A stretch of DNA of 64,000 nucleotides from Armatimonadota bacterium (GTDB taxonomy: Bacteria; Armatimonadota; UBA5829). A program made the position numbers and the translations under genes. Location: contig JBDKUO010000039.1 in assembly GCA_039679645.1 (NCBI GenBank), forward strand, positions 62,001 through 126,000. The letters run 5' to 3'. Of this stretch, positions 1 to 64,000 are shown in pieces (position 1 is the first letter of the stretch; every line of letters begins with the position of its first letter). The notes below the pieces were generated by a model. The model had not been told where the DNA came from and ran no database searches. It saw only the letters and a list, made by a program, of their open reading frames with translations.

Positions 1-1
1 G

Positions 2-538
2 CTCATGAATATGCCAAATGTGCTCAAGGCTGTTCATTTGCTTAACGATGAAATAGGGATATCCATGCGCAGGCTCACTATATCCACTGTCGGCATCACA
101 CCTGCCATCAGGAAACTCGCCGAAATGGACCTTCAGCTCACTCTTGCAATCTCACTGCATGCTCCCGACGATGAGATAAGACAGAGTCTGATCCCTCTGG
201 CTAACAAATTTCCACTGCAGGATCTGATCAAAGCATGCAAGGATTATGCTGACCGCACCAGCCGCAGGGTTACGTTCGAATATCTATTGATATCCGGCAT
301 AAATGACGGCCCCGCGCACGCCGCAAAACTGGCGGCTCTGCTCAAGGGGATGCTCTGCCATGTAAACCTGATTCCATATAACGAAGTCCCCGGCAAGCCA
401 TATAAAAAGCCCTCAAAGAAATCGATTGCCGCGTTTCGCGATATTCTCGACAATAATGGCATTGACGTCACACAGCGCTTGGAGCGAGGACATTCGGTGT
501 CCGCCGCCTGCGGTCAACTCCGTCGCTCCACGTCCTAA
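2..538 (+). CDS. rlmN: 23S rRNA (adenine-C2) methyltransferase RlmN, 3' part only
   Basis: C-terminal half of the radical-SAM enzyme that methylates A2503 of 23S rRNA (and A37 of some tRNAs). The frame is open to the window edge; the first in-frame ATG is internal, because the residues before NMPNV match the family's GEPL-x-N stretch. Visible family features are SLHAPDD, the conserved NLIPYNEVPG segment, and near the end SAACGQL, whose cysteine is the methyl-carrying residue of the family. The CxxxCxxC cluster lies upstream, outside the window. Nothing suggests it is broken. Identification is secure from the motif order. Confidence 0.93.
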   Translation, partial: LMNMPNVLKAVHLLNDEIGISMRRLTISTVGITPAIRKLAEMDLQLTLAISLHAPDDEIRQSLIPLANKFPLQDLIKACKDYADRTSRRVTFEYLLISGINDGPAHAAKLAALLKGMLCHVNLIPYNEVPGKPYKKPSKKSIAAFRDILDNNGIDVTQRLERGHSVSAACGQLRRSTS

Positions 539-540
539 AA

Positions 541-801
541 CTATGCTGCCTGGCTGGTCACAAGTTTTCCGACATCGGTGCCCCTGCCGACAGTATGACG
601 AGCCTGGACCTGTTCGAGATTACGAGACACATAACGCAGCAGGCAGCCCGGTGAACACAAGTCAAGATCGATATTCGAGCAGACAAGTTCCTCGTGTGTT
701 CCCGCAGATCTTATTTCGATGCTCGACATTACAAGCCATGAGTCACCGTTCGTGGTCTGTTTTCCACATTCTTCGCAAACTTTTACCGTCCGTATCGACA
801 T
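541..801 (-). CDS. small zinc-binding-like hypothetical protein
   Basis: Predicted 86 residues. Two cysteine pairs, CEEC near the N-terminus and a later C-x4-CSPGC group, suggest a treble-clef or zinc-ribbon fold binding one zinc ion. I do not recognise the family. A GTG lies 12 nt further upstream, but the ribosome-binding sequence AAAGGTGG overlaps that GTG and sits 8 nt before the ATG used here, so the ATG (MSIRTV) is preferred. The gene converges on rlmN, with stops 3 nt apart. The metal site is inferred from cysteine spacing only. Confidence 0.6.
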   Translation of the reverse strand: MSIRTVKVCEECGKQTTNGDSWLVMSSIEIRSAGTHEELVCSNIDLDLCSPGCLLRYVSRNLEQVQARHTVGRGTDVGKLVTSQAA

Positions 802-992
802 CTTTGTTGCCACCTTTCAATAAGCGCTAGCTCTATAATACCCAAGAAAAGTTGCGCTAATCTTATTTTCATAAAACCCGGTAATAACCGTCTTTCCAAG
901 AAAGCTCATACTTTACTGTCTTTAATTTTGAACTCAAAGACATTTGCATACGTATTAGTTGTGAGAACACCTACTCGAAAAGATGAGATTAA

Positions 993-2021
993 ATGAGAGC
1001 AATATCAGTTTTTGTAATGATCGCGATAGTTGCAACTGCCGCATTCGCGTTCAGCGCTGCAAATAACGTTTCCTATCCATATCACTCTGAGCGTTTTACA
1101 CGGTTTGTCAATGAGTCATACAGTGTAAATTGTGCAAAGGGCACCACCGACTTTTACACTTGGATGGAAAAAGCTTACAAGTCGTCGAACCGCGCCTATC
1201 CGGGTAAAGAGAAACTCGGCCTTGAAAGCCTTATGTATGCAAAGCGGCTTGATTTTGATCGCATTAAGAATGCTAACATAAAGACAACTGCACAGATCAA
1301 CTTCGCCTCCTGGCTGCACCGGACAATCAAGACAATAATCCCCAGGTTCAGCCTGGATCGCGGTTTCGAGTTCTGCAATGTAGTCAGATATGGTGAGAGG
1401 CAGTGTTTCCTGCAATCCGTGCTGATAGCCGGGCTGCTGCAAAGGGCAGGAGTCAACGCCGGTGTGGTGATGGTCTATAAAAACATCCGAGGCGAGCAGA
1501 CAAATAACGGTCATGCCGTGGTGCTGGTCAAACTGCCGGATAAAAAGGATATCATTGTCGACGCATCAGAGCCGGAGCCGTTCGCCCGTCAGCGCGGGCT
1601 TTTTGTCAGGACAATGGACTATCGTTACGTAGACCCCGTATATGAAGATAAATCCGACAAAATTCGCTGTTTCAAACCTTCATCGGGCAGCGGTAAGATC
1701 GAGACCGCTAGAGTAAAAACGCTCGATACGGCATTTCTTGATTCGCAGTTCTGGTATTACAGGGGCGAGCGCGCCAATGGAGGTCTGCTTGCGTCAAAGA
1801 AGACTCATGAAGGTCTGGAGAAATCAGCGAGGTGCTTCGAGACAAGCATGAAACGCTGCCCTCAAAACCCGCTCACTGTCTACATGCTTGGCCGGGTCTA
1901 TCTGGATCAGGGACGCACCGCACTTGCGAGGCAAACGCTATACCGTGCGAAAAGCCTTTACATGAGGTTCGGCTGGGTACCCGAAGGGCTCAGAGTGTTC
2001 CTGGCTAAGGCTAGAGGCTGA
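993..2021 (+). CDS. secreted transglutaminase-like cysteine protein with C-terminal TPR-like helices
   Basis: 342 residues. The N-terminus is a signal peptide (hydrophobic VFVMIAIVATAAFAF, residues 6-20). The central part carries a transglutaminase/papain-like triad in the expected order: Cys138 (in ERQCFLQS), His174 (in NGHAVVLV) and Asp190 (in IIVDAS). A C-terminal segment, about 275-325, reads like one or two TPR helical repeats (cluster of NPLTVYMLGRVYLDQGR type). The likely role is extracytoplasmic peptide or cell-wall processing, or a non-enzymatic binding domain; the substrate is unknown. It stands alone, with a strong hairpin just downstream. Domain call is moderately sure, function is not. 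Confidence 0.7.
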   Translation: MRAISVFVMIAIVATAAFAFSAANNVSYPYHSERFTRFVNESYSVNCAKGTTDFYTWMEKAYKSSNRAYPGKEKLGLESLMYAKRLDFDRIKNANIKTTAQINFASWLHRTIKTIIPRFSLDRGFEFCNVVRYGERQCFLQSVLIAGLLQRAGVNAGVVMVYKNIRGEQTNNGHAVVLVKLPDKKDIIVDASEPEPFARQRGLFVRTMDYRYVDPVYEDKSDKIRCFKPSSGSGKIETARVKTLDTAFLDSQFWYYRGERANGGLLASKKTHEGLEKSARCFETSMKRCPQNPLTVYMLGRVYLDQGRTALARQTLYRAKSLYMRFGWVPEGLRVFLAKARG

Positions 2022-2044
2022 ATAATTCAGCGCAAATAACTCTT

Positions 2045-2092
2045 GTATTCCCTCTCCCACAGCGCTCTCCCCTTATGTGGGAGAGGGAATAC
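2045..2092. terminator. 17-bp perfect hairpin between convergent genes (CTCTCC family)
   Basis: GTATTCCCTCTCCCACA (2045-2061) pairs perfectly with its complement at 2076-2092 across a 14-nt loop. It lies between the stops of a plus-strand and a minus-strand gene, so it probably ends both transcripts. Its CCCTCTCC/GGAGAGGG words recur at 52684 and 56037, so it may also belong to a dispersed repeat family. Confidence 0.6.
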
Positions 2093-2103
2093 ACCTCAAT
2101 TAC

Positions 2104-2859
2104 TTAAAACGGCCACCGCTTAGACTTTGGCCTGCTGCTGTTTTTGCCTATCTCGATCAGCTCAGGCACGGTCACAAAGCGATAACCTTTCTTTCGCAGT
2201 TCCTCTATTATCAATGGTGTCGCCGCGACATCCTTCCACCTGCTGGGGAATGAACCGTCGTGCGCCAGTATCACGGCCCCTGGGCGTATATGTTGAATCA
2301 CGCGCTTGGCCATTGCCTCGGGTGTCGGCGCATCATGATGGTCTGCGCATACTGTCCAGAGCACAGTGCGATAACCTTCCTCTTCAGCGATAGTAAAGAC
2401 CATTCCGTCAATCATCCCGCGCGGCGGCCTGAATAGATGTGCGCGCTTGCCGGTCATTCGCTCAATTACATCCTCGCACTTTTCGAGTTCTTTTATTACC
2501 TGAGCCTGGGTATTGGCTTCTATGTTGCGCGGATGCGTATATGTGTGGTTTGCGATCACATCGCCCTGTTCGAGCACGTCCTTCACCACGTCGGGGTACT
2601 TCTCCATGTCCCGGCCTATCATAAAAAATGTAGCCTTGACATTATACCTTTTCAAAATAGCCAGTATCTCGGGAGTGTATTTGGGGTGCGGGCCGTCGTC
2701 ATAAGTGAGAGCGCAGACCTTTTCCTTGGTCGGGACCCTGTATATTACCTCGCCTCGCCATGACTGCGTGCGCACTTCCTTGTGCGCGGTCGATATTACC
2801 AGCAGCACTATCAGTATAAGCTCGAAGATCGTGCGAAAGATGCCGATATTTCTCCTCAT
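2104..2859 (-). CDS. polysaccharide deacetylase (CE4/NodB), membrane-anchored
   Basis: 251 residues, with an N-terminal hydrophobic segment (about 8-24) acting as signal anchor. NodB homology motifs appear in order: TYDDGP (Asp54/Asp55), the metal-binding HTYTHP (His105, His109), RPPRG, a VLWT segment, and the late AHDG histidine. These enzymes remove N- or O-acetyl groups from chitooligosaccharides, peptidoglycan or acetylated exopolysaccharide using a divalent metal. All catalytic residues look intact. Its start overlaps the stop of the upstream paralogue by 4 nt (ATGA), implying a translationally coupled tandem pair. Precise substrate is unknown. Confidence 0.9.
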   Translation of the reverse strand: MRRNIGIFRTIFELILIVLLVISTAHKEVRTQSWRGEVIYRVPTKEKVCALTYDDGPHPKYTPEILAILKRYNVKATFFMIGRDMEKYPDVVKDVLEQGDVIANHTYTHPRNIEANTQAQVIKELEKCEDVIERMTGKRAHLFRPPRGMIDGMVFTIAEEEGYRTVLWTVCADHHDAPTPEAMAKRVIQHIRPGAVILAHDGSFPSRWKDVAATPLIIEELRKKGYRFVTVPELIEIGKNSSRPKSKRWPF

Positions 2860-3677
2860 TTGCCCCTCATCATCTCGTCGATGGTCACAAACTCATAACC
2901 CTTGTCTTTCAGGGTTTGAATGACCTTCGGCAGGACATCTATAGTCTCCTTCACGCCGTCATGGATGAGAATAATCCCGCCCGGCTCTACCTTTTCTATA
3001 ATGCGTTGTGTGATAACGTCAGCGCCGGGGCTCGCATAGTCGCCCGGGTCGTCAGTCCAGAGAATCAGCTTGTAACCCAGAGCCTCTGCCACTTGAGCCA
3101 CGTTGTCATTATAGTCGCCGCCGGGTGGACGAAACAGATGCGGCGGCCTGCCGATTATCTTACTCAAGACAAGCCCGCAGGCCTTTATCTCCGTGGCTAT
3201 GTATCCGCTGGGAATCTTGGTCAGATTGACATGATGATATGTGTGGTTACCCACATTATGGCCGCCGCCGACTTCGGCTTTGACCAGAGCAGGGTTACGT
3301 TCCGCCAACTCACCGACAAGAAAAAACGTTGCTTTTATGTTATATCGCCGCAGTATTTCGAGTATCTTGGGTGTGTATTTCGGATGCGGGCCGTCATCAA
3401 ATGTAAGGGCAACCTGCTTTTTTGCCGGGTCGCCGCGCATCAGCAGCGTCCGCGCTATTCCTCTCGATAACTCCTCGTTGTGTTGAGCGATAAGCTCCGG
3501 CACACTTTTGTATGCCTCTGTGCGGGCATGGACCCAGTAAGTATCATGCTCCCTGGCATCTACCAGCAGCGGGTTCGCAACCACCGGGACAGCTTTCTTC
3601 TTGGCAAATGCATTTACATTCGACAAAACAAATAGCATGCATATAAACATGCATACTGCGGTCAATCTATTTCTCAT
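2856..3677 (-). CDS. polysaccharide deacetylase (CE4/NodB), secreted
   Basis: 273 residues with a signal peptide (about 1-25, ending near VNAFA). CE4 motifs are complete: TFDDGPHPKYTP (Asp94/Asp95), HTYHH metal site, RPPGG, LWTDDPGDY and ILIHDG. It is a diverged tandem copy of the following gene: the DDGPHPKYTP-IL stretch is almost identical in both. A spacer of about 60 residues between signal peptide and catalytic domain is absent from the sister. It follows a COG4299 acetyltransferase gene closely on the same strand, so an acetylation/deacetylation cassette for a surface glycan is plausible (inference). Confidence 0.9.
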   Translation of the reverse strand: MRNRLTAVCMFICMLFVLSNVNAFAKKKAVPVVANPLLVDAREHDTYWVHARTEAYKSVPELIAQHNEELSRGIARTLLMRGDPAKKQVALTFDDGPHPKYTPKILEILRRYNIKATFFLVGELAERNPALVKAEVGGGHNVGNHTYHHVNLTKIPSGYIATEIKACGLVLSKIIGRPPHLFRPPGGDYNDNVAQVAEALGYKLILWTDDPGDYASPGADVITQRIIEKVEPGGIILIHDGVKETIDVLPKVIQTLKDKGYEFVTIDEMMRGK

Positions 3678-3687
3678 TCTTTCTCCG

Positions 3688-4800
3688 TCAGACTCTCAGA
3701 TATATACGCTTATGGTGCAGCCATAACAAAATCAGCCACCAGAATGCGAGGTAAGAGATCGTGTACAGCCATCCGCCCGCGATCTTGCCTGTATGCATGG
3801 TAAAGAAGCGAAGGAACGCCGTCTGTATTGAAAGCGTTGACCCATTGTGGCAGGTCCAGTGCCATTCCCACAATACAAACACTTTAACCATGATCGGCAG
3901 CACATACGCAACAATCGCGTTGGACCCATAGACAACAAGCGGGAATGCCCATGCTTTCCATTCAAGTACATCGATCATATAGTATAGCACACCCAGCACG
4001 CCACATGCCCATCCCGCTGTAAACAATATATATGATGGCGTCCACACAGGCTTGTTAAATGGCAGATCAATATTCCAGAGCAGCCCCAAACCCGCGAGAA
4101 CCAACCCGCCGGCAAGCAGATATACTACTTTGCGCACAGGGCGAATATTCTCGCGGCGCAGCATGTCGCCGACTGCGGTGCCGATCAGCACCAACGCTGA
4201 GGTTGGTATAACTGAGATCAGACCACTCAGGTGATATGCTCCCAGATACACATCGTTTATGTGCTTGATGATATTCTGGCTCTCGCTGAAGACTCCCGAG
4301 CCCACACCCGGAATCGGCACAAACCTGATAAGCGCCCAGTGAGCCATCAGGAATGCGGCAGCAATGACAAGCCTCCAGACTGTCGGCAGCGAATATAACA
4401 GCGCCGCTGCGAAAAACGCCAGACCGATCAATTGCAGCACTCCAAGATCGAATAAGGGCGTCTTTGCAATGCTTGAGTCTATCAGGCAGCCGAGAAAGAC
4501 CAATGCCAGCATTCGGTTACATGCCCTCATATAATAACGAACAGTAGAGAGGCCCTTTTTCTTGTGTGAAGCAAATGCATAGGGTATTGCTACCCCGACT
4601 ATGAACAGAAACCATGGAAACACCATATCGGCGAAAGTCACACCGTTGTTCCAGCGCGCATGCTGAAGATGGCTTGGCGTAGCAGTATCCAGGGCAATGT
4701 TGTTAACCAGCAGCATGCCCAGTATAGTAAGTCCGCGAAATGCATCAAGTGATACAAGGCGTCTTTGTTGAGAGCCAATCTGTTGCTCCAACTTATGCAA
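3688..4800 (-). CDS. COG4299 family membrane acyltransferase (heparan-alpha-glucosaminide N-acetyltransferase-like)
   Basis: 370 residues with about ten hydrophobic segments. The N-terminal family block is clear: RRLVSLDAFRG, LLVNN and DMVFPWFLFIVGVAIP. Relatives (NagX/DUF5009, human HGSNAT) transfer acetyl groups across membranes to amino sugars; the bacterial substrate is generally unproven. It runs in the same direction as the two deacetylases downstream, 10 nt before the second one, suggesting one transcription unit. A clear paralogue is transcribed divergently from 4923, and the gap between them carries a 9-bp inverted repeat. Start chosen at the ATG beginning MHKLEQQ, 15-16 residues before the conserved block. 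Confidence 0.85.
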   Translation of the reverse strand: MHKLEQQIGSQQRRLVSLDAFRGLTILGMLLVNNIALDTATPSHLQHARWNNGVTFADMVFPWFLFIVGVAIPYAFASHKKKGLSTVRYYMRACNRMLALVFLGCLIDSSIAKTPLFDLGVLQLIGLAFFAAALLYSLPTVWRLVIAAAFLMAHWALIRFVPIPGVGSGVFSESQNIIKHINDVYLGAYHLSGLISVIPTSALVLIGTAVGDMLRRENIRPVRKVVYLLAGGLVLAGLGLLWNIDLPFNKPVWTPSYILFTAGWACGVLGVLYYMIDVLEWKAWAFPLVVYGSNAIVAYVLPIMVKVFVLWEWHWTCHNGSTLSIQTAFLRFFTMHTGKIAGGWLYTISYLAFWWLILLWLHHKRIYLRV

Positions 4801-4815
4801 TATCCTCTCTAAATC

Positions 4816-4856
4816 GGATCACATTTATTTTACGTGTTTTTGCCCTTATGTGATCC
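4816..4856. promoter_or_regulatory. inverted repeat GGATCACAT-N23-ATGTGATCC between divergent paralogues
   Basis: Perfect 9-bp inverted repeat (4816-4824 and 4848-4856) in the 122-nt gap between two divergent acetyltransferase genes. The half-site contains TCACA/TGTGA, reminiscent of CRP/FNR-type half sites but with a much wider spacing. It is a plausible shared operator or loop-forming site; no regulator is identified. Confidence 0.4.
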
Positions 4857-4922
4857 TGTATTTTGAAAAAACCATGGAACGCCATGCATTTCATTAGTGT
4901 ATTATTAGATAGGGGGTTTGTT

Positions 4923-5957
4923 TTGGATACATGCGCACAAAAACAAATTGGCGGCAGGTTTCTCGCGCTGGACGCTCTGCGCGGCCTGAGTGTTTTTTTA
5001 ATGCTGCTGGTCAACAATTTCGGCGTCGGGCCGGATACGCCCAAATTTCTGATGCATGCACAGTGGTCGGGCGGCGTTCGACTTGCGGACTTCGTATTTC
5101 CCTGGTTTTTGTATTGTGTAGGAGTTGCGATACCGTTTTCAGTCGCATCTGCACGAAAACGGGCTGTGCCGGTGTGGAGATATGACTTACGCTCGGTCCG
5201 ACGTGTTATATTGTTGATTGCATTGGGAGTGCTGGTAAGCAGCGCTGCTGAGCACGGCTTAGACTTCACACTCGGCACACTGGCCCTCATCGGACTCTCA
5301 TATGCAGCCGGATCACTGCTTTATGATCTCCCTGCCCACAGAAGAGCGATTATTGCACTATTGATGCTGGCCGCATACTGGGTTGTGATCAAATTTTTGC
5401 CTAACCCGGGTGTGCATGCAGGCGCATTTGACGAAGGGCGCAACATCATCCACCACATCAACCAAAAATATCTCGCCCCGTTAAATCTCGATGGTCTTCC
5501 ACTGGTGATCCCGACATCAGCTCTTGTGATGATCGGCAGTCTGATAGGTGACCTTACACGAACGGACAGAATCAGCCGGAATTGCAAGGCATCCGTTTTG
5601 GCCGGATGCGGTGCCGCGCTCGTCCTGGCTGGCTATCTCTGGAGCTTCAGCATACCGTTCAACAAGCCGCTGTGGACGTCATCATACGTGCTTTTTGCCG
5701 CAGGCACGGCGACTATTATGCTAGGCATCTTTCACTTTGCAATTGATATGCGGGGCAGGAAAATCTGGGCATACCCGCTTTTGGTTTTCGGATCAAATGC
5801 GATAGTAGTATATGTAGCGCCTATAGTTTTCAAATCGCTGGTGCTGCATCCCGTTCATATAAGCACAGGCGGCTGGCTGCGCTCCCTGGGCTATGCAGCA
5901 TTCTGGTGGATCATACTATGGGTGCTTTATAGAAAGAGGCTCTTCCTGAAAGTATGA
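4923..5957 (+). CDS. COG4299 family membrane acyltransferase, divergent paralogue
   Basis: About 344 residues and roughly ten membrane segments. Blocks FLALDALRG, LLVNNFG and DFVFPWFLYCVGVAIPF match the 3688-4800 protein, and the C-terminal FGSNAIVVYV / AAFWWIILW blocks also correspond. I chose the TTG at 4923 because AGGGGG lies 6 nt before it and because it leaves an N-terminal tail about as long as the paralogue's; a longer frame opens at TTG 4863 without a good binding site. Role as for the sister: likely transmembrane acetyl transfer to a sugar. Divergent duplicates suggest separate substrates or conditions. Confidence 0.83.
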   Translation: MDTCAQKQIGGRFLALDALRGLSVFLMLLVNNFGVGPDTPKFLMHAQWSGGVRLADFVFPWFLYCVGVAIPFSVASARKRAVPVWRYDLRSVRRVILLIALGVLVSSAAEHGLDFTLGTLALIGLSYAAGSLLYDLPAHRRAIIALLMLAAYWVVIKFLPNPGVHAGAFDEGRNIIHHINQKYLAPLNLDGLPLVIPTSALVMIGSLIGDLTRTDRISRNCKASVLAGCGAALVLAGYLWSFSIPFNKPLWTSSYVLFAAGTATIMLGIFHFAIDMRGRKIWAYPLLVFGSNAIVVYVAPIVFKSLVLHPVHISTGGWLRSLGYAAFWWIILWVLYRKRLFLKV

Positions 5958-6098
5958 GCCAATTGCAAAATTGTCCGCTGTCTTTTTTCGCTTATTGTAG
6001 GAGCAGGAAAATCGGCGAAAAAGAAATCCCGTGCTACAATACAATCATAATGAGCGTATAACTGAACTCACTCGTAAATGCCGGTCGCACAAAATATT

Positions 6099-6128
6099 TA
6101 CGGCGCGAGAGATGACCCTCGCGCCGTA
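6099..6128 (-). terminator. intrinsic terminator-like hairpin after the beta-helix gene
   Basis: Eleven-base-pair GC-rich stem TACGGCGCGAG (6099-6109) with its complement (6118-6128), loop of 8 nt. Read on the minus strand it is followed by AAATATTTT. It lies 29 nt after the stop of the large minus-strand gene. Confidence 0.65.
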
Positions 6129-6157
6129 TTTGACTATTCACCCGCTGGAGGCTTTCA

Positions 6158-9100
6158 TTAAGGGTAGTATGTCAGGTCCGATTTTGTCCTGGGTCTTACT
6201 GCTCTAAGCGTTGAACCTTTATCCGACACTATAGTAGATATACCAGTCACAACAGCCAGCTTTCCAATTGGCGGAGCAGGCGCATCATCCGGCAGATAGA
6301 CCCTCACATCATTGAGAGACCCGTCATTGATCAGCATATATGGGCGATTACCTTGAATAACTTCTTTCACCTTTCCCCAAGTAGTCACCAGCAGACCAAC
6401 GTTATTGAGCCCGCCAGCGGATTTCCATTTTTTTACATGCTTGCCGTCCGGACCGGTCACAAGTTCCCAACCCCATACTCCCGGCTGACCCTCAAATGTG
6501 CCTCCTCCAAGAGCCGAGTTGCTCATAGACAGCGGTTTTACCTCTGCGGCCACGGCTTTTAATACAGCCACTTTCGGGTTCATGATCTCGCGCTCTATGC
6601 CGGTAGTTGTAGTTATACCTTCGATATTTACCATCTGTCCCACGCTTACATTCGGAGAAGATGTCCTGACTTTAATCCCTGATATGCGATTAACGTCCTG
6701 CACATAGAATCCGTCGTCAAAGACAGCCGTCACCACCACTCCCGACACTTCTACAAGTACTCCGCTGCCGAGTTTTTTTGCCTCGCTGATGCTTACAGGC
6801 GGGTCTTCTTCCTGGAATGCTCCCATGTTTTGAGGACCGTCCGCAGGGTCACCCGCTCCAATCAAAGGCGAGCCGACGGCCAGCCTGTGATTGCAGTTAG
6901 TCCCGGGAGCCATAAACTGCGGGTCTAAAGCAATGTTGGTTAATGGACAAATGAGCGGAATTGGAGATGCGCTTGTCGGGTCAGGCAGACCCACAAACTG
7001 AGTTGCCGAGTTGCTGTAGAAATCTGAATATGTAATCCAGCACCATGGCTCGGTCGTCACGGGATCTGTCCCGCTGGTGAATATCGCTCCACCTTTTTGC
7101 GTCGAAACGGTATGTCCCGCGGTATTATTGGCCAGTATAGAGTTTCTTAATCTGAAGTTTGTGTCCGCCGCGTATATTCCGCCTCCCTGTCCTGTTGAGC
7201 CGTCGGCTCTATTTGATACTATGGTGAGTTTGTTCAATGCTGCATTCGATTCGCTATCCAGATATATTCCGCCGCCTTTGCCATCGCCGGTACCATTGCC
7301 TGCTGCGATATTTGGCTCCGACACACAGCCTATCAGGTTTTGGATTATCCTGGTAGCCGAACTGCGCGCTGCGATTCCGCCGCCATAAAACGCGTCGTTG
7401 CCCTGGATTCTATTTGCAAAAATATACGGTGAGCCCTGTTCGGCATATATTCCACCTCCGTAACCGGCATATGAAGCGACACCCGCAGCGGTATTGTCAT
7501 ATATGGTTGTGTCTCCGCTGAGGAGAGTCGCTGGAGGAGGTGTCAGGCCGTCACCTATAATCGAGGAGCTGTCATATATGTATACGCCTCCTCCCAGAGC
7601 AGCGGTGTTGTCGTTTATCCGACAAGTAGAGACATCGGCATATTCTTTGTATATACTAATGCCGCCGCCGAGTTCGGCCTTGCCGTTTGTTAGTCTAAAC
7701 GTGTCGAGCACGGTGGAAGTGTTGTCGTAAGCGGTCTTTAGTGGCTCGACAAGATATCTGTCCTGCGGTAAATGCGCAATGACTGCGCACGAATCGAACC
7801 CGTTGCCGTCAATAGTCGTCTGATTATTATTGAAATCGCGCAGCGGATACGGGTTTGGCGAATCAGTGGGTGCAACAGGTTTGCCGGACCATGCCCCATA
7901 TACCGCAACCCCATGCCAGATTAAAATATTCTGGTAATAGGTCTTGGTTGCCGGACCGCCGCGCACCCAGACAGCATAGTTTTGTGTCCATCCTGCCTGA
8001 TTGTGGCTGTCAGCGGCGTCAATTGCTTCTTGAATTGTTTCGAATGCGGTATCCCATGTCGTGCCGTCACCACTTATCATATGGCTTGCGTCAACATAGT
8101 AAGCCAGAGGATTCGCGCCGGTTGAAAGCGGTGTGCAGGCGTCTCCTTTGCCATCGCCATTTGAGTCAAGCTGATCCGGGTTAGCAGCGGAAGGACAGTT
8201 GTCGTATATATCGGCAATTCCGTCGCCATCCAATGTGTCGCTTTCCGAAAAAACGGTCGGGTCAGAGTCGATGATGTCAGCGCCGCCGTCATTGTCCTGG
8301 TCACAGAACTCATCAGCGCCTATGTCTATAGCTCCACCTACTACTCTGGGTTCGCCGTCTATATCAGACGACCCCGCTGCAGATGTATTGTAGCCTGCGT
8401 TTTTGGCAGGAGAACCATAGGTGAGGTGCAAATCACCATCATATTTGTCGTAGTATTGCGGGTCTTTCATAATATTAAAGTCTTTATTGATCGCAGGGTT
8501 AGTGCTGTAGAACGGAAAACTCAACCCGAATATATCTCCACCCGCATTGTGCCAGAGCAGGTTATAATTGAAGCTGACCGACATCCCGTCATTAACGACC
8601 GCCGTCCCGCGAGATTGAGATATTATATTATTGAGGATGTTCGCAGGACCGGAACCTGAGAGGTATATCGCCGCCCCGAAGCCATATGGACGGTCGGTAT
8701 CGGTGACCAGACCGGCATTGGGCGTGACTGAATTGCCGTAGAATGAATTGTTGATGATATTGGGAGTGCCCGGGTTTTCAAAAGCGATTGCTCCACCATA
8801 AGAGGTCTCAGCATCACCCGTGCCGAGAGCGCCGCAGTCGTAGAACATATTATTCCTGATCTGCGCATCAGCGCCTATGCTATATATTGCCCCTCCGTAG
8901 GAGTAGCATGTTGCAACGCTCCCCGCTTTTTTTGAATAGCATAAGCTAAATTTGGAACGCTGTATTGTAATGCCGGGGCCTCCTTGGGCATATATAGCGC
9001 CACCTTTTGCAGTCCCTGAGTTGACAGTATCGATTTTGGCGACGTTCAAATAAAAAGTGCAGTCCGATACTATGAGTGTGGATCCATTCACATAGATAGC

Positions 9101-9709
9101 GCCGCCGCTTGCGTTCGGATTACCTATAGAATCGATAGCATAATTGTTCGTGAATTTTGTATTGCCTACTGACAGATAGCCATCGTCCGCATAAATACAT
9201 CCGCCATAATGTGAAACGTTGCTAACAAATTCGCAGTTTGCCACTATAAGGCTGGTGCCGGTGGCCGTTTTTATCGCTCCGCCAATCGACGCAAAACCGT
9301 TTGCAATCGTAAAACCGTCTATTCGGTTTGTACCGGAGGTTGTGAAAATACTGATGGTGGCGACAAGCGGATACACCCTTGTCGGCGGAGTGAACACTCG
9401 ATTGTCCAAGTCAAAGGTATTCGGGTCTTCGTTTCCGTCAAATCCGCCGTAGACCTTCACACCGGCAGGCACAGTGATATTCTCCACATATGCCGGAACA
9501 GGGACTGTGTTCTTTGCAACCCAGACAGTCTTATCGCTCTGTGATGCAGCAAGCGTTGCTCCCGCTTGGATAGTGCGCTTTGCCTGCGCCCAACTCAAGC
9601 CTGTGTTTATGACGTCATTGCCTGTTGTTGAGACGAAGACAACCGCCCTGGCTGGCATGCAGCATGAGAGAATCAGAGCTGAGAAAATAAGGCGTACGTA
9701 AGCTTTCAT
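6158..9709 (-). CDS. giant secreted beta-helix protein with TSP3-like calcium repeats and C-terminal double module
   Basis: 1183 residues. Signal peptide 1-22 (ending MPARA). About residues 30-460 and 540-950 are right-handed beta-helix repeats of the GGAIY/GGGIY polymorphic-outer-membrane type, with many GGAIY, NNSFYGN and NNI turns. Between them, about 470-525, lies a thrombospondin-type-3-like calcium segment (DGDGIADIYDNCP, DSNGDGKGDAC). The last 215 residues form two OB-like halves (FYVQDVNRISGIKV; NNVGLLVTTWGKV) that recur at the end of the 41635 protein. No catalytic motif was seen; adhesion, matrix or glycan binding are guesses. It is monocistronic, with its own terminator. Surface location is inferred from the signal peptide and architecture. 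Confidence 0.85.
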   Translation of the reverse strand: MKAYVRLIFSALILSCCMPARAVVFVSTTGNDVINTGLSWAQAKRTIQAGATLAASQSDKTVWVAKNTVPVPAYVENITVPAGVKVYGGFDGNEDPNTFDLDNRVFTPPTRVYPLVATISIFTTSGTNRIDGFTIANGFASIGGAIKTATGTSLIVANCEFVSNVSHYGGCIYADDGYLSVGNTKFTNNYAIDSIGNPNASGGAIYVNGSTLIVSDCTFYLNVAKIDTVNSGTAKGGAIYAQGGPGITIQRSKFSLCYSKKAGSVATCYSYGGAIYSIGADAQIRNNMFYDCGALGTGDAETSYGGAIAFENPGTPNIINNSFYGNSVTPNAGLVTDTDRPYGFGAAIYLSGSGPANILNNIISQSRGTAVVNDGMSVSFNYNLLWHNAGGDIFGLSFPFYSTNPAINKDFNIMKDPQYYDKYDGDLHLTYGSPAKNAGYNTSAAGSSDIDGEPRVVGGAIDIGADEFCDQDNDGGADIIDSDPTVFSESDTLDGDGIADIYDNCPSAANPDQLDSNGDGKGDACTPLSTGANPLAYYVDASHMISGDGTTWDTAFETIQEAIDAADSHNQAGWTQNYAVWVRGGPATKTYYQNILIWHGVAVYGAWSGKPVAPTDSPNPYPLRDFNNNQTTIDGNGFDSCAVIAHLPQDRYLVEPLKTAYDNTSTVLDTFRLTNGKAELGGGISIYKEYADVSTCRINDNTAALGGGVYIYDSSSIIGDGLTPPPATLLSGDTTIYDNTAAGVASYAGYGGGIYAEQGSPYIFANRIQGNDAFYGGGIAARSSATRIIQNLIGCVSEPNIAAGNGTGDGKGGGIYLDSESNAALNKLTIVSNRADGSTGQGGGIYAADTNFRLRNSILANNTAGHTVSTQKGGAIFTSGTDPVTTEPWCWITYSDFYSNSATQFVGLPDPTSASPIPLICPLTNIALDPQFMAPGTNCNHRLAVGSPLIGAGDPADGPQNMGAFQEEDPPVSISEAKKLGSGVLVEVSGVVVTAVFDDGFYVQDVNRISGIKVRTSSPNVSVGQMVNIEGITTTTGIEREIMNPKVAVLKAVAAEVKPLSMSNSALGGGTFEGQPGVWGWELVTGPDGKHVKKWKSAGGLNNVGLLVTTWGKVKEVIQGNRPYMLINDGSLNDVRVYLPDDAPAPPIGKLAVVTGISTIVSDKGSTLRAVRPRTKSDLTYYP

Positions 9710-10010
9710 CCTTTTCTTCCTCCATAATTAGCAATAAGCGGCCCGAAATTCTCAACCACAACCGTCTGCCGGGTTGTGACTTTTCCACCCGAGTGTTGAG
9801 CTTGTATTCGCCTGCATTTTCAGCATATAATGACTAGCAAGCATCTATATTGGTAACACCATACCCAGATTGCTATGGTCAGATAAACATGATGTTTTGT
9901 TGTTGACACCTGATGCACGCTTGGCTTAATAACTGTCACTTAAAGCGCAGGTGTGTAAAGCTTACGTTCAAGAGGGGTAGATCGCTTTCGGGTGTGCCTG
10001 CGTTTGATAG
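9710..10010. other. intergenic region with leader hairpin and a second TTGACA promoter-like site
   Basis: Divergent gap. On the minus side, the leader of the beta-helix gene holds a 7-bp hairpin (CACAACC 9757-9763 with GGTTGTG 9772-9778). On the plus side TTGACA at 9902 is followed 18 nt later by TAATAA, a possible second promoter upstream of the stronger one at 10011. No gene, tRNA or recognised riboswitch was seen here. Confidence 0.45.
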
Positions 10011-10040
10011 TTGACACCTTTCTACTTGTGCAACTATAAT
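10011..10040 (+). promoter_or_regulatory. near-consensus sigma-70 promoter TTGACA-N18-TATAAT
   Basis: TTGACA at 10011-10016 and TATAAT at 10035-10040, spacing 18. Transcription would begin near 10047, so a start codon at 10011 is impossible; this fixes the gene start at 10074. Confidence 0.8.
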
Positions 10041-10073
10041 CTTTCCAAGAGATGTATAGAAGAGGAGTTGTGG

Positions 10074-10802
10074 ATGCTTAGAGCACAGGACTTTTTCGAC
10101 CTCGAAGATTTTGAGTTCAAATCGCTGTTTGACAATTGCGAGTTCGTATGGGAGGCACTCTCGAAAGTCGGCAGGATTGCGCTTGAACATATAATGAGTG
10201 TCGACGGCGACAACACGATCTTCGGCAGGGTTATGAGCGGGGCATTTGTTGATGACCGCAACGCTGTTGTGATAGGCGAGGGGACCGTGGTAGAGACCGG
10301 CGCGTTCGTGCAGGGTCCGGCCATCATAGGCAAAAACTGCCAGATCCGCCATGGAGCCTATATTCGCGGCGATGTCATCATCGGGAACAACTGCATTATA
10401 GGTCATACGTCCGAGCTTAAAAACGCGATTATGCTCGATTATTCGCAGTGCCCGCATTTCGCGTATGTCGGCGACAGCATCCTCGGCAAGAGAGTGAACC
10501 TTGGCGCTGGGACCGTGCTCTCTAACCTGCCTGTGGTGAGTGTAAAAGATCAGAAGAGCGGTAAGCGGCCGTCCATTAAAGTTGAGATCGACGGAAAAGT
10601 CTACGATACGGGTCTATCCAAGTTTGGAGCGATAATCGGCGACGGCAGTCAGACGGGCTGCAACGTAGTCACGAACCCCGCATGCCTCATCGGAAAAAAT
10701 AACCTTATATACCCCGGTGTCTCACTCAAGAAAGGCTACTATCCAGACGGCAAGATAATCAAGCTGCAGCAGGACTTGACCATGGAAGATAGACACGCCT
10801 AA
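10074..10802 (+). CDS. left-handed beta-helix protein, GlmU C-domain-like UDP-GlcNAc-pyrophosphorylase-related
   Basis: 242 residues. A short N-terminal helical part (about 1-45) precedes hexapeptide repeats from roughly residue 50 on (GEGTVVETGAFVQGPAIIG, then INNC/IGN-type turns), ending with IGKNNLIYPGVSL. This resembles the acyltransferase half of GlmU and related sugar-nucleotide enzymes, without the nucleotidyltransferase half. It could acetylate an amino sugar or act as a sugar-1-phosphate nucleotidylyltransferase-associated protein; the exact reaction is open. Start ATG 10074 has GAGGAG 6 nt upstream and lies just inside the transcript of the promoter at 10011. A secreted GH99-like gene follows after 20 nt. 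Confidence 0.75.
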   Translation: MLRAQDFFDLEDFEFKSLFDNCEFVWEALSKVGRIALEHIMSVDGDNTIFGRVMSGAFVDDRNAVVIGEGTVVETGAFVQGPAIIGKNCQIRHGAYIRGDVIIGNNCIIGHTSELKNAIMLDYSQCPHFAYVGDSILGKRVNLGAGTVLSNLPVVSVKDQKSGKRPSIKVEIDGKVYDTGLSKFGAIIGDGSQTGCNVVTNPACLIGKNNLIYPGVSLKKGYYPDGKIIKLQQDLTMEDRHA

Positions 10803-10822
10803 ACGAATCAGGATACAAAAGC

Positions 10823-12256
10823 ATGAAATGGCCAATTGTTAAGCCTGTTATATTTTGTATTCTCATAGTGTTCACAGGTATTTCAGCGTTTGGGCAAGTT
10901 ACCTCTGGCAGCGATGGTTGGGTGCCTGTTGGTTCCGACAAAATGTTGCCGCTGCGCGCTTTGATGTCATATGCGGGCGGTAAATGTATCCATAACGGCA
11001 ATCAGTTGATCTGCACGATAGGCAAGCAAGAGTTAAAGTTGCGAATCGCAAGCAAGAATATTTTCCTTGATGGGCAAATAAAGCAACTTGACTGTGAGAC
11101 CACTGAAATCGATGGTATAACATATGTTGCCGACAGCATTTCTCATGCTATTGGATGGACATATATACCCACTACCACAGGCTTTGTTCTACATAACCCC
11201 TCCTTAAAAAAGAGTTTGGTAATTACTCGACGCCGATGGAGTGTCGAACCGATTGCCGGCAGTGATGCAACGAAAAAGGTTGGAGTATGGTATATCACTT
11301 CATTCTATCCGAAAGGTCAAGGGCCATACCACTGGGATGATGTTGTTGCCAGAGGAGCGGACATGCCTTTGGGTGGCCCATACATACTAAGTGACCCTGA
11401 TGTTATTAAGCGGCAAATCAGTCAGATGCATGAGTGCGGTATTGATTTCATCTTGATGGATGATACTAACACTGTTTGGGTAGATAATAGCCTTGTTGAT
11501 AAGAACATTCGCGCATGGTTTGATTATATGGATAAGTTGCCGGGCGATGAGCGCATTCCTATTGCTATTGCATCTGGTGGTGAATTGAACCAGCATACAG
11601 ATAAAAACTCATGGCTAAAGGCAGTGGACTATTTGTATGATACATATGCAAAACGTCCCTCTTATTTATATGAGAATGGAAAACCTGTATTGCATTGGTA
11701 TATCGAAAAAGATGTCTGGCCGGAATGGCATGATGAAAGGTGGAATATAAGGCGAACGTATCATTTCTTCCGGACACAGGATCAGGTTGCCAATGGTGGT
11801 TGGGGTTATGGTTCTGATGAATACCCCCGGTGTATAAAAGAGTGCCTGTCATTTCATCCTGGGTGGAACTTAAGTCCTCCCGGGCATAAGCGTGAAAGTG
11901 GAGATTTTTACAGGCAAAGATGGATGAACGCTTTGAGGTGTGAGCCGGAGCATGTTCTCCTTAGTGATTGGAATGGTTGGAACGAGGGTACGGCGCTGGA
12001 AGACTCGAATTCATGGAAAGACACATACGGCGACACTGCACCACCTTGGTACCGCTTACTGACTCAAGGATATGTTGCCGCATATAATGGAAATCTCGTA
12101 GACGGCTTTTACTATAGAGATGAGTCACAGCCACATATTGTATTGTGGACCAACGGTGAATTAGAACCTCAAAGTGAGTATCCTCACAAGATACCAGTTA
12201 TTTCTCTTCCTTCAGGAATGCTCGATCGGTTGGCAAGATCGAATCTCAGCAAGTAG
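10823..12256 (+). CDS. secreted GH99/WbsX-like glycosidase with copper-amine-oxidase-type N-terminal domain
   Basis: 477 residues. Signal peptide 1-25 (ending ISAFGQ). About 30-130 resembles the copper amine oxidase N-terminal-like domain often found as a cell-surface module (LPLRALMSYAGG, ITYVADS). From about 150 on the protein resembles GH71/GH99-like TIM barrels: KVGVWYITSFY, a DFILMDDTN strand, and the strongly conserved SDWNGWNEGTALE block. GH99-like proteins cleave or bind mannose-rich glycans. Base composition is visibly more AT-rich than in neighbours, which may signal transfer. Its stop overlaps the stop of convergent pdxT by 11 nt, so no terminator separates them. Catalytic residues were not verified by alignment. 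Confidence 0.72.
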   Translation: MKWPIVKPVIFCILIVFTGISAFGQVTSGSDGWVPVGSDKMLPLRALMSYAGGKCIHNGNQLICTIGKQELKLRIASKNIFLDGQIKQLDCETTEIDGITYVADSISHAIGWTYIPTTTGFVLHNPSLKKSLVITRRRWSVEPIAGSDATKKVGVWYITSFYPKGQGPYHWDDVVARGADMPLGGPYILSDPDVIKRQISQMHECGIDFILMDDTNTVWVDNSLVDKNIRAWFDYMDKLPGDERIPIAIASGGELNQHTDKNSWLKAVDYLYDTYAKRPSYLYENGKPVLHWYIEKDVWPEWHDERWNIRRTYHFFRTQDQVANGGWGYGSDEYPRCIKECLSFHPGWNLSPPGHKRESGDFYRQRWMNALRCEPEHVLLSDWNGWNEGTALEDSNSWKDTYGDTAPPWYRLLTQGYVAAYNGNLVDGFYYRDESQPHIVLWTNGELEPQSEYPHKIPVISLPSGMLDRLARSNLSK

Positions 12257-12920
12257 TATCCTTAGTCAGGTTGTTGGCAATGCTTTCTCTCGTCATCTCT
12301 ACAAAATACTCATGCACACGGGTATCCGCCGTAAGTTCGGGGTGAAATGAGATAGCCAGGCAGTTATCCTGCCGCACCATTACAGCCTCACCAGATTCCA
12401 GACATGCCAGCGCCTGAGCATTCCCAGAGACCTTTGTTATTTGTGGAGCACGAATGAATATAGCACGTACCGGTCCGCCTTTGAGGCATTTTATATTGAG
12501 GTCGGTCTCGAAACTATCCAACTGCCGGCCATAAGCATTGCGGCGTACGGATGTGTCCATCAGACCCAGCCGGTGCTGGTCGCTGCCCTCGATATCCTTT
12601 GAAAGCAGGATCATGCCGGTGCATGTGCCGAATACGGTCATTCCGTCGGCGACGCGCTTCCGTATCGCCTTATCCACACCATAGCGGTCCATCAGCTTGC
12701 CGACAGTCGTGCTTTCGCCTCCTGGGATAATCAGTCCGTCGCACCAGTCATTGATGTCCTGGACTGTGCGGACGATCTTTGCTTCGACGCCGTCAATCAT
12801 TTGCAGCATTTCGAGGTGTTTCTGATAGTCGCCCTGCAGCCCGAGCACACCTATGCGCACCGGGCTGGGGCTATATGAATCCTTGATGGTGGTTTTGCTA
12901 TCCAATACTACCGAGCACAT
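12246..12920 (-). CDS. pdxT: pyridoxal 5'-phosphate synthase glutaminase subunit PdxT
   Basis: 224 residues. Class-I glutaminase that supplies ammonia to PdxS for PLP synthesis by the ribose-5-phosphate route. Motifs seen: GVLGLQGDYQKH, IIPGGESTT, the nucleophile loop GTCTGMIL (family usually GTCAG), and FHPEL with the catalytic His and Glu. There are about 20 residues before the normal IGVLGLQG start, so a later start is possible although no better binding site was seen. It begins 3 nt after the pdxS stop and is surely cotranscribed with it. Confidence 0.95.
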   Translation of the reverse strand: MCSVVLDSKTTIKDSYSPSPVRIGVLGLQGDYQKHLEMLQMIDGVEAKIVRTVQDINDWCDGLIIPGGESTTVGKLMDRYGVDKAIRKRVADGMTVFGTCTGMILLSKDIEGSDQHRLGLMDTSVRRNAYGRQLDSFETDLNIKCLKGGPVRAIFIRAPQITKVSGNAQALACLESGEAVMVRQDNCLAISFHPELTADTRVHEYFVEMTRESIANNLTKDTTC

Positions 12921-12923
12921 GAC

Positions 12924-13814
12924 TTACCAGCCTCTATTTGCCATACGGTCCTTCTCATCGAGCTGGCGGATGTCCAAACCTTCCATTGCCTTGCCCAGGC
13001 CCTTGGAAAGCTCGGCGATAAGCTTGAAGTCCATGTAATGGGTAGTGGCGTCTACGATTGCCTTTGCGCGCGGCGCAGGGTCTTCGGACTTGAATATACC
13101 GGACCCGACAAACACCGCCTCGGCTCCAAGCTGCATCATAAGGGATGCGTCAGCCGGGGTTGCGATTCCGCCTGCCGAGAAGTTGGGCACGGGGAGCTTG
13201 CCTGTCTTGTGAATCTCTACGACCAGGTCATACGGCGCGCCCAGGTTCTTTGCCTCAGCCATCAGTTCGTCCTCGCGCATATTCTGGATCTTGCGCATGT
13301 GAGATGTTACTGTGCGCATATGCCGCACCGCTTCGACTATATTGCCCGAACCGGCCTCGCCCTTGGTGCGGATCATGGCAGCGCCCTCGCCGATGCGCCT
13401 CAAGGCCTCACCGAGGTCTCTGCATCCGCATACGAACGGCACTTTGAATAGATGCTTGTCGATGTGGAAAGACTCATCGGCTGGTGTGAGCACTTCGCTC
13501 TCGTCGATATAGTCGACACCCAGCGCTTCGAGGACCTGAGCCTCGGCAAAGTGGCCTATACGAGCCTTGGCCATCACAGGGATGGTGACGGCTTTCATAA
13601 TTTCCTGGATCACGAGCGGGTCGGACATTCGAGCGACTCCGCCCTCTTTGCGTATGTCGGCAGGTACTCGTTCGAGAGCCATAACTGCTACAGCTCCGGC
13701 GTCTTCCGCGATTTTTGCCTGCTCTGCGTTGGTAACGTCCATTATTACGCCGCCCTTGAGCATTTCTGCCAGGCCGACTTTAGTTTGCCATGTGGATTTC
13801 TGCTGTTCACTCAT
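12924..13814 (-). CDS. pdxS: pyridoxal 5'-phosphate synthase subunit PdxS
   Basis: 296 residues, the family's usual size. PdxS condenses ribose-5-phosphate, glyceraldehyde-3-phosphate and ammonia into PLP in a dodecamer decorated with PdxT. Clear blocks: [29 protein letters not shown], the [12 protein letters not shown] region, and [14 protein letters not shown]. The ATG at 13814 (MSEQQK) has AAAGGTGA upstream; an in-frame ATG at 13853 would lie at or before the likely transcription start and is rejected. The gene heads the pdxS-pdxT operon; the promoter has an extended -10 element. Confidence 0.97.
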
Positions 13815-13855
13815 CTGAGAATCACCTTTATTCTTTGTGTGGGAAATACACACAC

Positions 13856-13864
13856 ATTATAGCA
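13856..13864 (-). promoter_or_regulatory. extended -10 promoter element (TGCTATAAT) of pdxST
   Basis: On the minus strand TGC-TATAAT occupies 13864-13856. No good -35 hexamer is present, as is usual for extended -10 promoters. Transcription would begin near 13850, 35 nt before the pdxS start. Confidence 0.6.
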
Positions 13865-13952
13865 GATGCATTTCACTGACGCCACCTGATATGACAATTG
13901 GTTTGATGGTTGGAGAGTTTGATCGTGTATCGCAGCAGCAGGTTTCTCGGTC

Positions 13953-14026
13953 TTTCGGGATTTGAGGAGTGCAGAATAGCCTATAGCCTAGAAAATAGGT
14001 GTTGAACCGCTCCGGAAATCCCGAAA
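13953..14026. repeat. dispersed palindromic repeat, copy 1 (TTTCGGGATTT family)
   Basis: Arms TTTCGGGATTT (13953-13963) and AAATCCCGAAA (14016-14026), with GAGGAG and GAACCGCTCC next to the arms. A second copy with the same arms and inner words lies at 21648-21725. No coding content. Confidence 0.6.
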
Positions 14027-14041
14027 CAAGACCACCTATGA

Positions 14042-14076
14042 GTTTCAGGATTTCCGCTTCGCTCAAATCCTGAAAC
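14042..14076. repeat. 12-bp perfect hairpin GTTTCAGGATTT
   Basis: GTTTCAGGATTT (14042-14053) pairs perfectly with 14065-14076 around an 11-nt loop. It resembles the arms of the neighbouring dispersed repeat and is probably a relative. It sits in the non-coding stretch between divergent pdxS and ftsY (13865-14271). Confidence 0.55.
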
Positions 14077-14130
14077 ACCAACCGCCAACCCCCTCCGGTC
14101 CCTGACCCCCAACACCCGGCACCCAGAGAG

Positions 14131-14253
14131 AGTTCAGTTCTCCGGGCAACAAGCTTTATACTTCGCGGGCGAATGCCCCGAAGATTGGTCTTCTTTCAAG
14201 GCTGCCTAGGCACAATCGTATCCGAAGAATATTCGTGCGCAGAGAACTGAACT
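14131..14253. other. candidate structured RNA or small mobile palindrome upstream of ftsY
   Basis: A 12-bp perfect closing stem (AGTTCAGTTCTC 14131-14142; complement 14242-14253) encloses about 99 nt with further hairpins, including CTTCG-C-GGGC-GAAT-GCCC-CGAAG around 14160-14185 and GAAG-N6-CTTC. The outline recalls small structured RNAs, but no 6S, SRP or other consensus was recognised. Direct repeats CGGCACCC at 14117-14124 and 14258-14265 flank it, which would also fit a small inserted element. Strand is undecided. Confidence 0.35.
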
Positions 14254-14271
14254 GATTCGGCACCCGTAAAC

Positions 14272-14332
14272 TTTACAATCACCGCGCTCCACGATATACT
14301 TGACAAAAGCGGCGCGCTCAATATGCGCCGCT
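14272..14332 (+). promoter_or_regulatory. ftsY promoter and 5'-leader hairpin
   Basis: TTTACA (14272-14277), 17-nt spacer, TATACT (14295-14300). The predicted transcript begins near 14307 with an immediate 8-bp hairpin AGCGGCGC (14308-14315) / GCGCCGCT (14325-14332). A 5'-terminal stem of this kind can stabilise mRNA; that role is inferred. Confidence 0.55.
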
Positions 14333-14365
14333 TCAATCACGTATATGGAGGATTGCGGTCGCGTT

Positions 14366-15247
14366 ATGCGTCTGTTTAAGGGTATATTCGGCAAAGTCGA
14401 TCAACTGCTCACCGGGCGGCGTCCGATCGATGATGAACTTTTTGACGATCTTGAGGAACTGTTGATCCAGGCGGATCTGAGTATTCACACGACCACAAAG
14501 CTTGTCGACTCTCTCAAGGATGTCACTCGCAAGGAGAAGCTCCACGAGTCCGACGAGATCAAGGACCATCTCAAGGCTCTGCTCGTCGATATTCTGGCCG
14601 AGGGGGACGGGCAGGGGCTCAGTCTTCCCGCGCACGTTCCGGCGGTATATATGTTTGTCGGGGTCAATGGAGTCGGCAAGACCACTACAATCGCGAAACT
14701 CGCAAACAGGTTCAAGAGCCAGGGCAAGCGTGTCGTACTTTCCGCGGCAGATACGTTTCGCGCCGCCGCTATAGACCAGTTGGAGATATGGGCGGACAGA
14801 ATAGGTGTCGAGATCATCAAGCACCAGCCTGGAGCCGACCCGGGCGCTGTGGTCTTTGATTCGCTGCAGGCAGCAATTGCCCGCAAAGCCGATGTAGTGA
14901 TAATCGATACTGCAGGCAGGCTCCATACAAAGACGAACTTAATGGAGGAGCTTAAGAAAGTCGGCAGGATAGTGAACAAGACCCTCGGTCGCGACGCGGA
15001 CGAGACTCTGCTTGTTCTGGACGCGACGACAGGCCAGAATGCTGTCACTCAGGCCAGAGAGTTTATGAACATAGTCCCGTTGACGGGTATCGCGCTAGCC
15101 AAGATAGACGGCACTGCAAAGGGCGGCATCGTAGTTACGATCAAGGACGAGTTGGGGCTGCCGATCAAGCTTGCAGGCTCCGGCGAAGGTGTCGATGACC
15201 TGGAAGACTTCAATCCTCAGGCATTTGTGGAGGCACTGTTTGAATAG
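14366..15247 (+). CDS. ftsY: signal recognition particle receptor FtsY
   Basis: 293 residues: the NG GTPase core without the long acidic A-domain of E. coli FtsY. N domain about 1-90 (LFDDLEELLIQADL). G domain shows the P-loop GVNGVGKTTT (99-108), DTFRAAA (129-135), DTAGRLHT (181-188), TKLDGTAKGG-like AKIDGTAKGG, and a terminal GVDDLEDFNPQAF typical of FtsY. It docks ribosome-SRP complexes to the membrane. ATG 14366 was chosen because family proteins begin near LFKGIFGK; GGAGGA is 13 nt upstream, slightly far. The stop overlaps the next gene's TTG start by 8 nt. Confidence 0.95.
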   Translation: MRLFKGIFGKVDQLLTGRRPIDDELFDDLEELLIQADLSIHTTTKLVDSLKDVTRKEKLHESDEIKDHLKALLVDILAEGDGQGLSLPAHVPAVYMFVGVNGVGKTTTIAKLANRFKSQGKRVVLSAADTFRAAAIDQLEIWADRIGVEIIKHQPGADPGAVVFDSLQAAIARKADVVIIDTAGRLHTKTNLMEELKKVGRIVNKTLGRDADETLLVLDATTGQNAVTQAREFMNIVPLTGIALAKIDGTAKGGIVVTIKDELGLPIKLAGSGEGVDDLEDFNPQAFVEALFE

Positions 15248-15968
15248 CGGCGCCGGTGACTCTAATATATATCTAAGCGTAATCATACCTGTATATAACG
15301 AGCAGAACAGGATCGGAGATTCGCTGATCGCTGTAGAGTCTTATCTCAAGAATTTCGGCAAGTCGTATGAGATAATTCTGGTCGATGACGGCAGCACGGA
15401 TAGCACGCTCGATATTGTAAGACAGATAAGTAATAGCGGTAGATTGACCCGGATCGTCAGTTACCGGCAGAATATGGGCAAGGGCTATGCTGTCCGCCAG
15501 GGTGTGTCTGCCGCGCGCGGGGAGTATATAGCCTTTACCGATGTAGATTTATCCGCTCCAATAGACCAAATCCCCAAACTCTTTAGTGCCCTCAAAGATG
15601 GTTATGATGTCGCGATAGGGTCGCGCGCAGTCAAGGGCGCGGAAATTCCTGTCCACCAACCCTTATATCGCGAGCTTGGCGGCAAGACGTTAAATCTGAT
15701 CATACGTATGCTTGCTGTTCGCGGAATCAAAGATACGCAGTGCGGATTCAAACTATTCAGGGGCGATGTCGCCCGCGACATTTTTTCGCGATGCTTCATA
15801 AACGGTTGGGGTTTTGATGTTGAGGCACTCTACCTCGCAAGAAAACTCGGCTATACGGTAGCTGAGGTCCCCGTAAAGTGGTCCCATATGGAAGGCTCCA
15901 AGCTTCACCCGTTCAAGGGAGCCCTAAGAGTGATCGCAGATGTTATCCGCATGCGCTTGCGAAGCTGA
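15240..15968 (+). CDS. GT2 family glycosyltransferase, ALG5/dolichyl-phosphate glucosyltransferase-like
   Basis: 242 residues, GT-A fold. Motifs: SVIIPVYNE, ILVDDGSTDST, NMGKGYAVRQG, the DVDLSAP metal-binding stretch, GSRAVKGAEIP, and the DTQCGFKLFRG / GWGFDVE blocks that place it with ALG5-like enzymes making polyprenyl-phosphate glucose or mannose. No membrane segment is evident. The start is TTG 15240, with GGAGG 6 nt upstream inside the end of ftsY; the 8-nt overlap implies translational coupling. Likely supplies a lipid-linked sugar for glycan or glycoprotein assembly. Confidence 0.88.
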   Translation: MNSGAGDSNIYLSVIIPVYNEQNRIGDSLIAVESYLKNFGKSYEIILVDDGSTDSTLDIVRQISNSGRLTRIVSYRQNMGKGYAVRQGVSAARGEYIAFTDVDLSAPIDQIPKLFSALKDGYDVAIGSRAVKGAEIPVHQPLYRELGGKTLNLIIRMLAVRGIKDTQCGFKLFRGDVARDIFSRCFINGWGFDVEALYLARKLGYTVAEVPVKWSHMEGSKLHPFKGALRVIADVIRMRLRS

Positions 15969-16113
15969 TTCCGATATAACGGGACTTTCAAACACTGTTA
16001 TTTGATCTGCTGAACTATTTAAGCAAAAGGCATATTTGTGATACAAACTGGGTCCACAAGGGTAAGTATGTTACCTGTAAATTAAGTATTTTCTTGTAAA
16101 CTGCCGATATATA

Positions 16114-16143
16114 TTGACAGAAGAAGACCGTGTGTGTGATAAT
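16114..16143 (+). promoter_or_regulatory. strong promoter TTGACA-N18-(TGT)GATAAT
   Basis: TTGACA 16114-16119 and GATAAT 16138-16143 with an extended -10 TG. It stands upstream of the two-gene membrane module; the leader to the TTG at 16233 is about 80 nt. The rest of 15969-16232 is AT-rich and holds nothing else recognised. Confidence 0.75.
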
Positions 16144-16232
16144 ACCAGCTAGTCTTAAGTTTTTGCGAAATTCCGAGGATGTGGTGAAGTAATGGGCATT
16201 GCCGGCAGATCGGTGCACTATGGGAGGGTAGG

Positions 16233-17432
16233 TTGGAGGTTTTACAGGATACTGCGGATTGTGGCATGGCGGAGGTTGCAGGAAACATGCCGAAGGCAGT
16301 GTGCGACATATGGTCCGGCATGGAAGACAAGATATGGGTGATTCATCCCGCATGCAATACCAACTTTATGGTGAAGGATCTGTATAATGCGGCGACAGAC
16401 TCAAAAGGCGAGTTGGGAAAAAAGCTGGGCGGGCTGGCACTGAATGAACCGCAAGTCGAAGCTATTATCGATTTCATCACAAGGTCCGGCAGTCATGTAG
16501 TTGAGGGTGATGCTGCAGCGCGAATGCACATTTTGGCTACCCTCAGAAGTATATACAATCCCATTCAAGTGGGTGAAATCAATTCCTGGTCGTTAGGCAA
16601 GACCGATACCGAAATAGAAAATAACCGGCTATACAAACAAATCAGGCATCACAACATTGTGCTGATAGGCGGGCCTGAAGGCAATACCACCACCGATTTA
16701 TTCCTCAACAAAGCAAAGCTCGATTGGTTGTTCCCTAAAGATGATCGTTTTCAAATTCGGCGCTGGCCGGATGATACTGAGCCGATGCGGCCTGAGGGTA
16801 AGCGGCCTACGCTGGCTAGTGACTGTGGTGTGTTCATCAAGACTACAAATCCCTTTAACGAAAGGCGTCGCCTGTACGCAGTGATGGGTGCATTTGCATG
16901 GGGAACTCAGGCAGCGGCTGCGGCTGCATGTGACGAAGCATCCGCATCAGAAGTGGAGAATGCAAAACGCAGCGATTTCTTTGATATCGGCGCTTGGGTG
17001 CGTGTGCTCCCCGGAGAGGGCAAGGATACTCTTGGTCGTTTTGACGATCCCAGTTGCCGTTACCTCATCGAGTATCCTGAACCCGTCCACTGCGAAGAAA
17101 GAAAGATACACAAAAATCCCAGAGGTATCAATGAGACCCTGGCAGCGCACAAAAAGCAGCTTGTTTCATCAGTCCTCAACAGAGTCACTCTTCACACCAG
17201 GTTTTCAGATATCAGTTGCTTTGGCATGTCGGTGTGCGCGTTAACCGCATCCGCGCTCGCGATACTGTTCCATACATGCTACCAGAACAAGCCGATACTA
17301 ATAACGGCTGTCGGCGTATTTATTATTTCCGCGTTTACCAGCCTGATGTCTATGGTACGCTCACTGCATGGTTCAGTCAGTTGGAAAGACGTTTCCGATA
17401 ATCGCAGCTCGAATACGGGTGGCAAAAAATGA
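16233..17432 (+). CDS. unrecognised protein with two C-terminal membrane helices, first gene of a pair
   Basis: About 399 residues; family not recognised. Cytosolic-looking N-terminal part: IWVIHPACN near residue 35, a run IVLIGGPEGNTTTDLF near 148 (glycine-rich ligand-binding look), then TTNPFNERRRLYAVMGAFAWGTQAAAAA near 210-240. The C-terminus has two hydrophobic helices (about 330-350 and 352-375), so the domain faces one side of the membrane through a hairpin anchor. TTG 16233 has GGGAGG 5 nt upstream; later ATGs at 16264 and 16288 are alternatives. Its stop overlaps the next start by 4 nt. A ligand-sensing membrane protein is a guess; nothing proves it. Confidence 0.6.
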   Translation: MEVLQDTADCGMAEVAGNMPKAVCDIWSGMEDKIWVIHPACNTNFMVKDLYNAATDSKGELGKKLGGLALNEPQVEAIIDFITRSGSHVVEGDAAARMHILATLRSIYNPIQVGEINSWSLGKTDTEIENNRLYKQIRHHNIVLIGGPEGNTTTDLFLNKAKLDWLFPKDDRFQIRRWPDDTEPMRPEGKRPTLASDCGVFIKTTNPFNERRRLYAVMGAFAWGTQAAAAAACDEASASEVENAKRSDFFDIGAWVRVLPGEGKDTLGRFDDPSCRYLIEYPEPVHCEERKIHKNPRGINETLAAHKKQLVSSVLNRVTLHTRFSDISCFGMSVCALTASALAILFHTCYQNKPILITAVGVFIISAFTSLMSMVRSLHGSVSWKDVSDNRSSNTGGKK

Positions 17433-18235
17433 TAAACGGGTTGGATTTGCATCTTTTGCCGACTATTGTCGTTCTTGAGATAGTTGCTATGGCAATCGTC
17501 ATATTGGCCGCTGCATTGTTTACTCTGTTAGTAAAAGACAAGTTTGACCTGCTTGAAATAATCCTCAAAATCGCAGGCTTCTTTTTCAGACCAGAGGTCA
17601 TCAAAAAGATAAAAGCGTGGATCGATAATTTGTATTCCCGCCTGTCCGAACAAAAAATGCCGGCTAATCATTTCTTTGGGTGGTTGGTCGGGGAGGGTAT
17701 ATCTCTCGATATGTGCTGTCCCAAGAAGACCCCTCAGCGATATTTCAGGTTTACGGACAAGGATGAGGAAGGCAATGTGATACACACGGGCGTCAGATCA
17801 TGCAAGAGAAGTGAGTGCCGGCTGGGGCCGGAAGTGAAAGAGCCGCCCAGAAGACTGCGGAATATGTTGAACAATAACGCTTTTAAGCCTATTGATATGT
17901 ATCTTAAAATTCCTGATGTAAGAGACAGACAGGCTACGCGCTTTCAATCATTTGGTCCGGGAGAGGTTGTTGTCAGCACAAATATGGATGATAATATGAT
18001 CCTGTACCCGCAGGAAGGGTATATTGCAATCAAGCAAAAACTTAAGCATCTACTATACCCTGTGACAGTAAAAGAATGCCGAAAAGAAGGAAAGATCATC
18101 TATATACGATGCAAATTTTACGGATGGAATAATCAATCGGATCATAATATGCAGAAACTGGATAGTGTCTGCGCCCACTATGATGCCGAAGGTCACAAGC
18201 CGCCTGGGTTGGTCCGGGAGAAGTACATTAATTGA
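17429..18235 (+). CDS. unrecognised membrane-anchored protein, second gene of the pair
   Basis: 268 residues. One strong N-terminal transmembrane helix (about 10-35, IVVLEIVAMAIVILAAALF), a basic amphipathic stretch (KKIKAWIDNLYSRL), then a soluble domain with scattered cysteines (MCCPKK, RSCKRSECRLGP, IYIRCKFYGW, SVCAHYD) that could bind a metal. No family recognised. It starts within the stop of the preceding gene (ATGA overlap), so both proteins are probably made in fixed ratio and may form one complex. No terminator hairpin was evident after it. Confidence 0.6.
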   Translation: MINGLDLHLLPTIVVLEIVAMAIVILAAALFTLLVKDKFDLLEIILKIAGFFFRPEVIKKIKAWIDNLYSRLSEQKMPANHFFGWLVGEGISLDMCCPKKTPQRYFRFTDKDEEGNVIHTGVRSCKRSECRLGPEVKEPPRRLRNMLNNNAFKPIDMYLKIPDVRDRQATRFQSFGPGEVVVSTNMDDNMILYPQEGYIAIKQKLKHLLYPVTVKECRKEGKIIYIRCKFYGWNNQSDHNMQKLDSVCAHYDAEGHKPPGLVREKYIN

Positions 18236-18340
18236 GTTCGAGTATTGCCGGTAGACAATTGCTATAAGCGCCAAAACCCAGCAATTTTGTTGCTCGAATG
18301 CATTTCCTCTATCACAACACTTTCTTTCCCAACATTACCA

Positions 18341-18369
18341 TTGACAAGCACCCAATCTTATGATATAAA
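18341..18369 (+). promoter_or_regulatory. promoter TTGACA-N17-TATAAA of PEP-CTERM gene
   Basis: TTGACA 18341-18346, spacer 17, TATAAA 18364-18369. Transcription would begin near 18376, giving a 75-nt leader ending in a strong GGGGAGG. Confidence 0.72.
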
Positions 18370-18450
18370 GAACAAACTGATCATAAGTGTGATGCAAGCG
18401 TGGCGAATGGATGTGTTTCGCTGATCACAGCAAAGAAGGGAGGGGAGGAA

Positions 18451-19020
18451 ATGAAACGAGTTTTGTTGTCGATCGTAATGCTTGTTCTTATTGTTGCGGC
18501 TGTCCCGGCATTTTCGTTTAGCGCTTCGGTCCTTTGCCAGGGCAACATCTGTGGAGGTATTGGGGTTCGGGATTACCAGTATGAAGTCACCGTGACTGAT
18601 GGACTGATCTACCAGTTGCATGTGGGCACTTGCGACCCGAACCTGCAGGATTACTTCAACATTTTGATGCCTGCCGGCTGGAGTTTCAATATCTACAGCA
18701 TTATTGAGGATCATGCAGACACATTTACGCCTCATGGTCAGATATCGACTCCTACCGGGTCCTGCCAATGGTGCGCGGTATGGACCGACACGACCGGCCA
18801 GGGTGTGGCAAACGCGGTGTTCGGCTTTGACAATCCCAACAGCCCGCATGATGTCGGCTGGTTTATCAATTCCAGCGCTGCGGTTGAGAACTGGTCAATG
18901 CCTGTAGGTTTGGGCGATGGTCCGGTTCATGGTCCCACGGTCCCGGAGCCGTCCGGCCTGCTTGCATTGTTAAGCGGCCTTGGCGTTCTCAGTGGGGCCG
19001 TCGTTCGCATGAAGAAGTAA
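18451..19020 (+). CDS. PEP-CTERM sorting-domain protein
   Basis: 189 residues. Signal peptide about 1-24 (LLSIVMLVLIVAAVPAF), a small beta-rich middle with three or four cysteines (CQGNICGG, TGSCQWC), and a C-terminal tail with VPEP, a hydrophobic stretch and a final RMKK. Such tails are recognised by exosortases, which cut and anchor or release the protein at the envelope or in the exopolysaccharide matrix. No exosortase is in the window. ATG 18451 is preceded by GGGAGGGGAGG; an upstream in-frame GTG has none. A second PEP-CTERM gene lies at 45347. Confidence 0.85.
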   Translation: MKRVLLSIVMLVLIVAAVPAFSFSASVLCQGNICGGIGVRDYQYEVTVTDGLIYQLHVGTCDPNLQDYFNILMPAGWSFNIYSIIEDHADTFTPHGQISTPTGSCQWCAVWTDTTGQGVANAVFGFDNPNSPHDVGWFINSSAAVENWSMPVGLGDGPVHGPTVPEPSGLLALLSGLGVLSGAVVRMKK

Positions 19021-19049
19021 TATCTTTTTCGATCTAACTACCTCTTGAT

Positions 19050-19082
19050 TGCCTCTGCGAGACCCTCTGCAGGGGCATTTTT
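19050..19082 (+). terminator. intrinsic terminator after PEP-CTERM gene
   Basis: TGCCTCTGC (19050-19058) pairs with GCAGGGGCA (19069-19077), one wobble, followed by TTTTT. It lies 30 nt past the stop and reaches the end of convergent dinB. Confidence 0.78.
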
Positions 19083-20286
19083 ATGAGAAGTTTTTCTTGT
19101 CGAACCCATGAGTCTTTTCCAGAGCCTTTATCCCCACCAGGCTGGCTCGTTTGACTGTGAACTCTCCATATCTGTCGTTGATCTCGTCGACCGCCTTCAA
19201 GAGGTTCTTGCCGCGGGGGTCCGTAAAGAGGTCCATCTGGTGCGCATTCTTCGCCAGACTTGAGACGCATACCCCTACCAGCCGGATAGCGCGCCTGTCG
19301 GAGTTCTTGTTGAAGATCGACATAGCCGCTCTATATATATCAAAGCCGTCATCGAAGTATTCGCCGAATGTCTTTCTATAGCTGGCAAAATGCATATCGG
19401 CGTATCTGATCACAAGCGTGATAGTCCTTCCGGCGAAACCCTGCTCCCTGAGCCTGCGCCCGACCATTTCCGAAAGCCTCAGCAGATGGCGGCCTACGAG
19501 GTCGAGGTTGCGAGTGTTGCGGCTGAGAGTATAGGAGTGGCTTACCGATTTAATATCCGGCTTGCCGTAGTAAGGGATTATCGCCGGGCTGTAGATGCCG
19601 TTGCCCATCTCGTGCAGCGCCTCGCCGAGCACTCCGAACTTTAGCTTGAGTATATTTTTCGGCGTTCGACCAAGCTGCCCCGCGGTCGTGATCCCCATCT
19701 TTTCAAGCTGGACCCTGAGCCTCTCGCCGATACCATGAAGCTTTTCAACAGGCAGGTTTTCAAGCAGGCCTTTGACGTCTTCGCGCGTGATCTCGACCAG
19801 CCCATCCGGCTTTTGTATATTGGCTGCAAGTTTGGCGAGCATGATATTAGGTGCGATACCGACGGAGCAGGTCAGCCCGAACTCCGCGCGAATACGCCGT
19901 TTGATCGCATGGCCGATGCTCCATGCGCCGCCGAATTGCTCCTGCGTGTGAGTGACGTCCAGGAAGCACTCATCAATGGAATATATCTCCATCATGTCCG
20001 TGTAATCGCCGCAGATATCGAATATACGGCGCGCGGTATCGGAATACTTCGTCGAGTCTCCGGTCACGATAATTGCGTCCGGGCACTTTTCTATTGCCTG
20101 GAAAGTCGCCATCCCCGAGTGGATTCCATACGGCCTGGCCTCATAGCTTGCTGCAGCCACGACAGAGCGCTTGGCAAGGCTCCCACCGACCAGCACGGGC
20201 TTGCCGCGCAGCGCCGGATTGCACCGCTGCTCTACATTGGCGAAAAATGCGTTCATGTCTACGAGTATGATCGTGCGGTCTTCCAT
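19081..20286 (-). CDS. dinB: DNA polymerase IV (Y-family translesion polymerase)
   Basis: 401 residues. Palm motifs IILVDMNAFFANVEQ and YSIDECFLDVT carry the catalytic Asp/Asp-Glu; SYEARPYGI and the HhH segment (LHGIGERLRVQL) follow. The little-finger domain leads to QMDLF near the C-terminus, a plausible sliding-clamp-binding box (QxxLF). It copies past damaged bases with low fidelity. ATG 20286 is used; a TTG 18 nt upstream has GGAGG, but that GGAGG lies inside a strong hairpin. A small companion gene (20389-20643) precedes it on the same strand. No LexA-type box was recognised. Confidence 0.95.
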   Translation of the reverse strand: MEDRTIILVDMNAFFANVEQRCNPALRGKPVLVGGSLAKRSVVAAASYEARPYGIHSGMATFQAIEKCPDAIIVTGDSTKYSDTARRIFDICGDYTDMMEIYSIDECFLDVTHTQEQFGGAWSIGHAIKRRIRAEFGLTCSVGIAPNIMLAKLAANIQKPDGLVEITREDVKGLLENLPVEKLHGIGERLRVQLEKMGITTAGQLGRTPKNILKLKFGVLGEALHEMGNGIYSPAIIPYYGKPDIKSVSHSYTLSRNTRNLDLVGRHLLRLSEMVGRRLREQGFAGRTITLVIRYADMHFASYRKTFGEYFDDGFDIYRAAMSIFNKNSDRRAIRLVGVCVSSLAKNAHQMDLFTDPRGKNLLKAVDEINDRYGEFTVKRASLVGIKALEKTHGFDKKNFS

Positions 20287-20310
20287 ATTTTCACCATGCT
20301 GCAATTACAT

Positions 20311-20336
20311 CCCTCCAGGTATCCCTACCTGGAGGG
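20311..20336. repeat. palindrome CCCTCCAGGTA-TCCC-TACCTGGAGGG just before dinB
   Basis: Perfect 11-bp stem (20311-20321 / 20326-20336). A further half copy, GATACCTGGAGGC, follows at about 20365-20376, and a longer copy is at 54362-54398. It lies 24 nt before the dinB ATG and could fold in its mRNA leader. Confidence 0.65.
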
Positions 20337-20388
20337 TATCCACCCAGTCTTGCCTTCCAGTAAGATACCTGGAGGCATAAGAAGATTT

Positions 20389-20643
20389 TTAACCCGAGCA
20401 TACTTTGCTGAGTGTCCACTCCAAAGTCAGCGAGTTGAAGCAAAGCTCGTACATATTTGATCCGACAGTCACGGAGTAATGCCTCAGCTTTGCCGAGCCG
20501 ATGTTGCTGCTCCACGCGAAATTTATCGCGCCGATCTTGTAATACCGGCTGCGCCACAAAAACCAGACGGGTTTTGCCTTGCCCTTATCGAACGCCGCTC
20601 CCACGCGGATTTCTTCATCAACCGCCGCTGTTTCCACGCTCAT
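20389..20643 (-). CDS. small DUF6504-like protein upstream of dinB
   Basis: 84 residues. The stretch KPVWFLWRSRYYKIGAINFA followed by a tyrosine-rich beta pattern (LRHYSVTVGSNMYELCF) resembles small proteins found beside Y-family polymerase and ImuB genes in actinobacteria (DUF6504); the match is from memory, not from a search. It is on the same strand as dinB, with 102 nt between. GAGG lies close to the ATG, a weak binding site. Function unknown; a helper or regulator of translesion synthesis is possible. Confidence 0.6.
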   Translation of the reverse strand: MSVETAAVDEEIRVGAAFDKGKAKPVWFLWRSRYYKIGAINFAWSSNIGSAKLRHYSVTVGSNMYELCFNSLTLEWTLSKVCSG

Positions 20644-20777
20644 TACCTCTGCGCAGTAGTTTGCTATATGGATTGTAGCGAACGCATGTTCGTTTGTCAA
20701 GTAGTATTTACCCAGGAGGAATCGGTTTAATACATGTCCAATGAGATTCAAAGCATAATACGGCGACGGAGGCAAAA

Positions 20778-21608
20778 ATGACACACGATCAAACCGGGCA
20801 TGCAGTGATTTTCGCGGTTTCGGACGCAAGCGGTGAGACAGCCGAGCGGATTGTCCAATCGGCGCTGGTGCAGTTTAAGGACGCGGATGCGACTATTATC
20901 CGCCGCAGTCAGGTCAATACGCCGGATCAGGTAAAGTCGGTGGTCCAGGAAGCAGCCAATAACAAGGCGCCCATCGTGCATACATTAGTCTCCAGCGACC
21001 TTCGCGCTCTCATACTTGACCAGGCGCGGCTATTTCATGTGGAGGCAGTGGACCTGATGGGTCCCGTTCTGGACCGCCTGGCAAACCTCTTGAAGCTCCA
21101 CCCAATGCAGCAGCCTGGGCTTTTGAGCCAATTGATTGATGCCAGGACACGGGAGATCGAGGCTGTCGAATATGCATTTCGCCATGACGACGGTCAGCGT
21201 CCCGAGGGTCTTGACCGTGCGGATATAGTACTAGTCGGAATATCCCGCACCATGAAGACTCCTATTATGCTATATTTGGCATATCGCGGGTGGTTTGTGG
21301 CGAATGTGCCTATCGTGCCTGAGATTCCTCTGCCCGATGAGCTTTTTGATGTGCCCGCAGAGCGTGTGTTTTGCCTGTATATGTCTCCAAGTCGCCTTCA
21401 GGACCTCCGCCGTGTGCGTGCAGCCTCCTTGAAGCTGCCTGAGGAGCCATATGCGTCGGTTGAGTTTATCCGCCAGGAACTTCAACATGCCCGCATGCTC
21501 TGTGCAGAGCACGGCTGGCGAAAGGTCGATACGACTGATAAGTCCGTTGAGGAGGCGACCAGGGAGATACTCACTCTGCTTGCTGTGAATGGACTGGGGG
21601 CGAGGTGA
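20778..21608 (+). CDS. bifunctional PPDK/PEP-synthase regulatory kinase/phosphorylase (DUF299)
   Basis: 276 residues. Family features: FAVSDASGETAE at the N-terminus, DLMGPVLDRL, and the P-loop-like GISRTMKTPIMLYLA (usually G-x-SR-T-SKTP). These proteins use ADP to inactivate, and phosphate to reactivate, pyruvate phosphate dikinase or PEP synthetase by phosphorylating an active-site threonine, controlling pyruvate/PEP flux. Which target applies cannot be told, as neither enzyme is in the window. ATG 20778 has GGAGG 5 nt upstream. An 8-bp tandem repeat begins 3 nt after the stop. Confidence 0.92.
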   Translation: MTHDQTGHAVIFAVSDASGETAERIVQSALVQFKDADATIIRRSQVNTPDQVKSVVQEAANNKAPIVHTLVSSDLRALILDQARLFHVEAVDLMGPVLDRLANLLKLHPMQQPGLLSQLIDARTREIEAVEYAFRHDDGQRPEGLDRADIVLVGISRTMKTPIMLYLAYRGWFVANVPIVPEIPLPDELFDVPAERVFCLYMSPSRLQDLRRVRAASLKLPEEPYASVEFIRQELQHARMLCAEHGWRKVDTTDKSVEEATREILTLLAVNGLGAR

Positions 21609-21610
21609 GT

Positions 21611-21643
21611 CATAACGTCATAACGTCATAACGTCACAACGTC
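21611..21643. repeat. tandem repeat of CATAACGT, four units
   Basis: Three identical copies of CATAACGT followed by CACAACGT and a trailing C. It begins right after the stop of the PPDK regulator and leads into a dispersed palindrome. Confidence 0.85.
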
Positions 21644-21647
21644 GGGT

Positions 21648-21725
21648 GTTTCTGGATTTGAGGAGCGGATGAAGAAGTAATTGCTTATGAAATTATGTAT
21701 TGAACTGCTCCAGAAATCCCGAAAC
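21648..21725. repeat. dispersed palindromic repeat, copy 2 (TTTCGGGATTT family)
   Basis: GTTTCTGGATTTGAGGAGCGG at the left and CTGCTCCAGAAATCCCGAAAC at the right form an imperfect stem around about 36 nt. Copy 1 (13953-14026) shares the arms, GGATTTGAGGAG and TTGAAC-x-GCTCC-x-GAAATCCCGAAAC. Confidence 0.65.
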
Positions 21726-21770
21726 AGAAGGTTGCTAGTGTGCTATGATATCTCAAAGGAAGTTAGTCTC

Positions 21771-22469
21771 TTGGCACATACAAAGAAAACACCCCCGCAA
21801 CAACCAAACCTCTGGCGCGAGCAATGGTCAGGCAAAGTCCGCGCGCCTGATGACATGGTCCGCTTTGTGGACTCAGTAGGCTGCTGCACAAGTAAAGAAC
21901 TGCCCAAGTTTCCGCATTTTCCTAATCAAAGCGCAGTGATTGCCGAGGTCGACCCAAGTGTGTCGCACCCCTGGTTCTGGAAAGACGATCTGCATATCGA
22001 AAAGCGCATCTACTACACGCGAGTCTTCGGCGGCCAGCCTGGCTTCATCTCATACGCGATGCTGCCGGCATTCATGGCCACAAACGGCGCGGTTTACGAT
22101 GAACTCCTCTTCAATGGTGTGCTCACACCGGAACATAGGCTGATTTACGACATCATCGAGGCGAGCGGCCCAATTCCCATAAAAGAATTGAAACGCCAAC
22201 TTACTCCGAGCGCGAAAGCTGCCGCTGACCGCGTCCTCCACGATTTCGACAGGCAGTTCATCATCACAAAGACCGGTATTACAGGCCGGACCATGGGCAC
22301 ATACGGTTATATATGGGACTTGGTCGAGCGCTGGGTTCCGGATATGCTTACCGCCGCCGACCGCCTGGGTCGCGTCAAAGCTGAAGTTATGATACGCGAA
22401 CACCTAACGTCATTCGGCATAGCACCGGACTCAGCAGTCTACTCAAAGATTCTGGGTTGGTCCCAGTAA
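21771..22469 (+). CDS. AlkZ/YcaQ-like winged-helix protein
   Basis: About 232 residues. The pattern (DDMVRFVDSVGCCTSKEL early, then WFWKDDLHIEKRIYYTRVFGG, MLPAFMATNG, and a winged-helix-like stretch IKELKRQLTPSAKAAADRVLHDFDRQF) resembles small relatives of the AlkZ/YcaQ DNA glycosylases, which unhook interstrand crosslinks. The relation is from memory and the catalytic QxQ motif was not seen, so it may be a DNA-binding protein only. TTG 21771 is chosen, with AAAGGAAG 8 nt upstream; the longer frame would start inside the repeat at 21648-21725. Confidence 0.55.
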   Translation: MAHTKKTPPQQPNLWREQWSGKVRAPDDMVRFVDSVGCCTSKELPKFPHFPNQSAVIAEVDPSVSHPWFWKDDLHIEKRIYYTRVFGGQPGFISYAMLPAFMATNGAVYDELLFNGVLTPEHRLIYDIIEASGPIPIKELKRQLTPSAKAAADRVLHDFDRQFIITKTGITGRTMGTYGYIWDLVERWVPDMLTAADRLGRVKAEVMIREHLTSFGIAPDSAVYSKILGWSQ

Positions 22470-22684
22470 GCGACATTTTATAACGATCCTTCTAGTCTGC
22501 ACCTCCGAAAATTCCTGTGCTTTTGTTCGGACAGATTTAAAATCTGCGCCGAAAAGGGCAAAATGGCATCTCTGATGCCATCACCTAACGCTTATATGCA
22601 AACTTAGCAGCTAACCGGGATCACAGAGTCCGAAATTGCCCCAAAGGGGCCAGATTGCAAATCTGCCCCAACAGAATATTGACC

Positions 22685-22713
22685 TTGACCATCCCACCTC
22701 AGCGGACTAGAAT
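22685..22713 (+). promoter_or_regulatory. promoter TTGACC-N17-TAGAAT of DUF815-tex
   Basis: TTGACC 22685-22690, TAGAAT 22708-22713, spacing 17; TCGGAGG at 22724-22730 precedes the ATG at 22739. The upstream gap (22470-22684) has only small palindromes such as CAGATT-x3-AATCTG. Confidence 0.65.
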
Positions 22714-22738
22714 ATCGATGTAATCGGAGGTTGCAGTA

Positions 22739-23992
22739 ATGGGTGTTGCGGAACGTATATCGATATTCGGCTCGGTCCTGGATGATGCGGCTGTCAGGCT
22801 GATGCTGGACATGCTCGATGATAATAAGACGGATGATGAGCGCGCCAGGGCATCTTTGTTTGCGATCCTGGCTGAGAGCGCCGAGATGGCGAGCCAGCCT
22901 GTTGTAGGAAACGCATGGCAGAATCACCTTATGAATGTGATCCTTGCCGATGACAATATATTCGCGCGCAAGGCCGAGATGGTCGGCATCGATGGGATGG
23001 GGGAGTCCCTGGTGAGCCAGGTCGGCACTGAACTCAAAGCCCTTAAGGATATGTATGATACCGATATCGACTCTATCCTGGCGGGCTACCCTTCTCTGGA
23101 CACATTCAAGCCGATAGCCGCCTCACGGGTGGATGAACGCCTAATGGATATCAAGAGATTGCTGAGCGGATGCAGCGACTGGCCAGCGTGTCTCGAACGA
23201 ATCGCCGGTTATTACTCTTCGAGCGGCACGGGACTTTTCGGCAAATATTATGCCTTCAGGTGGCTGAGAGCAGCAAGCGGAGGCAAACTCAAGGGCATAG
23301 AATCTCCCGACCCGATCCGCCTGGACGACCTGGTAGAATATGAATGGCAGCGCGAGGCTGTCTCTCGAAATACTCAGAAACTGCTGGCGGGTCTGCCGTC
23401 CAACAATATGCTCCTATACGGTGACCGCGGCACGGGCAAGTCCTCGACAGTTAAAGCCATGCTCAATGAGTATGCCCAGCGCAAGCTGCGACTGGTGGAA
23501 GTCGCTAAGGACGATCTCACCGAACTGCCGGACATCCTCTCGATCCTGCGCAAGCGTCCCGAGAAGTTCATACTCTTTATAGATGACCTCTCCTTTGAGG
23601 AGAATGAGACTCAGTATAAGGCGCTCAAGGCGGTGCTGGAGGGCGGTCTGGAAGCCAGACCGGTGAACGTGGCGCTGTATGCCACCTCGAACAGACGCAA
23701 TATAGTGAAAGAGCGCTTCTCGGACCGCCAGAAGAATGACGATGAGGTGCATCCCGGCGACACTATGCAGGAGAAGCTCTCACTTTCAGACCGGTTCGGG
23801 ATCAAGCTGCCGTTCCTCGCGCCTGACCAGGACGAGTTTTTGAAGATAGTCGAGACCCTTGCCTCACGCGCGGATATCGAGATGACCGAAGACCTGCGAA
23901 AGAGCGCACTTTCCTGGCAGCACGCGCGATCAGGCCGCAGCGCGCGCCAGTTTGTGGACTATTGGATCGGCGAGAAAGGGCTTATGAGGTAG
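22739..23992 (+). CDS. AAA+ ATPase of the DUF815 family
   Basis: 417 residues. An all-helical N-terminal half (to about 195) precedes an AAA+ domain: LDDLVEYEWQ, Walker A GDRGTGKSS near residue 228, Walker B FILFIDDLSF near 281, sensor-1-like YATSNRRN near 318, and a sensor-2 region SGRSARQFVDYW. Family relatives (COG2607) are ATPases of unknown physiological role. It has its own promoter and runs into tex with only 3 nt between, so the pair is cotranscribed. All ATPase residues look intact. Function beyond ATP hydrolysis is unknown. Confidence 0.88.
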   Translation: MGVAERISIFGSVLDDAAVRLMLDMLDDNKTDDERARASLFAILAESAEMASQPVVGNAWQNHLMNVILADDNIFARKAEMVGIDGMGESLVSQVGTELKALKDMYDTDIDSILAGYPSLDTFKPIAASRVDERLMDIKRLLSGCSDWPACLERIAGYYSSSGTGLFGKYYAFRWLRAASGGKLKGIESPDPIRLDDLVEYEWQREAVSRNTQKLLAGLPSNNMLLYGDRGTGKSSTVKAMLNEYAQRKLRLVEVAKDDLTELPDILSILRKRPEKFILFIDDLSFEENETQYKALKAVLEGGLEARPVNVALYATSNRRNIVKERFSDRQKNDDEVHPGDTMQEKLSLSDRFGIKLPFLAPDQDEFLKIVETLASRADIEMTEDLRKSALSWQHARSGRSARQFVDYWIGEKGLMR

Positions 23993-23995
23993 TTG

Positions 23996-26161
23996 ATGAA
24001 CTCTGAACATATATCCAAAATTGCACATGAGCTCAATCTTAGACCCGGACAAGTCCAGGCTACGGCGGAGCTTCTGGAGCAGGATGCCACCGTGCCTTTT
24101 ATAGCTCGATACCGCAAGGAGGTCACCGGCTCGCTCGACGAAGTGGAGATCGCTGCCATTCGCGACCGCCTGGCCCAGCTTGCCGAGCTAGACAAACGCC
24201 GCGAGGCCATTATCGACTCGCTGACTGAACGCGAACTGCTCACCGATGAATTGAGTGCTCAAATTCAAGCTGCCGAGACAATGGCCGAGCTTGAAGACAT
24301 ATACCTGCCGTATCGGCCCAAACGACGCACCCGCGCTACCATCGCCCGTGAAAAGGGGCTTGAGCCTTTTGCCGATCTCATATTTGCTCAGAAAGCCGTT
24401 GACCTGGAAAATGAAGCGGCTGCGTTTGTGTGCGAGGAGAAAGGGGTCGCGTCAGTTGACGAGGCGCTTGCCGGTGCCCGCGACATTATCGCTGAGAATG
24501 TCAGCGAGGACCAGCAGACCCGTGCGCATATGCGGGAGCTGTATTCGACCAAATCCATAATGACCTCCAGCGTTGTCAAGAATAAAGAGGAAGAGGGCGC
24601 CAAATTTAAGGACTATTTCGACTGGAAAGAGCCGGTCACTCAAGCTCCGTCGCATAGAATTCTCGCGATGATGCGCGGAGAAAACGAGGGCTTCCTGAAG
24701 CTCCGCATCGCGCCGTCCGAGCAGGAAGCCGCAACGATGCTGCACAGGTTTTTCGTGACGGGCAAGGGAGAATCGTCCGAGCAGGTTCAGATGGCTGTTG
24801 ACGACAGTTACAAGCGGCTGCTCGGGCCGTCCATGGAGACTGAGATACGTAACGACCTCAAGCGCCGGGCCGATGAAGAAGCTATCCGGGTATTTGCCGC
24901 AAACCTTCGAGATCTGCTGCTTGCGCCGCCTCTGGGCCAGAAGAACGTGCTCGCGCTGGACCCGGGGTTCCGCACCGGCTGCAAAGTGGTCTGTCTGGAT
25001 CGTCAGGGCAAGCTCGTCCACAACGACAATATATATCCGCACACCGGCGGGTCCAAAGCGATTGACGCGGGGAAGATCGTCATCGACCTGTGCAAAAAGT
25101 TCAGCATAGAGGTGATTGCGATCGGCAACGGCACCGCCAGCCGCGAGACCGAGACTTTCGTCAGAGCGCTGAATCTGCCCGGCTCGATCCCGATTGTGAT
25201 GGTGAACGAGTCCGGGGCGTCGATCTACTCGGCGTCGGATGCGGCACGCGATGAGTTTTCCGATTATGATGTCACCGTGCGCGGGTCGGTCTCTATAGGC
25301 AGGCGGCTGATGGACCCTCTGGCTGAACTGGTCAAGATCGACCCGAAGTCGATAGGTGTAGGGCAGTACCAGCATGATGTCGACCAGGGCGCGCTTAAAC
25401 GGAGCCTGGACGATGTGGTGATGAGCTGCGTGAACGGTGTCGGTGTGGACGTGAATACCGCCAGCAAGCAGCTCTTGACGTATGTATCCGGGCTTGGACC
25501 AAAGCTCGCGTCAAACATAGTCGAGCACCGTAATGAGAACGGCCCATTTGCCTCGCGCCAGCAGCTCAAGAAAATTAAGGGTCTCGGCCCCAAGGCATTT
25601 GAGCAGGCTGCGGGGTTCCTTCGGATCAGAGGCGGCAAGAACCCGCTCGACTCAAGCGCTGTCCATCCTGAAAGCTATCATATAGTCGACGAGATGAGTC
25701 GGGATTTGGGGCGGTCCGTGACTGAAATGATCGGCGATCAGGCGCTGGCTAGGCAGATAAGCCTGGACAAATATGTCAGCGATAAAGTTGGCCTGCCCAC
25801 GCTGCACGATATTCTGGACGAACTAGCAAAGCCGGGCCGCGACCCGCGCGAAAAGTTCGAGCTTTTCCAGTTCGCCGATGGGGTCGAGAAGATGGAAGAC
25901 CTCAAGGTCGGTATGAAGCTGCCGGGGATAGTCACCAATGTAACCGCATTCGGCGCATTCGTCGATATAGGCGTGCACCAGGACGGCCTTGTCCACATCA
26001 GCCATCTTGCCGATAAGTTTGTCAGAGACCCAAACGAGATTGTGAAAGTGCATCAGAAGGTGATGGTCACTGTGATCGACGTAGATATCCCTCGCAAAAG
26101 GATTGCGCTTTCTATGAAGGACAGCCGGGTCCAGCAAAATATGGTCGGGCGCGGTATCTGA
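23996..26161 (+). CDS. tex: Tex-like RNA-binding transcription accessory protein
   Basis: 721 residues, a normal length. Helical N-terminal part with VPFIARYRKEVTGSLDE, a YqgF-like RNase H fold (LALDPGFRTGCKVVCLD), the Y-x-AS-x-AR-E-like segment SASDAARDEF, helix-hairpin-helix motifs (SGLGPKLASNIV; IKGLGPKAFEQ), and a C-terminal S1 domain (GMKLPGIVTNVTAFGAFVDIG). Tex binds nucleic acid and the transcription machinery in other bacteria. ATG 23996 is preferred over the adjacent TTG because GAGG is 6 nt upstream of it. Cotranscribed with the DUF815 ATPase. Confidence 0.96.
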   Translation: MNSEHISKIAHELNLRPGQVQATAELLEQDATVPFIARYRKEVTGSLDEVEIAAIRDRLAQLAELDKRREAIIDSLTERELLTDELSAQIQAAETMAELEDIYLPYRPKRRTRATIAREKGLEPFADLIFAQKAVDLENEAAAFVCEEKGVASVDEALAGARDIIAENVSEDQQTRAHMRELYSTKSIMTSSVVKNKEEEGAKFKDYFDWKEPVTQAPSHRILAMMRGENEGFLKLRIAPSEQEAATMLHRFFVTGKGESSEQVQMAVDDSYKRLLGPSMETEIRNDLKRRADEEAIRVFAANLRDLLLAPPLGQKNVLALDPGFRTGCKVVCLDRQGKLVHNDNIYPHTGGSKAIDAGKIVIDLCKKFSIEVIAIGNGTASRETETFVRALNLPGSIPIVMVNESGASIYSASDAARDEFSDYDVTVRGSVSIGRRLMDPLAELVKIDPKSIGVGQYQHDVDQGALKRSLDDVVMSCVNGVGVDVNTASKQLLTYVSGLGPKLASNIVEHRNENGPFASRQQLKKIKGLGPKAFEQAAGFLRIRGGKNPLDSSAVHPESYHIVDEMSRDLGRSVTEMIGDQALARQISLDKYVSDKVGLPTLHDILDELAKPGRDPREKFELFQFADGVEKMEDLKVGMKLPGIVTNVTAFGAFVDIGVHQDGLVHISHLADKFVRDPNEIVKVHQKVMVTVIDVDIPRKRIALSMKDSRVQQNMVGRGI

Positions 26162-26294
26162 CTGCGCTCGAAACTGAATACGTAGAATACAGAATATTTG
26201 CAAAACGAACTGAGCGTGAAATTCGGATTATTGAGCGTGGGGAGTTCGTTTTGGCTTGTTTTTTTTATATCATTAATTCATTCCTCTTGCTAAG

Positions 26295-26359
26295 ATGCTT
26301 CGCGAGCGTATGCTCCGAAGCGTCCACACGAGGCTTCGGGACATACGTCCGCGAAGCAT
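26295..26359. repeat. long imperfect inverted repeat (27-bp arms)
   Basis: Arms 26295-26321 and 26333-26359 start ATGCTTCGCG and match at 23 of 27 positions, with an 11-nt loop. The mismatches are symmetrical swaps (AG/GA, CT/TC). It lies in the 469-nt gap between tex and the 26631 gene; there is no T-run, so it is not an obvious terminator. Confidence 0.65.
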
Positions 26360-26527
26360 TCTCTCCCATAATTATAAGACGGCTTCTAGGCCAAAATGTA
26401 GTTAACAGACCATGGTATTTCAACTAAATGTTGTTCACTATTTGTGAATACACCGGTTTGTGCCTTGTGGGAGGCGGCAAATCGACGCAAATGTACGATG
26501 ATAGTCTCATAATGTTCGAGATTGATA

Positions 26528-26611
26528 TTGACAAGCTGGTTGGTTGAGGATAGAATGCGGGTGAGGTTGTTGGCGTTAGGTCAGTTCGTTTCGGGAACAA
26601 GTTCCCGAAAC
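26528..26611 (+). promoter_or_regulatory. promoter TTGACA-N17-TAGAAT and leader hairpin
   Basis: TTGACA 26528-26533, TAGAAT 26551-26556, spacing 17. The predicted leader contains a perfect 11-bp hairpin GTTTCGGGAAC-AA-GTTCCCGAAAC (26588-26611) 19 nt before the start codon of the next gene. Confidence 0.7.
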
Positions 26612-26630
26612 ACGAAAATTGGTGAATTAG

Positions 26631-27395
26631 ATGGATAATGGATTATATTTTGGCAAATTATGTAATCTTCCACACAAATGTCGACGAGGTAGCAAGCCTC
26701 GGTGCCACCTTCTAACACACGGATCGGATGATAAAGTTACTGCAAGGTTAACTAAATTAATTTCTCCGTGGGGTGTAGTAAGCTCTGATGATAAATGGAT
26801 GCCGAAAGGATTTGATGAAGTAGATGAAGCACAGCTTGATAAAGCTTCATATCTTCTACCTGATGATGTTTCCGAGAAGTTAAAATCATGGTGGACATAC
26901 AAACCTGCGACAACTCCCAACTGGGACATCGCCAGCACATGTAGGATTGAAGGGAAGAATGGCTTATTACTGGTAGAGGCCAAGGCGCATGACCAGGAAT
27001 TGATTTCTGAGAAGGTGGGCAAGAATATCGAAGCTGAGGCAACGGAGACTCAAAGGCTCAACCATGCACGGATTGGCGATGCTATTGAAGAAGCGAATAT
27101 AGGTTTGAATCACATTATGGCGGGTTGGAAACTGTCTCGCGACAGTAATTATCAGATGTCTAATCGTTTTGCATGGGCTTGGAAGTTAACTGAGCTAGGT
27201 ATTCCAGTAATACTGGTCTACCTCGGTTTTACTCACGCTGTCGATATGTGTGACCGCGGCAATCCGTTTATAGATGATACTGACTGGCAGCAGCTTGTGA
27301 GGTCTTACAGCGAAGCATTCGTTCCACCTCATATTTGGAACAGTAAATGGATTGTAAGCGATCAGCCATTCATACCACTAATACGAACTTTATAG
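26631..27395 (+). CDS. putative PD-(D/E)XK nuclease-like protein, orphan
   Basis: 254 residues; family name not recalled. The block NWDIASTCRIEGKNGLLLVEAKAHDQEL, here given as its parts NWDIAS and GLLLVEAKAH, has the D...(E)xK arrangement of PD-(D/E)XK nuclease folds, with upstream E, Asp and VEAK in a hydrophobic strand. A later segment VILVYLGFTHAVDMC could be another core strand. It has its own promoter and a leader hairpin. Composition is more AT-rich than neighbours. No methylase or restriction partner sits beside it. Possible roles are defence or DNA repair; the nuclease call rests on one motif. Confidence 0.6.
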   Translation: MDNGLYFGKLCNLPHKCRRGSKPRCHLLTHGSDDKVTARLTKLISPWGVVSSDDKWMPKGFDEVDEAQLDKASYLLPDDVSEKLKSWWTYKPATTPNWDIASTCRIEGKNGLLLVEAKAHDQELISEKVGKNIEAEATETQRLNHARIGDAIEEANIGLNHIMAGWKLSRDSNYQMSNRFAWAWKLTELGIPVILVYLGFTHAVDMCDRGNPFIDDTDWQQLVRSYSEAFVPPHIWNSKWIVSDQPFIPLIRTL

Positions 27396-27583
27396 CAAAT
27401 ATATCCTTATCTGTTTCTGTGCAATCCAATTTGGGTTGATTAGGAAACAGAAATTGTTCAAGTCAGGTGGTGTGCTTGGTGCCATTCCCGAAGCATAAAA
27501 GAAAATCAAGGCGTTGGAGCGACGACGAGAGGTTCGTCTGATACGCGCCAATGCTCAACACAAACAGATCAGGAGGAGGACGC

Positions 27584-29191
27584 ATGATGAGAACGTACGC
27601 ATTCAGACTTGGGCTAATAACCGCGGTTGCACTGGCGATGATTTTCCGGCTGCCGGATTGTGCTGTTAGCGAAGTCAAGATCATCGAAAAGGAGAGCCCA
27701 TGGCCGGTCGCAATACGGACAATAGAGACTGACAGCTCTGTCTGTGTCAAATGGAAGGTCTGTATCAACGGAGTCACCGGAAATGAATTCGATGGAAAAA
27801 GCTACTCAAAAAGTATGCCCGCCACGGCCAAACTCACAGCCGACGGCAATTTCGTTTTTGTGGGCTACATGCAAGGCGATGAATACCCGAGTGGCGGATG
27901 GCTATTGGTTACCAATCCGGACGTTGACCCGTCAACTGATGCACTGGCGCTGAAGTGCGGCGAGTGGACCAACAACGCATACAATCTCACTCAGCGCGAA
28001 CGCAAGTCGCTTGGTTATTCTGGTTTGGGCATATCCGTACCGGCAAGATCCGTCGACAGCATAAAGGATGGACCAGATCTCATCTACAGCAAGAACGGGT
28101 CGCGAGTAGCATACCGAGGAGAACAAGGCAGCAACTGGCGAGTAGCCGTAGACGGAGTAGAGGGACGCGCTTATGACTATGCCTCGGTTCCTTTCTTTAG
28201 TCCTGATGGTAAGAGAGTAGCATACGAAGCCAAGCGTGGAACAAAATGGCTTGTGGTGATGGACGGAATAGAAAGCAAAGAATACGATGACATAGAGACA
28301 GCAATGTTCAGTCCGGATTCCAAGAGATTTGTTTATGCGGCGAAGCGTGAAGGCAAGTGGTTTGCAGTCGTGGACGGAATAGAACAAAAGGAATATGACA
28401 AAGTCGTAAAGCCTTGGTTCGGTCATGACTCCAAGAATGTGAACTATGCTGCCTTTCGAGATAAGAAATGGTTCATCGTCTCTGATGGAACAGAGGGCAA
28501 GGAATATGATGAGGTAATTGCTCAGCAGAGCAACCCAGATGCAGGACAAATCGCCTACAAAGCCAGGCAAGACAAGAAATGGTTCGCTGTTTCTAATGGG
28601 ACAGAAAGCAAAGATTACAGCGAAATCGGTCGCGTGGTGAATAGTGAGAACTGTCAACACGTGGCATATTCTGCCAAATACGGTAAGGGCTGGGTTGTTG
28701 TCCACGATGGCGTTGAGGGAAAGGCATACAAAGACGTGTGCACTCCTGTTCTGACTCCAGATGGGACCAGAGTGGCATATTGGGCCAAGCCCGGCAAGAG
28801 ATGGTGTGTCATTGTTGATGGAGTACCCGGCCAGGAGACTGATGGCGACTGGTGTAAACGGCTTGATCCATCTTTGGCGCCAGTCTTCTCGGCTGATGGG
28901 AAGCGAATTGCATTCATGAATCAACGTGGCGATCAATGGCTCATTGTCGTGGACGGAACCCAAGGCAAGCTATATGATGATGTCACACAACCGGTTTTCA
29001 GCCCCGACGGCAATCGCATCGCCTACATAGCTCAGAGAGACTCAAAATGCTTTCTTGTTGTCGACGGGGTCGAGGGTTTGAAGTATGATCAGTATATGGA
29101 CGGACTGGCTTTTGACGGCCCAGATAGACTTCATTTCACTGCAAAACACGGAAAGAATGTTGTCCGCATAGACGCAGAGATACAGCCGTAG
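27584..29191 (+). CDS. secreted beta-propeller-like repeat protein (PD40/WD40-like)
   Basis: 535 residues. Signal peptide about 1-30. From roughly residue 150 come about nine tandem repeats of some 40 residues with consensus (FSPDG)-K-R-VAY-AK-G-KW-VV-DG-EGK-YD. Such repeats resemble TolB/PD40 propeller blades, though the repeat W-VVVDG is a variant. No enzymatic motif. ATG 27584 is preceded by AGGAGGAGG, which rejects the longer frame. Probably periplasmic or surface-exposed; binding partner unknown. A nested palindrome cassette follows the stop. Confidence 0.75.
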   Translation: MMRTYAFRLGLITAVALAMIFRLPDCAVSEVKIIEKESPWPVAIRTIETDSSVCVKWKVCINGVTGNEFDGKSYSKSMPATAKLTADGNFVFVGYMQGDEYPSGGWLLVTNPDVDPSTDALALKCGEWTNNAYNLTQRERKSLGYSGLGISVPARSVDSIKDGPDLIYSKNGSRVAYRGEQGSNWRVAVDGVEGRAYDYASVPFFSPDGKRVAYEAKRGTKWLVVMDGIESKEYDDIETAMFSPDSKRFVYAAKREGKWFAVVDGIEQKEYDKVVKPWFGHDSKNVNYAAFRDKKWFIVSDGTEGKEYDEVIAQQSNPDAGQIAYKARQDKKWFAVSNGTESKDYSEIGRVVNSENCQHVAYSAKYGKGWVVVHDGVEGKAYKDVCTPVLTPDGTRVAYWAKPGKRWCVIVDGVPGQETDGDWCKRLDPSLAPVFSADGKRIAFMNQRGDQWLIVVDGTQGKLYDDVTQPVFSPDGNRIAYIAQRDSKCFLVVDGVEGLKYDQYMDGLAFDGPDRLHFTAKHGKNVVRIDAEIQP

Positions 29192-29207
29192 ACATCCCTG
29201 ATGGTCC

Positions 29208-29320
29208 GGGATTTGAATCTCGGACCTCTGTATTTGGGATTTTAATCCCATGTATGTTCAAGCGAACAGAATTACTGGGACTTAAGTCCCACATACGTGC
29301 ATCGAGGATTCAAATCCCCG
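29208..29320. repeat. nested palindrome cassette
   Basis: An outer inverted pair (about CGGGATTTGAATCTCGG near 29208 and CGAGGATTCAAATCCCCG at 29303-29320) encloses two smaller palindromes: TGGGATTTTAATCCCA (29235-29250) and the perfect 16-bp TGGGACTTAAGTCCCA (29276-29291). It separates two convergent genes. Confidence 0.65.
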
Positions 29321-29350
29321 ACGATCTCCGAAACAACGCATAATGGGATT

Positions 29351-30217
29351 TCATATTCCAACATTAAGTTGGCTTGTTGCTGAATTCGCCTTTTCACTCT
29401 TTGCTGCCAAATAATTTAGAAAAGCAGAACAGGTAACAAGCATATAAAGTGCATCTTCCTGATTCAAATCAGGTTGTTCAAGCATTGCGTGTCGAATGCC
29501 GCCTTCATCACTTGTATAACCATAAAGGCTCTTAAAGCCAGATTTCAATGCACCATGGATTTTGAGTTTGTTATCCAACATGTCCAGAGCTTTACCGAGT
29601 TCTGCTTTATGGTCTCCTGTTATGACTCTGCATGCAGATTCTATTGCGCTTATTGATTCCTTTATAGAGTTTCTGTAGTCTGGATTTTCGCGATTGGATA
29701 GAAGCTCAAGAGCGGATTTGAGATGATGGCGTGCTCCTTCAAATAGAGGCTCATTTGAGAGCGCATTCTGTACGCTTGTAAGTTCTTCTTCATTTGTGAT
29801 CGGTGCTATCTGTTTATCTACAAGTCGATAGCCTGCCATTTCTTTTTCCAATGCCTCGTTGCAGCGTTTTTGAAAGAGTAGAGAAGTTCGCAATGCTAAT
29901 GCTTCTATGAGATCATAGATCTCATACCAACTGGCTCTTGAGAACCATTCGTTAAGTTCAAACCAAAACTGTTCTTCCCGTATAGGCATTTTGTTGGCAG
30001 GTTTGCAAAGGAAATCGCACCATAGCGATTTAATATGGTATAAACATTCTTTCTGTTTTTTTTGCGTATGAGGCGAATTGCCTGGCATTGTATGCCAAGT
30101 GGTAAGTTCGTTGTATATCACATTCCATAGTCGCGTTTTTAGTAACTCGTCCATTGTTTCTAACTGAAGAATATCCCTGACGGGTTTATAGCCATAACGC
30201 TCTGAAAATGATGTCAT
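29351..30217 (-). CDS. AbiJ N-terminal domain 4 (AbiJ_NTD4)-type protein
   Basis: 288 residues. The N-terminus, with SERYGYKPVRDI, TMDELLKTRLWNVIYN and FLCKPANKMP, matches my memory of the AbiJ_NTD4 domain, seen in abortive-infection and related conflict proteins. The C-terminal half (about 150-288) is helical, with NSIKESISAIESACR, DEGGIRHAMLEQP and a TCSAFLNYLAA helix, resembling HEPN-like RNase-associated all-alpha domains; the R-x4-6-H motif is not certain. The ATG at 30217 is 5 nt beyond the permease stop, with AGGGAT upstream. More AT-rich than the transporter genes. Antiviral role is inference. Confidence 0.7.
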   Translation of the reverse strand: MTSFSERYGYKPVRDILQLETMDELLKTRLWNVIYNELTTWHTMPGNSPHTQKKQKECLYHIKSLWCDFLCKPANKMPIREEQFWFELNEWFSRASWYEIYDLIEALALRTSLLFQKRCNEALEKEMAGYRLVDKQIAPITNEEELTSVQNALSNEPLFEGARHHLKSALELLSNRENPDYRNSIKESISAIESACRVITGDHKAELGKALDMLDNKLKIHGALKSGFKSLYGYTSDEGGIRHAMLEQPDLNQEDALYMLVTCSAFLNYLAAKSEKANSATSQLNVGI

Positions 30218-30222
30218 TTGAT

Positions 30223-31044
30223 TTATCCCTTCAGCCCGGTCATCACAACTCCCTGCACAAAATACCTCTGCGCCAGGAAGAAGATAATGAGAACGGGCAG
30301 CAGGACTGCAGTTGACGCGGCCATAAGAGAGACTATATCCACTCCCCATACGTCCGAGAATGTGGCAAGGCCAAGGGCGAGTGTGCGCTTATCGACTGAG
30401 TTTAAATACAGGAGGGGCGTAAGGAAGTCATTCCAGTGCGCTACAAACGAGAACACGGCAACGCTTACTAAAACGGGTTTAGACAGGGGCATAATTATCT
30501 GCCAGAAGATTCGGAATGTTCCGCAGCCGTCTATTTTTGCGGCCTCTTCCAGTTCCACGGGGATAGTGAGGAAGAACTGCCGCATCAAAAAGATATAAAA
30601 TGCATTGCCGAAGAATGCGGGCACAATCAGCGGCAGCAGTGTGTCATACCAGCCGAGGTTCTTGAAGATAATAAATAGCGGTATCATCGTGACCATCGCA
30701 GGCAGCATCATAGTGCTCAGCATCAGTATGAACAGAGTATCCTTGCCCGGAGCCTTGAGCCGGGCGAATGCAAACGCTACCATCGCGCTCGAAAGCATTC
30801 CGCCCAGGACCGCAAAGAATGTCACTATGATTGTGTTAGTCGCATATCTGCCGAAGGGCATAAGCGTGAGGGCAGTCTTGTAGTTGTCCCACTTGAACTG
30901 CGTCGGAAATAAGTGAATTCCCGGCTGGGCGACCTGCTCTGGCGTGCTCAGTGAGACTGTGACCATCCACAACAGCGGTATCAGAAACAGCGCCGCCCCG
31001 GCGAATATAAGCAGATATGTAAGTGCAATGCGAATATACTTCAT
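30223..31044 (-). CDS. carbohydrate ABC transporter permease, MalG/UgpE type
   Basis: 273 residues, six hydrophobic segments. The cytoplasmic EAA loop reads EEAAKIDGCGTFRIFWQI-IMPLSKP, which docks the ATPase. It pairs with the fused binding protein-permease at 31041 (ATGA overlap). No ATPase gene is nearby, so a shared MsmX/UgpC-type ATPase encoded elsewhere is expected. Likely imports an oligosaccharide from the abundant surface-glycan chemistry in the window; substrate unknown. Confidence 0.92.
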   Translation of the reverse strand: MKYIRIALTYLLIFAGAALFLIPLLWMVTVSLSTPEQVAQPGIHLFPTQFKWDNYKTALTLMPFGRYATNTIIVTFFAVLGGMLSSAMVAFAFARLKAPGKDTLFILMLSTMMLPAMVTMIPLFIIFKNLGWYDTLLPLIVPAFFGNAFYIFLMRQFFLTIPVELEEAAKIDGCGTFRIFWQIIMPLSKPVLVSVAVFSFVAHWNDFLTPLLYLNSVDKRTLALGLATFSDVWGVDIVSLMAASTAVLLPVLIIFFLAQRYFVQGVVMTGLKG

Positions 31045-33347
31045 TTTTGACTAGACCCCTCGTAATAGACCCATCGCTGCGACCCCTTGAGGTGGAACAG
31101 AGTGACCAGCAGCACGATCAGGAAAAGTATCCACGCCATGGCCGAGCCGTAGCCCATCTTCATCCACTCGAACGAGTTCTTCCAGAGGTAGAGTGCGTAG
31201 AAGAGCGTCGAGTCCTCAGGCCCGCCGTTCGTCATGATATAAGCCTGCGTGAACATCTGCAGTGAATACATCGTGCCCACTACGAGCTGGTAGAATATCG
31301 CAGGTGTGAGCAGCGGCAGTGTGACGTGCCTGAATACTTTCCAAGGACCTGCTCCGTCGAGCTTAGCAGCCTCGTATAGTTCCTCGGGGATTCCCTGGAG
31401 CGCGGCAAGGTAGACTATCATCGCACCGCCGACTCCCCAGAACCCCATTATGATGAACGCCGGCATCGACCATGCCGGGTCCAGCAGCCAGCTCGGCGGG
31501 TTCGCCCATATCGGCAGCCAGGCTAAGTGGCCGTTTGAGATGCCGGGAATGATATTGAGGGTTAAAAGTTTATTGAGAATGCCTGTAGTCGGGTTAAACA
31601 CAAACAGCCAGAGCATGGACGTCGCGACGCCCGAGATCACCACCGGCAGATAATACATAGTGCGGAAAAGGCGTATCCCCAGGACTTTCTGGTTCATCAG
31701 GACCGATACTCCCAGCCCGCCCACGATCGCAAGCGGAATACTGAAGACCGCATAATAGCCTGTGACCCACAGGGCTTTGAAGAACCTTGAGTCTGCGGTG
31801 AACAGGTCTGAATAGTTGCGCAGCCCGATGAAGTGGGCTGGGGAAAGCGCGTCCCATTTGCTGAAGCTGATCACCAGCGACGCAAGCATTGCGCCTAGAG
31901 TGAAAACCAGAAAACCGACTATCCACGGTGAGGCGAACAGATAAAACGTCGCAGCTTCTTTTCGAGCCGACCTGCTTCCGTGCGTATGTTTGCGGACGTA
32001 GATTACAACCCCAACAAGTGTGATAGCCAGAGCGCTGAATGCAATGATTCCCAGTGTCTTCCATGGCACGACCGGGAACCGGGCCATGCTTTCTGTGGCC
32101 TTAGCCAGAATCTTGTCGGCAGACTTTGCGGATGCATCCAATGCAGCCCCCGGCGCTGCCTGGCCTTTCAGAGCTCTTTCGATATTTCGAGCGAGAGTGT
32201 CCGAAACTTCCTGCCAGCCCGGCACTATCGGGATGGTGCGGCCATAAGGTATCTGGTCTACAAATGCGCGTGTGATCGGGTCGGAATAGAACTCCGGCCT
32301 GTGCGCTACCGACACCCTTGCCGGTATTCGACCGGCCACTTTGCATATAGCGGCAAGCTGCTCCGGGCTGGATGCGAATTTTATGAATTTCCAGGCGGCC
32401 TCGCGGTGCTTGCTGCCCCTGGGGATTATGAGAGAGTTGCCTACCACTTCAATCGCCGGTTTGTCCTTATAAGGAATCCCGGCTACTCCGTAGTCAAGCT
32501 TAGGGAAATATTTTTTCAGGTCAGGTATGCGAAACGGGCTGTCTATGCGCATCGCGACCATTTCCTGGCCGAATGGGTCCTGTGTGGCTCCCTTGAAGTT
32601 TGCAGAAAAAGTCTGCAGCGCCTTTACTCCGCCTGCTTCGCGATCAAGGAAAGACTTCATCCATGTCAGCGCCCAGACGCCTTCCGGGCTGTTAAATATA
32701 GCTTTCTTGCCGTCTTTCGATAGCAGCTCACCATTGGACTGCCAGAGATACATGGTGAAGTTGTTTGGATTATATAGAAAGTCAGCATAGCCTATGCGCT
32801 CGATCCGGCCTTTGGAGTCACGCTTGGTGAGCTTCATTGCATAGTCTTCGAGTTGTGCCCATGTTTGTGGAGGTTTGTTAGGGTTTAGCCCGGCTATCTT
32901 GAACAGCCTCTTGTTATAAAAGAGCGCATTGGGGCTTAGGACCCAGGGCACACCATACAGCTTGCCTGCATAGGTGTTTTGTTCCAGTCCAACTTTGTAG
33001 AAATCTTTGAGGTCAAACTTATCCCGCCCTATCAGGTCATCGAGTGGCTCAAGGCCGCCGCGAGACATCAGCTCACCGCCAAGATGCGCGTAAAAACGCA
33101 CCACATCCGGCGGCACTCCTCCCGCCACCGAGAGTATCAGCTTTTGCTCCACATACTTTTGCGGAACAAGCATCGCGTTGACCTTGATGTCCGGGTTTTG
33201 CTTCTCAAAGTCGGCGATCATCTTCTCGTATGCTGCGCGCTCGTCCTGTGAAGCTCCGTACCAGAAGACAATCGTCTCCTTCGCCTGCGCTGCAAGCGGG
33301 AGAGCAAATAAAAGGATAGTTGTGATAAGTAATAGTCGAGTTCTCAT
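31041..33347 (-). CDS. fusion of sugar-binding protein (family 1) with MalF/UgpA-type permease
   Basis: 768 residues. Signal peptide about 1-22 (MRTRLLL...AAQA). Residues ~25-405 are a family 1 solute-binding protein (VFWYGASQDERAAYE, ADFEKQNPDIKV, ALFYNKRLFKIAGL, PQTWAQLEDYA). A first membrane helix about 430-450 leads to a six-helix permease (about 460-768) with its EAA loop, EELYEAAKLDGAGPWKVF. The binding domain has no lipobox cysteine and is instead tethered by the permease. ATG 33347 is used; an ATG 30 nt upstream has no binding site. The reading frame is continuous, with no sign of a sequencing join. Confidence 0.9.
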   Translation of the reverse strand: MRTRLLLITTILLFALPLAAQAKETIVFWYGASQDERAAYEKMIADFEKQNPDIKVNAMLVPQKYVEQKLILSVAGGVPPDVVRFYAHLGGELMSRGGLEPLDDLIGRDKFDLKDFYKVGLEQNTYAGKLYGVPWVLSPNALFYNKRLFKIAGLNPNKPPQTWAQLEDYAMKLTKRDSKGRIERIGYADFLYNPNNFTMYLWQSNGELLSKDGKKAIFNSPEGVWALTWMKSFLDREAGGVKALQTFSANFKGATQDPFGQEMVAMRIDSPFRIPDLKKYFPKLDYGVAGIPYKDKPAIEVVGNSLIIPRGSKHREAAWKFIKFASSPEQLAAICKVAGRIPARVSVAHRPEFYSDPITRAFVDQIPYGRTIPIVPGWQEVSDTLARNIERALKGQAAPGAALDASAKSADKILAKATESMARFPVVPWKTLGIIAFSALAITLVGVVIYVRKHTHGSRSARKEAATFYLFASPWIVGFLVFTLGAMLASLVISFSKWDALSPAHFIGLRNYSDLFTADSRFFKALWVTGYYAVFSIPLAIVGGLGVSVLMNQKVLGIRLFRTMYYLPVVISGVATSMLWLFVFNPTTGILNKLLTLNIIPGISNGHLAWLPIWANPPSWLLDPAWSMPAFIIMGFWGVGGAMIVYLAALQGIPEELYEAAKLDGAGPWKVFRHVTLPLLTPAIFYQLVVGTMYSLQMFTQAYIMTNGGPEDSTLFYALYLWKNSFEWMKMGYGSAMAWILFLIVLLVTLFHLKGSQRWVYYEGSSQK

Positions 33348-33427
33348 ATAGTCATCCAATATAGTTGAAAATCTCATTTATGTAAACACTACGATGGGCC
33401 ATATTGCCCAGTTCCCGGCGTCTACAA

Positions 33428-33456
33428 TTGACAATGACGCAACTGCTGTGTTAGAT
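33428..33456 (+). promoter_or_regulatory. promoter TTGACA-N17-TTAGAT almost abutting a start codon
   Basis: TTGACA 33428-33433, TTAGAT 33451-33456. The predicted start of transcription (about 33463) lies only a few nt before the ATG at 33467, and no Shine-Dalgarno sequence is present. Confidence 0.6.
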
Positions 33457-33466
33457 TGGCCCTGCA

Positions 33467-34867
33467 ATGAAACTGCGTATTAGCTTAATCCTCTGTATGT
33501 TATTATCGGCATATGCCGCCTCGTTTGCTCAGGATACTGTCGGCGAGCCGGATGTCGTGCGCCCGCAGCCAGTCTGCATCAGCGACCAGCCGGAGAAAAT
33601 TAGCGTTGAAGCCCGAGAGTGGGGGCTGCTGGGGTCGAAGATATGGGCTGACGGCAATGTGCTTTTTCAGCGCGGTTCGACTCGACTGCGAGCATCAACG
33701 GCCGAGTATGACTATAACACTCGCACGGGCACGATGCGCGATGTTATTTTTACAACATGCACTGCAAAAAGGCCGGACTATCATCTTCGAGCAAGTGAAG
33801 TGACTCTGTTGCCGAACAGAAAACTTCGCGCCCGCAATGCATCTCTCTATTTGGGCAATTTAAGGGTGTTGACGCTGCCTTCGATAAAGCTCAGAACGGG
33901 TGGGGCGAGTGCGTCCACAAATGTCTTTCCCACTCCCGGGTTCAACAAGGATGAGGGTTTTACGCTCTCGCAGGTCCTGCGAATAATCGACAACGATCAG
34001 TTCCATACAACAGCGGACATACGCCTTACCACTAAAGACGGCGTGCAGGGGCAGTTGAACGGTGAATATGGCATAGACGGCAATTTGGACCATTTCCCTG
34101 GGCGTTTCCTGACCTATGATTCGCTTCGCTCCAATGTTCTGGACCTGCCGAAGCAGCCTGTCGGAGGGTCATGTCCGCCCGAGATGCTTGAACCAACAGA
34201 TGCGGCTCGACTGAGAGGTTTCGGCAGTTTTACACTAAAGCAGCGGACCTATGACATTGAAAACGACAATCTAGTCGTATACAGGCAGCCTGAGCTTGGG
34301 CTTCGCTATATAGGCAGGCAGCTCAATTTCACCAAGACAAAACTCGACCCCAGACTGGACATTTATCCCGAGGTCATCGCATCATGGGGGCATTATAAAG
34401 AGGTGCCAAGTTCTGTCGGCTTTATTGATCGTGATCAGCTCGTAGCCACCGCGAGCTTGAACATAATTCCGCTTGGTCCGTCTACGACTCTTCAGCCGGT
34501 AATCTCGCATGCATGGTCGGCCTACAGCAATTCCGACAGCTATCAACAGTCTGCCTTCGCAGTTGATGCCAGCCATTTGTTTGTCAACTCATCGTTTGCG
34601 TCGATCAGATATATAGCCCGCAGCCAGAGCGGTGTGACACCCTTCCAGTTCGACGACGTGGATATCTATCACGAGTTTCAAGGCGCTTTTCAAGCCAACT
34701 TTAGTAAGCACACTATCGGATTGGTGCTGAGCTATGATATCGATAATGATGATTTCTATGACTGGGAGGCTGTGTATGGCTGGCGTAGTGATTGCCTGGC
34801 ATCCTGGATTCGCTGGAGCAACAGAATACAGCGGCTTTCGTTCCACGTTACGCTGATCAATCTATAA
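33467..34867 (+). CDS. LptD/OstA-like outer-membrane organic solvent tolerance protein
   Basis: 466 residues. Signal peptide about 1-21. An OstA/LptA-like beta domain (about 35-140) reads KISVEAREWGLLGSKIWADG-NVLFQ, RLRASTAEYDY and LRASEVTLLP, followed by a beta-rich barrel-like C-terminus ending in alternating strands (LVLSYDIDNDDFYDWEAVYGW). LptD inserts lipopolysaccharide into the outer membrane; this copy is much shorter than proteobacterial LptD, so it may export a different lipid or glycan. Its presence argues for a diderm envelope. mRNA appears nearly leaderless. Confidence 0.72.
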   Translation: MKLRISLILCMLLSAYAASFAQDTVGEPDVVRPQPVCISDQPEKISVEAREWGLLGSKIWADGNVLFQRGSTRLRASTAEYDYNTRTGTMRDVIFTTCTAKRPDYHLRASEVTLLPNRKLRARNASLYLGNLRVLTLPSIKLRTGGASASTNVFPTPGFNKDEGFTLSQVLRIIDNDQFHTTADIRLTTKDGVQGQLNGEYGIDGNLDHFPGRFLTYDSLRSNVLDLPKQPVGGSCPPEMLEPTDAARLRGFGSFTLKQRTYDIENDNLVVYRQPELGLRYIGRQLNFTKTKLDPRLDIYPEVIASWGHYKEVPSSVGFIDRDQLVATASLNIIPLGPSTTLQPVISHAWSAYSNSDSYQQSAFAVDASHLFVNSSFASIRYIARSQSGVTPFQFDDVDIYHEFQGAFQANFSKHTIGLVLSYDIDNDDFYDWEAVYGWRSDCLASWIRWSNRIQRLSFHVTLINL

Positions 34868-34939
34868 AGCAAGTGCTCAGAAATAATGAATGCCTACGCG
34901 TAATGCGAAGTAGATTGAGTGTAAATAGCGTCCTTTTTT

Positions 34940-34970
34940 CAGTCGGCGCAGGCCGACTTCGTGTTTTTTG
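34940..34970 (+). terminator. hairpin AGTCGGC-GCAG-GCCGACT with T-run, part of a dispersed cassette
   Basis: AGTCGGC (34941-34947), GCAG, GCCGACT (34952-34958), then TCGTGTTTTTT. It would end the LptD-like transcript. The same CAGTCGGCGCAGGCCGACTT word recurs at 58695. Confidence 0.6.
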
Positions 34971-35090
34971 TGGCTGTGACTTTAATCGCTGGGTTTGGCG
35001 TTTATCGCAATTGCCTCATACACTTCCAGGATTCCATTTTTTACCGATTGATGCTAAAATGACTGGTCGATTGCTGAAACGAGAGGTTTA

Positions 35091-35651
35091 ATGATGCACG
35101 TTCTAACTCAGGTGAGAAGTCGAAAACTGACAGGTTATCAGGCGTTGATCGCATCGCTTATCGGCGCTGCATTTACGGCTGTCTGCGCAAAGATTGTTTT
35201 TTATCTGCCGGTGAGCCCTGTGCCGGTGACCGGCCAGGTGTTTGCAGTTATATTCTGTGGAATGGTGCTTGGAAGCCGCCTTGGAGCGCTTTCGCAGATC
35301 GAGTATATTGCCATAGGGCTGATGGGCGCGCCTGTCTTTTGCGGCTCTTTGTCAGGCCCGATGATCCTTGCCGGGCCGACGGTCGGCTATCTTGTCGGGT
35401 TTGTCGCGGCTGCGTATATGGTCGGAAAGCTGATGGAGACACGTGTAGATGCATCCTTCAGATTTGCATGCGCGGCGGGGCTTATCGGAGTAGGGGTGAT
35501 ACATACACTCGGTGTCTGCTGGCTCGCTATATGGCCCGGACACCTGTTTGCCGGTTTGAGCGCATGGCTGGTCGGCGCAGTCCCATTTGTGGGCGTCGAT
35601 ATTGTCAAAGTTGTAATTGCGGCCAGGCTTTGTACTGTGAGGTCAAGGTAA
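35091..35651 (+). CDS. bioY: biotin ECF transporter S component BioY
   Basis: 186 residues, six hydrophobic segments. BioY hallmarks: ALIASLIGAAFTAVCA, PVSPVPVTGQVFAVIF, LGSRLGALSQIEYIAIGLMG and GPTVGYLVGF. It binds biotin and, with EcfT and two ATPases, imports it. No EcfA/EcfT genes are near, so it uses a shared module or works alone. Two ATGs at 35091 and 35094 follow GAGAGG; either is acceptable. The window also has birA, and no biotin synthesis gene is seen. Confidence 0.93.
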   Translation: MMHVLTQVRSRKLTGYQALIASLIGAAFTAVCAKIVFYLPVSPVPVTGQVFAVIFCGMVLGSRLGALSQIEYIAIGLMGAPVFCGSLSGPMILAGPTVGYLVGFVAAAYMVGKLMETRVDASFRFACAAGLIGVGVIHTLGVCWLAIWPGHLFAGLSAWLVGAVPFVGVDIVKVVIAARLCTVRSR

Positions 35652-35695
35652 ACTTACTCCGATATGATAGAGCGAATCGCAAACGTTTCAAATAT

Positions 35696-35810
35696 GTCAT
35701 TCCGAACTTGTAATCCGAATTGCAGAATTTGTTTATCAATAAGATGTAGTTGCAATTCGGATTAGTGATGAATCTGCTTTGAACCCTACGCCGGGAAAAA
35801 GCAGATTTCA
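35696..35810. repeat. GTCATTCCGA repeat, copy A with a 14-bp stem
   Basis: Starts GTCATTCCGAAC; includes TAATCCGAATTGCA (35712-35725) perfectly paired with 35752-35765, and the words GAATCTGCTTTGAACC and GCAGATTTC shared with copies at 37777 and 55770. No coding content. Confidence 0.6.
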
Positions 35811-35931
35811 AAATTTACGATAGTCGGGGGTATTCCTGCCCTCGACTTACGTATATATGATTGTATTGATTATTGTTTTTTGTGTTTCGGGGCGCTGACC
35901 TTGAACCTTAAATAGACTGAAACCGTCAACT

Positions 35932-37734
35932 ATGAAAAACATCGAACTTCTGGCTCCAGCAAAAGATCTTGAGTGCGGCCTCGCGGCGATAGACTGCGGT
36001 GCGGACGCAATATATATAGGCGCGCCGCGTTTCGGCGCAAGAGTGGCTGTCGGAAACAGCCTGGAAGACCTCGCGAGCCTTGCCGGACATGCGCACAAGT
36101 ATTGGGCAAAGGTATATGTGACCGTCAACACTCTGCTGCGCGATGACGAGATAGACGAAGCCCTGGCTCTGATCTCGCAGCTCTACGATATCGGCATAGA
36201 CGGACTCATCATACAAGACACCGGCCTGCTCGAGAGCGATCTACCTCCCATCCCGATCATCGCAAGCACGCAGATGCACAATAACACCCCGGAAAAAGTG
36301 TCATTCCTTGAAGATGTGGGCATAAACAGGGTGATCCTTGCGCGCGAGCTTGAGCTAGAGCAGATCAAAGCAATCCGTGCAGCGACAAATAACATTGAGC
36401 TGGAGTGCTTTGTGCATGGGGCGCTGTGTGTCTGTTACAGCGGTCAGTGCTACATGAGCTATGCCCTGGGCGGGCGAAGCGGCAATAGAGGCGAGTGCGC
36501 ACAGCCTTGCCGGAAGTCATACAGCCTGGTCGATAACCGGGGAAAGACAATAATCCCCGACAAACATTTGCTCTCGCTCAAAGACCTTAACCTCTCCGAG
36601 CACTTATCGGGCCTTATAGAGGCTGGAGTGAGTTCTTTTAAGATCGAGGGCAGGCTCAAGGACAGGTCTTACGTTACCAATGTGGTCTCTTTTTATCGAC
36701 ATAAGCTGGATGAGCTTGGCGTGAAGAGGTCGTCATCTGGCACGAGTCGGATTGATATTCGGCCCGATGTGAACAAGACTTTCAATCGGGGTTACACGAC
36801 TTACTTCCTGCACGGCCGCGATGAAGATATGGGTTCAATCGAAACGCCTAAGATGGTAGGCGAGCCTGTGGGCAAAGTGACATCGGTGAGCGCGCGCGGG
36901 GTGACAGTCGATGCGAATGTCTCTATGCACAACGGCGACGGCATCTGCTTTTTCGATCAATCAGGCGAGCTTCGTGGGAGCGTGATAAACGATGTCCGAG
37001 GCAGGACGATTATTCCGAACAAGCTCGACGGCATAGAAAAAGGCACTTATATCTATCGCAATCACGATCATGAATTTCTTATGCGACTGCAGAAGTCTAA
37101 GGCCGAAAGGCTTATTGAGGTCTCCATGACTTTGCATGAGACCGATGATGGCCTGAAACTGACTGTATCGGATGAGGGCGGCAACTCGGCTGAGTTTACA
37201 ATGGCCTGCGAGAAGGTCATTGCGCAAAAGCCGGAACAGGCTGTGGATAATATTCATAAACAGCTCGGCAAGTCCGGTGGAACGATCTTTGCATGCAAGA
37301 ACGTGAAGCTGGAGATTGACGATATTTACTTCATTCCGATATCGATTTTGAATGCTCTCCGGCGCGGCGTACTGGATGAACTTATCAAAGCGCGTGCGGC
37401 AAACAGTCCGATTGCTCACGGGGAAATCATCAGGAACGATGCGCCGTATCCGGGCACGTATTTATCTTATCTGGGCAATGTCCTGAACAGCCGCGCCAGG
37501 CAGTTTTATAATCGTCATGGAGTATCTTCTATCGAACCGGCAGCTGAATCCGGCTTGAATATGCATGGCCGCAAAGTTATGACTACTCGATATTGCATCA
37601 AACGTCAGGTCGGCCTTTGTGGTTCATCAAAGCGAGTGGTAGAGCCGATGTTTCTTGTCGATTCGGACGGGCATAAACTCGAACTGCGCTTTGACTGCTC
37701 CCGCTGCGAGATGGATATCTTGTTCTGCGGTTAA
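35932..37734 (+). CDS. U32 family peptidase (YhbU/RlhA-like)
   Basis: 600 residues. N-terminal TIM-barrel-like part: ELLAPAKDLECGLAAIDCGADAIY shows the family entry (given here in two pieces, ELLAPAKDLE and DCGADAIYIG). The signature FVHGALCVCYSGQCYMS, then GGRSGNRGECAQPCR, carries the conserved cysteines that hold an iron-sulfur cluster in RlhA. A C-terminal DUF3656-type extension follows. RlhA hydroxylates C2501 of 23S rRNA; other members are collagenase-type or tRNA-modifying. Start ATG 35932 lacks a clear Shine-Dalgarno sequence. Rare: the gene is preceded by a GTCATTCC repeat. Confidence 0.9.
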   Translation: MKNIELLAPAKDLECGLAAIDCGADAIYIGAPRFGARVAVGNSLEDLASLAGHAHKYWAKVYVTVNTLLRDDEIDEALALISQLYDIGIDGLIIQDTGLLESDLPPIPIIASTQMHNNTPEKVSFLEDVGINRVILARELELEQIKAIRAATNNIELECFVHGALCVCYSGQCYMSYALGGRSGNRGECAQPCRKSYSLVDNRGKTIIPDKHLLSLKDLNLSEHLSGLIEAGVSSFKIEGRLKDRSYVTNVVSFYRHKLDELGVKRSSSGTSRIDIRPDVNKTFNRGYTTYFLHGRDEDMGSIETPKMVGEPVGKVTSVSARGVTVDANVSMHNGDGICFFDQSGELRGSVINDVRGRTIIPNKLDGIEKGTYIYRNHDHEFLMRLQKSKAERLIEVSMTLHETDDGLKLTVSDEGGNSAEFTMACEKVIAQKPEQAVDNIHKQLGKSGGTIFACKNVKLEIDDIYFIPISILNALRRGVLDELIKARAANSPIAHGEIIRNDAPYPGTYLSYLGNVLNSRARQFYNRHGVSSIEPAAESGLNMHGRKVMTTRYCIKRQVGLCGSSKRVVEPMFLVDSDGHKLELRFDCSRCEMDILFCG

Positions 37735-37776
37735 AACCGGTCCGTTCATTATAAGGGCAACGTGCTTATATATATT

Positions 37777-37812
37777 GTCATTCCGAACAAATGTGAGGAA
37801 TCTGCTTTGAAC
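37777..37812. repeat. GTCATTCCGA repeat, copy B, adjoining a gene start
   Basis: GTCATTCCGAACAAATGTGAGGAATCTGCTTTGAACC-type sequence, the shortest of three copies. It ends within a few nt of the GGAG that serves the ahbC start. Confidence 0.6.
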
Positions 37813-37823
37813 CGGAGCGCGAA

Positions 37824-38987
37824 TTGATAGACATAACCAAACTATATTGCGGCAAAGCCACCACCGGCGACGCATTGCGATACGGCAGGGCGAGCCAAAG
37901 CGCGATGGCCAGGAAGCCGATTGTGGTGTGGAACTGCACGCGCAGGTGCAACCTCAAGTGCATCCACTGCTATGCCGACTCCGACAACAAAATCTACCCG
38001 AATGAGCTTACTTTCGATGAATCTCAGGCTATGATCCACGCCCTTGCGGACTTCGGCGCGCCTGTATTGCTCTTTTCGGGCGGCGAGCCACTGATCAGGG
38101 AAGATATCTTCGAGCACGCTGCGCTGGCTAATGAGCTGGGTATGCGGTCCGTAATCTCGACTAACGGCACTCTCATCACGGAGAAGATGGCCAAGCGCAT
38201 CAAGCAGACGGGGTTCGGCTATGTCGGGATCAGCCTGGACGGCATCGGCGAGCAAAACGATAACTTCAGAGGCAAATCAGGCGCATTCGAGGCGGCTATG
38301 CGCGGGTTCGACAACTGCGTGGCCGCCGGTCAGAAATGTGGCCTCAGACTAACGCTTACCCGGCACAACTATGAGCAGCTCGACGCTATATTTGACTTCA
38401 TCGAGGAGCATCACATTCCAAGGGCGTGTTTCTATCACCTCGTCTACACAGGCCGCGGCAGCTCTATCAAGAAAGCAGACCTTACGCACGAGCAGACAAG
38501 ATCAGCAGTCGATAAGATCATAGACCGCACTGCCGACTTTTCCCGCCGTGGGCTGAATATCGACATCCTTACTGTAGACAACCACTCCGACGGGCCATAT
38601 CTGTATATGCGCATGCTCCGTGAAGGATCGAGCAGAGCCGAAGATGTCTTAAAGCTGTTGCGGACCAACGGCGGCAACAGTTCCGGGATAAGCATCGCCT
38701 GTGTGGACAACGAGGGCAATGTCCATGCCGATCAGTTCTGGCGGCATTACTCATTCGGCAATGTCCGCGAAAGGGCTTTCGGCGAGATCTGGCATGACAC
38801 ATCCGACACGCTTATGGCAGGTCTCAAAAATCGCAAGCCGCTGCTCACGGGCAGATGCGGCAAGTGCAAGTGGCTGGATATCTGCAACGGAAACTTCCGC
38901 GTCCGCGCAGAGGCTGTGCACAATAATACCTGGGCACCAGACCCGGCGTGCTATCTGACTGATGAAGAAACAGGCATTATAAATTAA
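37824..38987 (+). CDS. ahbC: AhbC-like radical SAM enzyme, 12,18-didecarboxysiroheme deacetylase
   Basis: 387 residues. TTG start with GGAG 6 nt upstream; the N-terminus ITKLYCG and GDALRYGR match AhbC. Radical-SAM cluster C42-x3-C46-x2-C49 in RRCNLKCIHC, then LLFSGGEPL, a C-terminal SPASM-like set with GRCGKCKWLDICNG and DPACYL. AhbC removes the two acetate side chains of didecarboxysiroheme to give iron-coproporphyrin III in the siroheme-dependent heme route of sulfate reducers and archaea; relatives include NirJ. No AhbA, B or D is present, so the route is completed elsewhere or the enzyme does something else. Confidence 0.84.
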   Translation: MIDITKLYCGKATTGDALRYGRASQSAMARKPIVVWNCTRRCNLKCIHCYADSDNKIYPNELTFDESQAMIHALADFGAPVLLFSGGEPLIREDIFEHAALANELGMRSVISTNGTLITEKMAKRIKQTGFGYVGISLDGIGEQNDNFRGKSGAFEAAMRGFDNCVAAGQKCGLRLTLTRHNYEQLDAIFDFIEEHHIPRACFYHLVYTGRGSSIKKADLTHEQTRSAVDKIIDRTADFSRRGLNIDILTVDNHSDGPYLYMRMLREGSSRAEDVLKLLRTNGGNSSGISIACVDNEGNVHADQFWRHYSFGNVRERAFGEIWHDTSDTLMAGLKNRKPLLTGRCGKCKWLDICNGNFRVRAEAVHNNTWAPDPACYLTDEETGIIN

Positions 38988-38990
38988 GAG

Positions 38991-39029
38991 TTGCTGTTGA
39001 ACCAAGCACATGGTAAAATCCATACCATG
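38991..39029 (+). promoter_or_regulatory. promoter and palindromic operator of a toxin-antitoxin pair
   Basis: TTGCTG (38991-38996), 17 nt, TAAAAT (39014-39019). The -10 lies inside an inverted repeat CATGGTA-N7-TACCATG (39009-39029), a typical place for antitoxin self-repression. Confidence 0.6.
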
Positions 39030-39051
39030 TAAAATCGACAGAGGTATGGCA

Positions 39052-39300
39052 ATGAATGATGCGCAGTTGCTTGAGCGAATAGTAATTAATCCTAAGGTGA
39101 TGCTGGGTAAGCCAGTTATTAAAGGAACCCGCTTGACGGTCGAGTACATTATCGACCGCCTTGCGCATGACGCATCAAAAGATGATCTGATCGAGGAATA
39201 TGAAGGACTCGTCCCGGATGATATAAGCGCTTGCCTGCTGTTTGCACGTAAGTCTCTGTCCGAAACGGACTACCTGCCGCTGTTGGCAGAGGCATCATAA
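39052..39300 (+). CDS. DUF433 antitoxin-like protein
   Basis: 82 residues. The block VMLGKPVIKGTRLTVEYIIDRL is the DUF433 winged-helix signature (shown here as GKPVIKGTRLTVE), common in antitoxins paired with PIN-like DUF5615 toxins. ATG 39052 has GAGG 7 nt upstream; the upstream ATG lies within the promoter. Its stop overlaps the toxin start by one base (TAATG), as expected for a coupled pair. The toxin is interrupted, so the antitoxin may be a relic or still regulate the operator. Confidence 0.85.
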   Translation: MNDAQLLERIVINPKVMLGKPVIKGTRLTVEYIIDRLAHDASKDDLIEEYEGLVPDDISACLLFARKSLSETDYLPLLAEAS

Positions 39301-39653
39301 TGCGGTTCATAGTGGATGAATGCACTGGGCCTGCAGTTGCACGCTGGTTGCGAGAAGAAGGCCACGATGTCTAACAGGCACGTGGAATAGATGACGACGT
39401 AGTGCTCGAAAAGGCACATGTCGAAGAAAGAATACTTGTTACCAACGACAAGGACTTTGGTGAAAAAATCTACAGGGATGGCAAGCTCCATAGCGGCATA
39501 ATTTTGCTTAGGTTGCGCGATCAGAAAGCATCTGCAAAAGTTGCGGCTGTAATGGGACTTCTTACTTACCATTCAAAAAGGATTGAAAATGCATTTGTGA
39601 TAGTCACTGAAAAAGAAGTGCGTTTCGCAAAACTGCATAATGCTAATCAGTAA
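39300..39653 (+). pseudogene. DUF5615 PIN-like toxin with in-frame TAA
   Basis: One continuous frame from ATG 39300 encodes a protein beginning MRFIVDE, reaching EEGHDV, then TAA at 39372-39374, and continuing as RGIDDDVVLEKAHVEERI and LVTNDKDFGEKIY to the stop at 39653. The family normally has a residue there (often V, Y or F). The downstream part could be restarted at GTG 39402, but it would lack the first active-site aspartate (VDE). The coding pattern after the stop is intact, so the nonsense change looks recent; a sequencing error is the alternative. Confidence 0.82.
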
Positions 39654-39877
39654 CCTTACCCAATTACCCCAATTCCACCCCTATCATCTTGCTGGTGTTA
39701 TATGCCGAGTGTTAAGCGTTGCAATATCACCGATGTGAACAATAACTTGTAATTTCCTGTTGCCTTTCCAAGCTCAGCATGCTAAAGTAGTCAAAGCGCA
39801 TGAGGTTGTAACTCCAGCCTCTCCGCCAGTGGAATTAATGGCATGTTTGTGTTCATGCCGGTTATTGAGGGGACGAA

Positions 39878-41020
39878 ATGGACAAGCTGAGAATAGGCGT
39901 TATTGGAGTATGTGGGCGAGGAAACCTTGCCAACAATTGGAAAGAGAACAGCCGTGCCGAAGTCGTGGCCGGAGTTGATGTAAAAGAAGAAAATTTTGCC
40001 GACTTCAGATCACGTTTTGGGGATTCGGTCTTTACGACACTCGACTATCGCGAGATGCTGGACCGCAAGGATATCGATGCAGTAATGATCACCTCGCCTG
40101 ACTTTATGCACGAGGAGCACGCGGTCGCGGCGCTTCAGGCAGGCAAGCATGTCTATCTTGAAAAGCCCATGGCTATCACCATAGAAGGCTGTGATCACAT
40201 TATCCGCACAGAAAAAGAGACCGGCAAGAAACTGATGGTCGGGTTCAATATGCGGTGTATGAACATATACCGCACCATGAAAGATGTTGTGGACTCAGGA
40301 ACAATCGGCGAGATTAAGACCGCATGGGTGCGTCACTTCGTATGGAGCGGCAGCCACTGGTATTTTCACGATTGGCATGCCACAAAAAAGAACTGCACTT
40401 CCCTTATGCTTCAGAAAGGCTCGCACGATATCGACATAATCCACTGGATATGCGGGTCATATGCCAAGCGTGTGACGGCATTCGGCGACATGGACTTCTT
40501 CGGAGGCGACAAACCCAACGACCTCAACTGCAGAATCTGTGATGAAAAAGATACTTGCTATGCCGAAACTCCGCATTCGGAAAGACTAATACAATGCGCT
40601 AAGCGCAAGGAAGTAGATATTGAGGACAACAACTTCCTGCTTATGCAGCTTGAATCGGGCGTAAAGGCAGCTTATCTGGAGTGTCACTTCACTCCGGATG
40701 ACGAGCGCAACTATGTATTTATCGGGACCGAAGGCAGCGTGGAGTTGTCCGAAAGAGCCAATAAGGTCTGGGTCAAGATTCGCCGCACGAATGACTACCG
40801 TGAGCTTTCGGACCGCACATACAAGATCAAAGAAGCCAAGGGATCACACGGTGGAGCTGATCCGGTTATCACTGAAGGGTTCCTGGATTATGTCATCGAT
40901 GGCAAGGCTCCAATAGCCTCGCCTATTGACGGGCGCATGAGTGTTGCGGCGGGCTGCTGTGGAGCGCAGTCTATGCGAAACGGCGGCATGCCTGTGGATA
41001 TACCGAAGCTGAAAGTCTAA
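39878..41020 (+). CDS. Gfo/Idh/MocA family oxidoreductase
   Basis: 380 residues. N-terminal NAD(P)-binding fold (IGVIGVCGRGNLA), EKPMAIT with the catalytic-type lysine, and GSHDIDIIHWICG in the C-terminal domain. An unusual cysteine stretch follows (CRICDEKDTC, then ...QCAK), resembling a small metal-binding insert known in several environmental relatives. These enzymes oxidise or isomerise sugars and sugar alcohols; the substrate is unknown. ATG 39878 follows GAGGGG. A possible promoter TTGCCT-N17-TAAAGT lies at 39760-39788. A GC-rich terminator follows. Confidence 0.9.
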   Translation: MDKLRIGVIGVCGRGNLANNWKENSRAEVVAGVDVKEENFADFRSRFGDSVFTTLDYREMLDRKDIDAVMITSPDFMHEEHAVAALQAGKHVYLEKPMAITIEGCDHIIRTEKETGKKLMVGFNMRCMNIYRTMKDVVDSGTIGEIKTAWVRHFVWSGSHWYFHDWHATKKNCTSLMLQKGSHDIDIIHWICGSYAKRVTAFGDMDFFGGDKPNDLNCRICDEKDTCYAETPHSERLIQCAKRKEVDIEDNNFLLMQLESGVKAAYLECHFTPDDERNYVFIGTEGSVELSERANKVWVKIRRTNDYRELSDRTYKIKEAKGSHGGADPVITEGFLDYVIDGKAPIASPIDGRMSVAAGCCGAQSMRNGGMPVDIPKLKV

Positions 41021-41031
41021 AAATTCAAACA

Positions 41032-41058
41032 GGCCCGGCTCATTTAATGGGCCGGGCC
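41032..41058 (+). terminator. GC-rich hairpin after the oxidoreductase gene
   Basis: GGCCCGGC (41032-41039) pairs with GCCGGGCC (41051-41058), 11-nt loop. Downstream A/C-rich sequence with no strong T-run on the plus strand. It lies between convergent genes. Confidence 0.5.
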
Positions 41059-41071
41059 GAGCAAACAAACA

Positions 41072-41347
41072 CTAATATTTATACCGTCGTGGGCTCAGCT
41101 TTGGACCTGCGACCTCAACTTCACAGATAACGTCTCTTATTCCGGGTTTGAGCCTTAATAATTTTACGATCATATGAAGCTCTGCATGGAGGTCCATATC
41201 ATCCCCGCCTCTAAGCTTTTCCAGCCTGCCTCGAAGATAGATGATGCCGTGCATCACATGCACATCCAGGCTGCCTAAATCCAACGCCGACCGTTTTGAG
41301 ATGTCTCGCATAACTTCTCTTGTCATTGCCGAATCGACTACCGTCAT
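41072..41347 (-). CDS. BON-domain-like small protein
   Basis: 91 residues. LDVHVMHGIIYLRGRLEKLRG followed by a helix and VKLLRLKPGIRDVICEVEV suits a BON fold (alpha-beta, membrane or lipid association), here cut to LDVHVMHGIIYLRG and GIRDVICEVEV. No signal peptide, so it is likely cytosolic. ATG 41347 has GGAGGGGGG 8 nt upstream, rejecting a longer frame. It converges on the oxidoreductase gene. Role unknown. Confidence 0.65.
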   Translation of the reverse strand: MTVVDSAMTREVMRDISKRSALDLGSLDVHVMHGIIYLRGRLEKLRGGDDMDLHAELHMIVKLLRLKPGIRDVICEVEVAGPKLSPRRYKY

Positions 41348-41558
41348 CCTGATCGCCCCCCTCCGCGGAAACCCCTGCGAGATAAGACAACTGACGCAAA
41401 CCGACTCAAGAGCCTGATAGATATTGGAGTATACCACTATTTTCAATAAACGCAAGACATTGGACACATGTATTTTACTGACCAATCAGGATTATTTCTA
41501 CTGTATAAGTCATTTCCAAGTTCGATGGTTACAAAACATCCGGATCAGGATTGATATG

Positions 41559-41618
41559 CTGCGGGAATTCCGCTGATTCGCAGCCTTACAACTCTGCACA
41601 CAACGTCAATTCCCGCAG
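41559..41618. terminator. inverted repeat CTGCGGGAATT after the 41635 gene
   Basis: CTGCGGGAATT (41559-41569) is complemented at 41608-41618 with a 38-nt loop. It starts 17 nt past the stop of the large minus-strand gene. It may end that transcript, though no T-run is visible. The rest of 41348-41558 shows nothing more. Confidence 0.45.
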
Positions 41619-41634
41619 AATCATATAGTCTTCG

Positions 41635-44600
41635 TCAGTAAACCACGATATCGTCCTGTTCCCTCGGCAAAATCGCCCGGCATGTCGCACCGGAGATCAG
41701 CTCACATGAGACAATTCCGGTCACTGTCACATACTTGCCCAATGCAGGTTCCGATAACGAACCTGAAACGACTCGGATGCTAGTGCCGGACCGGCTATTG
41801 ATATAGAAATATGTGGATGTCGTGGATGTAACCTTGCCCCATGTGGTCGCCAGCAACCCGATATTGTTAGGTCCGTATGCGCCGGTGATCCCCGGTGTTT
41901 GGGCGTTAAGAGCCGTGCCGCCCAGGAAATCGCCTCTTATCCCGAGGGGAGTGGGCGGATCATCCGCAATGCCCATCGGATATAGTTCGGTGCAGTTGAT
42001 CTGGCGTTCACCATCCGATATCGATATAGGACCAATAACATGCACCAGGTTATCGCGTGTAACTGATGCATTAGATACAACCTTGATGCCGCTTATTCTA
42101 TCAAGGTCCTCGATGTAGAAGTAACCCGAAAAGACCGCAGTCACGACCTTGCCTGATAGTCCGACCACAGTACCGGCAGACCGGCACTTCGCCTCTGCGA
42201 CTGTTCCTACTTCCTGTGTCGGCTGATCGTGCAGAGTAACGGCGCATGCGCAGTCCGAGTAGTTGTAAAGTCGTGAATATGTCATCAAACCCTGGCTGCC
42301 TGTGTAGAATATTTTCGGAGATAACTGCGGCACAAGGTTGGAAACGAGGGCAATCTTTGGTGACGATGACACTATACCGCCGGCATCGACTGTCGTGTAA
42401 TATATATCGGAGTTTGCTGAATCGGTTGAGCGGTAGTCTTCCCATACGACTCTGTAGACGGATCCGTCCCAGCATGCGCTCGGGCTGGACTTTGGCTTTG
42501 TGCCGCTGTCGATACATAAACCGGATGCATCGAGCAGCGAACCCGCCGTGGAGACGCGGCACCCCGAAATCCTGGTTGAGTCCGACCAAGTGACGAAGTA
42601 GTTTCCTCCGCCGTAGCATACACTCGGCGTAGTTTCACTGGTAGTAACCTGCGGCATGGCGATCCCGCCGGCATCCTGCACAGTCCCTGATGAGGTCACG
42701 CGCGCGCCGTATATTCGAGCCGAGGAGCGGTAGTCCTCCCACACCACAAAATAATTTGTTCCGTTTGATGCCGCCTGTGGTTTTAGCTGGTTGCCCGTGG
42801 CTGTGCTGATTGTCGCCGCAGCAGTGACCGCACCGCTCGATGAGACCACTGCGCCGTATATATCCGTATAGTAATTCGGCGAGACGGCCGATCTATAGTC
42901 TTCCCATGCCACAAGGAAGCTGCTCCCGTTTGACGCGGCGCATGGGTTTACCTGATCTTCGGCAGCCGTAGAGATTGACAACGGAGATATGCTTAATTTA
43001 TTAAGGCCGGAATCAAGAAACCACCCGCGTATGTCCCAATCGGTGGTCGAAAATGTTTCATTGCCCGACCATACCACCAGGTATCTACTCCCATTCCAGG
43101 CTATAGACGGTTCAACCTGTTCGCCTAAATAATTTGAAGTGATATTTACCGGTTCATCACAGAGCGGCTCGCCGTCATGGGAAATTCTTGCTGCCATGAT
43201 GTCGCTGCTTCCGTTTACTGTCTGCGACCACACGACGGCGTATTCGCTGCCGTTATCGGCAACGGAATAGTCATTTTCATCATCGAGCGCCATAGATGTC
43301 GTGACTCCGGCGGCATTTTGCACTGATCCGCTGTTTGTGACGAGTGTGGTCAAGGCATCCGAATCGGTTACACTGAAACTGCTCCAACCGGCAACAAATG
43401 CGCTGTTCGCGCCGGCCACACACCCGCACGTCGCGCCCGCCATGCCTGTGGATATCGCTATGCCCGACGTGTCGAGTACCGTGCCGCTGGTATTGAGCCT
43501 GGCTCCGCGCATTGTCCTGTCCGCGCCCTTTGCCCGCCATGCCGCCAGCAGCCTGCTGCCGTTGTACTCAATGCAGGGCATCTCCTCATCGTCGGTCTGT
43601 GTGGATATTGCGATGCCTCCTTTGTCTAAAACGGAAGCTGTGGAACTGATCCTTGCCCCGTAGACATCGGATTCAGACGAGTTTCTGTAATCTTCCCACA
43701 CGACCATGCATGTAGTGCCCATGGAACAGATACGAGGGTTCATCTGCGCGCCCGGCGCTCCGATCGTGCCCGACGATGTGCATGAGACTAAAATGTCACC
43801 GGTCAGGCGGACACCCAGCCTGGACACCCTGCAGCCGTATATATCCGTGTCGCTTGTAGTGTAATTTCTATAATCACTCCACACGACTATATAATTGGTC
43901 CCGTTGTATGCCACATCCGGCATTTCGTCATTATTGGTGGTAGTGGAGATTCCGTATCTCTTGCTGATTGTGCTGTCCGAATTGACTTTGCAGCCGTACA
44001 CATCCAGCGAAGTGCTGATCGTATCTTGCCAGACGACCAGCCAACTGCTCATATCCGACGCGACTTTCGGATAGTATTGACTTGCGGTCGATCCCGACAG
44101 GAGTATGCCCTGAGGGTCGAGCACTTCGCCGTTAGGCCGGACTCTGCAGCCGTATATGTGTTGCAGCGAGGAACGCTTATCTGCCCAGACCACAAGATAT
44201 TCTGTCCCGTTCCAGGCGACATCCGGTGCAAGCTGTTTGCCCGATGACGTGGATATCGGTATGCCGAGCACATCGAGGATTTCGCCGGCCGAACTGATCC
44301 TGCAGCCGAATATATCAGAATCGCCCGAACTGCGCGTATCCGACCAGACCGCCAGATAACCATTAGAGCCTGCCGCGATACTTACGGAGTCCTGATTGCC
44401 CGGCGCAGCGCCGTATGTCGGGCATACAAGTGTTTCTGAGCCAACCACAGGATCGACCTGGATTGGAAATTTTGCACAAGCCACGAAACTGCATGGGATG
44501 CTTATGATTAGACGCCGCCCGCTTATTTTTGGAAGACACTCGAATTTCTTGCCTGCGCTGTCGATTACCGTGACTTTGCCGTATGTAAGGACCACGCGGC

Positions 44601-45015
44601 CACTGCCGTCGGTAAAGATAATCCCAAATGGAGAGGTCCGAGGAGTGTGTGGAGAATATATCTTGCCTTCTATTACAATATCACCCATGCGGGCTGGCGG
44701 TTTATTGATAACCCATGTCTGCTCCACGCCTTTATCCAAGGCGCTGTAGCTTTCGGATATGACGTCGCCATAGTAACAGCAGATTGCGTCATTCGCTGTT
44801 TTTACCTCGGGAGCGCGGTTGAATGTAATTCGCTTTTCGCCTAACTGAAGGCAATCGAGCTTATAGCCGAAATCGCTCGTGTGAGATGATTTGCAGAAGT
44901 ATTGAAATTTATTGCCTGAAAACTCGGCTCTATAGCCGGTATGCCTGAGTGGTTCATTTGCCTGTGCCTGAATGCATAAACAGATAATAGCGGGAAGTAA
45001 GGCTAATCGTAACAT
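41635..45015 (-). CDS. giant secreted protein of tandem VVW-type repeats with shared C-terminal module
   Basis: 1126 residues. Signal peptide 1-19 (ending IQAQA). A non-repetitive N-terminal part to about 190 precedes roughly 14 repeats of 50-60 residues with consensus VVW-D-R---SDIYG-R+---G--L---GI-IST and a P-VA-NG-NYLVVW stretch, resembling the long beta-propeller-like repeat proteins of myxobacteria. The last 220 residues form two OB-like halves (FYIEDLDRISGIKV; NNIGLLATTWGKV) matching the 6158 protein. ATG 45015 is chosen; AGGAGG is 11 nt upstream. A possible promoter TTGAGC-N16-TACAAT lies in the shared gap. Surface or matrix protein by inference. Confidence 0.82.
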   Translation of the reverse strand: MLRLALLPAIICLCIQAQANEPLRHTGYRAEFSGNKFQYFCKSSHTSDFGYKLDCLQLGEKRITFNRAPEVKTANDAICCYYGDVISESYSALDKGVEQTWVINKPPARMGDIVIEGKIYSPHTPRTSPFGIIFTDGSGRVVLTYGKVTVIDSAGKKFECLPKISGRRLIISIPCSFVACAKFPIQVDPVVGSETLVCPTYGAAPGNQDSVSIAAGSNGYLAVWSDTRSSGDSDIFGCRISSAGEILDVLGIPISTSSGKQLAPDVAWNGTEYLVVWADKRSSLQHIYGCRVRPNGEVLDPQGILLSGSTASQYYPKVASDMSSWLVVWQDTISTSLDVYGCKVNSDSTISKRYGISTTTNNDEMPDVAYNGTNYIVVWSDYRNYTTSDTDIYGCRVSRLGVRLTGDILVSCTSSGTIGAPGAQMNPRICSMGTTCMVVWEDYRNSSESDVYGARISSTASVLDKGGIAISTQTDDEEMPCIEYNGSRLLAAWRAKGADRTMRGARLNTSGTVLDTSGIAISTGMAGATCGCVAGANSAFVAGWSSFSVTDSDALTTLVTNSGSVQNAAGVTTSMALDDENDYSVADNGSEYAVVWSQTVNGSSDIMAARISHDGEPLCDEPVNITSNYLGEQVEPSIAWNGSRYLVVWSGNETFSTTDWDIRGWFLDSGLNKLSISPLSISTAAEDQVNPCAASNGSSFLVAWEDYRSAVSPNYYTDIYGAVVSSSGAVTAAATISTATGNQLKPQAASNGTNYFVVWEDYRSSARIYGARVTSSGTVQDAGGIAMPQVTTSETTPSVCYGGGNYFVTWSDSTRISGCRVSTAGSLLDASGLCIDSGTKPKSSPSACWDGSVYRVVWEDYRSTDSANSDIYYTTVDAGGIVSSSPKIALVSNLVPQLSPKIFYTGSQGLMTYSRLYNYSDCACAVTLHDQPTQEVGTVAEAKCRSAGTVVGLSGKVVTAVFSGYFYIEDLDRISGIKVVSNASVTRDNLVHVIGPISISDGERQINCTELYPMGIADDPPTPLGIRGDFLGGTALNAQTPGITGAYGPNNIGLLATTWGKVTSTTSTYFYINSRSGTSIRVVSGSLSEPALGKYVTVTGIVSCELISGATCRAILPREQDDIVVY

Positions 45016-45346
45016 GTGTTGGTTGTCCTCCTTTGCTGTTGGGCTTACAGGCGCGCGACATTGCGCCCGGCTGCCTGTAATCATATCGAAGTATACCCGT
45101 CTGGCTGCCGGGAAAACCCGAGCTATGAATAATTGTATTAATGTAAGAAATAAGCTCAACAATTATTGCGCATGAGTCTGTATTAAATGACGTTAATTAT
45201 GCCAGCTCAGGCGATATATGGCACGTATCTTGCACGATACAGGGCGTGTGAGTAGGATGTATGACAGGTGCATTCGCTTATTGATGGGCCAGCACAAAAT
45301 CGTTTGAATCCCTGACAGCTCAGCAGCTAAAGGAGGGCGAAGTCTG
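45016..45346. other. divergent intergenic region with opposite promoter types
   Basis: Holds the sigma-54-type element for the right-hand gene (45219-45234) and, on the minus strand, TTGAGC-N16-TACAAT for the large repeat protein. The 45347 leader after the predicted start is about 100 nt. No structure or gene was recognised beyond these. Confidence 0.55.
45219..45234 (+). promoter_or_regulatory. sigma-54 type -24/-12 promoter
   Basis: TGGCACG-N4-TTGCA, an exact match to the core -24/-12 pattern, with invariant GG at 45220-45221 and GC at 45232-45233. The transcript would begin about 45246. It points at the PEP-CTERM gene at 45347. Confidence 0.72.
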
Positions 45347-45862
45347 ATGCGAGCGTTAATAATCGCCGCGATACTGATTGTCTGCTGTACCCCGATGATG
45401 TGCCTGCCAATTGGCGCGCAGCAATATAGCGCTCTTGTTCTTGGACAGCCTGTCGATGTCGGCGACCCCAGCGTATGGGCCTATACATTGACAAACTCAA
45501 GCACAAGCCTTAGCTATACCGCGTGGCTCTTGGCAATTGAAGTAGACGAATCCACGGATGTTCTCAATGTATCCTCGCCATCGGGATGGATATGTGACAC
45601 CACGGTGCCGCACTTCATCAGTTGGATGTATTTGACGGACGAGCTTTCTGCCGGCGATACCGAGACCGGTTTTCAAGCCAGGTTCAGTAATGCGCCTGCT
45701 TATCAGTCGTGGACGGTGATGTTCAACAATACGGATAACCCGGGAGAAAGCCCGAGTGAGTCTGGTTCTGTGGATACCGCAGTGCCTGAACCGGCAAGCG
45801 TGATAGCGCTTATTGTGGGGGTCATATCCCTTGCGGGCGCAAAAATGCGAAGGCGAGTCTAA
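45347..45862 (+). CDS. PEP-CTERM sorting-domain protein, sigma-54 promoter upstream
   Basis: 171 residues. Signal peptide about 1-25. Beta-rich middle with WAYTLTNSSTSLSYTAWLL, then a C-terminal AVPEPAS, a hydrophobic stretch and a final RRRV, the exosortase recognition pattern. Preceded by GGAGGG 9 nt before ATG 45347. The promoter pattern suggests expression by RpoN and a cognate activator (PrsR-like in other PEP-CTERM systems; inference). Likely a small envelope or matrix protein. A hairpin follows the stop at once. Confidence 0.85.
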   Translation: MRALIIAAILIVCCTPMMCLPIGAQQYSALVLGQPVDVGDPSVWAYTLTNSSTSLSYTAWLLAIEVDESTDVLNVSSPSGWICDTTVPHFISWMYLTDELSAGDTETGFQARFSNAPAYQSWTVMFNNTDNPGESPSESGSVDTAVPEPASVIALIVGVISLAGAKMRRRV

Positions 45863-45868
45863 TGTAAT

Positions 45869-45894
45869 GATAGCCCGGTATCAACCGGGCTATC
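45869..45894 (+). terminator. hairpin GATAGCCCGG after PEP-CTERM gene
   Basis: GATAGCCCGG (45869-45878) and its complement (45885-45894) around a 6-nt loop, starting 7 nt after the stop. Only a short weak T stretch follows. Confidence 0.6.
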
Positions 45895-46118
45895 GATAAA
45901 TTCCCCGGCGTTCTTAAGCAGCCAGTTGAAACCATACAAATTCCATTTCCATCCCTCCATTAATATGAAATGTCGCCGCACATTTAGCAGGATATTATTC
46001 GCTGTGGATTTCCTTTTTAGGAGGAGACTGGTAAACCTAACACCAAGGAGCATACAAGCCGATAATATATGTAGAACCCGGTAATCATACGGGCATGCAA
46101 AAGAATGAGGGAACTCTC

Positions 46119-47258
46119 ATGCAGGCAATAATATTAGCGGGTGGAAGACCTACACAGCTTCATTGTTATACAACGGACTGTCCAAAGCCGATGGTGCCGT
46201 TGTTCGACAGGCCGGTGATGGAGCACACTATAAATCTGCTTCGCAAGCACGGCATAAAGGACATAATCGCTGCTCTTTCGCACGATGCGAAGGACATCAT
46301 CGAATATTTCGGTGACGGCGCTCGCTGGGGCGTAAAGATGCGCTACTGCATCGAAAACGAGCCTTTAGGGACGGCAGGAGCCGTGAAACAGGCTCGGAAT
46401 ATGATCGACGGCAGGTTTCTGGTCATTCACGGCGATGTCGTGACCGATTTCAACCTTGCCGCCGCAGTCGAGGAGCATGAAAAGTCGTCCGCGATCGCTA
46501 CAATCCTGCTTGCCGAGACGGATGAACCGACGCAGTATGGCATTGTCGGCTGCGATGAATCGGGAAATGTGATCCGCATTCTGGAAAAGCCCAAGTCTAT
46601 CGATGCCTTTACGAACATGGTCTCGACAGGCATATATATACTCGAACCCGAAGTGATCAGCTGCATTCCATACGATGTGTCTCGTGATTTTTCCAGGCAT
46701 GTCTTCCCGGCGATGCTGGCTAATCGCGAGCCGATTAAGGCCCTGACTATGGCGGGGTATTGGTGCGATGTAGGCGATCCGGGTCACTATAGAAATGCGC
46801 ACTTCGATGCGCTGACGGGTAAATTGAAGCTCGATCTGCCCGCGACGCACATAGGCGAGGGGATATGGATCGGAGAGCGAGTTGTTGTGGACCCGTCAGT
46901 CGAGCTGTCGGCCCCTGTCTATATCGGGACGGGAGCCAATATCGGACGAGGCGCAATACTCGGCAAGCGCGTCGTTATCGGTGAAGGAAGCGTGGTCGAT
47001 GAATACGCGCAGGTCTCACACAGCGTGATTGGGAGTATGTCGTTTGTCGGTCGCAACTGTCGCATCAGCAACTGCATTGTTGGAGGCGGCTACAGTATCA
47101 CCGAAGGAAACGGTATCTCGGATAAGATGCTGATCTCCGATATCCATTACACGCAGCCGACAGTTGAAAGCTCTCCGACTATCCCGACGGCTCCGTTAAA
47201 GAGGAAAATGGAGAGCCGAAAGACAGAATCAGTAAACCAAGTGATTTACGATCTATGA
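46119..47258 (+). CDS. sugar-phosphate nucleotidyltransferase-like protein with hexapeptide domain and altered signature
   Basis: 379 residues. N-terminal nucleotidyltransferase fold (about 1-235): QAIILAGGRPTQL, then CPKPMVPLF, HGDVVTDF, EPTQYGIVG and ILEKPK; C-terminal left-handed beta-helix (PVYIGTGANIGRGA). The canonical GG-x-GTR-L signature here reads GGRPTQL, so the conserved Arg that contacts the triphosphate is replaced. Relatives make GDP-mannose or dTDP/UDP-sugars; this copy may be regulatory, like GMPPA, or have altered specificity. ATG 46119 follows GAGGG by 7 nt. The preceding 250 nt hold nothing recognised. Confidence 0.8.
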   Translation: MQAIILAGGRPTQLHCYTTDCPKPMVPLFDRPVMEHTINLLRKHGIKDIIAALSHDAKDIIEYFGDGARWGVKMRYCIENEPLGTAGAVKQARNMIDGRFLVIHGDVVTDFNLAAAVEEHEKSSAIATILLAETDEPTQYGIVGCDESGNVIRILEKPKSIDAFTNMVSTGIYILEPEVISCIPYDVSRDFSRHVFPAMLANREPIKALTMAGYWCDVGDPGHYRNAHFDALTGKLKLDLPATHIGEGIWIGERVVVDPSVELSAPVYIGTGANIGRGAILGKRVVIGEGSVVDEYAQVSHSVIGSMSFVGRNCRISNCIVGGGYSITEGNGISDKMLISDIHYTQPTVESSPTIPTAPLKRKMESRKTESVNQVIYDL

Positions 47259-47272
47259 TACTTCACAAATTT

Positions 47273-47298
47273 GGGGCAGGATTTCCGAATCCTGCCCC
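47273..47298. terminator. bidirectional terminator between convergent genes
   Basis: GGGGCAGGATT (47273-47283) and AATCCTGCCCC (47288-47298), loop TCCG, flanked by TTT and AGATTT. It ends the nucleotidyltransferase transcript and the opposing small gene. Confidence 0.75.
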
Positions 47299-47309
47299 AG
47301 ATTTGTTGT

Positions 47310-47519
47310 TTACGATTCTTCTTTCCAGCACCCGGTTACCTGGTCCTTGCACTTGGCCAGGTCTTCCTCGCTGGAATTTGCGATCTCATGCCCGCGTTCG
47401 CATTCCCACCGCACAAACTTCTTTTCGGGAAATGGCAATTTGTGCGAGGTCTGCAGCTTATATCTTGCCCTCATGTGGCGGCATGCGCCTTGTACCGGTT
47501 CAATTTCTGTCTGTGCCAT
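47310..47519 (-). CDS. small hypothetical protein with four cysteines
   Basis: 69 residues, four cysteines: one near the start (GACRHM), one in WECERGH, and the C-x5-C pair AKCKDQVTGC near the end. It could bind zinc. GGAGGG sits 5 nt before the ATG, an excellent binding site for a gene this small. Family not recognised. It ends at the shared terminator and lies between the nucleotidyltransferase and the large beta-barrel-like gene. Confidence 0.68.
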   Translation of the reverse strand: MAQTEIEPVQGACRHMRARYKLQTSHKLPFPEKKFVRWECERGHEIANSSEEDLAKCKDQVTGCWKEES

Positions 47520-47559
47520 AAATGCCCTCCGTTGAGCAAACGTTTCCCGACAGCGTTCT

Positions 47560-49590
47560 CTAAAACTTGATTCCCAGGTTCAGTTCAGTCTTATATTCCG
47601 ACTCTTCGGGTATCACAACCTGGTCCTGCATGTATCGCAAATAGTAGCCTGTCAGCGACAGACTAAAATCCGAACCAAGTGAGTGTTCATAGCCAAGAGA
47701 ATATGTGTTGGATGAGATTTCGGACCCGCCCAATGTGCGCGCGATTTTATATCCCGTTTGCATCTTGCCATGGCCGAATGCCGGAACCTCCAATTTGACC
47801 TCGCGCTCATCCGAAAGTGTATCGTCCGAATATTTGTCTTTCGATGTATAATTGGTCATCAGTCCAACGCTGCCGACAGTAAACTTCATGCCCATAGTGG
47901 TTGCTTTGTACTTCTGCACACTTCCGCTTGTGTCCTCCGGATTTTCCTGATAGTCTCCGATCAGTTTGACAAAGCTGAACGGCGCCAGCGACAGATTGAG
48001 CTTTCTGGTATCGGGAGCGAAATCCTGCTCCATTTGGCGATCACGCAGGCTTCCTGCCATGCTTAAAAACTTCCATGGCGAGGTCATGGCTGCATAGTCG
48101 TGTATCGTCAGGATGCCGTCACTGCTCTCAACCTGTTTATATCCGGCAGACATTTTTACGTTGTCAAAAGGTGAGACCTCCAGCGCTGCGCCCTTTGTCT
48201 GGGCATCAGTTTCGTTTTCGCCCTTTTGGGAGAACTGTGCAGTGAGTTTAGCGTTCTTGATCGGAGCAGCGGACAGGCTGAAATCTCTCTGATAATTTTG
48301 AGCCTCGTTGGCGGTCTTGTTGACTATCTTCCCCTCGACTACGACGTTTTCCACCGGTTTTAGTTTTACACTGAGGTTTGTCGTCGCGCTCTGGCCGCTG
48401 GTTTCGGAGTCGGTCTCGGTATATGCCGCTTTGACGTCAACCTGTGAAATCGGAGCGAGAGTGACTGCAGCCGAGACGTCCTGCTGCGCACCGTTAGTTT
48501 GCGAATCCTTTTGCGTAACAGTCCCCTGAAGGCTTACACCCTGGACGGCATTTGTCGTCACCGAAGCCTGCTTTGTTTGTATCTGATCGGTCGTTTCGCC
48601 CGTCGTTTTGTTTGTGTTTGTCACGCTTAAGGCAGTGCTGGTTTTAGCGCCGATTTTCTGTTCGAGCTGCAGCTTGCTTGTCTCGACAGCGCTTTCATCG
48701 GAATCATCAGTCAGGGTGTTGCCGGTCTGAGTGGTAGAATGAGCCATCGAGACCTTTGTAGCGCCTGTCGGAGCATAAGTCATGGTCTGCTCATTGACTC
48801 GTGAATAGACGCCCTCGTTTGTACCGGCTGTCTGATCTGCATTTTGAAATTTGAAAGCAGTCTGAAGTTTCCCAAGCCCATAATTGCCGGAAAGACTCAT
48901 GTTCTGTTGGCCTGATGTCAGTCCATACTGTTTGGAACCGGCAAAATCTTTACCTGCTTTAGCGTATGAGCCGGTCAGCTTTAGTCCGCCCAGATTAGTC
49001 GTGTTGCTGAGTTTGAGCGCGGAGCTGTCCATATTGGCGGCTCGATCCGACTCGGTGTCATCGCTCTTTTGACTCATAAGGAATGTCGATTCGACTTTGC
49101 CGCCCGACCAGGACTTGTCGCCGCCTACGCCCAAGACCGTGTCGCCGGCTTCGCTGTTGGTCGAGTCTTTTATATAGAGCCCCGTGACATTGAGGTTTGA
49201 ACTGCCCCTCTGCAAAATGCCGACCGTGAGCGGGACGCTTGTGTTGGTCGAGTTCGATTTCGACTCACTTGTCTTACTATAGGAGACGCGCAAAATAGCA
49301 TCGTTAAGCACATTTGCGTTGAACGATATCATACCGTTTGCGGAGTCGATATTATAATCGGCGCTTTTGCGCAGAGTCCTGCCGCTCAGGACTACGGTGA
49401 CGGTATCGGAATTGATCCGGGTCCATGAGAGAAAATAAGGGCCCTTGTTGCCATGTCCGACAATGACGTCCGTTACTATGCCCAGAGCATCGGTCGTGGT
49501 GGTATCGGCATAAGAAGGCGTAATATAACATAGCGCCAGTGCCGTTATGGCTATTGCTATGCGCTTGAGGAAGATTATAATGCGAGTCAT
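47560..49590 (-). CDS. outer-membrane beta-barrel-like protein
   Basis: 676 residues. Signal peptide about 1-28. Following a short N-terminal module (about 40-110, TVVLSGRTLRKSADYNID), the rest is a long series of alternating polar/hydrophobic strands, with terminal residue F (NLGIKF) as in outer-membrane barrels. Runs such as LKLTGSYAKAGKDF and VSLQGTVTQKDSQT repeat with varied loops. No plug or TonB box was recognised. Likely a porin-like or adhesin-associated barrel. ATG 49590 follows GAGGGCGGAAGGAG. Supports a diderm organism. Confidence 0.72.
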   Translation of the reverse strand: MTRIIIFLKRIAIAITALALCYITPSYADTTTTDALGIVTDVIVGHGNKGPYFLSWTRINSDTVTVVLSGRTLRKSADYNIDSANGMISFNANVLNDAILRVSYSKTSESKSNSTNTSVPLTVGILQRGSSNLNVTGLYIKDSTNSEAGDTVLGVGGDKSWSGGKVESTFLMSQKSDDTESDRAANMDSSALKLSNTTNLGGLKLTGSYAKAGKDFAGSKQYGLTSGQQNMSLSGNYGLGKLQTAFKFQNADQTAGTNEGVYSRVNEQTMTYAPTGATKVSMAHSTTQTGNTLTDDSDESAVETSKLQLEQKIGAKTSTALSVTNTNKTTGETTDQIQTKQASVTTNAVQGVSLQGTVTQKDSQTNGAQQDVSAAVTLAPISQVDVKAAYTETDSETSGQSATTNLSVKLKPVENVVVEGKIVNKTANEAQNYQRDFSLSAAPIKNAKLTAQFSQKGENETDAQTKGAALEVSPFDNVKMSAGYKQVESSDGILTIHDYAAMTSPWKFLSMAGSLRDRQMEQDFAPDTRKLNLSLAPFSFVKLIGDYQENPEDTSGSVQKYKATTMGMKFTVGSVGLMTNYTSKDKYSDDTLSDEREVKLEVPAFGHGKMQTGYKIARTLGGSEISSNTYSLGYEHSLGSDFSLSLTGYYLRYMQDQVVIPEESEYKTELNLGIKF

Positions 49591-49657
49591 TCTCCTTCCG
49601 CCCTCCTACTTGTTCCTCTATTTTATAGACGCATGCCATGTGCGCATGTTCCCATTG

Positions 49658-51376
49658 TCATTCGACAATCGGAGGATGAACCGATGTAAAAGCCTCCTGT
49701 GCATAATAGATATCGGTTAGCTGCGCGAATGCATCCTTCAAGACCGGGTCGTGCAATTTACCACCTGTCTTATACATCTTGCAATCGATAAGCGCTCTAA
49801 GGTAGATAATGCGCCATCGCCAGGAACTCCTGACGCTATCGCGCAACCTCGCGTCCGCCTCCTTAATAAGCTCCCATGCCTTTACTGAGTTTTCACCTAT
49901 CCGTTCGCGGCGATGGTTTGACTCTAGTATGTCAACTGCCTGCGCTACTTTTTCCACTACTTCCGGCGAGAACTCGCTGGATATGTATTCTTTGACAATA
50001 TCTTTGGCAGGCCTGTTCTTGTCCCAGTATAATTGAAGACATATGACCTTGTTGATATCTTCATATATACCCTCGGAGTAAGGAAACCCACCGGAGAGCT
50101 TATTCGACGCCTGATTCCACAGCCTCTGAAACCTTTCCGGCAGTGGATTAGCCCCATAGCCTCCCCACGGTCCCTGCCCCCACATACTGATCTCAGGGAA
50201 ATTGATCAGAGGCAGTTTACCTGGAACTTCATGATCGAGCGGGTAGCGGGGGAAATCTTCATGGGCATCAGCCATTATATAATCGACCCAGCTTTCATTG
50301 GTCATAGCCTTGGCAAGTCCTTCCCATTCGCCGGCATCAGGAGTATCATACATCCACGTTGACAGGATAAACTTGCCGCCCGCAAACTTGCTTCGAAACA
50401 TACCGGCAATTTCCTTTGAGAGGCTGAGAAAGCCCTTTGCTCCCCACGGCCAGCACTGATCGCAGCCGCAGCCTCCCTCGTCATACGGCCAGGCTATAAA
50501 AAAGTCGAGCTTGGTATCTGAAAATTTGTTCATCAGCTCATCCCACTGATTTAGAAGATACTTTCTGCTTTCAGGCTTGCTGGGGCACAGCAGGGTCCCA
50601 AGATTTCCTCTTCTGTGCAGATCATCCGGGAATGGCTGATAATAATATTCCTTGGGGGCATTCTTGAAACCTATGTTCGGGCATTCGATCAACCCTACAT
50701 CCAGCCCAAGGTGTTTTGCAGTCTGCATGAGTGCGCGTATTTTATCAATATTCCGTCTGGCTGACGGGTCATCGAACCCGTCGAACTGCTGCGGTGGAAA
50801 ATGGAAAGCGACGCTGTTCATTCCCCACAGCGCCAGGTCTTCCAGATATTGCTCGATCTTGTCGGCGGGAGCCGCTTCATAGAAATTGTTGAAATGTACT
50901 GCCATATAAATGCCTCTGACTGGGCATGTTGGTTTGGAACTGCCGCGCCATTTGCTTGCGACAAAACCGCCGTCAAACCGGGAAGTCCTGAGGAATTTGC
51001 CCACTCCATAGAGCAGACCGCGCTCATCATTGCCGACGATATCTATTCCTCCATGGGGATCATCGGATATCGTGTAGCCTTCTGCACCCACGCCTCGCAC
51101 TATTTTCAAAGTGATATTCACATCAGCAGCGCAGTCGGCAACTATCCGGGTATTTGATTGTTCTCTTATCCTTTTGGCCAGAATCCCCGCTATACTTTTC
51201 TCAATCTCGTTCGAACCACTAATAATGTTTATACTCGTCAAAGCTTTCTCCTCACCAGTGTTGCTAGTGTTTGACGTCCCGGTCTCTGAAACTCCGGCTG
51301 TCACCCGGCAAGTGGACACGGCAAAAACCAGCGCCGCTATTGCCATTGCTGCCGATATACTGCGAATATGTATCAT
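49658..51376 (-). CDS. secreted GH20-like glycoside hydrolase (beta-N-acetylhexosaminidase-type)
   Basis: 572 residues. Signal peptide about 1-28. An N-terminal GH20b-like domain (about 50-140: IAGILAKRIREQSN, GLLYGVGKFL) precedes a TIM-barrel-like catalytic part (about 155-420): GIYMAVHFNNFYEA, LALWGMNSVAFHFPP, and WPYDEGGCGCDQCWPWG. Such enzymes release N-acetylhexosamines or related sugars. The expected GH20 Asp-Glu pair was not fixed by alignment; other families (GH84, GH67) share the N-terminal fold. ATG 51376 has GGAG 6 nt upstream, rejecting the frame from 51481. Divergent from the GH172 gene. Confidence 0.7.
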   Translation of the reverse strand: MIHIRSISAAMAIAALVFAVSTCRVTAGVSETGTSNTSNTGEEKALTSINIISGSNEIEKSIAGILAKRIREQSNTRIVADCAADVNITLKIVRGVGAEGYTISDDPHGGIDIVGNDERGLLYGVGKFLRTSRFDGGFVASKWRGSSKPTCPVRGIYMAVHFNNFYEAAPADKIEQYLEDLALWGMNSVAFHFPPQQFDGFDDPSARRNIDKIRALMQTAKHLGLDVGLIECPNIGFKNAPKEYYYQPFPDDLHRRGNLGTLLCPSKPESRKYLLNQWDELMNKFSDTKLDFFIAWPYDEGGCGCDQCWPWGAKGFLSLSKEIAGMFRSKFAGGKFILSTWMYDTPDAGEWEGLAKAMTNESWVDYIMADAHEDFPRYPLDHEVPGKLPLINFPEISMWGQGPWGGYGANPLPERFQRLWNQASNKLSGGFPYSEGIYEDINKVICLQLYWDKNRPAKDIVKEYISSEFSPEVVEKVAQAVDILESNHRRERIGENSVKAWELIKEADARLRDSVRSSWRWRIIYLRALIDCKMYKTGGKLHDPVLKDAFAQLTDIYYAQEAFTSVHPPIVE

Positions 51377-51451
51377 TATGCTCTCCTGCTGATTCATGAG
51401 TCTGTGGATATGCAGTGCGTGCGCGTGCATCCACATAGTGTGCGCTCTGCT

Positions 51452-51531
51452 CAGTTTTGCACATGCCCAAACGTTTGTCAATAAATTTGCTTGACCGGTA
51501 TAGATTTAAGTGTTACATTGTTGCAAAACTG
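51452..51531. promoter_or_regulatory. shared control region: 10-bp inverted repeat, AAACGTTT box, promoter
   Basis: CAGTTTTGCA (51452-51461) and TGCAAAACTG (51522-51531) are perfect inverted copies. Between them lie CAAACGTTTG (51468-51477), close to LacI-family operators, and TTGACC-N17-TACATT (51491-51519), a promoter for the GH172 gene. The arrangement suggests coordinated control of two divergent hydrolase genes. Confidence 0.6.
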
Positions 51532-51558
51532 AATATCCGTCAGGAGGGAACATCCAAC

Positions 51559-52626
51559 ATGAGCTTCTTCGAGACAGGTTTTCTGTCAAACGTCGCGAAG
51601 ATAACGAACGCGAAAACACGCAGTATATGCGCAGAGAACCCCAAGGGCGAAAAAGGCAAAGGCGCGATGGATATCCCGCAGGCCGATAATGCCGGTTCAA
51701 TGCTCGGCCAGGGCTGGAAAATTCGCCCATGCATTACTTTGGAGCCGAATTCTAAAACAACAATCGCCGACATCAAAGGCCCCGGGACCATACGTCATAT
51801 CTGGATAACGGTCGCAGAAAAAGCTTACCGCAACTGCATTATCCGAATGTTTTGGGATGGTGAGAAGACTACGTCAGTGGAGGTGCCTCTGGGTGATTTC
51901 TTCTGCTGCGGTCATGCCTTGAGGACTAAAGTCAACTCTATCCCAATTGCGGTTAACCCCAGCGGCGGGTTTAATTCATATTGGCCGATGCCGTTTAGAA
52001 AGAGCGCGCGGATAGAAATTGAGAGCCAGTGGCATGAGGCGATAGGCGGTTTCTTCTATCAGGTCGATTACGAACTCGACGATGTGCCCAGTGATGCTGC
52101 ATATTTTCATGCGCAGTGGAGGCGTGCCGTCACCCCAATCGATGCGCCGGAGCATGTTATCCTCGACGGCATCAAGGGCAAGGGTCAATATGTCGGGACA
52201 TACCTCGCGTGGACTCAGCTTGCCAACGGCTGGTGGGGAGAGGGCGAAATCAAGTTCTTTATGGACGGCGATACCAAGTTCCCCACTATATGCGGCACCG
52301 GCACGGAAGATTACTTCTGCGGGGCATGGGGATTCTACGGACCAGACAGCCGCGAGGACCCTTACACAACAGTTTATACCGGCATGCCGTTAGTGCGGCA
52401 CGTTGATAATGAGGTGCCGAAGTTCGGGTTATACCGTTGGCACATACAAGATCCTATCAGGTTTGAGAGCGACCTGAAGGTAACCATTCAGGCGCTGGGA
52501 TGGTGGCCTAATGGCAAGTATCAGCCCCTCCAGGACGATATCGCTTCAACAGCATATTGGTATCAGGCTGAGCCGCATGCCAAGTTTCCCGAGATGCTGC
52601 CCGTCCACCTGAGATGGCCCAGATAA
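51559..52626 (+). CDS. GH172 (DUF2961) family glycoside hydrolase-like
   Basis: 355 residues without signal peptide, so cytosolic. DUF2961 features: NPKGEKGKGAM-type start, GPGTIRHIWIT, WPMPFRKSARIE, and the conserved GTGTEDYFCGAWGF block near 250 with the expected acidic pair. Members are difructose-dianhydride-forming enzymes or alpha-D-arabinofuranosidases, often working as trimers. Substrate here is unknown. ATG 51559 has AGGAGG upstream (longer frame rejected). A sigma-70 promoter precedes it. It pairs divergently with the GH20-like gene, so both may act on one imported glycan. Confidence 0.9.
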   Translation: MSFFETGFLSNVAKITNAKTRSICAENPKGEKGKGAMDIPQADNAGSMLGQGWKIRPCITLEPNSKTTIADIKGPGTIRHIWITVAEKAYRNCIIRMFWDGEKTTSVEVPLGDFFCCGHALRTKVNSIPIAVNPSGGFNSYWPMPFRKSARIEIESQWHEAIGGFFYQVDYELDDVPSDAAYFHAQWRRAVTPIDAPEHVILDGIKGKGQYVGTYLAWTQLANGWWGEGEIKFFMDGDTKFPTICGTGTEDYFCGAWGFYGPDSREDPYTTVYTGMPLVRHVDNEVPKFGLYRWHIQDPIRFESDLKVTIQALGWWPNGKYQPLQDDIASTAYWYQAEPHAKFPEMLPVHLRWPR

Positions 52627-52683
52627 TTGAGTAATTTATATTTTGTATTGAGTATTGTTTTGTGTGTATTATAATGCCGGCCT

Positions 52684-52755
52684 ACTCCCTCTCCTGGGGG
52701 AGAGGGTTGGGGTGAGGGCGCTATCCGATTTAGTATTTGGGATTTTGTATTGAGT
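52684..52755. repeat. CTCTCC-GGGGGAGAGGG repeat with AT tail, copy 1
   Basis: ACTCCCTCTCCTGGGGGAGAGGG then TTGGGGTGAGGGCG and, after a gap, TTTTGTATTGAGTATT. A matching copy is at 56037-56112. The same tail word also appears at 52643. Confidence 0.75.
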
Positions 52756-52777
52756 ATTGCTTAAGATGGGTGCTGAT

Positions 52778-52831
52778 GGGTGGCGGTCTCCGAATCGCCA
52801 CCCTAATGCCAAGTTGGGGTCTCAGAACCCC
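52778..52831. repeat. pair of small hairpins between GH172 and rhaB
   Basis: GGGTGGCG-N10-CGCCACCC (52778-52803) and GGGGT-N6-ACCCC (52816-52831). They lie between the convergent GH172 and rhaB genes and resemble other mosaic hairpins in this genome. Confidence 0.5.
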
Positions 52832-52851
52832 GAGACTCCTGCTGTGGTCAT

Positions 52852-54333
52852 TTATAGAGGCAAATCCTTGAATTTTGCGTAAGCCTTCTCAAGGCCAGCC
52901 GATTGCCTGGGAGTATATGTAGTCAACTCGAATGAGTTACGCACTATCTGCCTTGCTTCGTCCAGACTGGCGACCATACCCGTTCCCATAGCCTGAACCA
53001 GCACATTGCCGATAGCCGTAGCTTCCACCGGCCCCGCAATGACTGTGCGCCCTGTCGCATCCGCAGTGAGCTGCGAGAGCAGTTTGTTCTGTATGCCTCC
53101 GCCTACTATATGGATCGTATTGAGTCTCTTGCCCAGCAGATCGTCGAGGTCCTCCATTGTGGCGCGATAAGCCAGCGCAAGGCTGTCCAGTGCGCAACGG
53201 ACAATCTCTCCCTTGGTCTCAGGGACCTTTTGGCCGCTATTACGGCAATAGTCCTGTATGCGCCTTGGCATGTCGCCATGTGTGAGAAACACAGACGCAT
53301 TCGGGTTTACAACCGATACAAATCCCTCGCATTCGGCGGCCATATCGGTCATCTCGGAGTATGATATCTGCTCACCTGCCTTGAGCCAAGTCTGCCTGCA
53401 CTGCTGCACGATCCACAGACCCATGATATTGTGAAGCAGCCTGATCGTGCCGGATACGCCGCCTTCATTTGTGAAACAGAGATCACGGGATTTGTCGTTA
53501 ATGATGGGCTTATCGGTCTCAACTCCCATAAGCGACCATGTCCCAGAGCTGAGATAAGCGTGATCCTTGCCTGTTGCCGGGACAGCCGCTACAGCGCTGC
53601 CTGTGTCGTGAGTTGCCGGAGCAATCACTTTTATCCCGGTGCCCATGCCCAGCTCTTTCACCAACGAGTCAGAGAGCGTGCCGATAACGCTGCCCGGCTG
53701 CACGGTCTTTTGGAAGATAGACGCCGGTATTCCAAGCTTTGGAAACAGGTCATATGCCCAATTATTGGCTTGCATATCGAAGCACTGCGATGTCGATGCA
53801 ATCGAATACTCACAGGACTTCACTCCAGTGAGCCAATAGTTGAAAAGGTCGGGAATAAAGAGCAGTGTGGATGCGCCTCTGAGAGCTGTCGATTTGCTGA
53901 GCGCCATGGCGTAGAGCTGATAGAGAGTATTGAACTGCAAAAACTGAATGCCTGTCGCCTCAAAGACCTTGTTCCATGGCACTTTCTCAAAAAGCTTTTC
54001 GGGCACACCATCAGTCCGCACATCTCTATAGTGGAATGGGTTGCCGAGCAGTTCGCCGTCTTCACCCAGAAGTGCAAAGTCGACTCCCCATGTGTCTACC
54101 CCGACGCCGTCTATCTTGCCGCCGGTCTTTTCCAACGCCAGCTTGAGCCCGTGCTTGATCTCATCAAAGAGCCGCAGCACATCCCAGTGCATATGACCCA
54201 GAGTCGATACACATGCTGTCGGGAACCTGTGAATTTCGTCCAGGCTCAGCTTGCCGCCCTCGATAGTTGCAAGCAGCGCGCGCCCGCTCTCCGCGCCGAA
54301 ATCAAAAGCTAAAAACTTGGAATCTTTTGCCAT
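52852..54333 (-). CDS. rhaB: L-rhamnulokinase
   Basis: 493 residues, FGGY kinase fold: FLAFDFGAESGRALLA, VDTWGVDFALLG, YRDVRTDG, LFIPDLFNYWLTG, TSQCFD, ATHDTGSAVAAVPA, SSGTWSLMG and NEGGVSGTIRLLHNI are the rhamnulokinase set. It phosphorylates L-rhamnulose to L-rhamnulose-1-phosphate after rhamnose isomerase. No rhaA or rhaD is in the window. AGGAAG precedes ATG 54333. The gap to the next gene contains the long CCTCCAGGTA palindrome. Not clearly part of an operon. Confidence 0.93.
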   Translation of the reverse strand: MAKDSKFLAFDFGAESGRALLATIEGGKLSLDEIHRFPTACVSTLGHMHWDVLRLFDEIKHGLKLALEKTGGKIDGVGVDTWGVDFALLGEDGELLGNPFHYRDVRTDGVPEKLFEKVPWNKVFEATGIQFLQFNTLYQLYAMALSKSTALRGASTLLFIPDLFNYWLTGVKSCEYSIASTSQCFDMQANNWAYDLFPKLGIPASIFQKTVQPGSVIGTLSDSLVKELGMGTGIKVIAPATHDTGSAVAAVPATGKDHAYLSSGTWSLMGVETDKPIINDKSRDLCFTNEGGVSGTIRLLHNIMGLWIVQQCRQTWLKAGEQISYSEMTDMAAECEGFVSVVNPNASVFLTHGDMPRRIQDYCRNSGQKVPETKGEIVRCALDSLALAYRATMEDLDDLLGKRLNTIHIVGGGIQNKLLSQLTADATGRTVIAGPVEATAIGNVLVQAMGTGMVASLDEARQIVRNSFELTTYTPRQSAGLEKAYAKFKDLPL

Positions 54334-54361
54334 AAACTTCCTCGTTGTGGGTTATGAGTTG

Positions 54362-54398
54362 TTTAATACCTCCAGGTATCCTACCTGGAGGTATTAAA
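54362..54398. repeat. 17-bp perfect palindrome with CCTCCAGGTA core
   Basis: TTTAATACCTCCAGGTA (54362-54378) pairs perfectly with 54382-54398, loop TCC. Same core as 20311-20336. It lies between apgM stop and the rhaB start on the minus strand, so it could terminate apgM or fold in the rhaB leader. Confidence 0.7.
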
Positions 54399-54402
54399 GT
54401 TT

Positions 54403-55644
54403 CTACGCCCCGAACTTCTCCTGAACGTTCATAAGCTGAGTGATGATCTTTGTGATATCTATCCCGCGGATACGGCCAAGTCCGCCGCTGGTTACGGAGC
54501 GCTCGTCAAACTTATCGCACCTGTCCGTGCGCACGCCCTCGCCCCAGAATACAATCGGGACCGGATCGCCTGAGTGGTCTTTGATTGCGCATGGTGTGGA
54601 GTGGTCTGCCGTGATTACCAGGAAAGTGTTCTCCGGCACATTGTCATGCAGATACCCGACCATCTCATCAAGCTTCTTAATAATATCAAGCTTAGCCTGC
54701 GGATTGCCGTCATGACCGCCCAGGTCCGCGCCCTTCACATTGCAGAGCACGAAATCGTGGTCCTTGAGCTGCTCGACAATCGCTTTGCCTATATTCATAA
54801 CGTTAGAGTCCAGACCGCCGGTTGCGCCTGGGACTTCCGTAATGTCCATTCCAACGTATCGTGCGACACCGTTGATCAGGCCAGTCTCCGCGACGCATGC
54901 TGCTTTGATGCCGTGCTCGCACTCAAAGCTTTCCATATTCGGCCCGATTCCTCCGCCGCGCGGCAGGATGATATTTGCAGGCTTGAGACCCTTAGCTATT
55001 CTCTCTTTGTTGACCGGATGGTCCTTGAGGATCTCATAGGACTTCTTGACAAACTCATTGACAGCCTGCGCGGTCTTGGCTGCGGCGGCATTGCTCGAGT
55101 CGCACGGCTCGCTGGTCATCACTGCAGCGCCTTCGTGATGCGGGTCGGTGTCGGTGATCTCAGAACTCAGACCCGGCGCGCGGAGGATCAATGCTCCCCT
55201 GTGCGCCACCGATTCCTTAAAGATGACCTCGATACCATTGCTGATCTTCATGCCGTTAATGGCGGCTGCCAACTGGTCTGTGCCGCTGTCGATACGGCCT
55301 GCGCGTCGATCGGTTATGATCATATTGTCATCGACAGTAGAGAAGTTGCACCTGAACGCGATATCGCCCTTCTTGACGTCCATACCGATCCCTGCTGCCT
55401 CGAACGGGCCTCTGCCTGTGTAATATTTATAGGGATCGTAGCCCAGGATTGCGAGGTGAGATGTGTCGCTGCCTGCGCGCACGCCCGGAGCTATCGGGTC
55501 CATAAGACCGCACTCGCCCTCGGCTGCGATCTTATTCAAATTCGGTTTGTCGGCTGCTTCCAGAGGGGTCTTATTCCCCAGTTCCTTAATAGGCCTGTCT
55601 CCCAGACCGTCCGCGATCAAAAGCACTGCTTTCGGTGTTGCCAT
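54403..55644 (-). CDS. apgM: archaeal-type 2,3-bisphosphoglycerate-independent phosphoglycerate mutase
   Basis: 413 residues, ApgM family: PKAVLLIADGLGDRPIKELGNKTPLEAA as parts LIADGLGDRP and TPLEAADKPN, the APGVRAGSDTSHL nucleophile region, PFEAAGIGM, and ITADHSTPCAIKDHSGDPVP, all metal-binding or catalytic segments. It interconverts 3- and 2-phosphoglycerate in glycolysis. GGAGGAAG precedes ATG 55644. It is the first gene of a short minus-strand stretch and is followed by a strong palindrome. Bacterial occurrence of ApgM is well known, so no transfer need be inferred. Confidence 0.95.
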   Translation of the reverse strand: MATPKAVLLIADGLGDRPIKELGNKTPLEAADKPNLNKIAAEGECGLMDPIAPGVRAGSDTSHLAILGYDPYKYYTGRGPFEAAGIGMDVKKGDIAFRCNFSTVDDNMIITDRRAGRIDSGTDQLAAAINGMKISNGIEVIFKESVAHRGALILRAPGLSSEITDTDPHHEGAAVMTSEPCDSSNAAAAKTAQAVNEFVKKSYEILKDHPVNKERIAKGLKPANIILPRGGGIGPNMESFECEHGIKAACVAETGLINGVARYVGMDITEVPGATGGLDSNVMNIGKAIVEQLKDHDFVLCNVKGADLGGHDGNPQAKLDIIKKLDEMVGYLHDNVPENTFLVITADHSTPCAIKDHSGDPVPIVFWGEGVRTDRCDKFDERSVTSGGLGRIRGIDITKIITQLMNVQEKFGA

Positions 55645-55769
55645 ATACTTCCTCCTTAAAATAGCTGAAAGTGGAATGTGGAAAGTGGAAAGTCCAGAAT
55701 ACGCTGCTTTCCACTTTCAGCTTTCCACTGATACTAACCCATGAGGCAATTATAAAAGTCATCAACTTT

Positions 55770-55894
55770 GTCATTTCGAGCGTAGCGAGAAATCTGCTTC
55801 TAAAACGTCAGGTTCAAAGCAGATTCCTCACATTCGGCGAGTTACAACGCATAGTTTCTAGCACTATGCTATATTTCGCCGCGTTCGGAATGAC
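55770..55894. repeat. GTCATTTCGA repeat, copy C, MITE-like with terminal inverted repeats
   Basis: Begins GTCATTTCGAGCG and ends CGCGTTCGGAATGAC, which is inverted with two mismatches over 13 nt. Internal words GAAATCTGCTT, GGTTCAAAGCAGATTCCTCACATTCGG are shared with copies A and B. Confidence 0.65.
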
Positions 55895-56036
55895 TAAATT
55901 TGTGATCGGGCGCGATATCTGATCGCGACCGCAAAGAAATCTGCGATCTGAAATCGCAATATTCTCTTTCGGGCTGGATCGGATATCCAGCCCGAACATA
56001 GGTCAAAGGTTGCATGCTCTAATTTATGCCGCTCTC

Positions 56037-56112
56037 ACTCCCTCTCCTGGGGGAGAGGGTTGGGGTGAGGGCGCAGCTTATTTATTATCTAGTATTTTGT
56101 ATTGATTATTTT
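56037..56112. repeat. CTCTCC-GGGGGAGAGGG repeat with AT tail, copy 2
   Basis: ACTCCCTCTCCTGGGGGAGAGG through TTGGGGTGAGGGCGC is the same as copy 1 at 52684; the tail TAGTATTTTGTATTGATTATT also corresponds. It ends 18 nt before the birA stop. Confidence 0.75.
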
Positions 56113-56129
56113 CGCAATGACCAAATGTC

Positions 56130-56864
56130 TTATGGACCTGTAATAACCTTGATTGCGTCTGCCGCATGTATCGCTTGCAGAGATCCGTCTGCGCTTTTGA
56201 CGATGAGCGCGCCTGTCGGTTCCACACCGTCAATAATACCTTTAACCGAACCAGCCTCAGATGATATCTCGACTATGCGTCCTAAGCCCCACATGCGTTC
56301 ACGCCACAGGCTTAAAATATGCTCGAACCCATTAGAAAGGTAGTCTTCATATACTTCAAGCACTTTCGCGGCAAACCGCTCGCATACTTCGTCAATATTC
56401 GACTGGTGCCCGGTCTCGATAGCGATGGACGTAGCCGTATCTTTTATCTCATCCGCCAACTCGGTCTGGTTCACATTCAATCCGATCCCCGCGACCGCGC
56501 CCAGATTGCCCACAGTCTCTACGAGAATCCCTACAATCTTCTTATCACTGACAAGCACATCATTCGGCCATTTGAGGGCAGGCTCAAGCCCATAGTCCTC
56601 TGCAATGTAATCGGCAACGCCCAGGGACATCACAAACGTCAACTCGCCCATCTCGGATAAAGGCTTGTCGGGCGTGAGCACAAGGCTTATCAGAGCGCAA
56701 TCGCCCGGTTTGTCGATCCAGCTTCTGCCGCGCCTGCCGCGTCCACTGCTTTGAGAGAGCGCTGTGACCACTGTCCCTTCGGGCTCGCCACGATGCAGCA
56801 TCTCAATCGCTGTGTCATTTGTGGAAGTCACCGTGCCGTAGCGATGGATTCGCGCAGGGATCAC
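56130..56864 (-). CDS. birA: biotin-[acetyl-CoA carboxylase] ligase, without DNA-binding domain
   Basis: 244 residues. Catalytic BPL core: STNDTAIEML, the biotinyl-AMP loop GRGRRGRSW, KWPNDVL, KIVGILVET and GIGLNVNQ, then a small C-terminal SH3-like domain. It joins biotin to carboxyl carrier proteins. The N-terminal helix-turn-helix of E. coli BirA is absent, so it cannot act as the classic repressor. ATG is 4 nt inside nadC's stop, a coupled arrangement. The bioY gene at 35091 suggests biotin import; biotin synthesis genes are not present. Confidence 0.93.
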   Translation of the reverse strand: MIPARIHRYGTVTSTNDTAIEMLHRGEPEGTVVTALSQSSGRGRRGRSWIDKPGDCALISLVLTPDKPLSEMGELTFVMSLGVADYIAEDYGLEPALKWPNDVLVSDKKIVGILVETVGNLGAVAGIGLNVNQTELADEIKDTATSIAIETGHQSNIDEVCERFAAKVLEVYEDYLSNGFEHILSLWRERMWGLGRIVEISSEAGSVKGIIDGVEPTGALIVKSADGSLQAIHAADAIKVITGP

Positions 56865-57712
56865 GCTATATCTCCCACTATCTCCAGATTGATATCCAGC
56901 GCAGGAGCGGAGTGGGTGAGCGCTCCGACTGATATTATATCCACGCCCGTCTCAGCAATCTCATTCACACTCTTGAGGCTCACTCCACCAGACGCCTCCA
57001 GCAGCACCTTGCCATCGGCAATCGACACGGCTTTTCGCATCTCGTCGAGAGGCATATTGTCGAGCATGACTATATCGGCTCCGGCTCTTATTGCTTCCTC
57101 AAGACCCTTTATGTCGACCACTTCGACCTCGATCTTGAGCGTGTGTGGGGCATTGTCCTTCGCAGCCTCAATTGCAGCCGTGATCCCGCCAGCAGCAGCG
57201 ATGTGGTTGTCTTTGATGAGAATGCCGTCGTCCAGGCCGAACCTGTGATTATAGCCTCCGCCGCAGGTGATAGCGTATTTCTCAAGCCGGCGCAGGCCCG
57301 GTGTGGTCTTTCGCGTATCTACAATCCGCGCCTTTGTGTGCTTGACCTGATCGACATACTTAGCCGTAAGAGTCGCGATACCGGACATCCTCTGCAAAAA
57401 ATTCAGCGCTACCCTCTCACCCGTGAGGATAGTCCGCGCCTTACCCGACACATCGCCGATTACGGTACCGGCTTTAACGTGTTTGCCGTCGCGGATTACA
57501 GGTTCATACATCGTCTGGGTAAAGAACTCGTGAAAGACGACCCACGCCAGCTCTTGACCCGCGATTATCCCGCTTTCTTTTGCTGTGATAACTCCATGCG
57601 CAGTCAGATCGTTTGGAATAGTGAGTGCTGTTGTGATATCGCCGCTGCCGACATCTTCGGCGATGGCGTTTTTGACCACGGATTCCAGGTAAACAGGGTC
57701 CAGTCCGATCAT
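56861..57712 (-). CDS. nadC: nicotinate-nucleotide pyrophosphorylase (carboxylating)
   Basis: 283 residues, NadC fold: AEDVGSGDITT near the start, GERVALNFLQRMSGIAT, DTRKTTPGLRRLEKYAI (in pieces TRKTTPGLR and EKYAIT), the NHRFGLDDGILIKDNH loop, and LEASGGV near the end. It makes nicotinate mononucleotide from quinolinate and PRPP. Overlaps nadA by 4 nt upstream and birA by 4 nt downstream. The reading frame is complete. Confidence 0.95.
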   Translation of the reverse strand: MIGLDPVYLESVVKNAIAEDVGSGDITTALTIPNDLTAHGVITAKESGIIAGQELAWVVFHEFFTQTMYEPVIRDGKHVKAGTVIGDVSGKARTILTGERVALNFLQRMSGIATLTAKYVDQVKHTKARIVDTRKTTPGLRRLEKYAITCGGGYNHRFGLDDGILIKDNHIAAAGGITAAIEAAKDNAPHTLKIEVEVVDIKGLEEAIRAGADIVMLDNMPLDEMRKAVSIADGKVLLEASGGVSLKSVNEIAETGVDIISVGALTHSAPALDINLEIVGDIA

Positions 57713-58608
57713 ATGGCTATCATCCCCTCTATAGCGGCTCGCGCCTTTTCGATCACCTCACCAGACAAAGTGATCTCATATTTCATGTCCTCAAGGCTCC
57801 AGAGGACCTTCTCCAGCGTGATCTTCTTCATGTTCGGGCAGATATTGAGCGGGCTTGGGTTATAAAACACCTTGTCCGGGTTGTCTTTCTTGAGTCTGTG
57901 AAGTATGCCGCGTTCCGTGCAGACTATAAACTCTTTCGCATCACTGCCGCTCACAAAGCGTATCATACCCGATGTGCTCTCCACCGCATCCGCAAGCGCG
58001 ACAACATCCGGTGTGCATTCGGGGTGCGCGATCACCAGCGCATCCGGGTGGGCATGTTTTGCCTTGACCACATCCTGCGAGACTATGCGGTGATGTGTGG
58101 GGCAGAAACCCGAGTATGTGATGACCTTCTTCTTGGTCTTTGATGCTACATATGACCCGAGTGATTTGTCCGGCACGAAGAGTATGGTATCGGCTTCCAT
58201 CGACTCGACTATCTTCACCGCGTTGGCAGACGTGCAGCAGATATCGCTTTCCGCCTTGACCTCTGCGCTGGTGTTCACATATGCTACCACCGGCAGGCCA
58301 GGGTGAAGCTTCTTAAACTCTCTTAGCTGCTGAGCATTGATCATATTAGCCATCGGGCAGCCTGCGTGCAGATCGGGGATCAGGACGGTCTTGTCCGGCG
58401 AGAGGATCTTCGCGGTCTCAGCCATAAAGTGAACCCCGCAAAAGACGATCACCGCAGCGTCCGTCTGCGCCGCCTTGCGCGAAAGCTCCAGCGAATCGCC
58501 CGTAAAATCGGCTATATCCTGCACCTCGCCGAGCTGATAATTGTGCGCAAGTATAATTGCTCCGCGCTCGGCTTTAAGTGCCTGTATTTTGTCTATAAGT
58601 TCGCTCAT
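57709..58608 (-). CDS. nadA: quinolinate synthase A
   Basis: 299 residues. The [4Fe-4S] cluster cysteines are visible at C84 (LHAGCPMA), in HPECTPD and in NICPNM. Other blocks: LAHNYQ, DFTGDSLELSRKA and YVNTSAEVKAESD. NadA condenses iminoaspartate with DHAP to quinolinate. ATG 58608 with AGGAAG is used; the frame from 58866 is rejected because it runs through a hairpin cassette. Overlaps nadC by ATGA. No nadB is adjacent, so L-aspartate oxidase or aspartate dehydrogenase is elsewhere. Confidence 0.95.
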   Translation of the reverse strand: MSELIDKIQALKAERGAIILAHNYQLGEVQDIADFTGDSLELSRKAAQTDAAVIVFCGVHFMAETAKILSPDKTVLIPDLHAGCPMANMINAQQLREFKKLHPGLPVVAYVNTSAEVKAESDICCTSANAVKIVESMEADTILFVPDKSLGSYVASKTKKKVITYSGFCPTHHRIVSQDVVKAKHAHPDALVIAHPECTPDVVALADAVESTSGMIRFVSGSDAKEFIVCTERGILHRLKKDNPDKVFYNPSPLNICPNMKKITLEKVLWSLEDMKYEITLSGEVIEKARAAIEGMIAI

Positions 58609-58669
58609 TAATACTTCCTGATAATATGCTGAGATCCGTGCGACTGAAGTCACGGCCACAAAAACACGA

Positions 58670-58743
58670 AGTCTCCCTTCGGAGACTGAAGTCTCAGTCG
58701 GCGCAGGCCGACTTTGTGTAGTTGTTGCAGCGGTTTTAACCGC
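58670..58743. repeat. mosaic hairpin cassette (AGTCGGC family) between radA and nadA
   Basis: AGTCTCC-CTTC-GGAGACT (58670-58687), AGTCGGC-GCAG-GCCGACT (58696-58713) and GCGGTTTTAACCGC (58730-58743) in a row. The second has a near-identical copy at 34940. Flanking CGTGACTTCAGTCGCA-type words also recur. Confidence 0.6.
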
Positions 58744-58757
58744 AAAATCTTTGATCT

Positions 58758-60131
58758 CTATCCCGAAAAAGCCGAATCTATTGCAGACCTGACAGTGAGC
58801 ACCCCGATAGGCTCGATCTTTATCGACTTCGATATCTTGGTCGCGCTGCGACCCGACATAATGCACCTGTCAAAACCAAGCCGCGCAGCCTCTTTAAGGC
58901 GTTTCTCTGCCTGACCGACAGCCCGCACTTCTCCTGCAAGCCCTATCTCACCAAGAGCAATCGCATTATCGTTCACACTGCAGTCCAGCAGACTCGACGC
59001 CACAGCCAGCGCAACAGCCAAGTCAGCGGCAGGCTCTATAATCCGCACACCACCGGCCACATTTACATAAACATCCTTACCCGCGAGGTTAAGTCCGACA
59101 CGCTTTTCCAGCACCGCAAGGATCATCAAAAGCTTGTTGTAGTCGATCCCGGTGCATGTTCGCCTCGGGCTTGGAAAATAACTCGGCGCGACCAGAGCCT
59201 GTATTTCGACCAGTATTGGCCGTGAGCCCTCCATGGTCGATGTCACGACCGATCCCGATCCATGCTCCGGCCTTTCGGCAAGCAATGCTTCCGACGGATT
59301 CGGCACCTCTACAAGACCGACTTCACGCATCTCAAAAATGCCGAGTTCGTCAGTCGAGCCGAACCTGTTTTTGACTGCCCGCAGCACTCGATAGCTCTGA
59401 TGACGGTCTCCCTCAAAGTATAACACGGTATCGACCATGTGTTCCAGAACCCTTGGGCCCGCCAGTGAGCCTTCTTTTGTGACATGCCCCACGATAAAGA
59501 CCGGTATGCCCGCGCTTTTTGCGATTCGTGCAAGGGTTGCGGTGCATGTCCTGACCTGGCTCACAGTTCCAGGAGCAGATGCGAGGTTGGGGTCGAACAT
59601 GGTCTGGATTGAGTCGATTATTACATACTGCGGCGCGACTGTCTCGACATAATGCTCCACGCCCTGAATATTCGTCTCAGAGACTACATAGAGCATCGGT
59701 GAGGCGATCCCGATCCTGTTTGATCGCAGCTTTATCTGCTCAGCCGACTCTTCGCCGGATATATAGAGCACCTTGCCATTATTGATGCTCAGGTGATTGG
59801 CGACCTGTATAAGAATTGTGGATTTACCTATACCCGGGTCGCCGCCGATAAGCACCAATGAACCTGACACCACTCCTCCGCCAAGCACGCGGTCAAACTC
59901 GGATATGCCGCTTGATATACGCTGAGCGCCGGTCGCCGTCAGGTCCGTAATTGGGGTGGGGGTCGCGAATGTGCCGGAGAATGCCGAGGCGTGTTTAGCC
60001 GACGGCGCTTCAGCCACAATCACCTCTTCGACAAGGCTGCCCCATTCGTCACAGTCCGGGCAGCGTCCCAGCCACTTTGGTGACTCATAGCCGCAAGATT
60101 GACAGACAAACTTTGTGTGAGATTTTGCCAT
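58758..60131 (-). CDS. radA: DNA repair protein RadA (Sms)
   Basis: 457 residues. N-terminal zinc finger C10-x2-C13 ... C24-x2-C27 (FVCQSCGYE, RCPDCDEW), RecA-like core with Walker A GDPGIGKST, DSIQTMFDP, the RadA-specific VKNRFGSTDELGIF, and a C-terminal Lon-like domain (NVAGGVRIIEPAADLAVA). It drives branch migration during recombination. ATG 60131 is used; the upstream TTG extends it by four residues. It stands alone on its strand, though nadA follows behind a hairpin cassette. Confidence 0.96.
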   Translation of the reverse strand: MAKSHTKFVCQSCGYESPKWLGRCPDCDEWGSLVEEVIVAEAPSAKHASAFSGTFATPTPITDLTATGAQRISSGISEFDRVLGGGVVSGSLVLIGGDPGIGKSTILIQVANHLSINNGKVLYISGEESAEQIKLRSNRIGIASPMLYVVSETNIQGVEHYVETVAPQYVIIDSIQTMFDPNLASAPGTVSQVRTCTATLARIAKSAGIPVFIVGHVTKEGSLAGPRVLEHMVDTVLYFEGDRHQSYRVLRAVKNRFGSTDELGIFEMREVGLVEVPNPSEALLAERPEHGSGSVVTSTMEGSRPILVEIQALVAPSYFPSPRRTCTGIDYNKLLMILAVLEKRVGLNLAGKDVYVNVAGGVRIIEPAADLAVALAVASSLLDCSVNDNAIALGEIGLAGEVRAVGQAEKRLKEAARLGFDRCIMSGRSATKISKSIKIEPIGVLTVRSAIDSAFSG

Positions 60132-60230
60132 ATACTTAAACAAAAAGGGTAATCAGACCCATGTCTTCTCACCCTGTTTCCATTCGCTACATTTTACCAG
60201 AAGAATATGAGAGCTTCAAGCATAAAAGAA

Positions 60231-60252
60231 AGGCAGCTCAAATTGGCTGCCT
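60231..60252 (-). terminator. hairpin terminating the export operon
   Basis: Minus-strand AGGCAGC-N8-GCTGCCT (60252-60231) followed by TTCTTTTAT. It lies 13 nt after the stop of the operon's last gene. Confidence 0.7.
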
Positions 60253-60264
60253 CTCTTTTTAATT

Positions 60265-61071
60265 TCACTTTTTTATTTTCGCTTCCAGCGCTTTTATAGT
60301 TTTCTTTATCATATCCGCCATTGGGCTCTTGGAAGACGAGCTGAGCGGGTTCATATCCATACCTGGTCTTGACCCCATATTTTGCGGCGGACCACCCGGT
60401 CTTGAAGCTTCTGATGGCGGCGGGCTGCCGGGATGCTGTCCGCCATTTTGTCCTTCGGGACGATTCATTTCCCTGCGCGGCCGTTCGCTAATAGCCTTCT
60501 TTTGCGCAGAGGTTAGTATCGCATTCAGTTTTGATGCGGCTGCTTTTGCCTGCGCTGCATCCAGTGTCTTCCGGGAACGCAGCGGATTTACTATTGCAAG
60601 AATCGCCTTTGCCTGTGAAGCCGTGACAGAGTCCTTTTTACTCTCTTCAAGTCGTCCGATATCCATTACTACACGCACCAGATCGAACGATGAGCGCATG
60701 CCGGCGGGTATTGTGCGTCCATCATTCTTAACCGGTCCCATTGGTAGGTTTTTCATATCGGATCTCTTTGTCGAAGCGCTTGTGTTATCCTCTTCCACAC
60801 TCACTGTGGCAGATGGCTTCTTTGAAAGCTCCGATTTGTCTTCAACATCAGGCTTTTCTGCTGTGGGCACATCACCCGGCTGCGGGCCCTGTGCCGCCAT
60901 ATTGCCGGGGGCCGGGCAATTTCCGGGAGAGCCTGCTTGCCCGTCCGGTCCGGGTCTGCTGTCGGTGGGAACCAGGACATACTGCGGCTTCGGAGAGAGC
61001 AGGGATACGGCTCCATAAATAACGGCTACCGCAGCTATGAGAACCAACGCTATTACAACTTTACGTTTCAT
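60265..61071 (-). CDS. membrane-anchored Pro-rich protein with LTxxQ-like segment, last gene of export operon
   Basis: 268 residues. One N-terminal transmembrane helix (about 5-25), a Gly/Pro-rich linker (GQAGSPGNCPAPGN), an alpha-helical middle with AKAILAIVNPLRSRKTLDAAQAKAA and LNAILTSAQKKAI (shown in parts), and a Pro/Gly tail. The LT-x-x-Q-like element resembles Spy/CpxP-type or Clostridium-type small proteins that travel with MacAB exporters; that comparison is from memory. Its position between the permease gene and the terminator suggests a partner or chaperone of the exporter. Confidence 0.55.
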   Translation of the reverse strand: MKRKVVIALVLIAAVAVIYGAVSLLSPKPQYVLVPTDSRPGPDGQAGSPGNCPAPGNMAAQGPQPGDVPTAEKPDVEDKSELSKKPSATVSVEEDNTSASTKRSDMKNLPMGPVKNDGRTIPAGMRSSFDLVRVVMDIGRLEESKKDSVTASQAKAILAIVNPLRSRKTLDAAQAKAAASKLNAILTSAQKKAISERPRREMNRPEGQNGGQHPGSPPPSEASRPGGPPQNMGSRPGMDMNPLSSSSKSPMADMIKKTIKALEAKIKK

Positions 61072-61092
61072 AACAATGCCTCCGGTCCTATG

Positions 61093-62310
61093 TTACTCAT
61101 ATCTCAGAGCTTCTATCGGGCTGAGTGAAGCTGCTTGCTTTGCCGGATAATAGCCAAAAAATATCCCGACAAATGCCGCAAATCCGAATGACAGCAATAT
61201 GGAAGTCATAGAAACCTGCGCATGCCACTGCGAAAAACAGCTTACAATGAATGATCCCAACAAACCGACCAGCACTCCAACTGTTCCACCGCAGAGCGAA
61301 AGCACCAGCGCCTCGACCAGAAACTGCCTCTGGATGTCACGCCGCCGCGCTCCCAGAGCCTTGCGAATGCCGATCTCACGAGTGCGCTCGGTGACCGATA
61401 CAAGCATAATATTCATGATCCCGATCCCGCCTACTATCAGAGATACACTCGCGATACCCGCCAGCAGTAGTGTGAAGACTTTGCTTGTTTCCTGAGCCAT
61501 TTCTATTATGTCGGCCTGGTTTCGGATCATAAATGTGTCCTGGTCAGTCGCGGCTATGTTGTGCCGCTTGCGGATAAGGCTGTCGACCTGAGTTGACGCC
61601 TGGCTGCTGACATCCGACGAGGCAGCTTGCACGTCAATGGCTCGCACATATTCGGTCCCCATCAGTCTGCGCATACCGGTAGTTGCGGGGACTATGAGCC
61701 TGTCGTCAGGGTCAGAAAAGCTTCCTGCCGAGCCTTTTGCTTTCAGAAGACCGATTATTTTGAACTGAACGCCGTTGATTCGCAAATTTTGCCCGACGGG
61801 CGATACTTCACCAAAGAGATTCTTAGCAGTTGTAGGGCCTATGACGGCTACTTTTCGGTATGCCCTCTCTTCATCGTCAGTGAACATCCTTCCTGTCTGC
61901 ACTTGATAATTGCGGATAGATAGATAATCCGGTGTGGTGCCGAGAATTGTCGTGTTGGTATTCTGATTTTTAAATTTCACCTGAGCGTTAGTCTGTGCTT
62001 CAGGGGCCGCAGCGCCGACTGCGGAGCATTCTTTCGTTATGGCGCTGACATCATCCAGTGTCAGAAATTCATTGCTGCCGAATCCGCCCATTGCCGGGCC
62101 TTTACGTGTTCGGCCCGTAAATACGGTGAGCACGTTGGTTCCCATGGATTGTATGCGCTCCATCGTTTGGTTTTGAGCGCCGCGGGCCAGTGCCAGCATT
62201 GTAATTACAGCAGCTACCCCGATAATCACACCCAGCATAGTCAGGGCAGCCCGCATCTTGTTTGCCGACAGGCCTTCAAGTGCGACGGCGACACTTTCCC
62301 ATAGACTCAT
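61093..62310 (-). CDS. MacB-like ABC transporter permease
   Basis: 405 residues. N-terminal helix (NKMRAALTMLGVIIGVAAV, seen in parts), a large periplasmic MacB-PCD domain (about 45-260), then three C-terminal helices with the FtsX block MLVSVTERTREIGIRKALGARR. Works with the adjacent ATPase and MacA-like adaptor as a tripartite exporter of peptides, macrolides or lipoproteins across a diderm envelope. ATGA overlap with the ATPase gene. Confidence 0.92.
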   Translation of the reverse strand: MSLWESVAVALEGLSANKMRAALTMLGVIIGVAAVITMLALARGAQNQTMERIQSMGTNVLTVFTGRTRKGPAMGGFGSNEFLTLDDVSAITKECSAVGAAAPEAQTNAQVKFKNQNTNTTILGTTPDYLSIRNYQVQTGRMFTDDEERAYRKVAVIGPTTAKNLFGEVSPVGQNLRINGVQFKIIGLLKAKGSAGSFSDPDDRLIVPATTGMRRLMGTEYVRAIDVQAASSDVSSQASTQVDSLIRKRHNIAATDQDTFMIRNQADIIEMAQETSKVFTLLLAGIASVSLIVGGIGIMNIMLVSVTERTREIGIRKALGARRRDIQRQFLVEALVLSLCGGTVGVLVGLLGSFIVSCFSQWHAQVSMTSILLSFGFAAFVGIFFGYYPAKQAASLSPIEALRYE

Positions 62311-63041
62311 GATTCTTCCTCCACCGGCAGAGATGCCAATACATCGCGAGCCTTAATACGCTTGGTGACAGGCGCGTCTTCGACCACATGCCCGTCCTTG
62401 AACCTGATAATCCGTTCTGAGTGATGGGCAATATCTTCTTCGTGAGTGACCATGACAATCGTCTTGCCTTCATCATGGAGTTCCTGCAGGATTGTCATGA
62501 TCTCCTCGCTGGTGCGCGTGTCGAGGTTGCCGGTCGGCTCGTCGCCAAAGATTATCAGCGGGTTGTTGACGAGTGCGCGCGCTATTGCCACACGCTGCTG
62601 CTGGCCGCCTGACATTTCGTTTGGCTTGTTGTGTATGCGTTCACCGAGCCCGACTCGTTCGAGAGCGACCTGCGCCCTGCTCTCCATGTCAACGTGCGAG
62701 TCGTCCGGGTTATACATCAGCGGCAGCATTACCTGGCGCAGCGCCGGACGGCGCGGAATAAGATTATATGACTGAAACACGAAACCGATCCTGCGGTTGC
62801 GCACATCGGCGAGTTCGTCGTCGTCCATCCCGGCTACTTCCTCACCGGCAAGCTTGTATGATCCCTCCGTAGGTTGATCCAGGCATCCCAGAATATTCAT
62901 CAATGTCGACTTGCCCGATCCCGAAGGTCCCATAATAGCTACGAACTCACCCTCGTTGATGTCCAGGTTAATGTCCCGAAGCGCATGAACCGATTGTGTG
63001 CCCATATGATAAATTTTGTGGAGATTCTCCACGCAAATCAT
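62307..63041 (-). CDS. MacB/LolD-like ABC transporter ATP-binding protein
   Basis: 244 residues. Walker [11 protein letters not shown]-loop [10 protein letters not shown], signature [15 protein letters not shown], Walker [14 protein letters not shown] and H-loop VTHEE. It energises the MacB-like permease. ATG 63041 (MICVEN) has GGAGG 7 nt upstream; the frame starting at 63131 runs back through a simple AACTCATAACC repeat. The operon order is adaptor, ATPase, permease, small protein. Confidence 0.93.
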
Positions 63042-63155
63042 TACTCTACCTCCACTACCATTAGTTGTGAGTTTCGAGTTATGTGTTGTGAGTTGTATGG
63101 GTGCTAACTCAACTAATAACTCATAACCCATAACTCATAACCCGTAACCCGATTG

Positions 63156-64000
63156 CTACATCGGCATTCCGCCTGGTGGTCCAAATCTGCCGGATTGTTT
63201 TGTAGTTTGCCCTATACCTGTGCTGGTTTTATCCGATATCACGACCTGTTCGCCTTCTTTGAGTCCACTTGTGATCTCAGTCATTTCATCGCCTGAGAGG
63301 CCGGTTTCGACTCTTCGTGATTTCGGCGCGCCGTTCTCGATCACCATTACTATCGACTGCTTGTTCGAGCCTTTCAGAGCGTTGTTGGGAACAGCCAGGA
63401 CATCTTCTTTACTGGCTGTGATAAAGTCGCATGTTGCGTTCATTCCCGGCTTTAATTTACTGTCGGTCGAGCTTATCTCCACAGTTACCGGTATGGTGGT
63501 AACATTATTTGTCGTGGTCGTCTGAGGCGCGATCTTAGTCACTGTGCCTTTGAAGACTTCGTTTGGATAGGCGTCGACCGTGATATTAACGCTCTGGTTC
63601 ATACGAATTTGCGAGATGTCGGTCTCGTCTATATCGACTGTCGCGTTCATTTTGCTGACGTCGGCGACTTCAAAGAGTGCGACACCACTGCCGGACGCAA
63701 TTGCCGACGACTTTGCTCCCGTGACGATAGAGCCTAACTCTACATATTTTGTGACCACAACTCCCGAGCAAGGGGCTGTTATTGTCGTATAGCCGAGGTT
63801 CTTTTGCGCCTGTTTGAGCGAAGCTTCCGAACTCTTTACATCAGCTTCCGCCTGTGTGATATCCGCCGCCTTCACGATCTCTGTGCGATATGTCGCGCGG
63901 ACTTCTGCCAGGGATGCGAGAGCTTTTCTATACGAGGCTTGCGCATCAGCCAGAGCCTGTTTCTTTATGGATACCTGTACGCTGTTGGCTTCCGCGGTCT
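63156..64000 (-). CDS. MacA/HlyD-type membrane fusion protein, N-terminal part beyond window
   Basis: Frame is open to the window edge; the GTG at 63875 is internal. The visible coiled-coil arm (about KQALADAQASYRKALASLAE, in two pieces KQALADAQ and YRKALASLAE) leads to ITAPCSGVVVTKYVELGSIV (lipoyl/beta-barrel part), and IPVTVEISSTDSKLKPGMNATC, the usual HlyD_D23 block, ending with a Gly/Pro/Met tail. It bridges the MacB-like permease to an outer-membrane channel such as TolC. No TolC-like gene is present here. Confidence 0.9.
   Translation of the reverse strand, partial: TAEANSVQVSIKKQALADAQASYRKALASLAEVRATYRTEIVKAADITQAEADVKSSEASLKQAQKNLGYTTITAPCSGVVVTKYVELGSIVTGAKSSAIASGSGVALFEVADVSKMNATVDIDETDISQIRMNQSVNITVDAYPNEVFKGTVTKIAPQTTTTNNVTTIPVTVEISSTDSKLKPGMNATCDFITASKEDVLAVPNNALKGSNKQSIVMVIENGAPKSRRVETGLSGDEMTEITSGLKEGEQVVISDKTSTGIGQTTKQSGRFGPPGGMPM

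Follow-up and report, generated by a model that had tools for sequence, protein, structure and literature searches.

A probable sigma-54 promoter before a PEP-CTERM gene of an Armatimonadota genome and a predicted regulon of PEP-CTERM genes and small RNAs

A -24/-12 element upstream of a PEP-CTERM gene in an Armatimonadota genome probably functions as a sigma-54 promoter and forms part of a conserved regulon, in which the sigma factor RpoN-A and an enhancer-independent activator (activator A) would direct the transcription of PEP-CTERM genes and small RNAs. The element lies in the window, i.e., the whole 64-kb stretch of DNA that was analysed, which is contained in a 3.41-Mb genome of 69 contigs and 99.7% completeness (G000). 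One regulator of this genome has its closest named relative, with 90% identity, in Armatimonadetes bacterium UBA5829. Genome comparison showed a predicted regulon that in G000 comprises about 10 of the 36 PEP-CTERM genes together with terminator-ended small RNAs of about 100 nt, and that is present in genomes with rpoN and activators and absent from those without. The regulon offers a clean, testable promoter set in an uncultured phylum and reveals a small-RNA family that is covered by no Rfam model at the gathering threshold.

The promoter element and its gene

The consensus TGGCACGNNNNTTGCW has a single exact match in the whole window (Table 1). Its GG and GC dinucleotides are correctly spaced, and 112 nt separate the end of the TGGCACG-N4-TTGCA element from the ATG at 45347. 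The first-pass annotation had reported an exact sigma-54 core in the right orientation before a PEP-CTERM gene, and both the element and the gene were confirmed. Using a PWM trained on other genomes, the element scored 25.0 of 29.1. With +1 inferred at 12 nt after the -12 GC, the predicted leader contains the Shine-Dalgarno sequence GGAGGG at 45332-45337. The encoded protein scored 17.8 bits against NCBIfam TIGR02595 (above the cut-off of 16) and 16.4 against Pfam PF07589 (below the cut-off of 20.7), and its N-terminus was judged by eye to be signal-peptide-like.

Orthologues of the gene in four other genomes (G016, G017, G010 and G005) are 79 to 41% identical and all stand behind the element. 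The element is near-invariant across these five species from three genera, while the rest of the intergenic DNA has diverged. The leader blocks TGTGACAG and TTATTGAT are kept in the five species, and the block CTCAGGCG immediately 5' of the -24 part is conserved in most orthologues.

The other PEP-CTERM gene of the window, at 18451, has no -24/-12 element and scored 16.7 against TIGR02595, above the cut-off of 16. The TTGACA-N17-TATAAA promoter described before it in the first-pass annotation was found at 18341. The proposal that the two genes belong to different regulons is in agreement with the genome-wide distribution given below, by which the gene at 18451 is predicted to be one of about 26 PEP-CTERM genes outside the sigma-54 set.

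Table 1. Coordinates of the promoter, its gene and the associated loci (window positions where no contig or locus is given)
Feature	Location	Strand	Description
Sigma-54 -24/-12 promoter element TGGCACG-TATC-TTGCA	45219-45234	+	Exact core; TGGCACGTATCTTGCA
Predicted 5' untranslated leader	45245-45346	+	About 102 nt; from sigma-54 promoter geometry
PEP-CTERM protein gene, predicted exosortase substrate	45347-45862	+	171 aa; TIGR02595
PEP-CTERM sorting signal VPEPASVIALIVGVISLAGAKMRRRV	45782-45859	+	C-terminal end of the 45347-45862 ORF
Intergenic region	45016-45346	.	Common to the 45347 gene and the divergent gene 41635-45015 (minus strand)
Sigma-70-type promoter TTGACA-N17-TATAAA	18341-18369	+	Before the second PEP-CTERM gene, 18451-19020
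RpoN-A gene	G000:C43:2834		
Activator A	L093:8695-9918		Receiver and AAA+ with GSFTGA; no DNA-binding domain
Histidine kinase beside activator A	C5, L093:5012-8290		Four GAF domains and a PAS domain (G000)
Activator B	C16:9074-10447 (L088:9074-10447)		Receiver, AAA+, Fis-type HTH
Small-RNA copy of G000	C13:2647-2762 (L016:1525-1638; L094 near 2647)		TTGCC replaces TTGCA

Enrichment of the element within the genome

Seven exact sites were found in G000, all ending in TTGCA, and six of them precede PEP-CTERM ORFs at distances from tens to about 110 nt. When up to one mismatch was allowed, the forward pattern gave 39 matches and the reversed pattern 28, indicating that one-mismatch sites alone are near background; exact sites are above it by the order-wide count given below. 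One-mismatch sites were counted as evidence only where a PEP-CTERM gene or the small RNA follows.

A profile of PEP-CTERM tails detected about 35 PEP-CTERM genes in G000. The best upstream sites of 36 such genes were distributed bimodally: six were exact, three had one mismatch, one had two, and 26 had three or more. Sites with at most one mismatch thus precede 9 of the 36 genes, compared with about 0.1-0.2% of random 340-nt intervals (the computed background of 0.13% is a slight underestimate, as the tiling split the window's own site). This is far above chance, as expected if further PEP-CTERM genes of the genome carry the element. When 463 kb were scanned with a PWM trained only on other genomes, the eleven best matches included the promoters of nine PEP-CTERM genes and that of a small RNA; this ranking is illustrative because the scanned set was partly chosen for containing sites. 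Two exosortase genes (PF09721 with DUF3485) are present in G000, away from the window.

A gene for a CAP-domain secreted protein was observed behind the element in three loci (L008, L261 and L287, with the domain call made on L287); the element is exact in two of them and has one mismatch in G000. Another locus of note encodes a 2147-aa exported beta-helix protein behind a one-mismatch element (L080:1117-7560); after it comes a PEP-CTERM gene whose element has two mismatches. In L007, L273 and L283, an exact element stands directly before a short ORF with a basic product (MIKVRIRVNRA../MIKVNIRV..), and the ORF has a strong Shine-Dalgarno sequence.

Distribution across the order

Among 19 genomes of the same order, 75 exact sites were found, compared with 6 matches to reversed-pattern controls. 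A PEP-CTERM ORF is directly downstream in 44 of the 75, and at several further sites the downstream ORF is lost at a contig end or carries a variant of the tail, e.g., VPDAPS. Exported proteins with PEP-CTERM-like tails that have PDAP or PNAP for PEP were also seen behind exact elements (L258 and L262).

The four genomes with no exact site are the only ones without Sigma54_DBD and without a PF00158 (Sigma54_activat) activator at E<=1e-30, and every one of the 15 genomes with both has at least one exact site. Together with the near-invariance among orthologues, this co-absence bears out the sigma-54 promoter originally proposed for the window. All genomes are drafts from uncultured organisms, so the absences are provisional. 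The rpoN-less genome G011 keeps eight PEP-CTERM genes. The seven proteins recovered from it match PEP-CTERM proteins of G000 essentially via the C-terminal tail only, suggesting that PEP-CTERM genes without sigma-54 exist, but not those of the regulon. Membership of the predicted regulon tracks orthology: of the regulon proteins of other genomes, 26 have a homologue in G000 (E<1e-8), and each of these maps to a G000 gene preceded by a site with no more than one mismatch.

Sigma factors and activators

The search for rpoN that had been suggested for the genome returned two genes, and G000 has only two bona fide sigma-54 activators. Trees of RpoN and of the activators across the order revealed two orthologous pairs, A and B. 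Pair A, consisting of RpoN-A and an NtrC-type response regulator, was found in all 15 rpoN-positive genomes. Activator A stops after the AAA lid, has no HTH, and keeps GSFTGA in 15 of 15 genomes. The histidine kinase is encoded directly upstream of it in at least 10 of the 15 and was not seen in the examined flank of five.

In three genomes (L093:17107-17295, L238 and L244), a sigma-54-like element accompanies a small ORF (MVKCFWCGS..) of zinc-ribbon-like type; the ORF has no Pfam match, and in G000 it is close to the kinase/activator A locus. In both RpoN paralogues (L092:2834-4261 and L088:17641-19056), region I is immediately followed by a zinc-ribbon-like CxxC..CxxC insert, which is conserved across the order.

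Pair B, i.e., RpoN-B and activator B, was found in 13 of the 15 rpoN-positive genomes, usually on one contig, and its locus in G000 adjoins cheB, fliM, cheR and cheA. In the family of the window, activator B has GAFTHA, GSFTHA or GAFTNA for GAFTGA where the motif is readable; its relatives in other families have GAFTGA intact. Pair B is absent from G001 and G003 (92% and 95% complete), although both genomes have exact sites before PEP-CTERM genes; G001 also encodes another, divergent activator (C259). Since the regulon occurs in these two genomes without pair B, pair A appears to be sufficient for it. RpoN-B could read the same -24/-12 element as well.

No upstream k-mer or dyad exceeded shuffles in 27 non-redundant promoters, k-mer and dyad counts being the sole basis of this result. 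The absence of a shared upstream motif is consistent with activation without DNA binding; the promoters may instead have an upstream site that is weak, variable or defined by DNA shape, or a DNA-binding partner protein may be involved. Several 8-mers (CGGTGCAC and others) were considered as a shared site and rejected, as they came from orthologue groups and were gone after reduction to 27 clusters.

Proposed activation and alternatives

By analogy, enhancer-independent, FlgR-like activation by pair A is most likely. The RpoN-A holoenzyme would form a closed complex on the -24/-12 element, and the GAFx4-PAS histidine kinase would phosphorylate the adjacent activator A. Activator A would then remodel the closed complex from solution with no specific enhancer, like Helicobacter FlgR, so that exosortase-sorted surface proteins and the CU-rich small RNA would be expressed in coordination. 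The cue may be a cytoplasmic small molecule or redox, as the GAF and PAS domains of the kinase suggest.

Enhancer-independent activation has an experimental precedent in FlgR (PMC9696931), and a signal or DNA-binding domain is missing from about 4% of activators (PMC3162934). Activator A shares with the type Ic activators FlgR of Helicobacter and CtcC of Chlamydia the NtrC-type receiver and AAA+ domains and the missing HTH (PMC3162934, PMC9696931), as well as the small number of activators per genome; here it is usually encoded beside its own kinase. In contrast to these systems, activator A is predicted to act on PEP-CTERM genes and small RNAs rather than on flagella, and a second RpoN/activator pair coexists. 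The fuller reading is that soluble activator A serves an enhancer-less regulon of surface proteins and an undescribed CU-rich small-RNA family with an independently evolved Qrr-like logic, with pair B, altered in GAFTGA, set apart for chemotaxis and flagella. We give this combination an even chance.

Another explanation accepts the sigma-54 promoter and assigns it to activator B, which would act through upstream sites in the manner of PrsR. Activator B is the only bona fide activator of G000 with a DNA-binding domain, and it has the higher score with the PrsR model (429 bits, and 368 bits for activator A). However, it is missing from the two genomes that keep the regulon, is encoded together with an RpoN of its own among flagellar and chemotaxis genes, and has an altered GAFTGA throughout the window's family where readable. 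No shared upstream site was found in the k-mer and dyad counts, and its score is under the PrsR cut-off (TIGR02915, 502.6). Control by activator B is therefore unlikely. That the match at 45219 arose by chance and another promoter drives the gene is the least probable explanation of all; one-mismatch consensus matches are near background in G000, as it would expect, but the match is exact, is conserved in orthologues, belongs to a set enriched before PEP-CTERM genes, and is of a kind absent where rpoN is absent.

The first-pass annotation had proposed control by PrsK/PrsR, and an acquired or inherited form of this Proteobacterial regulon (Haft et al. 2006) would account for the same class of target genes and for an element like Haft's motif 2 (PMC1569441). 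As described there, the Prs regulon consists of the sigma-54 motif 2, a motif 1 ending in TTTACA, PrsK, PrsR and PrsT (PMC1569441). Both bona fide activators scored below the PrsR cut-off, and the AtoC and NtrC models outscored the PrsR model on them. The best PrsK score (TIGR02916, cut-off 300) was 97 bits in the genome-wide search; the kinase next to activator A reached 104.6. Motif 1, expected about 63 nt upstream, was found in 2 of 49 upstream regions and in 4 of 47 far controls. With these three defining features lacking and the best candidate activator devoid of a DNA-binding domain, we rejected the PrsK/PrsR assignment, which we regard as very improbable; from the initial interpretation, the sigma-54 promoter, rpoN and the enrichment stand. 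Motif 2 is present before the same kind of genes, and the system is, judged from these scores, a different one.

Relation to the Prs regulon

As in the Prs regulon, the -24/-12 element is close upstream of many, not all, PEP-CTERM genes, and the genome has exosortase. The differences are the Armatimonadota host, the lack of any protein over the PrsK and PrsR cut-offs and of the TTTACA motif, a predicted activator without a DNA-binding domain, and small RNAs that use the same promoter. Of the species discussed by Haft et al., none but Proteobacteria had the Prs motif (PMC1569441), and pepA of Aquincola is RpoN1-dependent, experimental proof that such promoters can be real (PMC9850573). Previous descriptions of PEP-CTERM gene control by sigma-54 are confined to Proteobacteria, and this control looks to be wired differently here. 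Its occurrence in Armatimonadota with different regulators suggests that the coupling arose more than once or predates PrsK/PrsR. In the open-access literature, where prior reports may be missed, we found no paper on rpoN and no relevant paper on PEP-CTERM in Armatimonadota.

A predicted small-RNA family behind the element

The least expected result is that the same sigma-54 element is predicted to drive a CU-rich small-RNA family as well. Behind many of the other exact sites, at a distance of about 11 nt, comes the conserved non-coding sequence CATCTTTTTCTCCTTCCTT..AGTGTTGTGG and then a GC-rich hairpin and a T-run. The predicted small RNA is about 100 nt long, CU-rich and terminator-ended, and has an anti-Shine-Dalgarno stretch that could repress other mRNAs. 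Two base pairs of its terminator stem have undergone compensatory changes. Relatives of the G000 copy were found in L286, L259, L233, L247, L243, L228, L231 and L234-L236, with up to three tandem copies (L286) and often before pfkA-like or rhomboid genes.

A model of the small RNA built without the promoter detected additional copies across 28 genomes of the class. In most of the new copies that could be checked, the model start is preceded at 22-28 nt by a -24/-12 element (0-2 mismatches), and the element-bearing ones include copies in other families of the class. Strong copies were absent from the rpoN-less genomes. In Rfam, the family has no match at the gathering score (best, RF02278 with 35.1 bits, cut-off 50); its CU-rich core resembles RF02278 and RF02837, in both cases only below threshold.

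Qrr small RNAs sometimes occur in several copies and end in an intrinsic terminator, and the predicted RNA resembles them in both respects, whereas it has no Rfam match to Qrr. It is also, like Qrr, a short, putatively regulatory RNA directly behind a sigma-54 promoter; the Qrr RNAs of Vibrio are under sigma-54 and LuxO (PMC10162802).

A second possible RNA class, with a -24/-12-like element and a GC hairpin, was observed in L018 (G000:C15:18452) and L281 (G017:C21), and its sequence is unlike that of the main small-RNA family.
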